Shown here piece by piece: positions 1 through 64,000 of a DNA stretch of 64,000 nt; position 1 is the first letter of the stretch, and every line of letters starts with the position of its first letter. The translations under genes and the position numbers were made by a program. Source of the DNA: Medicago truncatula. Taxonomy: Eukaryota > Streptophyta > Magnoliopsida > Fabales > Fabaceae. The stretch is from NCBI RefSeq assembly GCF_003473485.1, contig NC_053049.1, positions 8,184,001 to 8,248,000 of the forward strand. Direction: 5' to 3'. The notes under the pieces are model-generated. The model saw nothing but the letters and a program-made list of their open reading frames with translations, was not told where the DNA came from and did no database searches.

Positions 1-485
1 TACTAATTAATAGAACACAATGTTGGGCTATACTGAATTGTCGCAAATGCTTTCAATACAAAGATCTATTGCGCATGAATCAACTTATGAATCCTCATCA
101 TTCATCAAGGCAAACTTGATTTTGCTATCACTTATTGGAGAGTCTAGTGTATAAGCTTGTTAGAAACAAAATCACTTTTGTGTGTAAATAACAAATCGTT
201 CGATTTGATAACAAAAGATAAAATTTAAAGTAATAATCGCAAAACATACAACAAAAGTTGTCGTGGAAGAGATTACTATAAAAACAAATATTTCAATCCA
301 GAACACAAAATTCAACTCACTGTTTAATTCCAATCTATCTTAAGCCTCACATTTGCAACTTAATTTGTTTAAGATAATAATAAAAAATGAATACAAAGAA
401 TATGTAGAACTGCTAAATTGGTACCCAAAAAAAAAATATAGGAACAAAATTAAAATGTAGAACTGCTTCTACCAACCCTAAAAAG
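1..485. other. AT-rich flank, no gene seen
   Basis: Downstream flank of the minus-strand glycosyltransferase gene, so its 3' UTR probably lies here. I see no coding exon, RNA gene or bounded repeat. Confidence 0.5.
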
Positions 486-3400
486 CTATGACTTGTGACA
501 AACCACAGCAGTGCAGGATAACTCATTGTCTATACTCCACAAATTCAACTCTTCGAGCCGTTTCTGAATCGAATCCAGCTCCATCTCAGTTGACCAATAT
601 ACCAACTTTTTATCCTCCAGAGAAGATTTACTAACACCACCTGACCCAATCTTCAAGCCAAAAGATGTTCCGTCAACTCTTCTAATACTTGCACCATTCT
701 GTTCCAGTAATTTTGTTACAATATACACAAAACTTAGGCTACCTTGGTTTGATGAGTCTTTTCTTCCCAAAGAGTCTGCCATGGCTACAATTTTTGACAC
801 AAAGCCATTAGTCCAGATTTTTTCACTAGACGGTGAGCTTTTAGCATAAAACAGTTCCAACTTGTTTGCAACACAGAAGTCATCGTTGGGATTTCTAGAC
901 TCGAGCAATACATCGGAAGTAAGAAGCAAGCTCCCATCCAAAACCCATGTGTTATACTCATTCTCAATACACTTTTTAATTACATAAGCCTTTGCCACAA
1001 TACCCTTGATGGTTTCAAAACTCGAACCTTGTGAACTCAATTTATTTGTTCCAATACTACTTACAAATTGGTCTACATTAATTACAGGATGTCCCCTCCT
1101 TGCCAGATCAAATAAGGAATCAGAAGGGGGCGCCATAAGTATATAATTCCTTATATTTAGCCTCTCAAAGTGGCATAGCAAGTTTCTTGCTACAGCATCT
1201 GACACCCCTAAAAGATTTACTAAGAAGACACTATCTTGTTTCTGCATAGAGTGAAGCAAAGCTCCAAGTTCTTCCAAGTTCCTCACAAATCTTCCTGGAA
1301 GTACTTCTCTGAAACAAAAATCGAACCATTTTAAACTACTCAAAGGCTGCATTTCCAAAATATTGAAATCTAGAGATCTTTCCTCTAGTAACTGAGAATC
1401 AGGTCCAGCAGTTTTCCCGTAATTCACTCCAGCATCTCTGTGAGAGACACTTAATGCTCTCTCATGCAAAAAATTGGCATAGATATTATAGTAACCATGG
1501 GATTGAATAAACTTGATGAACCAAGGTGTCCATATTCTCTCCCCCATCTTCTTATACCAACCTGTAGTCACCTGTACAATTTTTCAAAACTAAATTTAGG
1601 AATTAACTGAACTGATGGTGTCTGCCTGAGAATCAAATAAGAGCGAAGAAAAAGAAACAATTTTTCTTTTGAAATTTTTATTACCATCCCCTCAAGAAAT
1701 GGTTTATTTCCCTTCGCTTTGTTTTTGTCATACCACAACCTGAACTCTTTCCATGGCTTTGGAAAGAGAATTTGTCCCCACGTACCAACCAATTGGTATA
1801 AGAAAAGTCGTGTCTGGTCATCCAACTGCAATTTGTTGCCATGTTTACCTGCAACCAGAAACCAATTATATCATCAATAAACTGTAAACAAATTCACAAA
1901 GTAGCGGAAAAGCATAGTACAATTACAAATGCAAAATTAAATACATAACAACACCAAAAAAGGGGTTAAACTTGGTGTCACTTTTGTAGCTAATCAACCA
2001 CACAAAACCAGACCATAACACAAAAAAAGGATTCAACTCGGTGGCACTTTAGTTACGACCAGACCAGAATACAAAAACATAGCATCCATATTTAAAATTG
2101 GATAGATTCACACATCACAAGACATGTTTACAACTTAGCACAAAAAATATAACTTACATAACAGGTTCAAATCGATAGATGTAATGACAAATCATCAAAA
2201 GGTTCAAAATTAATGAAGAGCGAAAGATGGTGGAATCGGGTTCCCCTTGTTGGAGATGGATTCAGCTAAGTAAAGCTGAGTTTTTTCAGTTTGTTGGGTT
2301 CACTTACCTCATTGACCTGTTGGGTTCATTGCAAGCTACAATAATAGGGTTGTTCGTGTTTTCTCATTCGTGACTTTGTTTATCTTAGGAGCTATGGGAT
2401 TCAGGGTTCACATTGAGGTGTCAGATGAATCTATGGATTCAAGTGCTAAAACTGTGAAGTTGATTTTTAGTGCACTATGGAGCCTTATAATTCAGCCGGT
2501 GTATTATGGGTTTTTAAAAACACTGAACCATTTGTCAAAAAAAAATATATATATACTGAACCATTGTCATTTCTGGGAAAGCTAAGTATTATGTAGCCTC
2601 ATTCAATTGTCCTCAAGCTTGTGAACCTATGCAAGTCAAACGCGTCTATGTGGGTGTACCTAAGTTTAAACAAAAACAACTTTTAATCAGCCTAACTTAA
2701 TTTTGATACTAAAATTGTAGACTTATATGATTTTGAGTTAACTTGAGTCCGACAACCATGACAACAAGGAAGACTAACACATAAAACCCCACCCAACTAC
2801 CACTACCACTATAACAGAGGTATTTAGTAACTAACATTGTGAAACAGTAGGTATTTGCAGCTTCCTTCCCCAAGATATCATTAGCAGAATTGATGAATAA
2901 CTATATGAGGACACCAGCTAAGTAATTCACTTCAAATATGATACAAAAAATGGTAAAAAAGCTAGGGATACATTATACATTCAATTTACTCACAAATACA
3001 AGCATCTCTGAAAGCCATTTCTATTCTATCTCTCTCACACATAGCACAGCCAACAAACAACACATTATCCCCATCCATGAAGTATTCGCTTACCTAACTC
3101 GTCCAACATCTAATCTCCATTTGCTATCAATATCAACACCCAAGTGGCCTATTTTAAAGCAAAAATTAAGGGCAATTTTATTGTATAAAATTCCTGATAT
3201 GGAAGAATCAACATAAGAGTCACACTCCTCATGAATAGTATTGAAAGCCTAATCTAATGATCTTGTATTTAATAATGACTGATTGCATGACTTGAATCTA
3301 TAACCAAGGTTATAAAAAAAAGTCCAAGACTGTGACCAAATTGTTTATTTATGTTTCCACGACCTTAACACAACTGTCATTGAGACTACAGTGGCCACTA

Positions 3401-4454
3401 TGAATGGTACATAACACATAGAGTAGCATATCGCTATGTAACTAAATGTAAATAACAAGACTTAGTTACAGTTGCACCATTCTTATGATAGACAAGCAGT
3501 AGACTAGTAAAGCCCTGTAACTAACTCTAAGAGTTAGTTACCGGTAGTTAGAGCTCAATAGCATAGCATTCTATAAATAGAATCAATGATCATTGTAATC
3601 ATTCAACAATTCACAATCAATAGATTCAGCTCAAAGAGCTTTGATATTTCCCTACAACTATGAACCCTATCTTCAATTTCTAACAGCTACATATCACTAT
3701 AATTCTCTACAATACCAAGAATCCCAAAAGCAATTTAAAACTTTGCATATTGCAATAAATGACAATGTAATAAATCCAACCATTGTAACAAGTCTACTTC
3801 ATTTTAAAGCAAAGTAAACAAAAACAGAATGGTACCTGGAACAAACCTTGCACGTTGCAATGTAGCACCAAAAATGGAAGGACTGTAATTAGAACCATTA
3901 TAATAGAAATTCACAATCAACGCTTTAACATACTCGTAATAAAGCGAAGAAACCTCCAAATCATCCTCTACAACAAAAGCAAATTCGTCATCTGAACCAG
4001 GCCACCATGCTTCCAACCACTGTGCCTGCAACCCCACATTCCCAGTTCTATAATGCACCACCTTTTCCCCATATTTCCACTCAAACACATCAACAAAATC
4101 CAAAATTCTATGCGATTCGATTAATTTCAAATCGACATCGGAATTGTTCAAAGGGGCAAAATGATCAATGTAAACATGGAGGTGAACGCGATCGCCGAGG
4201 TAATCTGCGGCGGCGAGGGAACGGAGGCAGCGAGAAACGGAGTCGAGGCGGTTAAAGGCGAGAACTTTGATAAGGAACGTGAAATTGGGGGAAATTGTTG
4301 AATTAGGGTTTATTTGAATTGGGGATTTTACTGTGAAATTAGGGTTTGATTCGGTTATTGAAGATGGGAGAGAAGAGTTGTGAAAAGTATAGAAGATGAA
4401 TGCAATGAGTGTGATGAAGATTATTGGAAGGAAGTGCTTTTTGGGTCCCACCAT
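486..4454 (-). CDS. Glycosyltransferase-like type II membrane protein, 3 exons
   Basis: Three exons on the minus strand: 4454-3836, 1848-1685 and 1571-486. They join in frame to 622 residues, and both introns are GT-AG (3835-1849 and 1684-1572). Residues about 8-23 form one hydrophobic segment after a short basic start, the layout of a type II Golgi membrane protein. Residues about 57-98 (NFTFLIKVLAFNRLDSVSRC onward) look like the first strand-helix unit of a GT-A nucleotide-sugar-binding fold. VVEDDLEV near residues 161-168 looks like the metal-binding acidic motif. Several N-glycosylation sequons lie near the start. By recollection it resembles the single-copy plant family of Arabidopsis At5g12260, annotated only as transferring glycosyl groups. 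Donor and acceptor are unknown. The start is chosen because it precedes the anchor directly. There is no frameshift. An LTR-like insertion lies in intron 1. Confidence 0.9.
3437..3685 (+). mobile_element. Probable solo LTR of a Ty1/copia element
   Basis: A 249-bp block starts TGTAAC and ends CTAACA. It contains a TATA-like box (CTATAAATAG) about 100 bp before its end, as a promoter-bearing LTR would. The 4 bp GCTA directly precede it (3433-3436) and directly follow it (3686-3689), a possible target duplication, though copia elements usually give 5 bp. It lies in intron 1 of the glycosyltransferase gene, in opposite orientation to that gene. No internal retrotransposon sequence remains. Confidence 0.5.
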
Positions 4455-5040
4455 TGATTCAAAAACATTGCTTGCAGGTTAGGGTTCTTGAGATGAATGA
4501 ATCAATCAGGAGATAGATCTCAGTGGACACTAAAACGACAGTGAAACTTGTTAAACGACGTCAAGTCAATGTAATCACTGCAAAACAGTACAAAGCTACA
4601 TTCCCTGGATTTTCATTATTTTTATATTTGGATATATATATTAAAAGGCTCAAATTTTGATTTATTTCATGTTTAAAAAATTAAATTTTTTCCCCTCAAA
4701 AAAAAGTTTTTGTAAAAGAACTTTTTATAAGGTTTAAAACTCCTTGCAAAATACCATGTAAAAATTAAAAAATTTAAGGATAGTTAAAAAAAAATTGAAT
4801 TTAACATAGATTAAAACTTTGTGTTGAAAAATTGTAAAGACTTTAATATGTCACTATTTTTTATGAGAGCTAAACGGAATTTAATATATTTATAGGAAAA
4901 AAAAATTATTTAACCATAACTTAATAAAGTGTTCATGGATGGAGCTAAAAAATAAGCTTAGTGGACCAAGTTTAAGAGTATAATTTAGTAACAATAAATA
5001 TTTTTTTAGGGAAATAAATAAATTTGTAAGTTCATAATAT
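4455..5040. other. Upstream region of the glycosyltransferase gene
   Basis: The promoter and 5' UTR of the minus-strand gene must start here. The block is AT-rich. I see no coding sequence and cannot assign a specific promoter element with confidence. Confidence 0.4.
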
Positions 5041-5043
5041 ATA

Positions 5044-6087
5044 TACTAGCGTCCAGACGGGCACTCCCGTGCCCTTCTGTCCGCTCTTTCTACTGCACTA
5101 ACGCATGTAACTCATAAACAGTATGTTTTTTAACATCAATGTTGTTTAGTTTTTCTTGATATATCTTGAAGAAAATTATTAGAATTAAAAGAATGATCAA
5201 GCTTGATCAAAAAGAGAAGTATTAAACTTGATAAAAAATGTAAGATAGGTAATTCATGCACTTTTTAACACGGAGTTACTTAATATATATTTAGTTTTGT
5301 GATGCATAATCATCTATCTATGGAGGATGAATATACATGAAACATGAGTGGCAGTTATGAGGGTTGGTTTGATGAAGATATTAAATCTTTTCCATCGCTA
5401 ACACATTTTACAGAAAAACAGTAAACATATGCTCTATATTATTTATCAAGCCATTTGAGTTTGTCACAAAATATAAAATTAGGAAAATAGAAGGAAAACC
5501 AATAGAAGAAATAAGAACAAAACTTTGATAACACATTTATGTCTTTCAAAGGACGAAGACATTTCAAAAGGAGTGAAAGCATATTTACACATTAGTCATA
5601 TCACTTCTCATACTTTGCGATATTTTTGATTGAAAAAGTCAATGTGACATAGCAAGTGGAATGTTAATTAAACTGGGGCATATAATTGATGTTGTTGTTT
5701 GATAAATGTTGGAGAAATAGAAGGCAAGAGCGCCTGCATGCAACGACCCCTTTCCTTTTTTTCATTCACGCTTTGTTGTCGATAATGTAGCACCATTTTT
5801 TGATAACTTCAAATTCTTCTTTTTCGTTCCACTCGATCTTCTTCTGCTCTCTTATTCAATTCCTTCACTCGTCTCAATCTCTAATCCCTTCCACTTGATA
5901 TAGGAGATATTGAACCTATAAATTCCTCATATGGGATAGAAATAGGATATTCAAGATAAAAAAAAGCATAGTATATATACTTACTCTTAAGATGATTTCA
6001 AAATTTGAATGTGAATTTGTAAGTATCATTTACAAAGCATATTGACTTTTAAATATTATTTGATACATTCAAGATAAAAAAAGCATA

Positions 6088-6123
<36 letters not shown>

Positions 6124-6210
6124 TGCGCTAATGAAATATATGAAAATCCCTGTTCATATAAGGTGGGAATTAATATATAGTAGAAAGAACCCTGTGCCCG
6201 TCTGAACATT
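5044..6210. mobile_element. Candidate non-autonomous element with GC-rich inverted ends (Helitron-like?)
   Basis: CAGACGGGCAC at 5054-5064 is repeated exactly in inverse as GTGCCCGTCTG at 6194-6204. The left copy also folds locally (GGGCAC, TCCC, GTGCCC). These GC-rich ends stand out from very AT-rich surroundings and enclose about 1.1 kb with no coding sequence and a (TA)n run at 6090-6122. The pattern resembles plant non-autonomous Helitrons, but I cannot place the 5' TC and 3' CTRR ends firmly, and no target duplication is visible. Confidence 0.35.
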
Positions 6211-6379
6211 TTAATAAGAGAAATTTTTTGGGTGTAGCCTAGAATTCCTAGGTGTGGTGTATTAACCTTATAAGAAATAGCATAGTAATTTTAATATATA
6301 TCCATGCAGCTACTAATTCTTTCTACTCTTGAATTTCAGGTAAATTTAAGAGTTTAAGAATTTCATATAAGGTTCTTTG

Positions 6380-6574
6380 TACATGTATGGTTACCTTTTC
6401 AGCTTTATCTTCCTCCTTGTGTTTCATGGTCTCTACTCAAAGCAATGTTCTCGAGTTCCCATTTCAGTGCACAATGAACAAAGCAGCCACAAAGTTAAAA
6501 TAAAAAACAAAAAGTTGATGGTATTGAATATTTTGTTAAATCCTTGTAGGAAATTGATAAAAACTTACTTTTGA
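6380..6574 (+). CDS. Possible small secreted-protein remnant (weak)
   Basis: The reading frame opens with a signal-peptide-like stretch (MYGYLFSFIFLLVFHGLYSK) and then a short hydrophilic tail, 64 residues from its ATG. It recalls the beginning of small TPD1-like secreted proteins of legumes, but conserved cysteines are missing and the last third looks like translated AT-rich DNA. It may be a dead first exon. I do not claim a function. Confidence 0.2.
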   Translation, partial: YMYGYLFSFIFLLVFHGLYSKQCSRVPISVHNEQSSHKVKIKNKKLMVLNILLNPCRKLIKTYF

Positions 6575-8210
6575 GTACTTTCTTCTTGCTTAAGAATCTG
6601 GAATCATGATCCTTTATTCTTATTTCATAAATTGTGAAAAGATAAACATGATAACAATAATCATAAGAATCATAGAAATAAGAAACTGACTTAGAAGAAA
6701 TAAGTGAAACAAAATTGGTATGAGAGGTTTTCTTTTTGATGAAGAATAACAGGTTGTAACAAAAATCAACAAAAATGAGCATATAAAAAAGTGAATAAGA
6801 AGAATAGAAGAAAGGAAAAAAATTGAAGAAATCCCTACTGTCGTCATGGTGGCATCGTCACCTATGTGATAACTTGTTGTGCTCACAATGACTTCTCCGT
6901 GGCCAATCCACCACACCGCTTCTTTTCAACGGTGGCAAAGGACACCACTACCTTTCCCCTTTTTCTCACCTCTCTATCTTGAAAGTGAAAACACAACATT
7001 CCAACACCGAATATGTGCAGCTATTGCAGCCCTGCCGCATGTACCGCATATACTAATCTCCTTTTTTACATTAAGGTTGTTGCCATGCTCCATCGTTATT
7101 CCCGATTTCTGCATTTCATGTCCTGTGTGTATACATTATTATAGTTTTATGAATCGAGTGAGTGAGTATGAAGGGTAGCCATTTTTTCCAGTTATGAAGG
7201 ATAAGCATACCATTTTGAAAGTAGAAATAATGTAAGTTGAAGTTAAAAGATGTGTGGGTTCAATTAGTGTAAATTATATAAATTGTACTCCTATATACCG
7301 AAGTTAGGCCCTACAATGACGGGGTGGTTATAATGATCATGTAGAAGAAGAAAAACCAATGAATGAAAATCATTTAAAAAAATTGACAATTTGATAAATA
7401 AAATTACCAATTTGCAGCCGATAAATGGTGTGAGACGATCATCATTTGTTCATATGGTTTAAACTTGATTGAAGAACCCTTTCATCTCTTATTGCATTTC
7501 AGCCATTGATTTGCGAGTCCTTACCGATCACTAAACATAACATAAATTGGGATGAAGAAACATTATAAAATTAAACCAAATCAAAAATCTATATTTAAAC
7601 AATAATTTGATCCCCACTATTCTTTTTAAGCAAACCCTTTCACTTTTGAACCCTTGTGCTTTCACTTTTGCATATACCGGTGGTGTGTCTATGAATTGGA
7701 ACTGCAAAATAGTAATCAATAATCAATTGTAGAAATTGTAAGCAGAAGGGTTCACCAAAAACAAATTATAAGAAGATAACCAAGGGGGTAAATGCCAAAC
7801 GTTTTGTCTATGTAAGAAAGTAGATATCCTTGAGAAATTTTAGAAATAATGATTATGAGTGATGTCTATTGCATGAACGCAAGTTTGAGGATAATGAAAC
7901 TATCATGAATCAGTTATTGACTTATTCTTTGTGATGTCTAACCATCTCATTCTGTTTATAACTTACTGTTTTAAATAAATAAACCACCCAATTCTCATTT
8001 TTCAAATTTTATTTGCAATTGTTGTTTCTTAACTTGAAGGGTAAAATAGGTAGGAAAATAGGCTACATCAAAGCAATGTATTGCCTTTATTAATAGGTAT
8101 ATATATATATATATATATAGAAGATGCATCTAAAGGTTTTTTTTTTTTTGAAGAAAGATACATCTAAAGTTAATATGTATCCAAAAATATTATAATTTCA
8201 AGGATATAAG
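6575..8210. other. Intergenic, no gene seen
   Basis: AT-rich DNA with a (TA)n microsatellite at about 8097-8120 and a T run near 8139-8151. Open frames here are short and have no recognisable domain. Confidence 0.4.
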
Positions 8211-8919
8211 TAGGGATGGCAAAATAATCTGCATCCGTGGATATCCGCGGATAAAATCCGTCACGGGCACGGAGTGGATACCTTAATGGATATACATGGA
8301 TAAAATAAACGGATCTTTTAACTACCCGCTAATTAATAGATACGGATGCGGATTTAATGGTATCCACACCCGCGGATATTCATACCCGCTATTAAACCGA
8401 GTAAATTACATAAATAACCTCAATATCATTCAACTTCCTAAGAAAACACCCTAAGTATTGTGAGTGTTATCATCGGTTATTACGCTCCTTTAAAAGGAAG
8501 TGAAAGTGGTTGACATTGTTGAAGCAAAAACTTTGTTTATGTTGAATATGATGAGTTTTACTTATGTTTTTGTTAAATCAAAGAACTTTATTTTTATTAA
8601 ATGTAAGGGACTTTATTTATGTTTTTGTTTAGTCAATGATCTTTGTTGTTATTGTAATGTATGAATATTATGTTTTGCTAAGTAGAAAAGAAAATGCGTG
8701 TGAAGAACTTTTGTTTCTAAATTTTAGCTAAAAAAAATTAAACAAATTTTTTATTTTATTTTTATAAATGTTATCCATGGATATATGTATAAACCCACGG
8801 ATTACCCGCTAAATGGATATCCGCATGGATATGGATAGAGTACGGATTTCATATTTATCTAACGGAGCGGACACGGATATCACACTATCCACATCCATGG
8901 ATATCCATTTACATCCCTA
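8211..8919. mobile_element. Non-autonomous hAT element, 709 bp
   Basis: The element begins TAGGGATG and ends CATCCCTA, an 8-bp perfect terminal inverted repeat. It is flanked by a perfect 8-bp target duplication, GATATAAG, at 8203-8210 and 8920-8927. Eight-base duplications and TAGGG-type ends are the hallmark of the hAT superfamily. The interior is rich in GGATAT and ATATCC motifs arranged as subterminal repeats near both ends, where a transposase would bind. There is no transposase coding sequence, so it must have moved with help from an autonomous relative. Confidence 0.88.
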
Positions 8920-9720
8920 GATATAAGAAAGATGAGTGCCTTGAGATTTGTCATAGAATGACAAGACTAAAGCAATTTTTTAATAACAAAGAACGAAAAT
9001 AAGAAACAACGTAAATGCAAATTTATAAGGATAAATTCACGAGTATGTAAACAAAATTACAGGTAGGGGAGGGAATATGCCAGCCTTGCCTACATAACCT
9101 AAAATCTAGCCTATGTCAAGTCTAGGTCAGGAGAAATTTTTTAAATAGAAAAGACTAAGATTTTTAAGAAGCTTATTTAGCTAAAAACGGTAGGTCACAA
9201 GCTATAAAAAAATTCCTTTAGACCTACCAAGGTGACTTACTTAAGTAAATATGAATAATATTTTATATTCTTGTTATTATGATTGTATTTTTTTAGATCC
9301 ATGAATGTTGTGTTTACGAGGAATGGTTTTGCTATCCAAAAAAATTTAACGGCGCAGCTTGTTTTCCACTTTCCTTCTATGATAAGATACAGGTCAAGTT
9401 TAGGTGTTAAATATTATGACAATGCAGACGTAGCAAACATGTGAAAGTGGAATTAGAAATTGAAATTCTAATTTATGAGGGAAGTGAGTTTAGCAAACAT
9501 GCTCAAACTGAAAATTTAGTATGTTATTTCTATCGTCCAGTTAACCATTTAAATATATTTTTATTAGTAATTTTGCCTTCCCTTTTAGCTAGTTTGTATT
9601 GTTGAGGAGATGTTTGCTTGTTATTTAGTTTTTACAATTGGTGATAGTTTTGATGCTTTGTTAATCTCTAGGGATGTTAAGAAGACACTTACTTGAGTCC
9701 ATTATAGTTCTAGACTTCTA
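8920..9720. other. Intergenic, no gene seen
   Basis: AT-rich sequence between two transposable elements. No coding frame, RNA gene or clear repeat boundary recognised. Confidence 0.4.
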
Positions 9721-10137
9721 GGCTTTGTTTGCGAGTTTGGAAAGGAATGGAGGGGAATGCTTGAGAAAAAAGGAATGAGCAAGTGGAAGAAATAGAGAAA
9801 AATGGGATGGAAGTGATTTGAGGGGTTAACTTTTTTTCATAATACAAAACCCTCATCATTTGGGGAACTAAAAAATCGTATTGGATGAGAGTTTGGGGAG
9901 GTTTGGGGAGATTTTGGAGGGTTTATATGAATTCTTCAAATTTAAAATTTAATCTATGTTGTGATTAAATTTATCAACATGGTTTAGGTGATTAATGCAT
10001 ATGATCATATGCATTAATTCATCATTCTCTAAAAAACTACTCTTTTAAAAAAATTAAAAGATTTTTCCATTTTTCCTCGTATTTTCCATCTCTCAAAGTC
10101 TTCTCTTCCACCCCCTCTAAACTTGCAAAGAAAACCC
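9721..10137. mobile_element. MITE, family A copy 1 (Tourist/Harbinger-like ends)
   Basis: The left end GGCTTTGTTTGCGAGTTTGG is imperfectly inverted at the right end, where the complement of 10116-10137 reads GGGTTTTCTTTGCAAGTTTA. The interior has no coding capacity. A second copy lies at 17248-17640. The GGCNTTGTTTG-type end suggests PIF/Harbinger (Tourist-like). The expected 3-bp target duplication is not clean, so the superfamily is tentative. Confidence 0.6.
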
Positions 10138-11109
10138 TCGTAAAAGCTTTTGACTTGATTAGTTCCGTGATCTTTGTTCTCACACATTGAGAAAGAGTTT
10201 TCTATGTTAAATTTGAGATGTTTTTAATTATAGTTTTTCTTCTTGTATTGTTATTATTTTTTGTGTGGGTTGTGCTTGATAATTCTGTTGCAAGCTCTGG
10301 TCTCATTAAATACATGGTTTGTCTTATACAAAAATGATTGCAACGATCCTATTTGAGGATAATAGTGTATATACAATGCTAATTTGGAATAAGGGTAGAT
10401 TAGAAAAGATAAATATATATATATACATATATATATATAGTATTTCACCACAATTTTTCTCGTGATAATCTAACAAAAAATAGTATATATCATTCAACAA
10501 AGTCGCAATAATCTATTTTTACAAAATCACTATCAAGTGTAAACAACTAGCACAAAAATTGATTTCTTTATCTAAGAAATATATATTTGTGTTTATGATA
10601 CAAGTGGGAAGAAAACTTATACAAGTGGGAAGAAAATTGTTGACACAAAAGTGATTTCTAGATACTACAGAAAAGTTAAGTAAAAAAAAAAAGTATCACA
10701 AAAAAAGTGCTTATGACTAATATAAAAAAATGTTTTAGGTCGACCAAGAGAAACACTTGCATGTTACAACTTGCAACCATGTAGCCAAAATTACCAACTT
10801 CTGCAGCAGCTTGATTTGTTGTATTATACACTATAGCCTTATGAGTTATTATAGAATATAAGTGGAAGCATTTTTCACCAAAAACAAATAATAATTAAAA
10901 GAAGTGCAAGAAACATTTTTCTAAACAAAGTGATTTTGAAATTGGATAATGGATTCATTCATCATGGTTAACTAGATTACAAGCATCACAAGCCATTTCC
11001 AAAGCTTAAACTTGAATCTGGGCTTAGCAATACATTTTGTATACCAAAATGACTTCCACAAGATTCAAATCATTGTTGTTCACTACTCTCTTTTTTCCAA
11101 TATACTTAA
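10138..11109. other. Intergenic, downstream of the LOR gene
   Basis: AT-rich, with a broken (TA)n tract near 10412-10438. The 3' UTR of the minus-strand LOR gene should lie at the right edge. No other gene seen. Confidence 0.4.
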
Positions 11110-12022
11110 TTACATTTTACTTTTAATAAGACTATAAGCTACAACAACTCCCATAATTAGAGAAAGATCAATATTTGGCTCCACCACCATTGTGAAAACA
11201 TCATTTCCTAGATCAATTCCACAAGTTGACTTCTTTCTCCTTAGCTGCTCATAGAAAAAACATAAATTAGTACATGTACTTAAGCATTTATATATGTTTA
11301 TGTTGTTTACCAAACTTTGCTGAAAAAATGTTAGAAATCTTAATTACCTCTGCAACTATCACTCCATTCTTGTCCATTATTTTGCAAGCTGGCTTGCAAG
11401 TGCTGCTTTCTATTTTATAATTATATGGTTGGTTTTTATCCAATCCAAGTTCAACTTCATAACTTGAATCCCATTTAGAGATGCTATATGTTTTACCAAC
11501 TCGAAAGCATGGTCCTTTCTGGTCGTTCCTTGTCGCCGGAAGCTTGTAACCCTCCCAAAACCTAGACAACTTATATTGCTGCACGCACAAACATACATAC
11601 ACATGTTAATATTGATCGATTCATCTAAAAAAACGAAAAAAATTCAAAATTTTAAAATTATAGTAAAATGCAACTGATGTAGCCGCAATTGTGGCCGTGA
11701 TAAAAAAAATGATGTCGCGGCCACAATTGTGGTGAATAAAGTTGGCAAATTTATAGGTATTGACATACAGTTATGAAATTTTGCTTACCTTTTTGAGAAT
11801 AGTAAACAAAGTATTTCCTCTTTGATCCATGAGATGAACTTGATCTCTATGATTTGAGTTGTAGTTATCAACTCTATATGCAATTTGACCATTGGAATCA
11901 AAGACGGTACACCCCTTTCCATTCAATACAAGAGATTTCATCCATAGGGTGAAACTCTCTTGCTTGGAAGTGAAATTGCAAGTTGTAGAGGAAGCTAAGG
12001 CTTGGGGATGAACTTTTCCCAT
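11110..12022 (-). CDS. LURP-one-related (LOR) protein, 3 exons
   Basis: Minus-strand exons 12022-11789, 11578-11348 and 11244-11110 join to 199 residues, with all codon boundaries at phase 0 and GT-AG introns. The protein has the LOR (DUF567/Tubby-like barrel) pattern: an N-terminal strand set with TLWMKSLVLNGKGCTVFDS, then IAYRVDNY, then a central LSRFWEGYKL and RVGKTYSISKW, and a C-terminal hydrophobic helix with DLSLIMGVVVAYSLI near the end. LOR proteins fold like phospholipid scramblase and Tubby C-terminal domains. Arabidopsis LURP1 is needed for basal defence, but most family members have no known biochemical role. I chose the ATG at 12022 because MGKVHP matches typical family starts. 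An in-frame ATG 27 bases upstream (12049) is the alternative. Length is normal for the family. Confidence 0.9.
11683..11732. repeat. Short GC-rich hairpin in LOR intron 1
   Basis: Two arms of about 18 bases (CCGCAATTGTGGCCGTGAT and its near-complement CGCGGCCACAATTGTGG) are separated by an A-rich loop. Similar GCGGCCGCAATTG words recur in legume intergenic repeats. No target duplication was identified. Confidence 0.5.
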
Positions 12023-13392
12023 GGTTAAAATTTTTATAAGGATATACAAAAATAAAAGAGCTTTTATATACTAATGTATGGGTTAACCCTAGCCACATGA
12101 AAGTATTTAAACATATCATGAATCATTAGTGGCTTAAGAAACAAAAGTCTACATTAATAATTATATTTGCACGAGAATAATTATTAGTGGTTGAGATGAA
12201 GCAAGAAAACAAAATAATTAAACAAAATATGTATGAATTAAATTACAATATCTTGTCTACTATGCTTTTGTCCTTCATTTTCGAAATAATATCTTGACAA
12301 GTTAGTTGGAGTTAACCAAAATTCCACACCGGCAACCATAAGTAGTTTAATACAAATTCCATTCAACCTTATCAATATGGTCCCACTTGTGGCCGATTTT
12401 GAAGAGCATATAATATATGGGTTGATCTTATACCATTCAACTTAGTTTTATTTATTTATTTGTAGTTGCTTTGTAAAAGCTTATCATTGGTGCTTCCTTT
12501 AAATATTTTTCTCTAAAAGTTTATGTCATTTGATGGAACTTAATGGTTTTTTATATAAAATTATAGTATCTTTTGTTTTGATTCATGTAATTGATCCAGC
12601 TCAGTAAAAAATATCTTGGTTCTTGTTGATTTTTCTTTTTACAACCATGATATTTGGAAACCTAATTTTTCTCTATGGTCATAAAAACCGTATTTTATGG
12701 ATCTAGATCATAGACCAATCCCCTCTTGTTACTTTATGTCTCTATCTTTCTTTTTCTCATTATCACCTCTTTATTCTTAATTTTTTGTCTCTCTCCTTCA
12801 TACTCACGAAACCATACTTACAGTTCTCCCCCGCAACCGGTGGTCCAAATCTTCATTTTATCTCTATCGTTTTCTTTTTATTTCTATCATATTATTAATC
12901 TATCACATCACTCTCTTTATCTATTTCTCTTTTAAAATACGAGGTATATACGATTTTTTTTTACACATTGTTGTTGTTGTTGTTATCTCACACACGAGGA
13001 AATTTCACTATTCTAATGGCAGGCTACTACTGCATAGAAATTAAGCCTAAATATGTTTTTAGTTTAGTTCTAGTAAGATTTAGACAAATTTCAAGTTAAA
13101 AATTTTCAGGATGGTGTCTTCGTAAATGTATGGTATTGTTTTAGGTTTAATTTTTTATGTAAAATATAAGACTTTTAATTTTTAGTCTCAATAAAAAAAA
13201 ATTAACACTCATCCTCACATCTAACCCCATTTAATCATTTGTTAATCCTTAAGTTTATTTACAATTGAGATATGACTAAAGTATATGTTATATTACCATA
13301 AGATGTAACTGTAAATTCTTCATTTATACATATTTGAGCTCGTAAGTATTATTTGTCTTGAATTAGGGTATCATCCATTCAATCTAGATTTT

Positions 13393-13423
<31 letters not shown>

Positions 13424-14700
13424 TACCACCTATGATTAATGATGTAACATGGACTACGACTACTTTCTTTTATTCTCCACCGTCCAAACACCATAATAGG
13501 GATTGCAAAGACTAAAATATTATTTAAGACTTTTCATTATAACTTATTTTAAAAAAACTAATGTATAAGTTAAAGTATGAGGTTAATTTATATACATTCT
13601 TAGTGTAAAATGTTTTTTCACATGCATCTAATAATGTATTATCACACCATTTAATAAATTTAAAAATAAATGATTTATTTATGATACTCACAAAGTAATA
13701 TTACAATACATCATTATTGATACATAAAATATTTTTACTAAGTTTAATCCTTCAAAGTTAATACCAAAAAAAAGTCTTTGAAAGTATTTTGTAAGGAAAT
13801 ACTAAAGGAGAAATATTAAAAATTGAAAATCTCATCGTGTTGTCCTCAAGGCCAGTCCAAGGGCCAAATAATCTAAGTTAGGGTTTTCTTAGGTCTCAAA
13901 GTTTTGGGCTATAAATAAATGCCTAAAAAGTTTGTTTTATTTATAAATATATAACACGATAAATTAATTATAGATGTTTTTCTAGTCTTTTGGTTAATAG
14001 GTAGACCTCATTTCCTTCTTTGACAAGGTTCAAAACTAGATTAATTATTTTGTAAATGAAACAATATTTATTATATTTTATTATTCTTAATTTTTTTATT
14101 TTAAAATTTCTCAATGTCAAATGCATTTTAAACATCTAAATATGATGAGCCGACCTGTAATATAATATCTTATTCCAAACTCATTTTGCAATTTATTTAT
14201 TTTTTGACCAAAAAACCAATTTCTTAACTAGGCACTAAACTTATCGGCCGCCAAAATGACTCACGTTTTGTGATATGCTTGTTAATTGTGTTGAGAGAAT
14301 AAATTAAGAACTCATAAAGTTTGCGACCCATCATACTACTGTGTGGTCATGATAATTTGAATGAGAATGCCAATAAGTGTTTTTAAAATATTGATTAAAA
14401 AAGTTATAAAAGAGTTTAACTATATAAAATATATTTGTACAATCATGTATTAACTTTTAAACAATTTTCTCTCTAATATTCATGTTATATTCTTAATTTA
14501 ATTTTTTCTTCTTTCTGTCTTTCTATTGTTTTTGAACAATAAGAAATTAAAAAAAGAAGGTAGTCAAAAACGTTATTAGTCAATAGTTATATAAATATCG
14601 TTACTCTTAAATTATATTGTACAATTTTTTTGCATATATATAATGACGTGTTGTCATAGCATCAATCAATGAAGTATCACAAGTTATGTATTTTTAGAGT
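12023..14700. other. Upstream of LOR gene and intergenic
   Basis: The left edge must hold the LOR promoter. The rest is AT-rich, with a poly(A) tract near 13400-13422 and scattered direct and inverted words. I recognise no coding exon. A pyrimidine-rich frame at 12726-12935 encodes only low-complexity hydrophobic sequence. Confidence 0.4.
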
Positions 14701-14875
14701 AATGATATTTGAACATCTATTTTTGTACAACTTTTTGGATAACCTTGTTGTTCTCTCTTCTCATTGGTCAAAAACAATGGAGAGAGAAAAAAGAAGAGAG
14801 AAAATAAGAAGATAATAGGAGTATGAGAGAGAAAGATGTACAAAAATGATTGTACAAATATCATTTCACGTATTT
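14701..14875. mobile_element. Short MITE with TGATATTTG ends
   Basis: The left end AATGATATTTGAACATCTAT pairs with the right end, whose complement reads AATGATATTTGTACAATCAT. Both continue into TTTTTGTACA. The 175-bp length, AT-rich ends and purine-rich middle fit a MITE. Superfamily not determined. Confidence 0.65.
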
Positions 14876-16486
14876 TTAACCCGTTAAATGATGTAGTAGC
14901 AACAAATCATTGGATATATGTGTACAGCTTTTAAATATTGACGGTGTAGGTATTAAACTCAAAATTAAAAGAGATAATTCTTTTTTTATAAAAAATGGTA
15001 TACCTTAATAAACTACATATGTACCAAAATTTTCTTTTATAAACTACATGATCAAAGTATACCTTAATAAACTTGTTAGCATAATCCTTATATTAATTAA
15101 TTTTAGTGTTTGAAAGAAAGAAAAAAACAAACATGTTCCGAATTTGAATATGCCAAACACACCAGGCTCAAGCATGCTACAAACTCCTTGGCAACTATGG
15201 CAATTGCCAACTCTGATCCAAGTGGCATGTTGAAAATTTAAGTATGATAATGAAATCTCATATCAATTAAGAATAGATTAAGTAGATACACTTAATATCT
15301 CATATTGTTTATTGGCTTAGGTACTTTTGAATTAGTACGTGACGTACTATAAGTGTTCAGTTTTACGCTATATTATACAATAGTTTATTTTTAACTTTTA
15401 TCAATTTGATTTTAGTGGAAAAATAGGTGTTTGGTTTCTACCTCTCAACTTGATTTTTGAGTCAAAAAATCAAATTGATTTTTGTCACCATAATTTGGTC
15501 TTAATGTGTGTAATCTGATAGCGATTTTGATTAAAAGTTTAGAAATTTTTCAAGTGTGTGATAACCATTTATCAATCTTTTGTGAGTTGTGAGCACCATA
15601 AGATTGTTGGGTTAAGATAATCAATGGTTATGTTGTAGAAGGATCATGTCACGATTTGTAATACGATGACACGTTTTTTAGCTCAATTTGGAGCATTTTG
15701 CTGCTGACCTACAAAAAGTTAAAAAGGATTCTTTAAAAAGAAATGTAAAAAAGAATATTAAATGTAAGCTAACCCATTCATGCCGAACCAGGATTTGCTG
15801 CTGTTGAATTATCACACAGTTTTTAATTTAAGCCATTTGATTGGATTACAAAATTATAAGTCTTGTCACACAAACCCATCCAACAACCCAAAATAAAACT
15901 GCGTGAAAAGTTACAACACCAAATTTGTATCCATTCACGCCTTACCTCGTGAGAAACTCCTTGTGACGACACTTGTGTGGTTTACGAGCTCATGAGAACA
16001 CAAATGCACACTTCTTCATGTGTCCTAAAGCTACTAGTTGTTGGAAACTAATCAATCTTGATAGTCTCGTTCATGACCTTCTCCACGTTAACATTTTTAC
16101 TATTGTTTCATAGTCAGATAATTCTCTTGGCGTGTTGCGAACTGCGAATTGGTACTTATGTACTGGTTCGTGGTACATTTGTGAATTGATTTTCACAAAT
16201 TTCTCCTATAATTCATCAAAATTGACAAACCGAGCTAAACTGATATAAGTGATGATCGAAGAAAGAGGAAGATGAGGTTGAGTATTAGATAAAAGATAAA
16301 GGAAAACATACGGTGATGCAAATAAATTTTGCATAAAATCTCTTTGAAACTTGGAGAAAGAGAATGTCTTTTGCAAAATAATACCGATAAAAAATAAGAA
16401 GAAATAAAGTGAATATCAAAAAAAGTTTTGGTAAGTGGCCACTAGTTTTTCACACTATCAATTAATTTAACTGATACTCCCTCCAT
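14876..16486. other. Intergenic, no gene seen
   Basis: AT-rich intergenic DNA with no coding exon, RNA gene or well-bounded repeat that I can support. Confidence 0.4.
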
Positions 16487-16790
16487 TTATTTTCTTTTGA
16501 TGTTTTAGGACTTCAATTTTATTTCAAAACATTTGATGTTTTAAGATTTTTAATATTTTTCTTCAATTTTACCCTTGTTGAAAAACACACCATTTAATTG
16601 AAAGTTTCAATAATAAATGCAATTGAAGTTTCAATTGTGTGGTGAGTGTGATAATTAAGGAGATTGAAATTTTTAGATAAACATAAATAAGGGCATTATA
16701 GTCTAAACTTTACAACTATTCTTATATTTTAATGATTCCTGAATATATGTGCAATCATCTAAAATATCAAAAGAAAAGAAATGGAGAGAG
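16487..16790. mobile_element. Stowaway-like MITE, 304 bp
   Basis: Long inverted ends: CTCCCTCCATTTATTTTCTT at the left pairs with the complement of the right end, CTCTCTCCATTTCTTTTCTT. The element is flanked by TA on both sides (16485-16486 and 16791-16792), the Tc1/mariner target. No coding sequence. It is one of at least seven elements of this CTCCCTCC type in the window. Confidence 0.85.
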
Positions 16791-17247
16791 TAAAATATTA
16801 CAAGATTTTGAGTACCGTAGTGGAGTTGAAAAGACTCTCATTTGGTAAAAAAAACATATTTTTCTTAAAAATTTATTGATAGCTTATTATACTTGATCAG
16901 TTAGTAATAATATTACGAACCGACACGTACTGAAGCTCTATACCTCTATATGTAACAAATTCTTCATATCTCGTGTACCGGAAACCTATACCACGTGTAC
17001 CAACGCGAATTATGAATTATGTAACTATGACTGTGATTTTTTATTTATTTGACAAGTTGTCTCATAATCAACAAGCAACGACAACCATGCTCTTGTGAAG
17101 TTTGTGGAAATGTCGCAACACAAAGCTATGGGAAGGTGTCGATACATCTCCTCAATTTATAGTCAACCGAACAAAAGATTCTTTCAAAGAATGGTCCTGC
17201 ATGTAATGGGCGAAACTCTGATTTCAAGGTACAACTCATGATACTAA

Positions 17248-17640
17248 GATTTTGTTTAGGAGTTTGGAAAGAAGGGGAAGGAAGGACATTGAAGGGTGCG
17301 AAACATAGAAGAAAATAGAGAAAACTTTCACAATTTTTGAAATAGTATTTTTTTATAGAGAATGATAAATAAATACTCATGATTATTATATTTTTATTTT
17401 TAAAAATATTATAACAACATAAAGTAAATATAAAGAATTCGTGTAAACCTTCCCAAACCCCTCATAACCCGCTTTCAATACAATTTTTGAGTTCCTATAA
17501 ATGCGAAGGATTTTCTATTATCAAGAAAAATAAACCCTCCAAAGTTCTCCCCTTTCAATATCTTTTATTTCTTCCACTCCCTCCTTCTATTTTTCCTAAA
17601 CCCTCTCATCTATTCCCCTTCAAACTCGCAAACAAAAGTC
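17248..17640. mobile_element. MITE, family A copy 2
   Basis: The left end GATTTTGTTTAGGAGTTTGG is inverted at the right end (complement GACTTTTGTTTGCGAGTTTG). It shares ends and internal layout with 9721-10137. The bases outside are TAA on the left and TAG on the right, close to a TWA target duplication, which supports a Harbinger/Tourist assignment. It abuts the RNase H remnant to its right. Confidence 0.6.
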
Positions 17641-17658
17641 TAGCCGAATTAAACCCTC

Positions 17659-18007
17659 ATCCGACAGTAAAGTGTAATATGAGTTGTGCACTCTTCAATA
17701 ACAATTCAACCATGGGATATGACATGTGCCTTAGAGATTCCATGGGAATAACAATTCAACCATGGGATATGACATGTGCCTTAGAGATTCCATGGGGTTT
17801 TTCCTTCTTGCTGTGTCAAGCTACGTGAACTATATAATTTCATCTACACAGACAGAAGCCATAGCGCTTTTGGAGGCTATCCAATTAGCCATTTCAAGAA
17901 CCATGTAATCTGTAATTTTTTAATCGGATTGTAAGACCATGGTTGATAGTTTTTGTATATCTCCCCACACCGTCCCTCAAAATCAGATTGGCAATATTAC
18001 ATGGAGG
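17659..18007 (+). pseudogene. RNase H domain remnant of a LINE-type element
   Basis: Translated pieces follow the plant RNase H-like (RVT_3 type) domain in order: PTVKCNMSCALFN, then GYDMCLRDSMG, then FFLLAV, then TEAIALLEAIQLAISR, then VIF-stop-SDCKTMVDS. The stop sits where the catalytic-region glutamate of the usual ESDC motif belongs (TAA in place of GAA). An exact 50-bp duplication inside shifts the frame. It is therefore dead. Sequence before 17659 is a MITE, so the reverse transcriptase part is missing. Confidence 0.75.
17697..17796 (+). repeat. Exact 2 x 50-bp tandem duplication
   Basis: Positions 17697-17746 are repeated without a mismatch at 17747-17796. Each unit spans the RNase H words for STMGYDMCLRDSMG. 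Because 50 is not a multiple of three, the second copy is read in another frame. Perfect identity implies a recent duplication. Confidence 0.95.
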
Positions 18008-19982
18008 TAAGTAAATAAGGTAGTTTATATTATTGTTGGAGCATTTTTATTGTGTTTTAGTCCTTCATATTTTATCTTCGTGAGCTTAGTTAAATTAGTA
18101 GGGACAGTGTATAATATATGTAAGAGTCGACTAAACTTATATGTAATGTGAGCTATTGCACAAGGCCTCAGTTATGATCGTCCAAATTCTGAACTTAATT
18201 GTATATCTATTCAAATGCTATATCTCTCACCAATTTTTGTATGAATAAAACACAATTCTTTTTTCAATTAAAAGCATATGTTTAATGTAATACAAATTAC
18301 ATAATATTTATGTTAAAGTATTTTTAAACATCAGTTTAAACCATGTTCCAGACTAAAAGAATTAATAGTCACTTGAATTAAGTAATAAGAAAATATAAAT
18401 CTACACACATTAAAAGAATTAGCCCACCCACAAAATCATTTATAGCTATGCCGTTGACTTGAATACTCAAGCCTCTAAATCTAAAATATTGACATTCAAG
18501 TTATTGATTGATCAAATTCAAAGCTAATCTTAAATTTAATACAAATGTTGCACCAAGTCGGGAGAACAATCAACATCTCACCAAGACAACAAACAACACA
18601 GAGCCACGCTCAAACGACAAAATCATAAAAGGACAAAAGAAAAATTTGATCTATATGAAAATCACTTCTTCAGATTGAAAGTAATGAAAAAAGAAAATAA
18701 GATTAGATGAGTTCAAACTAAAAAATGATTCAAAATCACCCATCTCCGATAATATAAGTATCTTTATGACGGCAAAAAAGAAAATTATATTAAAAAAAAT
18801 CATAGTAGTTTTGCAGCTCAATAGCTAGCATATGGACTAACAATCTAGGGATGAGCAAACCAATTGTAGGAAGATAAATAACTAAATAAATAGGCAGAGG
18901 GGACTCTACTTAAAAATATTGTTCATTAACGCACACATCACGATCATTGTTATTATCTTATGTATGTATTACCGATCAAGAATCACGAGTAATCATCAAT
19001 CACAAACCACAAATCTATAATACACAAATACACACAATTAGAAAATACTTATAAAATAATGATAGGTTTTAGGTGTGCAAATGCACATTGTCTTAAAAGA
19101 ATTATTCACCGGGATTCAACAAACTCTTTCTGAAAGATTTTGGGTAAAGAATTGCAAGAATAAAACGTCGTTGTTAAACCATATGAAAACTACAAGAAGA
19201 TAATTTTATTTATTTTTTGGTAAAAAAATAATGAAGCTAAGAGGCAACTAAGTCATTATTTAATTAAGATCGTACCAGCATGTTGATACATTACCACTGT
19301 CGGAAAGAACAATAGCATTATCCTCAATTTTGGCCCGGTTGCACATTTAAGATTGTATACATGTTTTTGGTTTCCTCTGCTTCTTGATTGATACAATTTT
19401 AGATGTACTTGTTCTTTATGCACAAGTTATTGTTCCAACATTAATTTCTAATATCCTATACTCAGAGCAAACTCTCCATCTCATGACACTCCAAGTTGAT
19501 CTCCGAGCATGTTTTGTATCATTTTAAGTTTGTCGAAATTAGAGAGACTAACCCTGATTTGAGCAAATTCAATGTGAGACCAAACATACATTTAATTCGT
19601 GCTCACATTCGATACTATATTAGCACACATTTTTTAGCAAAGAGCTCGACTACTTCGTTGTGTCTCAGTCCTCAAGTTAGAAACAATTTAACCAATTGCC
19701 TACTTCTTCTCTTCTGAGATACATGAGCTTGGGGGGATTTCTTCTATAGAATAGTACTGCAAATAATGTGAATGTTTTTTCATCACCATTGATCCTCCTC
19801 TTCTTAGATAAGAGTTCCTTTGTAAATATATGGAGACATTTTTTTTTAGAGCCTCGACAAATGGGACGTTGATTTGCAATTTTTTAAAAACCTCAAGGAA
19901 TTTGTTTAACTGTTTTTTTCCTTCCTTTCCAACAATTTATTTAACTGTTATATATTATATATATCTTGCTCCTTCTTGAGCC
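18008..19982. other. Intergenic, no gene seen
   Basis: AT-rich DNA between the RNase H remnant and the 20-kb fold-back. A frame at 19496-19717 has no recognisable domain and I treat it as chance. Confidence 0.4.
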
Positions 19983-20220
19983 TTTGAGAGAAGAAAATTG
20001 CTCTTTTCCCTTGCTTATTCCCTTGATCAAATAGAAATTAACTCACGCTCGATATTTTTCAGCGGTAGTTAACTCACGCTGACACTTTTTAGATCAGTTC
20101 AATCACTTTTTTAGTCGGATCAACCGATCTTAAAAGTGCTATTGTGAGTTAACTACCACTGAAAAATACCGAGCGTGAGCAATTTTAAAAGGGAGAAAAG
20201 TAATTTTCTTTTCTTGAGAG
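19983..20220. repeat. Imperfect fold-back of about 240 bp
   Basis: The sequence AACTCACGCTCGATATTTTT and the following CAGCGGTAGTTAACTCACG (20039-20078) are inverted at 20142-20179. Pairing continues outward with AGAGAAGAAAATTGCTCTTT against its near-complement at about 20188-20220. A short spacer separates the arms. It may be a fold-back MITE, and it lies just left of the 1.43-kb inverted-repeat element. Confidence 0.7.
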
Positions 20221-20310
20221 AATAGCAACATGATGATTGGCTTGGGCCTTTGCATAGCTGGCCCAACAATTTTAAAAGTTTTTTTGGAAATAAAACAAAA
20301 AAAAAATAAG

Positions 20311-21739
20311 ACTATTACTTTTCCCACCCTATCCCTTTCCTCGCGCGCCCTATTTTTTTTCCAATTTTACCCCTGATCCGAATTTCGTTTTCCGGATTGC
20401 ATTGTTAGAATTTTGCAGATGTTTCTGGATTTGAAAATCCAGAATAATATTTTACCAGAACTTTTGCAATTTTAATCTTCAAAATTCGTAAAATAAAATG
20501 CAAATAAAATAAAAAACAGAAATAAAAAGACACAAACATAAAAACAACTCATTTTATTAATATATGAACAATACATTACAATAATTTTCAAGCTTTTTAA
20601 GCTTATTACATAATATCCTAAATCTACTTCTAATCTCCTATGAGCTTAATTCTAATCTCCTAAGAGCCTAACCACTGGTATGTGATGGGACATACCAGTA
20701 GTTTTCCTATTGGAGGAAAACCGGAGGAGGGGGGAAGAGGAGGGCGGGAAGAAGAAAACAATGTCTCTGAGGGAGATGGGGGGTGCTCAAACTTACGCCC
20801 AGACAGGCCAAGCTAAGAACCACATTGACCCACATGACCCTTAGAGGAACCGCACTTCGTTGCAGCGCGGTTCCATCCTCATTGACCGTTCATACAAACC
20901 CTTAAAGTTTTCAATGAGACCCTTATCTATGAAAGGCCAATGATGGAAAACCATGGTTGTAGAAGGAAGAAGAGGAGGAGAGGGTGGGAGAGAATGGTGT
21001 GAGAAATTGTGGGGTTTGGAAGGCTATTTACAGGGAGGGGTGGGTCAAAAACGGTTCGGAGGCCATAAATGCAGTCAAAAAACGTATTTTACCACGTTTT
21101 TTTTACTTGACCACCGACAAAAAAGTGTGATGCAGACCACCGGGCATGACTGATGCATTCCAAAATATAAAATCCGGAATGCACACCTATTTTCCGGAAT
21201 ATATTTTCCGGATTAATGCGATAATGGTGGTGAACGAGAGAAACTTGGCACTTCCTGTAGGGCTAAGGACATTCCGAAATGTAAACTCCGGAAAGATTCA
21301 GAGCCATTATTGTGGGTTTGGACGGTTACAACCACTAACACGTTTTCATTAACTGTATTAATAACATAGGACTTGTTTTAGGCTATAAATAGGCTTCCAT
21401 CTTCAACAAATACCTTCATTCTTCACTTCACCTTTTTTCTTCCATTTTCTTCAAATGTTTTTTAGTTTTTTAGGGGTGTCGATGGTGTCATGATCATTGT
21501 TGACCGTTCATATGAACCCTGCAATTGCAATGCATTGCAGCTTGTGTGGGGTTCATATAACGGTCAACAGAGACCCTTGACATTAAAGAAAGACACAAAA
21601 AATTACATAACATCTGGTCCGGATTTCTGTTTCAGGAAATAACTAACAATCCGGTCCGGATTATGTAATCCGGACCAGAAATATTTTAGTAAATTTTGTA
21701 GGGCGCGCGAGGAGGCAGCAGGGTGGAAAAAGTAATAGT
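20311..21739. mobile_element. 1.43-kb terminal-inverted-repeat DNA transposon, non-autonomous
   Basis: The left end ACTATTACTTTTTCCCACCC is inverted at the right end (complement ACTATTACTTTTTCCACCCT). Both continue to a shared CCTCGCGCGCCCTA about 30-45 bases in. A 10-bp AAAAAAATAA occurs just outside both ends (20300-20309 and 21740-21749, with one extra G on the left), a plausible 9-10 bp duplication as made by Mutator-like elements. The interior has many TCCGGA words and two similar tracts with CATTGACCGTTCATA, but no intact coding frame. It is GC-richer than the flanks. Confidence 0.7.
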
Positions 21740-22179
21740 AAAAAAATAATACATATTTTTATTAGAGATTCAAAATGCATAGTAATATCTTAGTAAAATA
21801 TTATATTTTTAATTAAATTTTTCTTTTCATATTTTATGATATTCAAATCATTTATTAATTATTATTATTTTAACTTGAAAATTTGTTTCACACTCAATCT
21901 GATATAAGATGTTTAAGTTTTAATGACTTAGTTTTTTAACTTGAAAACTTCTTCATCCATGAGATAGATGATTACACATGCCAAGCCATTCACAATATAT
22001 GACTTAGCCTAAATTTAATAGGAATGAAAAGCACTTGCTTATGTTTGTGTTGTATTGTGTGCTTGCTAAGGGAAAGAAGAATGAAAAGGGCTTGCTAAAG
22101 GGAGAAGTGAGGGGAAAGTGTTTATAGTGTGCTTGTGTTCTGGTCTGGGTTTGTGAAGAAAAAAAAAAAATCAGCTTGG
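21740..22179. other. Intergenic, no gene seen
   Basis: AT-rich spacer with a repeated CTTGCTAAGGGA-like word near 22066-22101. No gene recognised. Confidence 0.35.
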
Positions 22180-22490
22180 ATCACTCAACGTCAAACAGGA
22201 GGAGTGAAAGTATGAGGTAAGTGAGATAAAGATTGTGTACCTTTGTCTTTGTCTCAAGAGGTATTTATAGGAGGATGTGAAGATTTTTGAGGAGTAAGGA
22301 CATTAATGGCCAAAATTGTAACTACATAAACATCTGCTAGGCTTCTATCTATGTCCATGTCCTTGTCGGAGTAGCTGCCTCGTCTAGCCGTTGCTGGCTT
22401 GGTAAAGAAGTTTTGACCGTATGTTGACCTGTTAATTGAGCTAAGTTCGTGATGGATTAGGTTTAGGCCGAGCCAAAAATACAAAACACG
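22180..22490 (-). mobile_element. Probable gypsy-type LTR fragment
   Basis: Read on the minus strand, it carries CTCCTATAAATACCTC (a TATA box) followed by a short leader with CACTTACC and CACTCCTCC, and then TTGACGTTGAGTGATCC, which resembles the 3' end of plant Ty3/gypsy LTRs. The far end of the LTR and any internal domain are missing or not recognised, so boundaries are approximate. Confidence 0.35.
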
Positions 22491-23451
22491 ATTCATTTAT
22501 TTTAATTATTATATGGAATATAGAATAGATATATAAAATTATAGGTAGCAATGTTGTGTTGCCTTCTGTAATAAAAAATGCTGTTCTCTATTAAAAAAAG
22601 AAGATTACTTGTTGAATGGTTTGCGGGGCAATGTTCTATGTATGGATATTCAAACACACGAAGCATACGCGGTTTGTTTTGTGGATAATGTTTAAGATGT
22701 GCGTGCCTACCTTGTTCCTCTCTCAAGTCACTATCATTTCTCAAAGTCCTCAATATTTTCTTTGATAAAAAAATGTCCTCAATATTTTCTTTTTAAAACA
22801 AGGAAGGTACACCAGGTATTTCCATTTTCAATTTGTATATTGTGGATATATAGTTTTTTATTCTATATAAATATAGTATGCAGTTTTCCAAAGTTTGTGC
22901 TGGGGTGCCTTTAGCTTTGGTGTCGTTGTTCTTGTCTTTGGTGTCATTAACTAGAATTGTTATATCCAAAAATCATGTTTAGATTCTTTTAAATGATTCG
23001 TCTTTTGATAAAGTTCATTAACCAGTTAAATTCAATCATTCAATTGAAAAGAGTATTTTTAGACTTTTAAAAATTTAGTTACAATATCAGAACATAAAAT
23101 TTAAGATGGTGTATAAGTGGAGGACTGATTAAAAAATAAGAAGAAAACAACTAAATTAACAATACGAAATACCAACGAGTGCCCTTAGGACAAATATCTT
23201 TAATAGTAAATTTTTATAAAAAAAAAAATTGTGTATTAAATTCATTGCAGTTTATCACATTTAACTTTTTGAACGAATAATTTCTAAATTTAAAATTTTT
23301 AAAGAGTATCCCAAATCATTTGTCAATAGAAAATATATTTATTTTCTATTGTTGCATCAAACAATAAATTTAAATAAGATATAATGATTTTATTGTATTC
23401 TTTCATTTTATCCTGCACATAAAACAAACTCATAACAATTCATCGATAGTA

Positions 23452-23731
23452 CTCTCTCTGGTTCTTATTATAAGAAACAGTTGACTTTTTTGGTTCATTG
23501 TATAAGTTACTTATAATACGATACATTAATTATTCTACTTCCTCCAGTCCTATTACAAGAGACAATTTACTTTTTAAATACATTAAATGATTTATGTATT
23601 TGATTTAGGTTCTTGACTAGATACATACATTATTCAATGTATCTAAAAAATCAAATTTCTTTTATAAATAGGACTAGAGGGAGTATAAATCTAAAAAGTC
23701 AACTTTTTCGTATAAAAAAGACATGATGGAG
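23452..23731. mobile_element. Stowaway-like MITE interrupted by a second one
   Basis: The outer ends pair: CTCTCTCTGGTTCTTATTAT on the left against the complement of 23712-23731, CTCCATCATGTCTTTTTTAT, both followed by GTTGAC-type sequence. TA flanks each side (23450-23451 and 23732-23733). A second element of the same class sits inside at 23539-23683. Confidence 0.75.
23539..23683. mobile_element. Nested inner Stowaway-like MITE, 145 bp
   Basis: CTTCCTCCAGTCCTATT at the left end pairs with the complement of the right end, CTCCCTCTAGTCCTATT. TA occurs on both sides (23537-23538 and 23684-23685). It interrupts the element at 23452-23731, so it is the younger insertion. Confidence 0.75.
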
Positions 23732-24198
23732 TAACTCATTTTTTACTCAATACGACAAAAGGATATTCATGGAACTTTGTGCTTGTTCGACAATCTTATG
23801 TTTTGACTTTCTTGCCTTTTTGTTACGAACTTTGTCCGACAAATCTTACGGTGCCATGTTTCTTCTTTGACTTTATAATTTTTTTTAAAATACAGACAAA
23901 AACTTTTTATTTAACAAAACATAATTTAAGGGTTATGTAAGAAAATAAAGTACTATGTGTGTATTTTTATTTTCTCACGTAATTTGTAGACGTCGAAAAA
24001 ATTCTATTTAATCTTGTAGACGTCAATTTTTTTATTTTTTTTTGTGAAACGTCATTTACACTATTATCCACCCGTTTCATATAAATAAAAGTTTTTTTTT
24101 AAAGATAAAGTAATTTTATATTTGAGTCAAAAGAAATCATTATATATATTTTTTTTTGGTCAAGAAAATCATTATATATATATTCTTTCAAAAAAATC

Positions 24199-24199
<1 letters not shown>

Positions 24200-24261
<62 letters not shown>
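24200..24261. repeat. (TA)n microsatellite, about 31 units
   Basis: An uninterrupted TA run of 62 bases, preceded by shorter copies of AATCATTATATATA. Likely polymorphic in length. Confidence 0.95.
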
Positions 24262-24264
<3 letters not shown>

Positions 24265-24383
24265 GAAACCAAAATGAATTAGATTAACCTTCCCAAACAC
24301 AAGATGTGCTAGAGAAAAATCAAACGGTCACAAAGTCAAGTTACAATAGAAACATAGTTAAAAAAACAAATAATAAGGTAGAA

Positions 24384-24590
24384 TTAACATATGCCCATAC
24401 ACAGTGGAGAGCTAAGCCACCACCTACAATAATCAAAAGTAATGTTTGTGATTTTTGTCTTTAACCACCAAAAAGAAAGAATTTTAACGTGGTTAATAAG
24501 CTCAAGTACAGAGGCATGTTTATCATAAAAAATTCGTCTGTTCATGTCTTCCAAATAATCCAGATGCAAGCACACCAAATCACGACCATC
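24384..24590 (-). pseudogene. LINE 3'-end remnant, minus strand
   Basis: The minus-strand frame reads DYLEDMNRRIFYDKHASVLE and then FWWLK and WWLSSPLCMG. These match the tail of plant L1-type ORF2 proteins after the zf-RVT zinc knuckle (the IWKERNxRIF, SFWWLK, WWxxPLxCMG series). The upstream domains are absent. It is a relative of the remnants at 43890-45530 and 54146-55513. Confidence 0.65.
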
Positions 24591-24702
24591 AAGATTCGAT
24601 GAGATTTAGAAATACCAACAAAAAATCAAGCTGATGTAAGTGGTCCGTCAAATTTTGGGGGTCAAACTGTAACAATGCCTAACCAGCGATAAACAGGGTA
24701 GC

Positions 24703-24838
24703 ACTTGGGTGACATAGAGTTGAGTGACATTGATCAATCACAATGCCACAATGCTTGTGAAAGAGAGAGAAACACAAGCATTGTGGCATTGTGATTGACC
24801 AACGTCACCAATGTCACCCAACTCTATGTCACCCAAGT
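24703..24838. repeat. 136-bp near-perfect hairpin (fold-back MITE)
   Basis: The left arm starts ACTTGGGTGACATAGAGTTG and the right arm ends with its exact complement, CAACTCTATGTCACCCAAGT. Both arms run about 57-66 bases and meet at a GAGAGAGAAA loop. A few bulges occur in the middle of the right arm. No clear target duplication. The structure is a good source of double-stranded RNA if transcribed. Confidence 0.85.
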
Positions 24839-24869
24839 ATTTTCCCGATAAACATCAAACCATAAGGAT

Positions 24870-24871
<2 letters not shown>

Positions 24872-24911
<40 letters not shown>
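24872..24911. repeat. (AT)n microsatellite, about 20 units
   Basis: Perfect AT dinucleotide run. The next 60 bases are AT-rich with no gene. Confidence 0.9.
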
Positions 24912-24915
<4 letters not shown>

Positions 24916-24984
24916 TTATGATAAAAGTATAAAAAAATTATATTTCAAAAATATTCATTTGATTGTTTGTTTTTTTTTCCCTGG

Positions 24985-25790
24985 TGCGGGTGAATTGTAG
25001 ACTAGATTTGGGTGGAATGAGGTTTCTAGAATGTTTCATCACTTTGGTCCGATAGCATCTCGCATTTGGTTGCCAAAGTAGTGACTAATATTGGTAGCGA
25101 TGTCCCTTTGATCGTGTAGAACATTTAGACCTCTTGAAACAAAATCGTTTTTGAAGAGTTACAATCAGTTCGACATTCAATTATATCTTCTATTTTTGTT
25201 GAATTTCAAACGTCTCTTCAAGCCTTTGCAGACTTAAATATTTCTCCTACTCTTCTTGTGTGCGAGTTTGATGGAAGAAAGGGGATAAAAAAACATTAGT
25301 GCTCAATGTAGACGATGATCTTTGAGTAATCCAAGGAAAACAAGATTTGGAGGTATTATGTGTAATTATGGCGAAGCCTTTCAATTTGATTTCTAAGAAA
25401 GTATAGGTTGTTTGAATGTGATTCATACAAATCCGAACTCTCCTTGTTGGAGCTGACTTTCAAAAGGTCATTTGTTAATCTGATTCTCTTCACGTTGTGC
25501 AGTTATTAACTATAGACACATGTCACTTTCATCATTATGCCAATATGCTGGAGATCATTGTAGATTACACGAAGAAAATTTGGAATTTCAGCCTCCGTCG
25601 CACTCTTAGTTAAGGAAATGTCTATGCAAATATTCTAGTTCTATCAAAGTTTTTTTTTTTTTAGGGAAGTTTCTGCAAAGTCAGAAGCTCATTGTATAAA
25701 TATCTTGATTACGATTCACAAGACACCATCGTGTCTTTCCTCAACTTTGTTAGCCGACGCTACGGAAACGTGACTTAGGTTTTTTTTCTC
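24985..25790 (+). pseudogene. RNase H-type retroelement remnant
   Basis: Frame pieces keep the order of a plant RNase H-like domain: RFGGIMCNYGEAFQFDF, then SDSLHVVQLLTIDTCHFHHY, then LEIIVDY and LRRTLS-stop-GNVYANIL. The last matches the usual REGNxCAN motif with the glutamate codon replaced by a stop. After that come TPSCLS-like and LLADA-like residues. Frameshifts and stops separate the pieces. No reverse transcriptase is left. It differs from the 17.7-kb remnant and comes from another element family. Confidence 0.55.
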
Positions 25791-26099
25791 TTCTCATGCA
25801 TAAAAAAATATACTTGTTTTTTTTTTTTTAGTACAAATTCTTCTTCTTACGTTTATAGTTGCTTTGTATTTTTTGACTCATATATTTCTTTGACATTAGT
25901 TTTTTTTCTTCAATACAATACATTTTTTTCGTTTGATAAAAAAATAACAAAATAATTTTATACCACCTTAATTATAATGATTTTATTTTTTTGCTAATGT
26001 TAATTAAATTTCTTCTTTTCCTGGTGCATCAACAATAATTTGTTCTCCTGATTTCTTCTTCTTCTCCTGGTGCATCAACACATACATGTTTTCCCCAAA

Positions 26100-27376
26100 T
26101 TAATCTTCCATCCCCTCCCTCTGTAAGATGCTTCAAACACAGCCAAAATACTTTCATTTATGATCAACAACAAATTATTATCATGCAATCAATGAAACAA
26201 AATCTCTGACGTGGAGTATTCAATTTCATTTGCGATGAATTGAGATCTTCCATACCCTCTCATTTGGATTTTCTTAATTTCTTGTTTCGTTTCTTATCCT
26301 TTTCAATTCTCCCTTCTTTTAATTCACCCTGATCGTTGCAAAGATCAGACAGATTTCAAAGAAAAGAGATTCTCAGCAGTGAGCAACAGATTGAATAGAT
26401 AGCAAAATGAAATTAGGTTTTTTAATTTTGTAGATTGGGTTGACCTTTTCAGCATAAAGGTTTTCATTCTGGTATGATTATTTTTTTAGTTAGGGTAATT
26501 TGACTCTGTTATTTGAAATATAATATTATTGTTGTATTGTTGCAGTCTTTTGTTTAGTAGTGTAATGATTTGTTGGAATTGAATTGTTGAGTGGTAGGAG
26601 AAATATAATTGATTCTGTAGTGTGTAGAATACATGTTTGGTTGTTTTCGACTAAAATTGATTTCGCCTCTTGAATTGATTTTACTTAAGCTTTGTAGATT
26701 TTGATTCTAGAATTGACTGTTATACACAAATTTATAGTTTAATCAACTTTTGCATGAATGTATCCAAGCAATAATCACTAAATTAACGGATTTTATATAG
26801 TTTAGGACTAAATCGGAGAGGGAGTGATAGTTTACAGACTAAATTGATGATTTATTAGCTTTTTTTTCTTTCTTTTTAAAAGGCTCGTTCAGTGGACCGA
26901 GTTTTGTGGACCGAACAAGTGCGGTAGTAAAATAAATAGAAAATATTAACTATATTCTTACTGAAATTATTATATTTACATTTTTGCACTATTAATTAAT
27001 TATATCATATGTTTATAGTAAAATATATTTTAATAATTTCTGGCAGTCCGTGTTACTCGCAATTTACTATGTTCATTACTTTTTCTGATCTTAGGTCGGA
27101 TCTCGATTTTGACTACCCTACAAATTGATTGATCTTTATTCAGGTGTGGATTCGATTCATAGATGAAGTTGTTATCATAGAATCACATATTGCATCAACG
27201 TGGTTGGGAATTGTTTGTGGATATTGAAGAGCTTGATTTCAGAAGTTTGAGTTGTGACTTATAAGTATATCAGCTTAGGATCTCCAAGTTGTTTCTGTTT
27301 CTCGATTCGGAACATGGTCTGTTAGGAGTGACAAATGGGAAAAACATGATGAATGCGGAAGCTAGATTGTCTGTCA
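26100..27376 (+). promoter_or_regulatory. 5' UTR and leader intron region of the FAB1 gene
   Basis: A transcript leader is suggested by pyrimidine-rich sequence at about 26100-26420, a good donor (CTGGTATGA) near 26472, and a strong acceptor (TTTATTCAG) ending at 27143, shortly before the FAB1 start codon. A leader intron of about 670 bp would result. The intron region holds a partial copy (about 26620-26780) of the GTTTGG/AATTGATTTTG repeat seen in full at 34009-34300. Exact transcription start is not visible. Confidence 0.45.
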
Positions 27377-28484
27377 ATGGACGTAATAGACAAGACCTTT
27401 TCTGAGCTTGTTAGCATCATTAAATCATGGATTCCCTGGCAATCTGAGCCAGCAAACGTGTCTCGTGATTTTTGGATGCCAGATCACAGTTGTAGAGTAT
27501 GCTACGAGTGTGATTCGCAGTTCACCTTATTTAATCGCAGACACCATTGCCGTCTTTGTGGACGAATTTTCTGTTCAAAGTGTACAACAAACTCAATTCC
27601 TGCCCCGTTCAGTGGCGAAAGGAATCCTTGGGACGAGTGGGAAAAGATTCGCGTATGCAATTATTGTTACAAGCAATGGGAGCAGGGCATAGTTTCTTTT
27701 GATAACACTGGTCAGGTTTCAAATCTCGATCGTACAATGTCAGCTTCGAGTGTTGCTAGTAGTAAAACCAGTGCGACTGCTGACAGTAGTAACATTACTC
27801 TTTGCTCCGCGCCTTATTCAGCTGGGTCTTATAAACAAATACAACAGGGTTCGTGTGCGAACAACTTACTTCAATCACCTAAGAGGGGAAAAGACACTGA
27901 TCGGGAAGGTTTATCATCCTTAGGAGGGAGGAATATTGATCTTATAGAAGACCCGTTACCAAAGCAATACGGGTTCTCGATAAGCAGGTATTGCACTATT
28001 TCTCTTACATTCATTGATAGAGAGAACTAATGCTTGGTTGTTCATATTGATATTTTTATTTCTTATATTGTTTTTAATAAATCATATTCTCCATTGTGCT
28101 TATTGAAAATTCAAAGGAGTTTCACAGCCTTACATTATATTTTATTATAACATATTTTGACGGAGATCTGATAAGTGATCACATAAATTATTTTGGTCTA
28201 ATCGGCATCAGAGTCATCAGGATTTAGGAATACATAATCTCAATATAGGTAGTCAATCCCAGCCAATCCTGGCGGGATCCCGGAGGAGCAGCGCATCTCA
28301 ATGAAAAACCCCGACAGTAATGTGAATCCCAGCCCACTTCTGGTTCGTGCCCACTCCAGGTGGGAGAGCGGGTACCCGGTTCACGTGCTCTGGTCCCCGG
28401 GTTCCCACTCCAGGAAAATCACGATTTTGCCCTTAAAATTTGAACCATTTGAAGGGCAATTTGGGTTTTTTGCACAAACCTAAT

Positions 28485-28524
<40 letters not shown>

Positions 28525-31500
28525 ATTTCCATTCTCTCTCTAACTAGTAATTGTTTTATCATATCTTTTTTTATTCTCTGTTTTTTATGCAATCTCTCCG
28601 CTGTTCTTATACAATATATCCTTTGCGATCCCGGTGATCAAACTATCCCACTTTTGGGGTCGGCCGCTCCGCGCCGCTATCCGGGATTGACTATCTAGAT
28701 CTCAATGTGTAGATGTTATTTACGAAAAGATCTGTAATTTATTGAACTAGGGCCAGCGATCTCTAAGAACCAACGATTTTTACTCCCTCCATTCCTTTGT
28801 AAGCCTCGTTTTTTTAGAAGTTTTTCTTCATTTTTTATTTTTTCGTTTTCAAAGTTCAAAGTAGTATTGTTTTGTCAAAATTGTCCTTGATTACTTTTTT
28901 GCAAAGAGGTAAAAATGTGAAATGAGATAATAAATAAAAATGGTATTATAGGAAAAAAACAATTCCATAAAAAGTAAAAACAGCGATTAGAAAGGAATGA
29001 TGGTAGTATATTTAATGTCTGCCTACTCGACGAGTGCTGCTACTCTTTTTTTTGTTTGTGAAATTTTCATGATCATACGGGTTTATCTTACTTCAGGAGT
29101 GACGATGATGAGGATGATTATGGTGTATATCGGTTGGATTCAGATATGAGGCAATATCCTCAAGTGAATAGCTACTATGGACAAGCTGTGCTTGATGGGA
29201 TAAGCAACGTTGATGGCTCACAGAAAGTGCATCCTAGTGGAGAAAACATTGATGCAAAACTCTCTTCAAACTACAATTTTGATGCACATGGTTTAGAAGG
29301 AACACCAATTACTTCAAAAAATGAAGATGAACCTGATATCTGTGATGAAAACGAAGCACCTTCCTCGTTATATGTTTCAGAGGACGTTGATGCTGAACCT
29401 GTTGATTTTGAAAATAATGGACTTTTGTGGCTCCCTCCAGAACCAGAAGATGAAGAAGATGATCGAGAAGCTATTTTGTTCGATGACGATGATGATAATG
29501 ATGGGAATTGTACTGGAGAGTGGGGTTATCTGCGTAGTTCAAGCAGTTTTGGTAGTGGGGAGTCTCGACACAGAGATAGGTCAAATGAGGAGCACAAGAA
29601 GGTAATGAAGAATGTAGTTGACGGGCACTTTAGGGCTTTGGTATCGCAGCTATTACAGGTTGAGAACTTACCAGTTGAAGACAACAACAAAAACAGTTGG
29701 TTGGAAATAATCATATCTCTGTCATGGGAAGCTGCTAATTTACTGAAACCAGATATGAGCAAAGGTGGAGGGATGGACCCAGCTGGTTATTCGAAAGTCA
29801 AATGCATAGCTTGCGGGAGCCGCATTGAAAGGTAAATGCTATTCTTTTTATGACTTTAACCTCTAAGTTCTAATTTGTATCTAGTTTTGTTTCATGTTCT
29901 TCTAGATCAGCTGTTGCAATTTGTATTTCTTGACGGCTTTTAGCAACAGGTTTTAAGCCCTCACGATCATGTCTCTCACACATAAATACAGTGTGTCTCA
30001 ATGTGAAAAATCACCTTTCATAACCTGCTAAACAAAAATATTCAATAGGAATGGCGTGATTGCTTTTTTTTTATACTATTTCTGGAAATTTGTTAAGGTA
30101 TTAAAAAAAAACAAATTAGAAGAAAAAGAGCTGCAATCAAATGGGAGCTGAAAAATGAAATCTAGGCTATATCTTTTTATTTCTTTATTTCAAAACACGA
30201 GAGCAGTAGAAATAAAAAGTTGTTGAGGATAAGTCATTTTATTAATTTTCACTAAAATCTACACCATAAGGAATTTAGGATACCTAATTTTAATTTTTAT
30301 GCTTTTATGTTGATCACTTGATTTTATTGCCCGTTATACCTGAAATATATTATTAAACTCAACAATGGTCAGCGAAATTTTTATGTGATAGTCCTGGCAT
30401 TCCATTTGCTTGACTTCTTGGATATATGTTCTTACAGTGTGGTGGTTAAAGGTGTTGTTTGTAAGAAAAATGTGGCTCATCGGCGAATGACGTCAAAAGT
30501 GGATAAACCTCGTATGTTGATCCTTGGAGGAGCTCTTGAATACCAGCGCGTTACCAATCTCTTGTCGAGTGTAGATACCCTATTGCAGCAGGTTGTTCTT
30601 GTGCACCACTTTTTAAGTTTAAAGTTCTAGTGTACCACTTTCTATGCTAATGAAGTAATGATTTATATTCTCTATGTAGGAAATGGATCATCTGAAGATG
30701 GCAGTGGCAAAAATAGCTTCACACCAGCCAAATATCCTTCTGGTAGAGAAATCAGTTTCACGATATGCGCAGGAATATCTTCTTGCTAAAGATATAACTC
30801 TGGTTCTCAATGTAAAGAGACCCCTTTTGGAACGCATAGCACGTTGCACAGGCACTCAAATAGTGCCTTCAGTCGACCATCTTTCATCACAAAAGTTGGG
30901 TTACTGTGAAACATTTCATGTTCAAAAGTTTCTTGAAGATCTAATTAGTGCTGGTCAGGGTGCCAAAAAAACAGTGAAAACATTGATGTTTTTCCAAGGT
31001 TGCCCAAAACCATTAGGTTGCACAGTAAGTCTTTATTTGTTTTATGTAATTTGAACATAATAGGAAGAAAATATGCAGGCAACTCTGACTTGAAATTATA
31101 TAACCTTTCTACTATTGTAAGAAGAATTCATTGTTCTCGTGTTTATATTAAACAGATTTTACTCAGAGGAGCTGATATGGATGAACTGAAAAAGGTCAAG
31201 CATGTGGTTCAGTATGCAGTTTTTGCAGCTTACCATTTGGCTATGGAGACATCTTTTCTTGCCGATGAAGGAGTCTCCCTTCCAGAACTTCCGTTAAACA
31301 GTCTGGCCCTTCCAAATAAGTCGTCTTCCATTCAAAGGTCCATCTCAACAGTTCCTGGTTTTAGTGTTCCTGGCAATGAAAAGTCTCAGGCTCATGAACC
31401 TAACGCTGAACCACGGAGAACCAAAAGTGTCACAGTTGCTGAACTAGCCTCAGCAATTTGCAATACAGGATCCTTATGTAATGGTTCTTCTCAATCTTTG

Positions 31501-34500
31501 CCACCTGGATTAAATCTTAACCATTCAAGTGCCTTGTACTCCTCCACTGTTGCTTCAGGAGATGAAATTCCCGAGTCGTACCATAAGAAGCTTCTTTCCA
31601 CACAACCTCTGGCGAAAGAAACTACTGTGGTGGATAACACTCCGGTTGTCGTGGATGACCCCTCTGTAAATGATTCTGATACTGCAGAGAAGATATATCA
31701 AGGCATTTTGGCTGGAAAGTCTCAAAATGGTCATAGCCAAATCTATGCAAATCAATTAAGTGGTTCGGAGTCGTTATCTCCAACTAATGCTCAAAACCAT
31801 ACCGAGAAGCCTGTAATCACAAATGAAGAACCAGTTCCTCAGAAAGAAGAGTTTCCTCCATCACCCTCTGACCATCAAAGCATTTTGGTGTCGTTGTCCT
31901 CCCGGTGTGTGTGGAAGGGAACTGTGTGTGAGAGGTCCCATCTATTTCGAATTAAATACTATGGAAGCTTTGACAAACCATTGGGTCGGTTTCTACGGGA
32001 CCATTTATTTGATCAGGTAATTGTCTGTTACAGGAATAAATGTGCATTTGTTAGAACTACGACAATGATTTTTACAAATAATGTATGTCTTTACTTTCCA
32101 GAGTTATCGATGCCATTCTTGTGATATGCCATCGGAAGCACATGTGCATTGTTACACACATCGACAGGGAACACTTACCATATCGGTCAAGAAACTACCA
32201 GAAATTATCCTTCCTGGTGAAAAGGATGGAAAGATTTGGATGTGGCACAGGTGCTTGCGGTGTCCAAGAATCAGTGGCTTTCCTCCTGCTACACAGAGAA
32301 TAGTAATGTCTGATGCCGCTTGGGGTTTATCGTTCGGAAAATTTTTGGAGCTCAGTTTCTCAAACCATGCTGCAGCCAGCAGGGTGGCAAGCTGTGGCCA
32401 TTCTCTACACCGAGACTGTCTTCGTTTTTATGGGTGATTATAATCTCCCCTATCCTTATGTTTGAACTAAACAATAATCATATCCAAGTTTTATACTCTC
32501 CAGTCAATATATAAGAAAATTTTAAAAAAAATATTTGGTCCTATTTATAAGAAAATATCACAACTTTTAAGGTGTAATTATTGCTTAAAAGACCTTTTTC
32601 CCCATTATTTAATGGTTGTCTTTTTAATATTAGTGAGTTTATTTAATGCTTCACAATTTTTTATGAGGGTATATTTGTAAAAATATTCAAAAAACTACAC
32701 TAATTAATGAGTGTATTGGTTTTGATGTTTTTTGGTTTTTCTTCTCATAATAAGGACCGGAGGGAGTATATGTTATCCATTTATAACAAATTTGTCATGT
32801 ATGTGGTCTTGATCTCCATTTTATTGGTAATAAACTTCACGATTTAAGATTTAAATGGTTGAATTTGAAAAATAAAGCGTGTTTAATAAATTATGCATTG
32901 ACAGTGTAAAAAACATTTACGCACATATATGCAGTCATCTAGTCATGTTTAACCATCTTGCCATGATAATATTAATTACTCCCTCCGTCCCTATATATAA
33001 GACCCTTTTGCCAAAATCACGGGAATTAAGATAGTGGATATTTGTATTAAAGTTGTTTGTAATCACTATTGTTTTTACAATTTTATCCTTTAAGAAAGAA
33101 GGTTAGTTTATGTTTTCAACATGTTATTTATTGTTGATTGAAGAAAAAGATGTATAATAAATAGGGGCATGTATGTAAAAAAATAATTAATGTAGTTGGA
33201 AATAACAAAAGGGTCTTATAAAAAGGGACAAAAAAAATTCTCAAAAGGGTCTTATAATTAGGGACGGAGGGAGTATGAAAATATTTACACTGGTAAGATG
33301 GTGAAATAAGTCTGAACGTCTGTAAATTTGATTTGTCGGGGTATATTTGGTGAACTCTTTTTTAAAACCAGATTATGTAAGAGAAGGAATCTTATAACCT
33401 CTTTTGTTGGATGCATTAATTCACCATTCTCATGTTTCTTTTGCAGATTTGGGAAAATGGTTGCTTGTTTTCGATATGCATCAATTGATGTTCACTCAGT
33501 CTACCTTCCCCCACACAAACTGAATTTTGATTATGGGAATCAGGATTGGATACAAAAAGAAACAGACGAGGTTCAATATTTGAAGTCTTGGATTTTTAAA
33601 GTTGGTTTAGTGACAGGGAACCTAATTTATGGTTGTTGCAGGTGGTCAACCGTGCAGAGCTTTTATTCTCTGAAATACTCAATGGTCTTGGTCAAATTGG
33701 AGAGAAGAGATCTAGTGCATCTCAAATCAATAGTGGCCATAAAACACCGGAAATAAGACGTCAAGTTGCTGAACTGGAGGGGATGTTGCAAAGAGAGAAA
33801 CTCGAATTTGAGGTGAGGTTCTTGGTAAATATACCTGAGTTCATAGATACATGTTATTCAAGTTCCCTGCCTTGTAGTGGCCCTGTACAGTGATTAATTT
33901 TGTTATCATTCACTTATAGTTTTATGAGATATAAGATCAATCTTGTTTTAGAATATTATAATGTTTATCCTTTTATTGTTACAAAAGATTTATTATGTTA
34001 GCAGTCTTAGTGTATGTTTGGGCCGAAATTGATTCTAGAGGTGTAGAACTGATTTTGACATGTTTGGCTGTTTTAAGTAGAATTGATTTTGCTTCGAGAG
34101 TTTATTCTAAACTTTAAGCTACAATTTGGAGCGTTTGCCTCTTCATTTGATGTTTTGCCTTGAATTTACTGTTCAACCCACTTTTACATGCATGTATCTA
34201 AACATAAACCACTTTACATTTTACTCAATCCAAATCAATTTTACAAAATCAAAGCATTTAAAATCATATTTTCTCATCGCATAACCAAACACACATTTAA
34301 TAATATGGTGCAAGTTTTATTAATTTATATTATTGAAGCAGCACATACATATCTTGAAAGGTTTGTGGTTAATGGTTCTCTCTTTTGTTTCCTTAGGAAA
34401 CTCTTCAAAAGATTTTGAACCAAGAAAAGAGAAATGGCCAACCTGGGACTGGGATTGACATTCTGGAAGTTAATCGATTGTGGAGGCAGTTACTTTTCCA

Positions 34501-37393
34501 ATCATATATGTGGGATCACCGCCTTATATATGCAGACAGCTTAGCTAATTCCAACAATGAAACTGGACTAAGCAGTTCAATTTCAGAGGATATGGAAATA
34601 CCTATCGATGAAAATTTGACGACTGATGTCTCCTTGGCAGGAAGGGGATTCAGTAGTGTTGACTCCATTTGTGGAGTAGTTGATGCTAAAAGTTCTCAGT
34701 CAGATGCATTTCATCAAGAAGTTGACATGGTCAAAAATAAACAAAACGAGAAAGAAGAACAACCTAATCTTTCGATCAGCAAAAGTATAAATGACCAATC
34801 TGACCTTTTAGAACCTGAATTGGGTGTTCGCAGAGCTCTCTCTGAGGGGCCATTTCCTGTCGTACCTAGTTTGTCTGAAACACTTGATGCTAAATGGACA
34901 GGTGAAAACCAGTCAGGAATCGGAACTCAAAAGGATAGCACTTCTGTAAACCCTGATACATCTACGGCAGATGCTCTGACGGCCACTGTACAAAGAGAAG
35001 CATACCATCTCGGAGATCGCACAGAAGACCAGAACGGCTACAAGAGTATCTTTTCTGCTCCTAAAGGTCATGATAACATGGAAGACTCTTTAAGCTGGTT
35101 AGGAATGCCCTTTTTAAACTTCTATCGCCAATTTAACAAGAACTTGTTTGCTAGTAGCCAGAAGTTTGAAACACTAGTTGACTACAATCCTGTTTTTGTA
35201 TCGTCCTTCGGGAAGCTGGAACTCCAAGGTGGTGCAAGGATGCTTCTTCCGATTGGTATAAATGACACTGTAATTCCAATATATGATGATGAACCCTCAA
35301 GTATTATAGCTTATGCCTTGATGTCCCCAGAATATCATTTTCAATTATCTGATGATGGAGAGAGACCAAAAGATGGATCCTCTGAGTTGGCTTCATCGTA
35401 TTTTTCAGATTCTGGTGCCTTCCAATCCTTTTCATCTGCTGATGACGCTTTTGATTCTCAGAAAAGTTTCGGATCAATCGAGGATATGATATTGTCCATG
35501 TCTGGGACTCGTAACTCGTCAATGTTGGACCCGGTGACGCATACAAAAGCTATGCATGCCCGAGTTTCCTTTGGAGAAGATGGTCTCCTTGGTAAGGTAA
35601 AATATTCTGTGACCGGTTACTATGCGAAGCGATTTGAGGCCTTAAGAAGAGTCTGTTGTCCTTCAGAGCTCGACTACATAAGGTCTCTCAGTCGCTGTAA
35701 GAAATGGAGAGCTCAAGGTGGGAAGAGTAATGTATTCTTTGCAAAAACCTTGGATGATCGATTTATCATCAAACAAGTTACCAAAACGGAACTTGAATCG
35801 TTCATCAAATTTGGTCCAGAATACTTCAAGTACCTTTCAGAATCCATAGCAACAGGAAGTCCAACATGCCTGGCAAAAATTCTTGGCATATACCAGGTAC
35901 TTGTCTTTCATGCCTTACATTTTTTATAGCACCAAAATGTTAAAGTAACTAAGTCATCATATTTCGTTGGCAAGGATGAAAACATTATATACTTTCAAAA
36001 AAAGATTGTTCAGCCAAAAAAGAAAGAAGAATAATTGCTTTGTTGTTCATCTGATTTTCGGGAGGTGCTTTATTTCAAGTTACAGAAATTTGAAATGATT
36101 TTTAATATCTTAAATTGAATGGTGCCTTCAAAAGATGAAATGGCCATGCAATAAATCATCTCCATGAGTGTATTGGTTTGTTAACTTATAATTTTGTATT
36201 TTGCTTTACTTGTCTTGGATGGATATATATCATCTTAACTTCTTAATTCTTGGATGGCATTCTATTGGAAAAAGGTTACGTCAAAGCATCTCAAAGGAGG
36301 TAAAGAGTCCAAGATGGATGTTCTGGTTATGGAGAATCTTCTATTTAGGAGGACCGTAACACGACTTTATGATCTCAAAGGGTCGTCGAGGTCTCGGTAT
36401 AATCCAGATAGTACAGGGAAAAACAAAGTTCTGCTGGACCAAAACTTGATTGAAGCAATGCCAACTTCTCCTATTTTTGTGGGAAATAAAGCAAAACGAT
36501 TGTTAGAAAGAGGTGTTTGGAATGATACTGGTTTTCTTGCAGTAAGTTTCAAATCTTCATCCACACCATTTTTTTCACTTAACTGTATCATTTTCTTGTT
36601 TCTTACTTAAAATCAGTTTGGATAAACAACTTCATTAAGCGCTTATGTATAAGCTCTACCAAAAGATAAATAAATTCAAAATGTTTTATATAAATCTATA
36701 AGATGTTTTCATAAGTTATCCTAGGTAGTTTAAGGAAATAAGGTGAAAACAACTTATGCACATGTCATTAGTTGTTTCCATAAGTTCTCTCAAATAGTTT
36801 GGCTAGTGTTTATGCCAGTTGATACTACAACAACAACAACAACAACCAAGCTTTATCCCACTAAGTGGTGTCTCGGCTACATGGATCAAATTACGCCATA
36901 TTGGTCTATCATAAACCATATTTGGATTTTATGCCAGTTGATAAACTCAGGCAATCCAATCCAAACAGACCTGTAGGAGGGGCTTGTGGGGGAATCTTTC
37001 AACTAAATTTAAGTTCATTTCACATGCATGATGCATCTGTTTTTCCTCTTTTTGCAGTCAGTTGATGTAATGGACTATTCACTACTTGTTGGGGTGGATG
37101 AAGAAAAGCATGAGTTAGTTCTTGGAATAATTGATTTCATGAGGCAGTATACATGGGACAAGCATCTTGAAACATGGGTGAAAGCTTCAGGAATCCTTGG
37201 AGGGCCAAAGAACGCATCACCAACAGTTATATCACCGAAGCAATATAAGAAAAGGTTCAGGAAAGCAATGACCACTTACTTTCTCATGCTTCCAGATCAG
37301 TGGTCCCCACCATCTCTTATTCCTAGTCTTTCCCAGTCTGATTTAGTTGAAGAAAAAGAAAACAATGCACAGTCTAGGACTTTAGCTGAATGA
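27377..37393 (+). CDS. 1-phosphatidylinositol-3-phosphate 5-kinase, FAB1 type
   Basis: Eleven exons: 27377-27987, 29097-29831, 30438-30591, 30680-31024, 31156-32016, 32102-32433, 33447-33570, 33642-33812, 34397-35896, 36275-36541, 37058-37393. They join in frame to 1811 residues, normal for plant FAB1A/B. The FYVE zinc finger (residues 31-103) is complete: [18 protein letters not shown]. It binds PI3P on endosomes. A chaperonin-like (Cpn60_TCP1) region covers about 450-690, with [16 protein letters not shown] cysteine-rich segment at about 860-960 follows, with [20 protein letters not shown]. The PIPK kinase domain is about 1480-1790, with FIIKQV (ATP lysine), [28 protein letters not shown] and the activation-loop [13 protein letters not shown]. 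The product makes PI(3,5)P2 for vacuole and endosome maintenance. The start at 27377 gives [12 protein letters not shown], matching the family; an in-frame ATG at 27353 is less likely. A versus B cannot be told apart by eye. Confidence 0.97.
28245..28698. mobile_element. GC-rich hAT-like element in FAB1 intron 1
   Basis: Ends TAGGTAGTCAATCCC and, in complement, TAGATAGTCAATCCC form an inverted repeat. ATCTCAAT (8 bp) occurs immediately outside both ends (28237-28244 and 28699-28706), as for hAT. The 454-bp interior is much GC-richer than the surrounding intron and contains (CT)n at about 28491-28520. No transposase is encoded. Confidence 0.75.
28783..29006. mobile_element. Stowaway-like MITE in FAB1 intron 1
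   Basis: CTCCCTCCATTCCTTT pairs with the complement of the right end, CTACCATCATTCCTTT, and TA flanks both sides. It lies about 90 bp before exon 2. Confidence 0.75.
32496..32766. mobile_element. Stowaway-like MITE in FAB1 intron 6, first
   Basis: The right end GGACCGGAGGGAG pairs with the left end CTCTCCAGTCAATAT, followed by TTATAAGAAAA-type sequence on both arms. TA on both sides. Arms are more diverged than in the next copy. Confidence 0.65.
32979..33273. mobile_element. Stowaway-like MITE in FAB1 intron 6, second
   Basis: The left end CTCCCTCCGTCCCTATATAT is inverted at the right end as AATTAGGGACGGAGGGAG, with AAGACCCTTTTG and CAAAAGGGTCTTATA further in. TA target sites occur at 32977-32978 and 33274-33275. 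295 bp, non-coding. Confidence 0.88.
34009..34300. mobile_element. MITE-like repeat in FAB1 intron 8
   Basis: The left side GTGTATGTTTGGGCCGAAAT is inversely matched by the right side ATAACCAAACACACATTTAA, and both arms carry AATTGATTTTG or its complement. Ends of the GTTTGG type suggest Harbinger or hAT. A partial relative lies upstream of FAB1 at about 26620-26780 and a possible one at 60720-60890. Confidence 0.5.
36825..36927 (-). mobile_element. 5'-truncated Au-type SINE in FAB1 intron 10
   Basis: On the minus strand the 103-bp insert reads CATGTAGCCGAGACACCACT, then TAGTGGGATAAAGCTTGG, then a (TTG)n tail. This is the 3' part and tail of the plant Au SINE family as I remember it. It is bounded by a perfect 16-bp target duplication, TTTATGCCAGTTGATA, at 36809-36824 and 36928-36943. 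The length and the tail position fit LINE-driven insertion. The pol III promoter half is missing. Confidence 0.85.
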
Positions 37394-38755
37394 TTCTTTG
37401 TTGTGTTTTTGTAAATTTTACTTCGATTTTGGGGAATCATCAACTCCCTCCATATTTTTGGTTTTGAAAATTATATAGGAATTCTTTTGGTTCAATTGTA
37501 AGTTGGTCAACTATAGATATTATAAAAAAAAATTGTTAGAAAGATACACACAGAGGGGGGCTTTTAGAAGCCACATGGTATTTGATGACCTCTGGATGAA
37601 ATCTTATGTACAAAACACATATAGTCACATTTGTGTCAAGTTACATACATGTATACTTTTTCAGAAGTGCTCCAGTATCTCAAATTTCTTTTGTCATCAC
37701 CATGCATTGGCTTTAAATATTGTTGGGAATTCTTATTGATGCAATGGGAATAAAGTGTTATGATTTCTTGTTTATTTTGGGGATGGGCTAGGCAATGAGA
37801 AGAAGAATAAGTTCAAAGTGATCTTCGATACAACATCAGATCGGTCATGAATGTTGGCGCAGATGCAGGCCAACTAGGTAAGGACCCGGTCAAGGAAGTT
37901 GACGTTATTTTTGCTAAGTGATATGGTCATTGTGGGTCTAGGCTAAGCAAAGGACCCCGTTTCAGCGATTGGGAATCAGAGGCCGTCGTTGAGGGAGTCG
38001 AAGTAGTCAAAAAGAGGTGGCGGGAGGAGCAGAGGTGCTAATTGGGCGAGAGAGACTTTGGGAGACATGAGTGGAGGCCGTTGGCAGTGGTTTAACGGTT
38101 TTTATTTAATTTTTCCAGTGCTAATTTCGTCTGTTGCCTAATTTGTATGCAGATCACTACTAGGCATGATGACTCACATTGCTTATTATAACTTCAATGG
38201 CTAACTTTGAGGTGAAAAATGTCTTTATGGTAGGAGAAGTTTAGGCTAAGGTGCACCTTGCTCTGAATTTTTTCTGACATAGCAATCTTAGATAGAATCG
38301 TTCTCTACTCTGAATGTTGCTTTGCAGACCTCGACACAAGGATCGACGATTTGAAAAAGAGACCACAACCTAAAGGAGAGTTAACCTGAATCCAAAGAGG
38401 AAACAATTTTCCTAACCAAGATGATACAAGGAGGTTCTGACTTAGCTAACTTGTTAAAAAAAATCAATGAAATCTATTAAAAAGAAAAACAAAGCAATGA
38501 AAACTAGGTAATGTCTGTTGGTATCAATCTCCATGAGGCATTTCCAATGGATGTCCTCGTTCACAATAAAGAAAATTTATAGATGTTAGTATCTCAATTC
38601 ATCTCCTTCATGGATGCAAACTTTAACACTTTCTCCTCTAGACAGTGTTTATTTGCTACTGTCTTCTTTTGTAAAATTTTGTAGTTTGGATATATTTGGA
38701 CGAGTTAAGTCTTATTTCTAGCAAACACATCACTAGAATTTTTCTAAATGTTATT
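37394..38755. other. Intergenic, degraded repeats possible
   Basis: The left part should hold the FAB1 3' UTR. 37790-38100 is GC-richer than average and looks like degraded element sequence, but I could not match it to any domain. 38230-38460 is similar in character. No intact gene. Confidence 0.35.
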
Positions 38756-38967
38756 TCAAAAAAGCAAAAATGTTTGCTTCAGATTCATTATAGGCTTCTC
38801 AAACAAGTTTTTTTGCTATGTAATCATGAAATCATTGTTAATTTCATTTCTTCTTTTATCATAGATAATCTTTTTTCGGATTTTCAAGGGTCGTGGGAGA
38901 TACGTAGAGGGTGGTAAAAGAATTTCACATTATCTACCTTTGGTGATGGGTTGGTCTTGAAATTTGT
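38756..38967. repeat. Segmental duplication, copy A
   Basis: 38756-38850 matches 40315-40405 with scattered differences (shared GCAAAAATGTTTGCTTC-like and CATTATAGGCTTC words). 38929-38967 matches 41001-41039 perfectly over 39 bp. The second match covers the donor site and end of exon 2 of the 133-residue gene. About 500 bp that separate the two blocks in copy B, including its exon 3, are absent here. Confidence 0.8.
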
Positions 38968-39424
38968 GTATATAAAAATCTTGAAAACACATTTAGCCAA
39001 GGTTAAATCATATGCTTGTCTGTCTGATCCTTCAACTTAATGAAGTTTAATTGATAAGGTTTTCTATTTAAATAATTGCTATGACATCTCTTATGTTGTA
39101 CGAAGGTTAAGTCAATTTCTTCCATCCCCCACTTACACTTAACTAAATAATGCTCTTGAGATTTTGCATTACTTGAAAAATGTAATATTTCTTTACATCA
39201 TAAATGAATAAAATCCCAAAATATTACACAGTACGACACATGTCGACTCCAAATTGTTTGATATTCTTTCCAATATACTTTGTCAAACATTGGCTCCTAG
39301 AAATACTATGCATGTAAACTAAAAGAATAAAACCTCAACTAGTGTATATTGCTTTCTATATATACTTATAGATAATAACCAAACATTTTCATGGTTCCTT
39401 TCAGCATCTTTTGCTTTAGAAATC

Positions 39425-39552
39425 ATGACTCTCTCTACTGCTAGTAAATTCTACATCATCTTCATGTTTCATTGTCTTCTCCTTATTTCCACATGGGGTA
39501 CAAAGTAACAATGCAACCTATATTTATTTTATTGTGCTTCTTCAAATTTAAT

Positions 39553-39588
<36 letters not shown>

Positions 39589-39872
39589 ATTTGCTATAAC
39601 ACACCCACTAGTTTTTATGTGGGAGTGTTTTAGCAAGCTACACCTTAAGGTGTATTTAACTACTTTTTGGTTATAATTTGCTAAAACACTTCTTCTAAAA
39701 AATAAGTGGGTGTATTCTAGCAAATGCCTATAGGAGTTGCTAACATACACCCACTTATTTTTTATAAGGAATGTTTTAGCAACATTCACCTTAAGGTGTA
39801 TTTAACAATTTTTTAGTTATATCTTTGCTAAAACACACATTAATAAAAACTAGTGGGTGTATCCTAACAAAC

Positions 39873-39909
<37 letters not shown>

Positions 39910-40125
39910 AAGAATCTTTATTTATATTCTTAATTTGCTACATTATTATTTTTCATTTTATGTGTAGAAGTGGAAGCAACACTTTGTGGAAGGAAAAGTA
40001 GAACATTGTCGGGGCGTTGCACCAGTAACTCAGATTGTAGTACAAAGTGCATCAAATGGGAGTATGCAACATATGGCTCTTGTGGAGGCTTTTATATTGA
40101 TTGTATCTGCTTCTTTAATTGTTGA
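39425..40125 (+). CDS. Plant defensin (8-cysteine CS-alpha-beta peptide), 2 exons
   Basis: Exon 1 is 39425-39497 and encodes a hydrophobic signal peptide (KFYIIFMFHCLLLIST). Exon 2 is 39968-40125 and encodes the mature peptide. The intron is GT-AG and falls at the signal/mature boundary, the usual place in plant defensin genes. Joined length is 76 residues. The eight cysteines are spaced 10-5-3-10-6-1-3, the classic plant defensin pattern, with SGRC before the third strand of the pattern, a glycine before Cys5, and a C-terminal CIC-FFNC like PDF1 types. Such peptides are secreted and act mainly against fungi; target here is unknown. A 290-bp fold-back in a TA tract lies inside the intron and a SINE fragment follows the stop by 5 bases. 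No defect seen. A nodule cysteine-rich peptide is unlikely because those have four or six cysteines. Confidence 0.9.
39586..39875. mobile_element. Compound fold-back MITE in the defensin intron
   Basis: The sequence ACACACCCACTAGTTTTTAT near the left end is inverted at the right end as ATAAAAACTAGTGGGTGT. The internal block CACCTTAAGGTGTATTTAAC occurs twice, and AAAATAAGTGGGTGTAT with its inverse occurs at the centre. The unit is therefore a repeated palindrome with four related arms. Perfect TA tracts (39556-39585 and 39876-39907) flank it, as if it inserted into a microsatellite. Confidence 0.75.
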
Positions 40126-40130
40126 GCAGG

Positions 40131-40198
40131 TTTTTTTTTTTTTTTTTTTCCGGGGTTTAAACCCTGAACCCCGCATATATTGCATTATCCCTACAACT
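40131..40198 (-). mobile_element. Truncated tRNA-derived SINE, minus strand
   Basis: On the minus strand: TTGTAGGGATAATGCAATAT, then GCGGGGTTCAGGGTTTAAAC, CCCGG, and a run of about 19 A. It matches the middle of the SINE at 46567-46706 (TTGGTAGGGATATTGCATAT and GGTTCGAACCCCGG). The A-box start is missing and the 3' region after the B box is replaced directly by the A tail. Confidence 0.6.
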
Positions 40199-40402
40199 AA
40201 ATTTATAGGTATGAGTAGAGAACCCAACACTAGTTGTTTCCCATGAAAATCCTGAAGTATGATGAAAGTTCAAATAAATTCCCTTTGGATAATTTAAATT
40301 TAATATTATTTTAAAATAGCAAAAATATTGTTTGCTTCAAATTTCATTATAGGCTTCCTAAACAATGTTTTGCTATGTAATTATGAAGTCATCCTTAATT
40401 TT

Positions 40403-40597
40403 TTTCAGTTCGGTTAGTTCCAAACCTTAAACGGTTTGGTTCGGTTTTCTCAAACCATTTCAAATATTTGGTTCGATTCGATTTGGATTTTTTTGTTAAC
40501 CGAACCATACCCACCCCTAATTAGATTATATAATGTAAAATTGTATACAACTATAATTAGATTATATAATGTAAAATTGTATACAACTATAATTAGA
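40403..40597. repeat. hAT-like end plus 36-bp tandem repeat
   Basis: 40405-40519 is rich in AACCGAACC and GGTTCGGTT words and ends CATACCCACCCCTAA, a typical hAT-type MITE end; the opposite end is unclear. From 40521 a 36-bp unit (TTAGATTATATAATGTAAAA onward) is repeated perfectly at 40557, with a short third start. Confidence 0.6.
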
Positions 40598-40818
40598 GAG
40601 GAAAAAGCAATTGATAAAAACATTGCTATTATTAATTTGTACAACTTGCAAGTAAAATGAAAAATGTGCTGCAGGAACTAACCTACTACACATGTGCTAT
40701 AGGATACACTATTCACATTTTATAATTTACATACTATTACACTCTTCAAACCTCAAAGCTATGAGTGTGACAAAGGCAAGATTGATTAGTTAAAGAAGTT
40801 AAACCATTTTATTGCAAT

Positions 40819-41716
40819 TCAAATTAAATCCTCTTGCAAACGACCACCTTCAACTGCATCATCAATTTCTTTCCCTTTTGCAATTTGAAACCAACTTTGT
40901 TTTAGAAGATTCACAATTTCAACATCCCTAAGCACAACAAAAAATTCCTTTGGTAAGACAAATTTATATAAAATAAGAAAATATAATATTTTGATTGAAT
41001 ATTATCTACCTTTGGTGATGGGTTGGTCTTGAAATTTGTCTATAAGATGGCCCTTCATCATACCCTTCACAAATTATTTCTCCACTTTCATCTTGGTAGC
41101 AAATTATGCCTTGAGACTCATCCTCATAAACAACCTGTTTTGCATCAAAATAGACATTAATTAAGAGAAAGTTCCTTATTCTTGGTCCTAGTCTAGATTT
41201 TACTAAAATAAATATATACATCAATCAACCAATAAAGATTATTTATTAAAATTAGTATCTGATCTCCAATTTTGACATACTTAATAGTTAGTGATATAAT
41301 TAGAGATGATTTTTTTTTTTTTTCTGTCTCTAAATTTTCAAACTAATTCAACTTATTTTTTTAAAAACTAATTCAGCTTTTTTAATAGATACTTCCTCCA
41401 TCTCAAGATATAATCGAAAATAGATCAACATAATTGATATATTTTGTACAAATTTTGAACCAAGTACTTTAACCTTTGCTGATTAAGTTTTGCTTATATT
41501 TGAAGACGGAGGGAGTATATAAAAGAAAAAGGATAATAGGATTTTAACCTTGTTCTTGATGGATGCTGTGATTTTCAATAGAACTGGACCAACTGTTGAC
41601 TTTTTCTTTGGAGCATAGCATCGTTTGGACATCAACAAATTGTTTGAATATTTCACAAATGAATTATCATATTTCTGAATTGGGATTTGAGCTAAAGAAT
41701 TGCAGTGAACAGCCAT
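40819..41716 (-). CDS. Uncharacterised 133-residue plant protein, 3 exons
   Basis: Minus-strand exons 41716-41549, 41134-41010 and 40927-40819 join in frame (phases 0 and 2) to 133 residues with GT-AG introns. Exon 1 contains SKRCYAPKKKSTVGPVLLKI and TASIKNK, a basic segment. Exon 2 is strongly acidic, with DESQGIICYQDESGEIICEG and YDEGP. Exon 3 ends with DVEIVNLLKQSWFQI, an amphipathic helix, and a hydrophilic tail. There is no signal peptide or membrane segment. The paired IICYxDESGEIICEG repeat resembles small conserved plant proteins of unknown function that I cannot name with certainty. The consistent splicing and codon structure indicate a real gene. A piece of its exon 2 and donor is duplicated at 38929-38967. 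Confidence 0.8.
41392..41515. mobile_element. Small Stowaway-like MITE in intron 1 of the 133-residue gene
   Basis: CTTCCTCCATCTCAAGATAT at the left end pairs with the complement of the right end, CTCCCTCCGTCTTCAAATAT. TA on both sides. 124 bp. Confidence 0.8.
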
Positions 41717-43889
41717 TAATCTAATTCTTCAAGAACAAGAAAGATGGAGAGGAAGAAGATGAGATAATAAGGAGGAAAAATGAAATGGAAGTGTTTATAA
41801 AAGTGAGCATCGGTTTTATCTACTTTTGTTTATATAATAACACATCAATTATTGTGGATTATCATGTCTTGTCACGATGTATTAAATTAATTGTTATAGT
41901 ACAAGATAAAGTCGTAGGGCCAACATTATTTATTTATCTCTTATGAGTTTCCCAGGGAACTCTTCTTACTCCATTCCCATAGTATAAGAACCATAGTAAA
42001 TAAAATTTGGTTAGTGGGCCAATTATATTTGATTCGGATGATTTTTAATTAAATTAAATTTGTTAAAGTTGATAGGTTAAATTAAATTGAATAAATAATT
42101 TATAATTAGATATTTTTATTTGAAAATTAATTATACCTATATAAGTTAATTTGATGGATGATAAACTAGTGATTGATTTAATCTCCATTCTCAACATAAA
42201 AAAATAACGATCTAATTAACATTTTTTGTTTCAAAAATAAGAAACGACATTGGCAATACTAATGACGACTACTTATCATTTATATATAGATACATAATGT
42301 TTTTTTTATTGTATACCATACCTTGAATCTCTTAGGAAATTAGTGGAAAACCAAATTTGTAAGCAAGTGCATATGATTGTTTATTGTGCACTAAAGTCGT
42401 TGAAATAATGGAAAGGAAGAAATATAAAAGCACGTATTATCTTACTCCACTTGGCATTTATAATTTATGTTTTTTTGAAAGTGAATTTGTATACCTAACG
42501 CAATATATAGTCAGCATAGCATATCACTATATATGTATTAATTAAATAAATACTAATTTTTATTATGGGTGTGTGGTGTGGTGGGATAGTGATTGTATAC
42601 TTTACGTGCAAAAATAAGGAGGAATCAATTTGTGAGAAATACAGATTCTTTATTCCTAGAATTAGAAAAACAAAAAGATTCTCTGATTTATTAGTCAGTT
42701 TGGGGCAGCTTTCTCTCTTAATCATTTCTTGTATGAGAAGCATTGCATCTTAATTATTGCTTCCCAGACGTTACCAAAATACTAAAATAGGTACTATGCC
42801 TTGAGTAATATCATTTTTATTTGTGAAAATAAATGGAGTATGCAAGTTAAAATAAATAAACACAAAAAAATGAATAGTAAATCTTATCATTAAGTGTTTA
42901 TAAATAAGATTGTCTTCACATCACAAATTTATTTTGTAAGGATAACGTCCAATCTAAAATACTAAAATGATATCAACTTATTCAAGAATTATTGAGTAAC
43001 CCACTAAAGTCATGTTTAAAATGTCCAAAAATGTCAATCTACGACATGAAAATGCGTTAAGAATCGCATATAAAATGAGATATAACCTAAATATCCTAGT
43101 TATATAAATGGTGGGCAGCTATCATCTTACAAGAATAAATTAAGCCCAAATCAAATTTCAATCTTTTCAACGGAATATTTAAGATTATCTGGTGAGGTCA
43201 TCTTTGTTTTTTTTTTTTTTTTTTTTTTATGTCAAACATTTTATCATATATTGGTAATACTCATTTCCAGCCACGAGATATATGTTATAGTATCTTTTTT
43301 TGGTGTATATTGATAAGAACCTCAAAAGAAAAATAGTGAGAGGAACTTGGTCTAAAATTTATGAAATTAATTATGTTATGTAGGTCAGACTAGACAAATA
43401 AATAACTAGTTTCTTTCAAAAAAAATAAATAAAATAACTAGTTAGTGTCATCTAAAAAAAATATAGTAAGTGGCGTAATTTAACTTTCCACGTCCATGCT
43501 TATTAGTCCATTATAGGAGTGTCATCGGTATAGAGTGGGTAGGGAAGGGGTTGAAAAATGGATGAGGAGTGTTGAAAGTTCATAAGGCTGATAAATAAAT
43601 AAACCTACTTGAAAATAATTTGAGTTTTGAATTGGTGATTAATTTGTTCAACCTGGTTCTTTGATCAAATGAGTTAAATTTGAGTTTAAAATTAAGCTCT
43701 TCAAATAAATAAGTTAATTTGAGTAATATATAGTTGGACTTGTTTGACTCATAAATTAATTCGATATACAAACTATTACTCATTGTTAAATTAATTACAC
43801 TAATTTTAAAGGAAATATTTTTTTTGCGTATTTTTTTCTTCTACTTTATTAATAATTATAAAATCAAAAGGAATGAAAATGTTCTTTTG
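41717..43889. other. Intergenic, no gene seen
   Basis: The left edge should hold the promoter of the 133-residue gene. A poly(T) tract lies near 43208-43229. 43580-43790 is rich in AAATTTGAGTT words and resembles degenerate hAT-MITE sequence. No coding exon. Confidence 0.4.
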
Positions 43890-45530
43890 CTCAGATGTGT
43901 GGGTCACGATTAGAGGTTGGGTGGTAAAAACACAAAGACCGTGTGGATGAAGGGACTTTGCATGATAGGTTTAGACGGTTGTTTGACATAGCGGAAAATT
44001 GGTTGGTCACTATTTTTTAGGGTTGTTTGACTTAGTGGAAAATTGGTTGGTCACTGTTTTTGAGATGTATGCTTTAGATTGATGGTTAGAGGGAGATGCT
44101 TGGAATGGTGGTGTCAATTGTTTGCTTGGAGGGATGAGATGTTGGGGAGTGGAGTGAACTTTTATCTAACATTTTTTACAGATCAGTGTGGAAGATAGGT
44201 GGACTTGGCAAGTTACGCCTAACAAAGGTTGCATCGTTAGTGGGGTTTATCACATGTTGTAGATGTTGTAATTTTTAGAATATTATTTATATTTCAAAAG
44301 TTATATTGTCATACCGATCATGTGCTACTATGTTGCCATTTCTTAAATAATTCATTTGAGCAATTATCTGCTAAGTCATTGCAAATAACTATTATTAAAG
44401 CACGTTTAAATTGCTTACTAAGTCAAGGCTGTTACCATTTCTTCACAACGTTAACTTTGAGCTATTATTATGCCTTTATTCTAGCATGACTAAGCAGGTA
44501 CTTGCTGATATATTAAAACTTCTTTTCATGTGTGAAAACATATAAGTTAAGCACTGCTCTTCTCAAGTTTTTTGATCAGTAGCAACAAAAAGTTAAAACC
44601 AACACCTCACAACTTTGTTTTCTTCTCTTCCAAATTTACTTCCTGAGCTAAACATATGCCTGATAAAATTATCATTCTTGCTGTTCTGTAACCACCATAA
44701 CTTGGAGAAGGACCTGTTGAATCCTGGGGAATTTGCGCACATTGAGGCGGATAAATTCCAAGGACAGTCTTCGTGACGCCTCAGGTTAATACTAACGTGA
44801 TTTTACATGTTTACTTTCTAGTTTGTTTTGCAGAATCTGGTTCGGTGTTATTTGAAGTTGCGGTGACCGCGGTTTATTCGAAGTTGCGGTTGCTGCGTTA
44901 TTACTTAAAGTTGCGATGTTGCGGTTGTTGTTTACACATCAGGTACAACAGTAGATGGTAGAGTCGAGTTCTAAGAAACCAGGATATTTTTACGATTGCT
45001 TTTTACATATTATTTGGAACAAAGCAGTCATGTTAAAAGTGTCTATTTTTACGTGGCGGCTGCTAAGAAACCAGAATCCAACAAAAGACAATCTAGTAAG
45101 ACGAGGGATTATTCAACCAAATTTTAATGTTTGCGTTAGATGTTGTGGTATTGAAGAAAGCATAAATCACTTGTTTTTGAGGTGTGATGTGTTTGGGAGC
45201 ATTTGGTTATTAGTTAGACAATGGTTGTGTATTCATTCACTGACCCTTTTACATTTGTCTGACCATGTTTTACATTTTAGTATGTTAGCACAATGCTCAA
45301 AGAAAATAAGTTATTATATCAATCTTGTTTGACTCGCTTATGTATGAGTAATTTGTAAGGAAAGAAATTACCATTGTTTTCTTTAAAAGGAGGAGACGAT
45401 TGCTCACTTGTTCGATAAAGTTAAGTTACTATTATTTTGGTGGCTGACATCAAAAAATCCAAATTTAGCTTTTTGATCTTTATCTTTAACGAGTTAATCC
45501 TTTATTGTATGCGGGTTTAACCACTTAGTT
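43890..45530 (+). pseudogene. Degenerate LINE ORF2 C-terminal remnant
   Basis: Pieces in order: LHDRFRRLFDIAENWLVTIF, a 44-bp tandem copy of part of this (43977-44020 and 44021-44064), then ISVEDRWTWQVTPNKGCIVS and GVYHML, and after an insertion at about 44270-44940 a zf-RVT zinc-knuckle region (WNKAVMLKVSIFTWRLLRNQ, then NLVRRGIIQPNFNVCVRCCG, IEESINHLFLRCDVFGSIW), and last FWWLTSKNPNLAF. Stops and frameshifts are many. It is the last third of an L1-type element. Confidence 0.8.
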
Positions 45531-46566
45531 GAGTTACTTTTGTGGATTTTTTATCATCTCTTGTTATTGTAGTTATCTGTTTGTACTATGTGTTATTTTT
45601 GTGCCCTTTTTGTGTTAGGAAGAACCTTTAATATCGTAAATAAATTTCATTTTGACTTTTGTTAATAAAAAGGAATTAAATCAAATAGCCAAAGGTAATG
45701 CCCACTTGAGTAAAAAATAAAGAGAACTGATAGGATGTAAGTTTATTCGACAACTAGGTAGCAGGTTTTAAGGTTGCAATTTCATTAGTCTCCCATTGGA
45801 AGTTTTGTTGAGGGCAAGGAGCAAATTATCTTACTCGTTCATACTCATGTACTATGGGAATCCATAATCATAGTGTTATTAATTAATTAATTGATTAAGA
45901 TCAGTACCCACTTTTAAGTGGGTTTTAGGTGGTTTATGCTATTTTTATGCTCATTTTAAATCTCCTTCTCACTCACTCTCTCTCCTTATTTGATTTGAGT
46001 TATCAAGCGAACTGAGTTGTTAATGAGCTTGAATTAAATCAAATTTGAGCTGGAAAAAAGTTCACGATGAACTCGAATCGAGTTTTCAACCAAGTTAATT
46101 TTTATCGATTCAAATCGAACTAAACAATGTTCAACGGCTCACCTCATTTCTATCCCTAAAGCTCGAGGAGAAATAAATTTTAACCTATTAATTTTTGGTG
46201 CAAACTCGTTTGGGTTGTCTTGGAGGTGTTGACTTAGAACCTTAAAATTTAATTCTCTAAAGATCTCAGGTTCAATTCTCCTAAATATCAATTTCAGTGG
46301 GGTAGTTTGCCTTCAAAAAATGTTTGGTGCATGGATTGACTGCATCAAAGCAGTCTACCAAAACCTTCACTATAATTATTAATGCAAATGCAAAACAATG
46401 GTTTCTGACTGATTGGTTCAAGGCTCAATTGTTCAAATTTTAATAGAGTTGTCAAAGATCACAGACACACGAGAAATTACTAGTAAGAGCAACATGAGAG
46501 CTTCAAATACCCTCATGACCATTTTGGTTTATTAGTTTGGTTTTCCCCTTATACAGAATGCTTAAC
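45531..46566. other. Intergenic, repeat-like
   Basis: 46010-46160 carries hAT-MITE-like words and ends TTTCTATCCCTA, a typical hAT-type terminus, but the left end is not found. No gene. Confidence 0.4.
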
Positions 46567-46706
46567 TATCCCCGTGAGCTTAGCTCAGTTGGTAGGGATA
46601 TTGCATATTATATGCAGGGGTCAGGGTTCGAACCCCGGACACTCCACTTCTCCACAATTTAATTGTGTGAGCTCTAGCCACTAGGCTACTTGACCAAAAA
46701 AAAAAA
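46567..46706 (+). mobile_element. tRNA-derived SINE, full length, with target duplication
   Basis: The pol III A box TAGCTCAGTTGGTAGG and B box GGTTCGAACCC are intact and spaced as in a tRNA gene. The tRNA-like head is followed by an unrelated body (ACTTCTCCACAATTTAATTG, then AGCCACTAGGCTACTTGACC) and a poly(A) tail. A perfect 10-bp target duplication, AATGCTTAAC, flanks it (46557-46566 and 46707-46716). It is not a working tRNA gene: the anticodon arm does not fold properly and the 3' acceptor half is absent. Confidence 0.9.
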
Positions 46707-47316
46707 AATGCTTAACCGTTTAAACAATCGAGGGCATACTCTTATTGAACTTAACAAATGGTCTAATTTATCACGGTTCATCCCGAAAGAGAGCTTAGTT
46801 CATCAATAATTAGTGCTTATTAATGCTCTTTAAAATCATTTTATTTCAATGATCACGATTTTGATATCTCTATTTATATTTCTACCATTGAAGTTTGCAT
46901 TTTTTTTTGGTCGGTATATCTTGTTGAATAATGAGCTACGAGTCATTATATAGTTAATGTATACATGTAGCAATGCATATTTTCTGAAAAACCATTTTTT
47001 TAGTGTATTTTAAACATTTTTACTTGCATTTTTAAACAATGTAATTTAACGATATGGAAAATAAAATAATAATATTTAATCCACATATGAGTTCTCACAC
47101 GATCATGTGACCGGCCAATCGAACATTATTCAAATTAACATATCAAGAAAGATAAGCTCCAAATGTTGTAATGGAGAAAATTTCTAAAATTTTAAAAAAT
47201 AATTGAATATATTTTTGAGTCTAAAAATGAAGGGACTAAAATTGTGAATCAAACAAACTAAGGGAACTAAAAAAGTCTTCAAATTTATTTTAAAATTATA
47301 AAAGAGTTACTGGATG
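46707..47316. other. Intergenic, no gene seen
   Basis: AT-rich spacer between the SINE and the hAT element at 47317. I recognise no coding frame or bounded repeat. Confidence 0.35.
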
Positions 47317-47633
47317 TAGAGGTATAAGCAGTTCAGACAAAACCTACGAAACTGGAAATTTAAATCGAACCAAACCGAAAAAGTATCCAACCTTATTTGG
47401 TTTAGTTCAAAATCAAATTGAACCAATCTAAACCGTCTTGTTTTAATTCAATTCTCAGATTTTGATTTTGAGATACAAAGAACCAATGAACTGATCAATC
47501 GAACCAAACATGTTAGTTTGATTTCGTTTTTAAAATATAATGAAAACCGAACCAAACTAAATCGATGTATATTTTATCAGTTCAGACATTTTCATGAATG
47601 AAAATCGATCCAAACCGAAGCATTACACCTGTA
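47317..47633. mobile_element. hAT-type MITE, 317 bp
   Basis: Ends TAGAGGTATAA and, in complement, TACAGGTGTAA. The flanks ACTGGATG (47309-47316) and ACTAGATG (47634-47641) differ by one base and form an 8-bp target duplication. The interior has many AACCGAACC-type words like other plant hAT MITEs. Confidence 0.75.
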
Positions 47634-48722
47634 ACTAGATGCAAGTTTTGTCATCTATATACTAGAACGAAGAAAATAGGTCAATTTTCTATGAATTATA
47701 AATCTAGGAAAGATCATAAATTTAAACTGAATGGTGGTAAACTTGAATGTGGTTGCGTCCCTCCAAAAAGTGTATTTGAAAAGTTGATGTACATTGACTA
47801 AATTTTTGACAACACATTGACTTTTGAACTACCACTTTTGTCTATATTTCATTCCGGAGGAGGTGTATTTTTTGGATAAATAAAAAATATTGGTTATAAG
47901 AAATTTTGTGGAACTTTTATATAAATTTATAAAAATAAATAACTACGAGTCCAGTTGTTTAGCCTGCAAGTTGTATATGACCAGGCTCTTGTAGTATTTT
48001 TAGAATTCATACTTATGAAAGTTTTACCACGTACCCTTACACTTATACCGCTACTCCGACAAATGATTTACCATTCCAATTTTATCCCATTCTCATTTGA
48101 CTTCACCACCACAAATTATATCAAAAAACTTTAGTTGAATTTTTGAGAATAGAATTAGTGGTCACACTTCTGTCTCCCTCTTCCAACTCCATTCCAACAC
48201 AACACCTAATTTCATCTCTCTTCCATGTCTTTCCTCAATTCAATTTTCTTGTTCTCCTATTTTTCTTCTCTCATTTCACCACCAATTCTAATAATATTTC
48301 TTATTAATCCATAAACTTTGTACATATGCAAGTTTTTGCATTACAACCACATGGTTAACAAATTAAATGTCTCAAAACGAAATTGATCAATAATTTCTCT
48401 TTATGCATCAACAATCTTTTTCTCAAAAAAAATTATATTTCAATACAATTTGTGTTTGGTTTCAATAAATTATTATCACCATTCACCATTTCACTAATAG
48501 GGAAGAACATGTTATAATTAATTAACAAAGTTGTTAATTTATATCAAGTGTTTTAGAGATATAAAGTGGCTTGGACACAGACGGAGAGTGGAGGTTTTTT
48601 GAAACATTTGTTCTATATTTTCCAATTTATAAATTTGATTGTCATTTATTCAATTCATTAAAAAAAAAATTGGCATAGAAAATGTTTTGTGGGGTGAAGT
48701 CAAATGATAAGAGGGGGTAAAG

Positions 48723-48759
<37 letters not shown>

Positions 48760-49254
48760 GTTTGTCCTTTGTAGAGGTGAAAGTATAAGTGTAGTAGTAC
48801 ATGGTATAATGTTTCGTATTTAAATAAGGCTTTCTGGTCTAACCCAACAAAATTCGAATCCAAAACAAACATGTAGCCCATTTTGACACTATAGATTGTG
48901 CAATAACGACTCTTATATATAATAGATAATTAGGGTTTTCAAAGTACCTCTTTTCATTAGCCGCTGCTACTCACTGTCACACTATTATCTGATTTGCGGC
49001 TACCATCCCTAACCCTCTCACAAATTATTACTTTCACGTATTGTTGTTCCTTCCATTCCACCAAATGTAGACAAAAATCTTCCATGAGAGAGCCCTTGGT
49101 ATGTTTAACTGCACACAAAAATGCCTTAGATCTGATCTAATTCCACTTTCCTCAATTATTATTATTTTGCATGTATTCATTTTTATCTCTAATCTATTTT
49201 CTTCTAATTTCTGCTAAAATTGTTGCAGCTTCATTGTAGAGATCGAATGTTATT
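47634..49254. other. Intergenic, no gene seen
   Basis: AT-rich, with a poly(T) tract at about 48727-48757. No recognisable coding exon or bounded element. Confidence 0.35.
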
Positions 49255-49645
49255 CCTTGATAATGATTTCGATTTCTTGTGGTAATCTACAAACCGCTTT
49301 CAGTGGTGGTTTAGTCATGACACTGTTCTATTTTTCCATCTCAACATCGACTGTGATTTCCTTGATCAAAATAGTGAATTCTCAAATTGACGACTTCTTA
49401 AAAACAGTACTCAAACATCTTCTTTAGATATTATATTTATGTAGATTCTATAAATATAATATCTAAAGAAGATTTTTGAGTACCATTTTTAAGAAGCCAT
49501 CAATTTGAGAATTCACTATTTTAATCAAAGAAATTACAGTCGATGTTGGGATGGAAAAATAGAACAATGTCATGACTAAACCACCAATGAAAGGGGTTTG
49601 TAGATGACCACAAGGAATAAAATCCAGAATGAAATCATTATTAAG
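49255..49645. repeat. Long near-palindrome, arms of about 185-200 bp
   Basis: The left arm (49255-49438) and right arm (49446-49645) are inverse copies around a 7-base centre near 49441. Shared stretches include AAATATAATATCTAAAGAAG at the centre and, further out, the inverse of GTGGTTTAGTCATGACA. Only scattered mismatches and one 8-10 base indel are seen. The right arm leads directly into a 67-bp direct duplication (AAGGTTTGTAGATGAAC at 49643 and 49710) and then the plant-mobile-domain remnant. Confidence 0.9.
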
Positions 49646-49860
49646 GTTTGTAGATGAACCTGTGCAGTTCGGAAAATGAAATCATTATCAAGAAATCGAA
49701 ATCATTATCAAGGTTTGTAGATGAACTTGTGCAGTTCGGAAAATGAAATTCGGAATGAACCTATGTAATTTTTCCCCCTATTTTGTGATGCGTTGTGCGT
49801 TTTATGTTGATTACCCTAATATGCATGTTATAAGTATGGACCTTGTTGATTGCAGAAGGG

Positions 49861-51206
49861 GTGAGGTTGAGGCTATGCACACTTCTGTTAGGAGTGAGCG
49901 TCGGAAAAAGTCGGAGGCAGAGGGTGTAGTTCAAGATGAGCTAGAGTACAATCAGATGGACGTGGAGCATCAGGTGGAGGATGATGCTGAGGCAATGGAG
50001 GATGATGGCCAGTAGCAGCGGCGGCGGAGGGGGAAGCGTGTGCCGGCGCCAGACCTTGAGCCTTTGGATGACTATCCAGGTGGCCTACACGACATTACCC
50101 TACTGACGAGGTACCATGTGCATGTGGCCATGAAGGTGTTTGAGGGCGAGGTACATATTAATGTGAAACTTTAATGATTGTAAACTGTTGTTAATCTTTG
50201 TGAAACTAATGTTAATGTTTTGTTTTTAATTTTTTGTGGCGAGCCAATTTAAAATGCATTAACAATGGGAAGAAGATTGATTCGATGCATGACGAGGATA
50301 CCAGGCCTATCATGAATGCACAGTGGTGGCGTGATGGACTGAGTGCCACCGGTCTTTCTTGGCTTAAGGATACCAGCTACAACCGGATTGACCACGACCT
50401 GATTTCTACATTTGCGGAGAGGTGGCACGAGGAGACATCAAGCTTCCATCTTCCATTTCGGGAGATGACAGTGACACTTAATGATGTGCATGTTTGCTCC
50501 ATCTTACCATTGATGGTATGTTTTTGTCACACGAGAGTATGGCAAGGGACAATGCGGTGGAGATGATGATGCAGTATTTGGGGTCTTCTCCGGAAGATGC
50601 TCTTGATGAGGTGAATGAGACTAGAGGTGCACATGCACAATTTAGCTACTTGAGAAGGATTTTCAAGGGGCGCCTTTTGCAGCACTTGGAGGCTGATAAT
50701 GAGGGTGGTATGAAGGAGGAGGTGCAAAAGTTGTGGGACCAAACTCTCCGCATATATTTGATGTACTTGGTGGGGATCACGTTATTCACTGACAAGAGCA
50801 CCACCTATGTGGATGTTGTCTATCTGAGGTACTTTAGAGAATTGGAGGTTGTTGTTGGTTATTCGTCGGGAGCTGCTGCACTATCACACTTGTATAGGGA
50901 GCTTAACCATGTTGCCCATTGGAACTGCAAGCATCTGCTAGGATACTTGACTTTGTTGCTGGTATAAATAAATAATTATGTTTGATTTTTCATCAATAAG
51001 TGTTGATTGTTTGTATATTTATATGTGGTTGTCTTTGTTGTAGGCTTGGGTTTATAAGCACTTCAGCGTGTATAAGCAGCAAGGATGCGTGGGGTGGATA
51101 TCGGGATAATCAGCATCCACGCGCCATGTTTTTTGCACCACGGATGAGTTTGTCTACACCAAACAAGTACAGAGGTTACCTGGATGCGCTGGATCTAAAA
51201 AAGTAA
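49861..51206 (+). pseudogene. Plant mobile domain (PMD) gene, broken
   Basis: Order of pieces: a charged N-terminus (SERRKKSEAEG), a TAG stop at about 50012, then RRRRGKRVPAPDLEPLDDYP and GLHDITLLTRYHVHVAM, then PIMNAQWWRDGLSATGLSWL and ISTFAERWHEETSSFHLPFR, EMTVTLNDV, a one-base frameshift near 50490, then LLHLTIDGMFLSHESMARD, RRIFKGRLLQHLEADNEGG, YLVGITLFTDKSTTYVDVVY, and HWNCKHLLGYLTLLL joined over a likely intron (50967-51043) to AWVYKHFSVYKQQG. This is the PMD (PF10536-type) fold found in MAIN/MAIL proteins and in plant transposons. The premature stop and frameshift mark it as dead. The adjacent long palindrome suggests a transposon-borne copy. Confidence 0.8.
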
Positions 51207-52170
51207 CAGTAATAATTTTTTTATAAAAAAACTCGTAATGTTAAAGGTCTTTTCTATTCAATGTTTGTTCATGTGGTCTTACAAAAAATTAGAGATCTTG
51301 CTAGGGAGGTTGAAGCAAAGGCTTTACAAGATTCACCCTTGAACCTTTATATCATGACATATGTTTGTTCATGTTTTCTCAAGTGGCTTTACGTACGACA
51401 AATTTGAGATCTTGCTGTGGAGTATGAAGCAAAGAATTACAAGATTCATTCTTGGGCCAAATATGTGAGATGTCTATTAACCATTGGATGAGTGAGTCAA
51501 CCATGTTTGGAATTCAATATCGAAATTTGAAAGAAAAATAAAAATTAACTTGATGCTAAACAAATAAATAGACCTTACAAAAGGAATTATTTTTTTTTAC
51601 TCCCTAAAAAAAAAAGGATTTTTTATTTTTATTTTTATTTTTATAATGAGTCTCTTGGTTGATACTCAACATGACATAGTATTAAATTAATAACAACTCT
51701 ACATAGAGTTATTCTACTTTGGACTAAATAGTTTTTTTTTTTTTTTTTTTTTTTAAACTTTGGACGAAATAGTTATTCAACTTAATAACTTCACAAATTT
51801 TCACAAAAGAAATGGCAATAATAGTTATGTAATTGAATAATCGACATAACTTGTATTTTGAAAAAAAACTTATTATACATTCAATTCAAATTAAAATTTT
51901 GTAAAATTTGTAAAGTTGAATTTATTCAATAAAAACTTTTAAATCAATGGTTAAATTTGTGAAATATAATTTTTTATAATGAGTTATTATAAACAGAAAA
52001 TTTTATGCAGAGTTACTCCTCAAATAAACTAATCATGAACAATAAACAAGATTGGAGGACATAAACCAAAATACATTGAAACAAATAAGAAAGCTTATAA
52101 CGAGTGTTGAAACAACTACATGTTTATGTTACAAATGCCTTTTTGAAGAACATGTTTGCGATTGTTATAG
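51207..52170. other. Spacer with a degenerate direct repeat of about 100 bp
   Basis: 51261-51355 and 51361-51455 are related (both have ATGTTTGTTCATG, AGATCTTGCT, TTACAAGATTCA). A poly(T) tract lies at about 51730-51753. No gene. Confidence 0.5.
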
Positions 52171-52983
52171 GGTCTGTTTGGGAAACTAAAAAAAAAAGAG
52201 CTTTTAGTTTTTACCTTATAGCTTATAAGCTCGTTTGACAAAAAAAGCTCTGTTTGGTAACACTTTTTTACCATGAGCTTATAGCTTATTTCACGAGCTT
52301 ATAAGCTATTTTTCAGAAGCTATTCCAAGTAGCGTTTGAGCTTATAGCTTATAGCTTCTCACTTTTTCTTCCAATTTTACCCTTATTATTTCATTTAAAT
52401 TGTATTTTTATCCATTATAATTTTTATAATAAGCTACGTAATAAAGACTACTATCCATTTATTCCAATTTTTGTATATATATCAGCTGACCTTTTTTTTT
52501 TTTTTTGAAAAAATATATACCTTCGTTTTTTTTTTTACTAAACAAAATACTATTATTCTATTAGTGTTACTTTTTATTTTTATTTTTTTGAGGTAAGTGT
52601 TATTTTCTTTATTCTCCGTTATTAGTATTACTCTATTAGTGCTACCTTTTTTTTTGTTTTTGAGGTAAATGTTATTTTCTTTATAAAGTAGAAACACTTA
52701 AATAATAATAAATATAAGATAAAATTTTAGTGAATAAAATTTAATTTAATTTATAATACATTAGGATATATTAAATTAATAAATTTAAAGTATTTTTTTA
52801 AAGAAAAATTAGTTTACAAAATTACAAATACTTAAATTAATGATATAATTTTTATTATGAATTAAGAATACCCTTTATGTCATTTTACATTTATCAGCTA
52901 GTTGAACCGCTATTTTTACCAAACACTTCAGTTAGCTTATCAGCTAGCTTATCAGCTATCCGCTATTTTCACCAAACAGAGCC
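52171..52983. mobile_element. Tourist/Harbinger-like element, 813 bp
   Basis: The left end GGGTCTGTTTGGGAAACTAA is inverted at the right end (complement GGCTCTGTTTGGTGAAAATA). The 3 bp ATA occur on both sides (52168-52170 and 52984-52986). Subterminal AGCTTATAAGCT-type palindromes recur on both arms. No transposase. The GGxxCTGTTTGG ends and 3-bp duplication fit PIF/Harbinger MITEs. Confidence 0.75.
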
Positions 52984-53328
52984 ATAATCATTTACACTTT
53001 GAAGAACATGTTTGTCTCATGAATAATTTTTGATTCATCAAATCCTTGACTGTTTGCCTCAAGAAATTCTGCTTCTTACTCATCTTAATCAGCTTCTTGG
53101 CTTAAATATGGTAGAGGAACCATTGTCTATAGGAGTGGGTTAAAGTAACATCACATGTATTACTCAAAGTCAAAGCTTTCTTAAAGGCCTGAATTGTGAC
53201 GATGGAACATACAAATGTAAACATTCCACTATTACAACAAGAATGGACTCCATTGTTGAAAATTGATTGTGCTCTAGCAAAGCCACTGCAAATTTATCAT
53301 TGTTGTTTTTTTCTAAAGGCTTAAATGC

Positions 53329-53733
53329 TCTTTTGGTCCCTTAATTAAAAAAAAAATTGTTTGAAGATTTTAAATTTTTTTTTAGTCTCGTTTTGGTCCC
53401 TTCTGTTAGGTTTCCATTAGGGTTTTAAAAAAGAGTTAACTCTGGACACGTGTCACCTTGTCATTGGCTCTGAGTTTTTTTTTTTTTTTTTACGAAAAAA
53501 ATTATTATTTTTTTTAAAAATATATATATTTTTTAAAAAAAATCCCAGAACCAATGACAAAGTGACATGTGTCCCAGAGTTAACACGTGTCACCTTGTAA
53601 TTGATTCTGGGATTTTTTTTATAATTTTTTTTTTTTTTTGTAAAAAAAAATAATCTCAAAGGTGACACGTGTCCACACTTAACGTTTTTTATTAAAACTA
53701 ACGGAAACCTAATAGAATAGACCAAAATCACCG
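53329..53733. repeat. Fold-back repeat with nested inverted GGACACGTGTCACC words
   Basis: CTGTTAGGTTTCCATTAG and TAACTCTGGACACGTGTCACC-like sequence on the left are inverted on the right, and an inner pair (CCCAGAACCAATGAC and its relatives) folds in addition. The outer ends resemble the AAATGCTCTTTTGGTCCC repeat common in legumes. Several poly(A) and poly(T) stretches interrupt it. Confidence 0.6.
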
Positions 53734-54145
53734 TGATATTGTAGAAGCACAAGTTGTAGCTTTGCATTTGTCGCACCTTTGATGTGCTCTTAAACATGAA
53801 AACAATGACGATACAATTATTGTTCTAGAATATGAGTGTGTCGAGTACTTCTTATACTACGTAAGGATTGTCAAAAATCTTTCTAGAATGACATTGGATA
53901 ACAAACGTTGTGTCACTTGAATTCTAAGTCATCTAGATCTAAATTAGGTTTCCAATCCGCTTTAAACTTTCAAGATCACCATCGAAAAATAAATATATAA
54001 AATAATATTGTAGCATCAGATAAGTTATTTTTCACCGTGGATCAATACTTAAAATTATCAAAAATTTCAACAACAATCAATGATACTACTCTAAAATAAA
54101 GACTCAAGACATTTCTCATAATTACACTGTCAATCTAGAAGTAAT

Positions 54146-55513
54146 GGAGGTCTAGGAGTGAGGGATGTGAAGTTGGTAAATTTGAGTCTCTTGGCTAAGT
54201 GGAAATGGTGATTACTTCAAGAGGAGCAACCTCTTTGGAAGAGGGTTTTGGAGGATAAATATGGTGATCATGTTAGAGGATTGGTACCTAGTGAGATAGG
54301 TAGGTGGCCGAGATTCACCTCTCTTTGGTGGAGAAATTTAATGACTTTGGAGGATGGGATGAGAGAGCTTTGGTTTTCAAATAGGGTGCGGAGGAAGGTA
54401 GGTAATGGAGGTACAACTAGTTTTTGGATGGATAGGTGGATAGGGGAGGCGCCCATTATATAATGTGTTCCCGAGGCTCTTTTCTCTTTCTAACCAAAAG
54501 GATGCTAAGGTGGGAGAGATGGTTTTGGTACAAGAAGGGGGACGTGTTTGGAATTTAACATGGAGGAGAAATCCGTTTATTTGGGAGGGTAATCTAATTG
54601 CTAATTTGATGGCTCTTTTGGAGGATGTTAGATTTCGTGGGGAGGAGGATAGATGGGAGTGGCTACCGGATGATGGAGGTGCTTTCCATGAGGGGATTTT
54701 TTTTCTTTTATTTGGAAGAGCCCGGCTCCGTCCAAAGTGGTGGCATTCTTTTGGTCTTTACTCCTTGATCGTATTCCTACAAGGGCAAATCTTGATATTC
54801 GACATATTTTAAATCCGGAATCTTCGCTCCTTTGTGTCTTGTGTGATAGGCATGTTGAGACATCTACGCATCTTTTCTTGCATTTTGATGTGACCTCGTT
54901 AATTTGACGTGGTATTTTGAATTGGTTTGAGATCAATTTTATTACTCCACACGATTTTTGTGCATTTGGGTTGTTGGAATAGTGAGGTTCCCTCCAAAAG
55001 GCTTAAAAAGGGGTTTTGGTTGATTTGGCATGCGACAATTTGGTCGATTTGGAAGGAAAGAAATGCAAGGATTTTTAACAATCAAATGAAAGAAGTGGAG
55101 GAGTTAGTGGATGAGATTAAGGCGGTTTCTTGGGTTTGGACGACGAGTAGATTAAAGATAGCTTCTTTCCTCTTTTATGAGTGGATTTGGAATCCTAGAG
55201 AGTGTCTAAGCGGCACTGTTTTTTGGATCTGCTATAGGTGTTTGAGTTGCTCGGATACCTCAGCTGTCGGTGCAGGTTTTTTATTGATGGCTTGGCTTAT
55301 GGGAATGTACATTTGTTTTTGGGATTTGTTTCATGTTTTTTCATGTTTCATGCTTCATGCTTCCTGTAGCTGTGCTTATTTTCTGCACTAGCTTATTGTT
55401 CTTGTTAGCTTTGTGGCAGTAGGCTGTGGTTTTCTTTTGTTCTGTATCAGCTGGCCATTTTAGCACTTCTGGTGCATGGCACTCATTTATATATGCCAAT
55501 TCAAAAAAAAAAA
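54146..55513 (+). mobile_element. 5'-truncated LINE (L1 type) with poly(A) tail
   Basis: Pieces of ORF2: GGLGVRDVKLVNLSLLAKW, WFSNRVRRKVGNGGTTSFWM, WEWLPDDGG, then a zf-RVT knuckle with SKVVAFFWSLLLDRIPTRAN, CVLCDRHVETSTHLFLHFDV, and the tail GFWLIWHATIWSIWKERNAR and IFNNQMKEVEELVDEIKAVS. It ends with an A run at about 55503-55515. AAGTAAT (7 bp) occurs just before 54146 and just after the tail (55514-55520), a likely short target duplication. Frameshifts and an in-frame stop make it inactive. Confidence 0.85.
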
Positions 55514-56871
55514 AAGTAATTTGATTGATGTCAGTTCAATATACACCGTATATTTATTTTTCGTTGTTTAAATCATATGAGCATTAATTAAATCATTACT
55601 TTTAAACATAAAAATGAAAAGAATCATTAACATCTACCATTAAAAGATGACATATGTCGTGGTTGAAGTTTTAAATATTAATTCTCAATAAGTCATTTAT
55701 AAAGATTGTTAATATTAAAATTTATATATGATAACATATGGTTTGTAACCAAAAGAAAAAAGAAAGACATGATTAGATACATTGTACTCCAAAATCTAGG
55801 ATTTATTCTCTCTTTCACATTTTTCAGCTCCTTTGATTTTGATTTTTGAGAATTCTATATCATCCTATGTGTGAGCAATTAGTCTAGGACATTGACAGCC
55901 ATCCAATTCCATGATGATGATGCTATTTCTTATCTTATTCTTATTTTTTATAAAAATAAATTATTATTTGTCCTAAAGAAAGATCCCTCTTCTTTTGATA
56001 ATGTACAATTTCGTCTTGTTCCTCATCCAATCTAATCCATCTCCTCGAGATATAGGAAAGAGAGACAAACCAAGTCTAAAACAGGACTGTGTTTTTGGTC
56101 CCTTTACATGTGACTCATTTTATTAGTCTCTGGTTCCAACTAAGTCTATGTCCTTTTTTCTTTCTTCAGTATCTTGTTCCACTGCTTCTCATAGTCACTT
56201 TCTGCTGACTCACTGTTCAAACTTCTTACATCATTACAATTTGAATATTAAAGTGAATACTCATTTTAGTAGCTGTCAAAATTAATTGGTCATTGCCAAA
56301 AATAAAAACATTTATTAAGCATAAGAAGAGAATTAGAAAAACTAATAATCATCAATAATTTTATATCAATAAGTATATGTTTGGATACACGTCAAATTTA
56401 TGACAAAAAGCCGCGACAATGCAAAAGCTTTAAATAGTTACTTTATAATTAGAGTGCAACGTGACACTGCTTGAAATATACATTCAAACATACGCTAAAA
56501 TGAGGTTTTTATACAAAAAACGACCATTGTATCTGACATCGTATAAAATATAACTCAGATGTGTGTTGTCGGAATAAAGAAAGAGAATAAACAATATAGA
56601 CATAACTAAACCAAACCAGCCAAAGTAAAGTAACTTCCCTCCATTGAGAAAAACTCCATTTTCCCTTATTCTAATCAATGACCCTCTAAAATAAGGCCAT
56701 GAATATCCCTAGCCACAAATTCATTCAACCTTCATCTTACTTGGTACAACAACAAAAACATCTTACACACATTAAAATCCATGTCATTTAGCTTCATTTC
56801 CATAGTTTTTATTTCTTTTGCATTTCAACACACTTTCTTATTATAACTATCTTTTTTGTCTTGAGAGCAAC
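55514..56871. other. Intergenic and remorin upstream region
   Basis: AT-rich. The right end should contain the remorin promoter and 5' UTR. No other gene or bounded repeat recognised. Confidence 0.4.
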
Positions 56872-59800
56872 ATGAACATGTATAGCAAAAACAAGGACTA
56901 TTACAACAACAAAAACAACCCTTTTGTTGATGATTTCATTGATCCACTTTGCAAGCTGAACCTAAAAGAAACCTCTGAGTTTGTCAAATCTTTACCAGTT
57001 TCAAACACCAATGCAGAAAACAGAAGACTCAGCAATGATTCTGTAACACAAATGAGAAAACTAGAAGCTCCTTCTACACCTGGTAGACCACTTTTCAGCT
57101 TCAGTTCTTCTTCTTCTTCAAGCATTGTTGGTAGAAACCTTCCAAGAAAGAGTTTTCCTTCTAAATGGGATGATGCTGAAAAATGGCTTATAAGCACTTC
57201 TTGTCATGACTCACCAGCTCATAATAACAACACTTTGAAAGGTGTTTCATCTTTAGAATCTGGAACAAGACATTGTGATAATGGTTTTAAGCAGAAAATG
57301 GAAGAAGGGTTTTCAGAGAAATCAAGGGTCATAGAAGAAAAAGTGTTGTCAAAAAGTGTTACTAATTTTCAAAGTTCTTCTTCAAGTTTGGACCACAATA
57401 ACAGTGTTGGAGCTTTCAATGGTATCTCATGTCCACCAACAGACATAGTACTAAAAGGTGAGTTCATTGTCTTAACTCCAAAATTTGAACTTTTTCATTG
57501 TTTGATTTACTTTCTTTGTTATTTACAAACTACACTTTTTTTTCTTTTTTCTTTTTTGTCTTTATTGAATTCCAAATTTTTATTATTTCTTCTGAAAAGT
57601 TTTTCATCTTTAATAGTTTCATTTGCTTTAAGTCTCATTCTGATTTTGGAACCTCATATCAATATAATGAGTTTATTAGTTCCCATTGACTTGACCTAAG
57701 AGTGTAGGTTTGTTGAAGATGAAAAAAATTTCAAGTTTATTATCTCCTTGTATTCTGAGTTATGTAGCACTTATACTGGCGTGTCCGGTGTCCCACACGT
57801 ATGCGGTTGTCACATTATAAGAAAATCATTTTTGCAAATTATTACCAGTAGGATTTAGTCCCACATTGGATAGATAGGATTCTTGAGAAGAGTTTATAAA
57901 GAGGAGACACTTCTCACTGTACAAGCCGGTTTTGTAATGTTGAGTTAGGCCCCGTGACATCAATTGTGTCGGTGTGTTCGTATCATTGGTAGTGTCGGGT
58001 CTTGAGTTCGTGTTTGTGTTCATGATTCATAGATTTCGAGCTTTTGAGTCAGATTGTTAGTGTCTGGCACTAGCCCATAATGAAAATTGGAAGAGAACCC
58101 AACTTCCTCTTGCTATTTGGCCATTTAATGACAAGGTTTTAACACAGTCACGATAATGGTTGCGGTCGTGTCACAATCTTTGATATTGCAGAGAATCACA
58201 CCGGATGTGGCCTCAATCGCAATCGCACTTGTGTTGCCAGCCCATATTGAGGTGGCGACTTTATTTAAAACCCTCTTGAATGATGTAAATAATGTTGTGT
58301 ATCACAATAATCAGCTGTATTGCAATCCACAATCCTTGATATACAATGTATCACATTTCAAATTTTATTAATTCAACAACTGGTTTACACTGCAGATAAG
58401 TACACAGACAGCATAGAGCCAATTTTACCAAAATTCCGGTATTCAGAACCAACAAAAGAAGGATTCTTATTCAGAAATCAAGCTTGTGAGGCAATGCATG
58501 AATCTTACACAGAAGTGATTCATGAAGTTAAACACAAAGATGTTGGCACAGAAATGACTCCATTAGGAAGTTCCACAACTTCAAGATGTCACACACCATT
58601 CAAGAGTTCATCGCCTGCGCGCCATAACACTCCTGCTAGTAGGTCAGGACCATTGGCATTATCTAACATTGACAGCAATGGATGCAGTGTTGATGCTATT
58701 CAGCTAGAAGAGTGTCATTTTTCTAAACTGCAATTTGGAACGACAAAGTATGATTTGGTTGCACCAAATTGGAGCTCAAGTGAAGAGGAGGAAAAGGAAA
58801 TATCGAAAAGTTTGAGACATAATGCTAGTTTGAAAGCCGATTCTGATTGTATAGCTGCCAGTTGGGAAGAAGATGAGAAGAACAAGTGCTGTCTTAGGTA
58901 ACTAAACTATACCTTACAAACCAATGTTTTAAAAATTTAATCGAAAAGTTCAATTGGTTGAACCGTGAACCACACTTTCTTCACTTAGGTTATTTTAGCT
59001 GTTCAATCGTGATTTTGTTCTGATTTTAAGTAGTTGAACATTGACCTGATGCCGGTTTGATTTTTAAAACATTGCTTACAATTTAACTGCTAAAACGACC
59101 ATTTTCGTCGATGAACTGACACCTTACCTTCTCTACTTCAACTTATCATATAGTTTCATGCATTCATCTTATTTGCATTGGCTAGCACTAAATTGTAGTT
59201 TGAATTGATGCAGGTATCAGAGAGAAGAAGCAAAAATCCAAGCATGGATAAACCTCCAAAATGCTAAAGCAGAAGCCAGGTCAAAAAAGCTTGAGGTATT
59301 TCATTGCCAAATCTATTTTCTCATAAACTTTGGTTAGTTTAAAATGGTTTTTACTTAACCTATCCACCAAAATCCACTTGAAAATATCATTAATGTGATA
59401 CAAAAAGCTATTCTAAGCTATAAATAGCAATCAATAATAAATGTATTAAACCATAAATTGTTCATTATTGTTAATGATAGTTTACTAATGGATCATGGTT
59501 GCTCACTCTATAATTCATTAGAACCTTTGACCACATTACTAGTCCTCAACCTCTACTATCACCCACCCTCACCCTCACCCTCTAAATTATATTATATAGT
59601 TAACAAATTATGTTGATTTTTTTATCTGAAATACCAAACTTAAAATATGGACCGCCTGATCGGGATCCAACGGTTTTCGATGTAATGATAGTGTAAAGTC
59701 AGCAATTCACTCTTTTGCAAGCAGCTTGAACTGTTTATAGGTGGCAGATTTATGTGTAATGCACATGGGATGGGATAGCATGTTGTCCTAAAGTATGTAG

Positions 59801-60654
59801 AATCCAAGGCCATATACAGTGTACATTATACAAGTTTTATAGTACATGAGATTCTTCTGGTATGAACTTTTGACTACAATAGAATGCATTGCCGGGCATA
59901 TTGCTGGCTTATTTCCTCGAGCCACCCTCAATTTATGGATACCATTTATTAATTATTATTTTCTTGACCAGTCAATACTATAGTCCATTTCTGATTTTTT
60001 ATCAACATGCTTCCCTAATTTCAAAAATAAAAATATCCTTGAAAACCAATAAATATAGTCATGTTTATTTATTTTTTCACATAGTGATTTGTTAAAAAAT
60101 ATAAAAATATACTCCACTATTATTAGTTAAAGAAAATTGTTTATGTATTGGACAGCTAGATAATAGATCGTAATCTAGGGAATCAATCTACTATTTTATT
60201 TAAACCATAAGAATAATGATAATAATGTTAATAAAAACAAAATCCAAGTTGAAAACTACTAGGCATATTCTTTTCAAACCTTAAGAATACTATAAAATGT
60301 TTCAAAGTCCACAAAATCATTGAAAACCACAAATGTGTTAAAAAAATATATATTACACATTACCAAGCAAATTTTTAATGTTGAAAGTTGAAAATCTTTG
60401 AAACTAACTAAGCATGCTTTATTAATTTATAGGTGAAAATCCAAAAGATGAGATCAAACCTAGAAGAGAAGTTAATGAAGAGGATGTCAGTGGTTCACAG
60501 GAAAGCTGAGGATTGGAGAGAAACAGCTAGACAACAACACTTAGAGCAAATGGAGAAATCAACTCAACATGCTAAAAAGATTATTCATAGGCATAACTCA
60601 CAATTTTCTAGGCACAGTTCATGTGGATGCTTTCCTTGCAATAACAACCATTAA
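56872..60654 (+). CDS. Remorin family protein with long N-terminus, 4 exons
   Basis: Exons 56872-57457, 58396-58897, 59214-59295 and 60433-60654 join in frame to 463 residues. The C-terminal remorin domain (about residues 345-450) is a basic coiled coil: EEAKIQAWINLQNAKAEARS, then KKLEVKIQKMRSNLEEKLM and RMSVVHRKAEDWRETARQQH. It ends in SSCGCFPCNNNH, whose cysteines are likely S-acylated to anchor the protein to plasma-membrane nanodomains. The N-terminal two-thirds is serine-rich and disordered, with EAPSTPGRPLFSF and PSKWDDAEKWL, motifs of the long (group 6-like) remorins, though the group is uncertain. Remorins scaffold membrane domains in immunity and, in legumes, symbiosis; this one's role is unknown. 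An ATG two codons downstream is an alternative start. Confidence 0.93.
57845..57960. repeat. TRIM/LTR-like fragment in remorin intron 1
   Basis: The words AGTCCCACATTGGATAG, AGAGTTTATAAAGAGGAG and TACAAGCCGGTTTTGTAA then GTTGAGTTAGGCCCC are in the order seen in a common angiosperm repeat of small LTR (TRIM-like) type. Ends are not resolved. The rest of the intron has no clear element, apart from GTTGCGGTCGTG-type words near 58160. Confidence 0.4.
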
Positions 60655-62566
60655 ACATGTGTTTGTTCTGCATCGATAAAAAATGATTTTGAATGAATTG
60701 CTTTTATGAAGTTGATTTTTGTTGAAATTGAGTTAGACGTAAAGTTATTTATATTTGATCCATTTCAAAAAAGTGATTTTTAAATATTAGTTTTTGGATA
60801 TAATTGATTTTATGATTATAATTAGTTCTAAGGTTGGATGCTATAAACATACAATTTATGGTCGAATCACGTTTGACTAGTCTAAAAGTGCTTCTAGGAA
60901 GTAAAGATGTGAAACCAAACAATAAGATAAAAATTAGAATATTGATTATTACACTTCATGTTGAAATCATGTCTAGTGATTGACACGATACTAACACATG
61001 TAACAATTTCATTGACACTAGCGCTTCATGTTTTGACTTTTTAACCCCCCATGTGATAAACCGGTGTAATTTTGTTTTCTTCCAATTGTAACACTGTAAA
61101 AAATATTTATAGAATTTCAATAAATGCAGAATTTGAGAGTAAGAAGGTAAATCCAAGTAAGGTAGAGTGTATTTAATTCATGGACTGAACAGTATGGTTC
61201 TGGAAGCATAAAAATTACAGAGAGAAAGTGATGGTTATTGTTGTTTTTATGTGTTTGTTTTCATGCATGTGTCGTTTTCTATAAGGATTATAGTAACTGA
61301 GTGGTAAAATATTCACAATTGATATAAAGTGTAATCTGTTTTTCAGATTTCTGTCATTCATGACTAGTGAGGTTACATTACATGAACATGGCTATTCACT
61401 GCCATGCAGAGAGGCGTGTAATAAACTATTAGATCTCGTGGTGTCTATTATGTCACATATATGAGTGTGACATTCATTTTCACTTCAATTTAATTTAATT
61501 TACCTTTCAAAAAATAGAATATAAAAAGCTAAGTTTGTTTTGATTTCAACACATCTCAGATTTCTGTTTCTATTGAAAGCAATGAAACGCCAAATTAAGC
61601 TTGTTGAAGCAGCAACACTGACACGTAAAGAGCACAAGTTTATTTTGGAATACATTAAGATGTGAGTTGGACTCCAAGAATTCACTAGAGTTAGAGTGAG
61701 AGTAGACCTCAAAACTCAAGGATCACAAACTGATTATAGACTACCTCCAAAGAGAACCTCACACATGCGATGATAGTTAAACCTACAACATTTCGGGTGA
61801 GTTTGTCTCCATATCTGCTACAAGAGGTTAGTTCATTCCACTAAAAGGATGGCCTTAGCTGCTACAGTCTCATCTTGAATGATGAAACAATTTTGATGAA
61901 AACTAGAAGAAAACAATCTGCAAAATATGATTATTGAAGCATACACAACAGTTATTATCCATTTGAATCTTCCTAATTGACCTATAATAATTGGACCACA
62001 GACTTCCATTCAATTAAATGCTTTCTTAAAAACCTAAAAGTGATTGATCGCATTAGTAAAAAATTGATATCACTGACAAACTTCACCTAATATCATGGAT
62101 GTGAAATCTAAAATTGCCACACATAGAAACGTTGAATTTCCAGTCAAAGGCTCAATAAATGTATTCTCAAATCTTCATCATATTGGCATGTTAAATAATG
62201 CAGGTCACATGGCAACTGCAATTTTGATTCATTTCCCATATGTCATTGTTAATATTTAATAGGACCTAATTTAAGGACAGAAAAGAACAGGGGAGACCAT
62301 ATTATTTCAAGTCTTTCATATTCAACATGCAACTATAAGTTGAAAGTTGTAACAAAAAAATTATTCATCAAGAGACACAATTTAGAGAGCCTAGTTTTCT
62401 TTCAGCATGTAACTATAAGTTGAAAGTTGAATTGTAACAAAATTTATTCATCAAGAAACAAAACTAAGAGCCTAGTTTCTCAAAGCACAAAACCATCAAC
62501 GTTAAATATATCAATTGGGCACACCCCTTAAATTTATAGGGGGGAAAAACTCAAAGTGAGGACTAC
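60655..62566. other. Intergenic between remorin and alanine aminotransferase
   Basis: Both genes end toward this stretch (convergent). 60720-60890 contains AATTGATTTTA-type words like the repeat at 34009. 62321-62481 is a tandem duplication. No further gene. Confidence 0.4.
62321..62481. repeat. Two-copy tandem duplication, period about 80 bp
   Basis: CAACATGCAACTATAAGTTG and CAGCATGTAACTATAAGTTG start the two units at 62323 and 62403. Both continue with GAAAGTTG, AACAAAA, TTATTCATCAAGA and GAGCCTAGTTT. It lies just past the alanine aminotransferase stop, perhaps in or near its 3' UTR. Confidence 0.85.

Positions 62567-64000
<1,434 letters not shown>

Follow-up and report, generated by a model that had tools for sequence, protein, structure and literature searches.

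Positions 39425-40125 of the window, by which we mean the whole 64,000-nucleotide stretch of Medicago truncatula DNA analysed here, very probably hold a two-exon plant defensin gene of the PF00304 (gamma-thionin) family, and this confidence covers both the gene structure and the family. As read from the sequence, the joined exons encode 76 residues with a signal-like start and eight cysteines in the spacing 10-5-3-10-6-1-3.

Structure and family of the gene

The coding part of exon 1 (39425-39497, 73 bp, plus strand) starts with the ATG at 39425 and encodes MTLSTASKFYIIFMFHCLLLISTW and the first base of E25. It thus comprises the start codon and most of the putative signal peptide, and is alignable to exon 1 of the relatives L003, L005, L008 and L042. 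The donor follows position 39497 (TGGG/GTACAAAG, GT at 39498) and the acceptor precedes position 39968 (TTTTATGTGTAG/AAGT, AG at 39966-39967). These splice-site sequences delimit a GT-AG intron of 470 bp (39498-39967, plus strand), which interrupts codon 25 in phase 1. The coding part of exon 2 with the stop codon (39968-40125, plus strand) supplies the rest of E25, the residues V-E-A and the eight-cysteine mature peptide. Retention of the intron would bring a stop as the fourth codon after W24 in frame 0. The gene models of relatives were sought as phase 1 only; when the phase was left free, all three models for the window were of phase 1.

The proximal promoter (39345-39380, plus strand) was read directly, with a TATA-like run, ctatatatac, at 39356-39365. 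It lies within DNA alignable to L008 (39345-39556), L002 (39331-39484) and L006 (39345-39389). A scan for bacterial-type promoters upstream of the gene found none, which is irrelevant to a plant gene.

In the Pfam profile search the spliced 76-residue protein scores 37.2 bits against PF00304, and the exon-2 frame alone (39970-40122) scores 38.7 bits, with the cut-off at 25.1. Hence, an ordinary family search detects the locus. In the scan of the whole genome (430 Mb) it appears with E = 1.8e-6 among 39 PF00304 places, all above the cut-off, 38 of them elsewhere. The AtDEF-like profile (PF25052) gives 20.3 bits, under its cut-off of 25, and Nodulin_late (PF07127) gives 12 bits with E = 0.29, far under its cut-off of 30.4, so that the gene is assigned to neither. 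Plant defensins space their cysteines as C-x10-C-x5-C-x3-C-x9..10-C-x6..8-C-x-C-x3-C, and the window gene agrees with this at every interval. Its two exons, with a phase-1 intron near the signal/mature boundary, also recur in five of the six other members of its clade (see below).

The preliminary description of this DNA was correct to the base in the exon, intron and stop coordinates, the 76 residues and the cysteine spacing, and its identification of a two-exon plant defensin is supported by both the structure and the profile search that it proposed. The longer frame that it saw overlapping exon 2 is present (86 aa, GTG start, 39986-40246), and has no Pfam match up to E = 10. Its statement that no single open reading frame shows the gene is true of the full precursor but not of the mature peptide, which the exon-2 frame holds entirely. 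The intron, which it placed at the signal/mature boundary, is near it, in codon 25, but three codons before the presumed VEA/TLC cleavage. The weight that it put on the gene, however, is not supported: a routine Pfam search picks up exon 2, and the genome has 38 further places of the family.

Relatives of the gene and their introns

A protein search of the genome returned 23 rows, two of which are the gene's own exons and 21 of which lie elsewhere. The cluster at C8:3.67-3.82 Mb, which lies on the chromosome of the window gene some 4.4 Mb from it, holds 17 of the 21. A survey of gene structure covered 37 distinct exon-2 sequences including that of the window; it took only loci whose exon 2 fits the cysteine pattern of our script and left out L001, L033 and L059, which are the window's own locus. 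A two-exon model was obtained for 29 of the 37, two of these models (L002 and L025) being wrong. The other eight (L014, L024, L028, L034, L038, L046, L049 and L050) gave none, and some of these stretches may end before exon 1.

In the tree of the 29 modelled proteins the window gene belongs to a clade of seven (starred) with L002, L003, L005, L006, L008 and L042, supported at 98/98, while 14 of the 26 inner branches of the tree are weak (drawn open). L002 entered the tree by its exon-2 part only. For L025 the signal and acceptor modelled for the same gene under the handle L041 took the place of the wrong automatic model, and L011 was included with an acceptor that is probably not the true one. 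L006 has its automatic start, the true one being probably the second ATG (76-bp exon 1).

Five of the six clade relatives, L003, L005, L006, L008 and L042, have a start, a donor, an acceptor and a phase-1 intron at the same codon as the window gene, with modelled intron lengths of 111, 71, 118, 107 and 123 bp, respectively. This excludes, among the paralogs, the outcome that the preliminary description named as refuting, namely that all relatives lack the start or splice sites. The two-exon arrangement with the same-codon intron is thus found at C3:6.15 Mb (L003), C7:45.34 Mb (L005) and C8:19.16-19.17 Mb (L008 and L042). These four loci also have in common with the window gene the residues E-V-(E/K)-(A/E) after the intron and a homologous upstream stretch. 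In the third loop L003 and L005 have tryptophan, and the window gene, L008 and L042 have leucine. Homology of the window to other defensin loci extends, in pieces, from about 39195 to 40128.

The acceptors of the other two-exon clade members end in TGTAG or TGCAG before AGGTG, and that of the window gene in TGTAG before AAGTG. The resulting TAGAAG (in window positions 39960-39975) is a possible tandem NAGNAG acceptor, and use of its second AG would give 75 aa, one residue fewer. The five two-exon clade relatives have TAGAGG or CAGAGG at this place instead.

The nearest copy, L002 (C8:3703261-3703491, minus strand), lies in the cluster. Its exon-2 protein is 67% identical to that of the window gene and has all eight cysteines in the same spacing. 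However, unlike the window gene, L002 is without the aligned exon-1 start codon, the donor and almost the whole intron: window positions 39484 and 39943 correspond to places only 5 bases apart in it. The deletion fuses mid-exon 1 with the final bases of the intron, and the former acceptor region is now coding in an open frame of 89 aa (ORF 1498-1767 in L002). This frame is uninterrupted and has a hydrophobic start and another upstream ATG. An automatic model of L002, in which a 1061-bp intron leads to an exon without any relation to the gene, was discarded as an artefact because the aligned DNA shows the deletion of the intron.

Insertions in the intron and the flanks

The intron homology of the window gene is broken by an inserted stretch of 356 bp (39557-39912, no strand assigned), in which (AT)n flanks a palindromic MITE. 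The homology ends at 39556-39561 in the relatives, and resumes at 39913-39918 in four of the five (L003, L006, L008 and L042) and at 39956 in L005. The two homologous parts, one from 39498 to about 39556 and the other from about 39913 to 39967, sum to about 110 bp, which is similar to the introns of most relatives. The intron is 470 bp long because the (AT)n and the high-copy MITE sit in this ancestral intron of about 110 bp. The introns of L003, L005, L008 and L042 (71-123 bp) are too short to hold the MITE. We suggest that the window gene and the defensin cluster 4.4 Mb away descend from the same stock, and that the insertion would have lengthened the intron after the gene separated from it.

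The MITE itself (39585-39875, no strand assigned), present in high copy number, is a long palindrome of four related arms of about 46 nt. The outer arms together with the AT tract (39556-39636 and 39825-39905) are 88% complementary. With 40 of 616 candidates scored, at least 40 places, the window's own among them, match it over nearly its full length with an identity of no less than 92%. Within the MITE, positions 39660-39739 match the MIR5267 microRNA precursor on the minus strand, antisense to the gene, with 88.3 bits against the Rfam cut-off of 87. This cut-off is also reached by one (L062) of the five other MITE copies tested, which suggests that the MIR5267 family rests on a transposable element, some MITE copies having been described as a microRNA family. 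The match in the window looks like a MITE-derived one, rather than evidence of a working microRNA here.

On the 3' side, a SINE-like piece (40128-40204, minus strand) occupies the presumed 3' UTR. Its T-run starts at 40131, six bases past the stop, and its minus strand carries a sequence resembling a tRNA-type B box, matched to a pattern of our own. At least 12 dispersed places match parts of 40128-40204 at 75-84% identity. The homology common to the relatives ends at 40128 or before; the SINE-like piece occupies the place where their common 3' flank would be expected, and polyadenylation signals may therefore be lost. The piece, too, would have entered the 3' UTR after the gene separated from the cluster stock.

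The locus is also flanked by collinear direct repeats (no strand assigned). The left copy (38747-38972) consists of 38747-38844 and 38929-38972; the right copy (40302-41044) is split by other DNA, which includes the dispersed repeat 40404-40523. The pairs are 83% (38747-38844 and 40302-40401) and 98% (38929-38972 and 41001-41044) identical. In a genome search that passes over the commonest words, the only match to the longer pair's right-hand member was its left partner. To judge from the sequence, the repeats would fit an insertion of the defensin copy with target duplication, or a tandem duplication later disrupted. A bolder scenario, which we regard as improbable, is that a small cluster-derived copy was inserted at a repaired break, leaving the split repeats, and that the MITE, which entered the intron later and can form a microRNA-like hairpin (MIR5267 family), makes the defensin pre-mRNA or an antisense transcript a source of small RNAs. 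If true, these small RNAs would regulate the defensin gene.

Several other features lie around the locus. The repeat at 40404-40523 is a high-copy dispersed one of about 117 bp, with at least 39 other places at 81-87% identity (40 of 112 candidates scored), and is adjoined by a 36-bp unit that occurs twice in tandem without a difference (40518-40589). At 41389-41518, sub-threshold matches to MIR1120, MIR1862 and MIR6224 occur on both strands; the stretch is therefore probably palindromic, and probably another MITE. The neighbour gene upstream, on the same strand as the defensin (27353-37393), combines a FYVE finger with a PIP5K domain and is likely a FAB1-type phosphatidylinositol-3-phosphate 5-kinase. 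Fragments of zf-RVT (44955-45332) and of a plant mobile domain (PMD, 50216-50967) downstream are probably traces of transposable elements.

Predicted peptide and fate of the gene

We propose the following course from gene to peptide. Transcription would start downstream of the TATA-like run, and the 470-bp intron would be spliced out in vivo. The 76-residue precursor would then enter the secretory pathway and lose about 28 residues. Its N-terminal stretch is hydrophobic, with a mean hydropathy of 2.72 over the best 10 residues, and is homologous to the starts of the relatives. The cleavage between VEA and TLC is placed by analogy with radish AFP-type precursors and would leave a mature peptide of 48 residues (39979-40122, plus strand) with a computed pI of 8.5 and six K/R against three D/E. 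This peptide of about 48 residues would fold as a CS-alpha/beta peptide with four disulfides in a presumed pairing. It would be exported to the cell wall space and is most likely antimicrobial or antifungal. We take the product to be a putatively secreted peptide of the CS-alpha/beta type, with a presumed antimicrobial role whose strength is uncertain.

The solved structures (PDB) closest to it in sequence belong to antifungal proteins and defensins of plants (best 2n2r, 3e-7, and 1ayj, 6.5e-7). The window peptide has in common with 1ayj, 2n2r and 2m8b, which presumably come from radish and Arabidopsis, the eight cysteines and, in the alignment, the S, T, SG, E and GSC residues. However, it is two residues shorter ahead of the last cysteines, where it has aspartate in place of their histidine-lysine. 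In an alignment of 18 rows of our choice nine columns are invariant, namely the eight cysteines and a glycine two positions ahead of the fifth of them. A single-sequence AlphaFold model of the mature peptide (pLDDT 58) has three strands and no helix; it is poor, shows no defensin fold, and is too weak to argue against one.

The gamma-core of the window gene, GSCGGFYIDC, is without a basic residue, in contrast to the strongly basic GHCRGFRRRC of L011. Strong antifungal activity is therefore doubtful. L011 belongs to the same Pfam family, and a phase-1 two-exon model can be drawn for it as for the window gene; however, it lies in a different clade of the tree. It matches PDB 2lr3, which we take to be MtDef4, in 45 of 46 residues.

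The readings that compete with a defensin gene of this kind differ much in how probable they are. A defensin-like appearance put together by chance from open frames might be imagined, as the exons are short and the DNA is AT-rich, but its likelihood is negligible and we reject it. The window contains the strict eight-cysteine pattern a single time; none of 150 simulated windows (first-order Markov model of the window) contains this pattern or even a loose one; and the homology to relatives spans exons, intron ends and upstream DNA. It is also very improbable that the gene is of the NCR (nodule-specific cysteine-rich) type and acts on rhizobia in root nodules. The NCR family of Medicago is very large, with 583 members predicted (PMC3924332), and the Nodulin_late profile does give its weak match; nevertheless, that match is so far under the cut-off, with PF00304 fitting instead, that the candidate was rejected on profile score. 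The five published NCR promoter motifs of 41-50 bp (PMC3613412) are also unremarkable in the 1 kb upstream: in a scan without a positive control, the numbers of background blocks, out of 60, that equal or exceed their scores are 22, 37, 48, 60 and 39.

Rather less likely than a working gene, but to be taken more seriously than these, is a defensin that is structurally intact but silent or dying, having left the cluster and being overrun by transposable elements. It is compatible with both the gene structure and the family assignment. The MITE and AT tract in the intron, the SINE-like piece close behind the stop and the isolation of the gene from the cluster point in this direction, as does the altered gene structure of its nearest relative. 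The NG86 dN/dS values are below 1 in all nine exon-2 comparisons of the window gene with relatives (0.21-0.83) and fit a constrained family. With L002, however, dN/dS is 0.65, with differences at 8 of some 31 synonymous sites and at 22 of some 122 nonsynonymous ones. This value is not distinguishable from 1 (Fisher p = 0.31-0.32), which counts in favour of a silent copy and limits the reading of constraint to the family, without extending it to recent constraint here. Against silence stand the intact start, frame, splice-site sequences and all eight cysteines, and the transcription evidence for 90% of the Medicago DEFLs on an array (PMC3601123).

The window gene is an ordinary member of a large and well-studied defensin family that has been catalogued at least twice in Medicago truncatula. 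The array comprised 684 probe sets for all 756 then-known DEFL genes (PMC3601123). A genome-wide prediction gave 1170 cysteine-rich peptides, 43 of them defensin-related and 125 absent from the annotation release then current (PMC3924332), which bears out in general the earlier remark that annotation misses such genes. The defensin-like Medtr8g012795 is among the genes regulated in Verticillium wilt (PMC5041324), and its number suggests that it belongs to the chromosome 8 cluster. A search for fragments of the window peptide found no paper in print that gives them, which means little, as the search covered main texts, where protein sequences are rare.

Hence, the window gene alone matters little, and would add at most one gene model if the annotation lacks one. 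The locus is nevertheless a tidy example of how a defensin gene ages, with an intron lengthened by a MITE and a SINE-like piece at the stop codon. Such ageing is also seen in L002, where the intron is deleted and the frame is still open.
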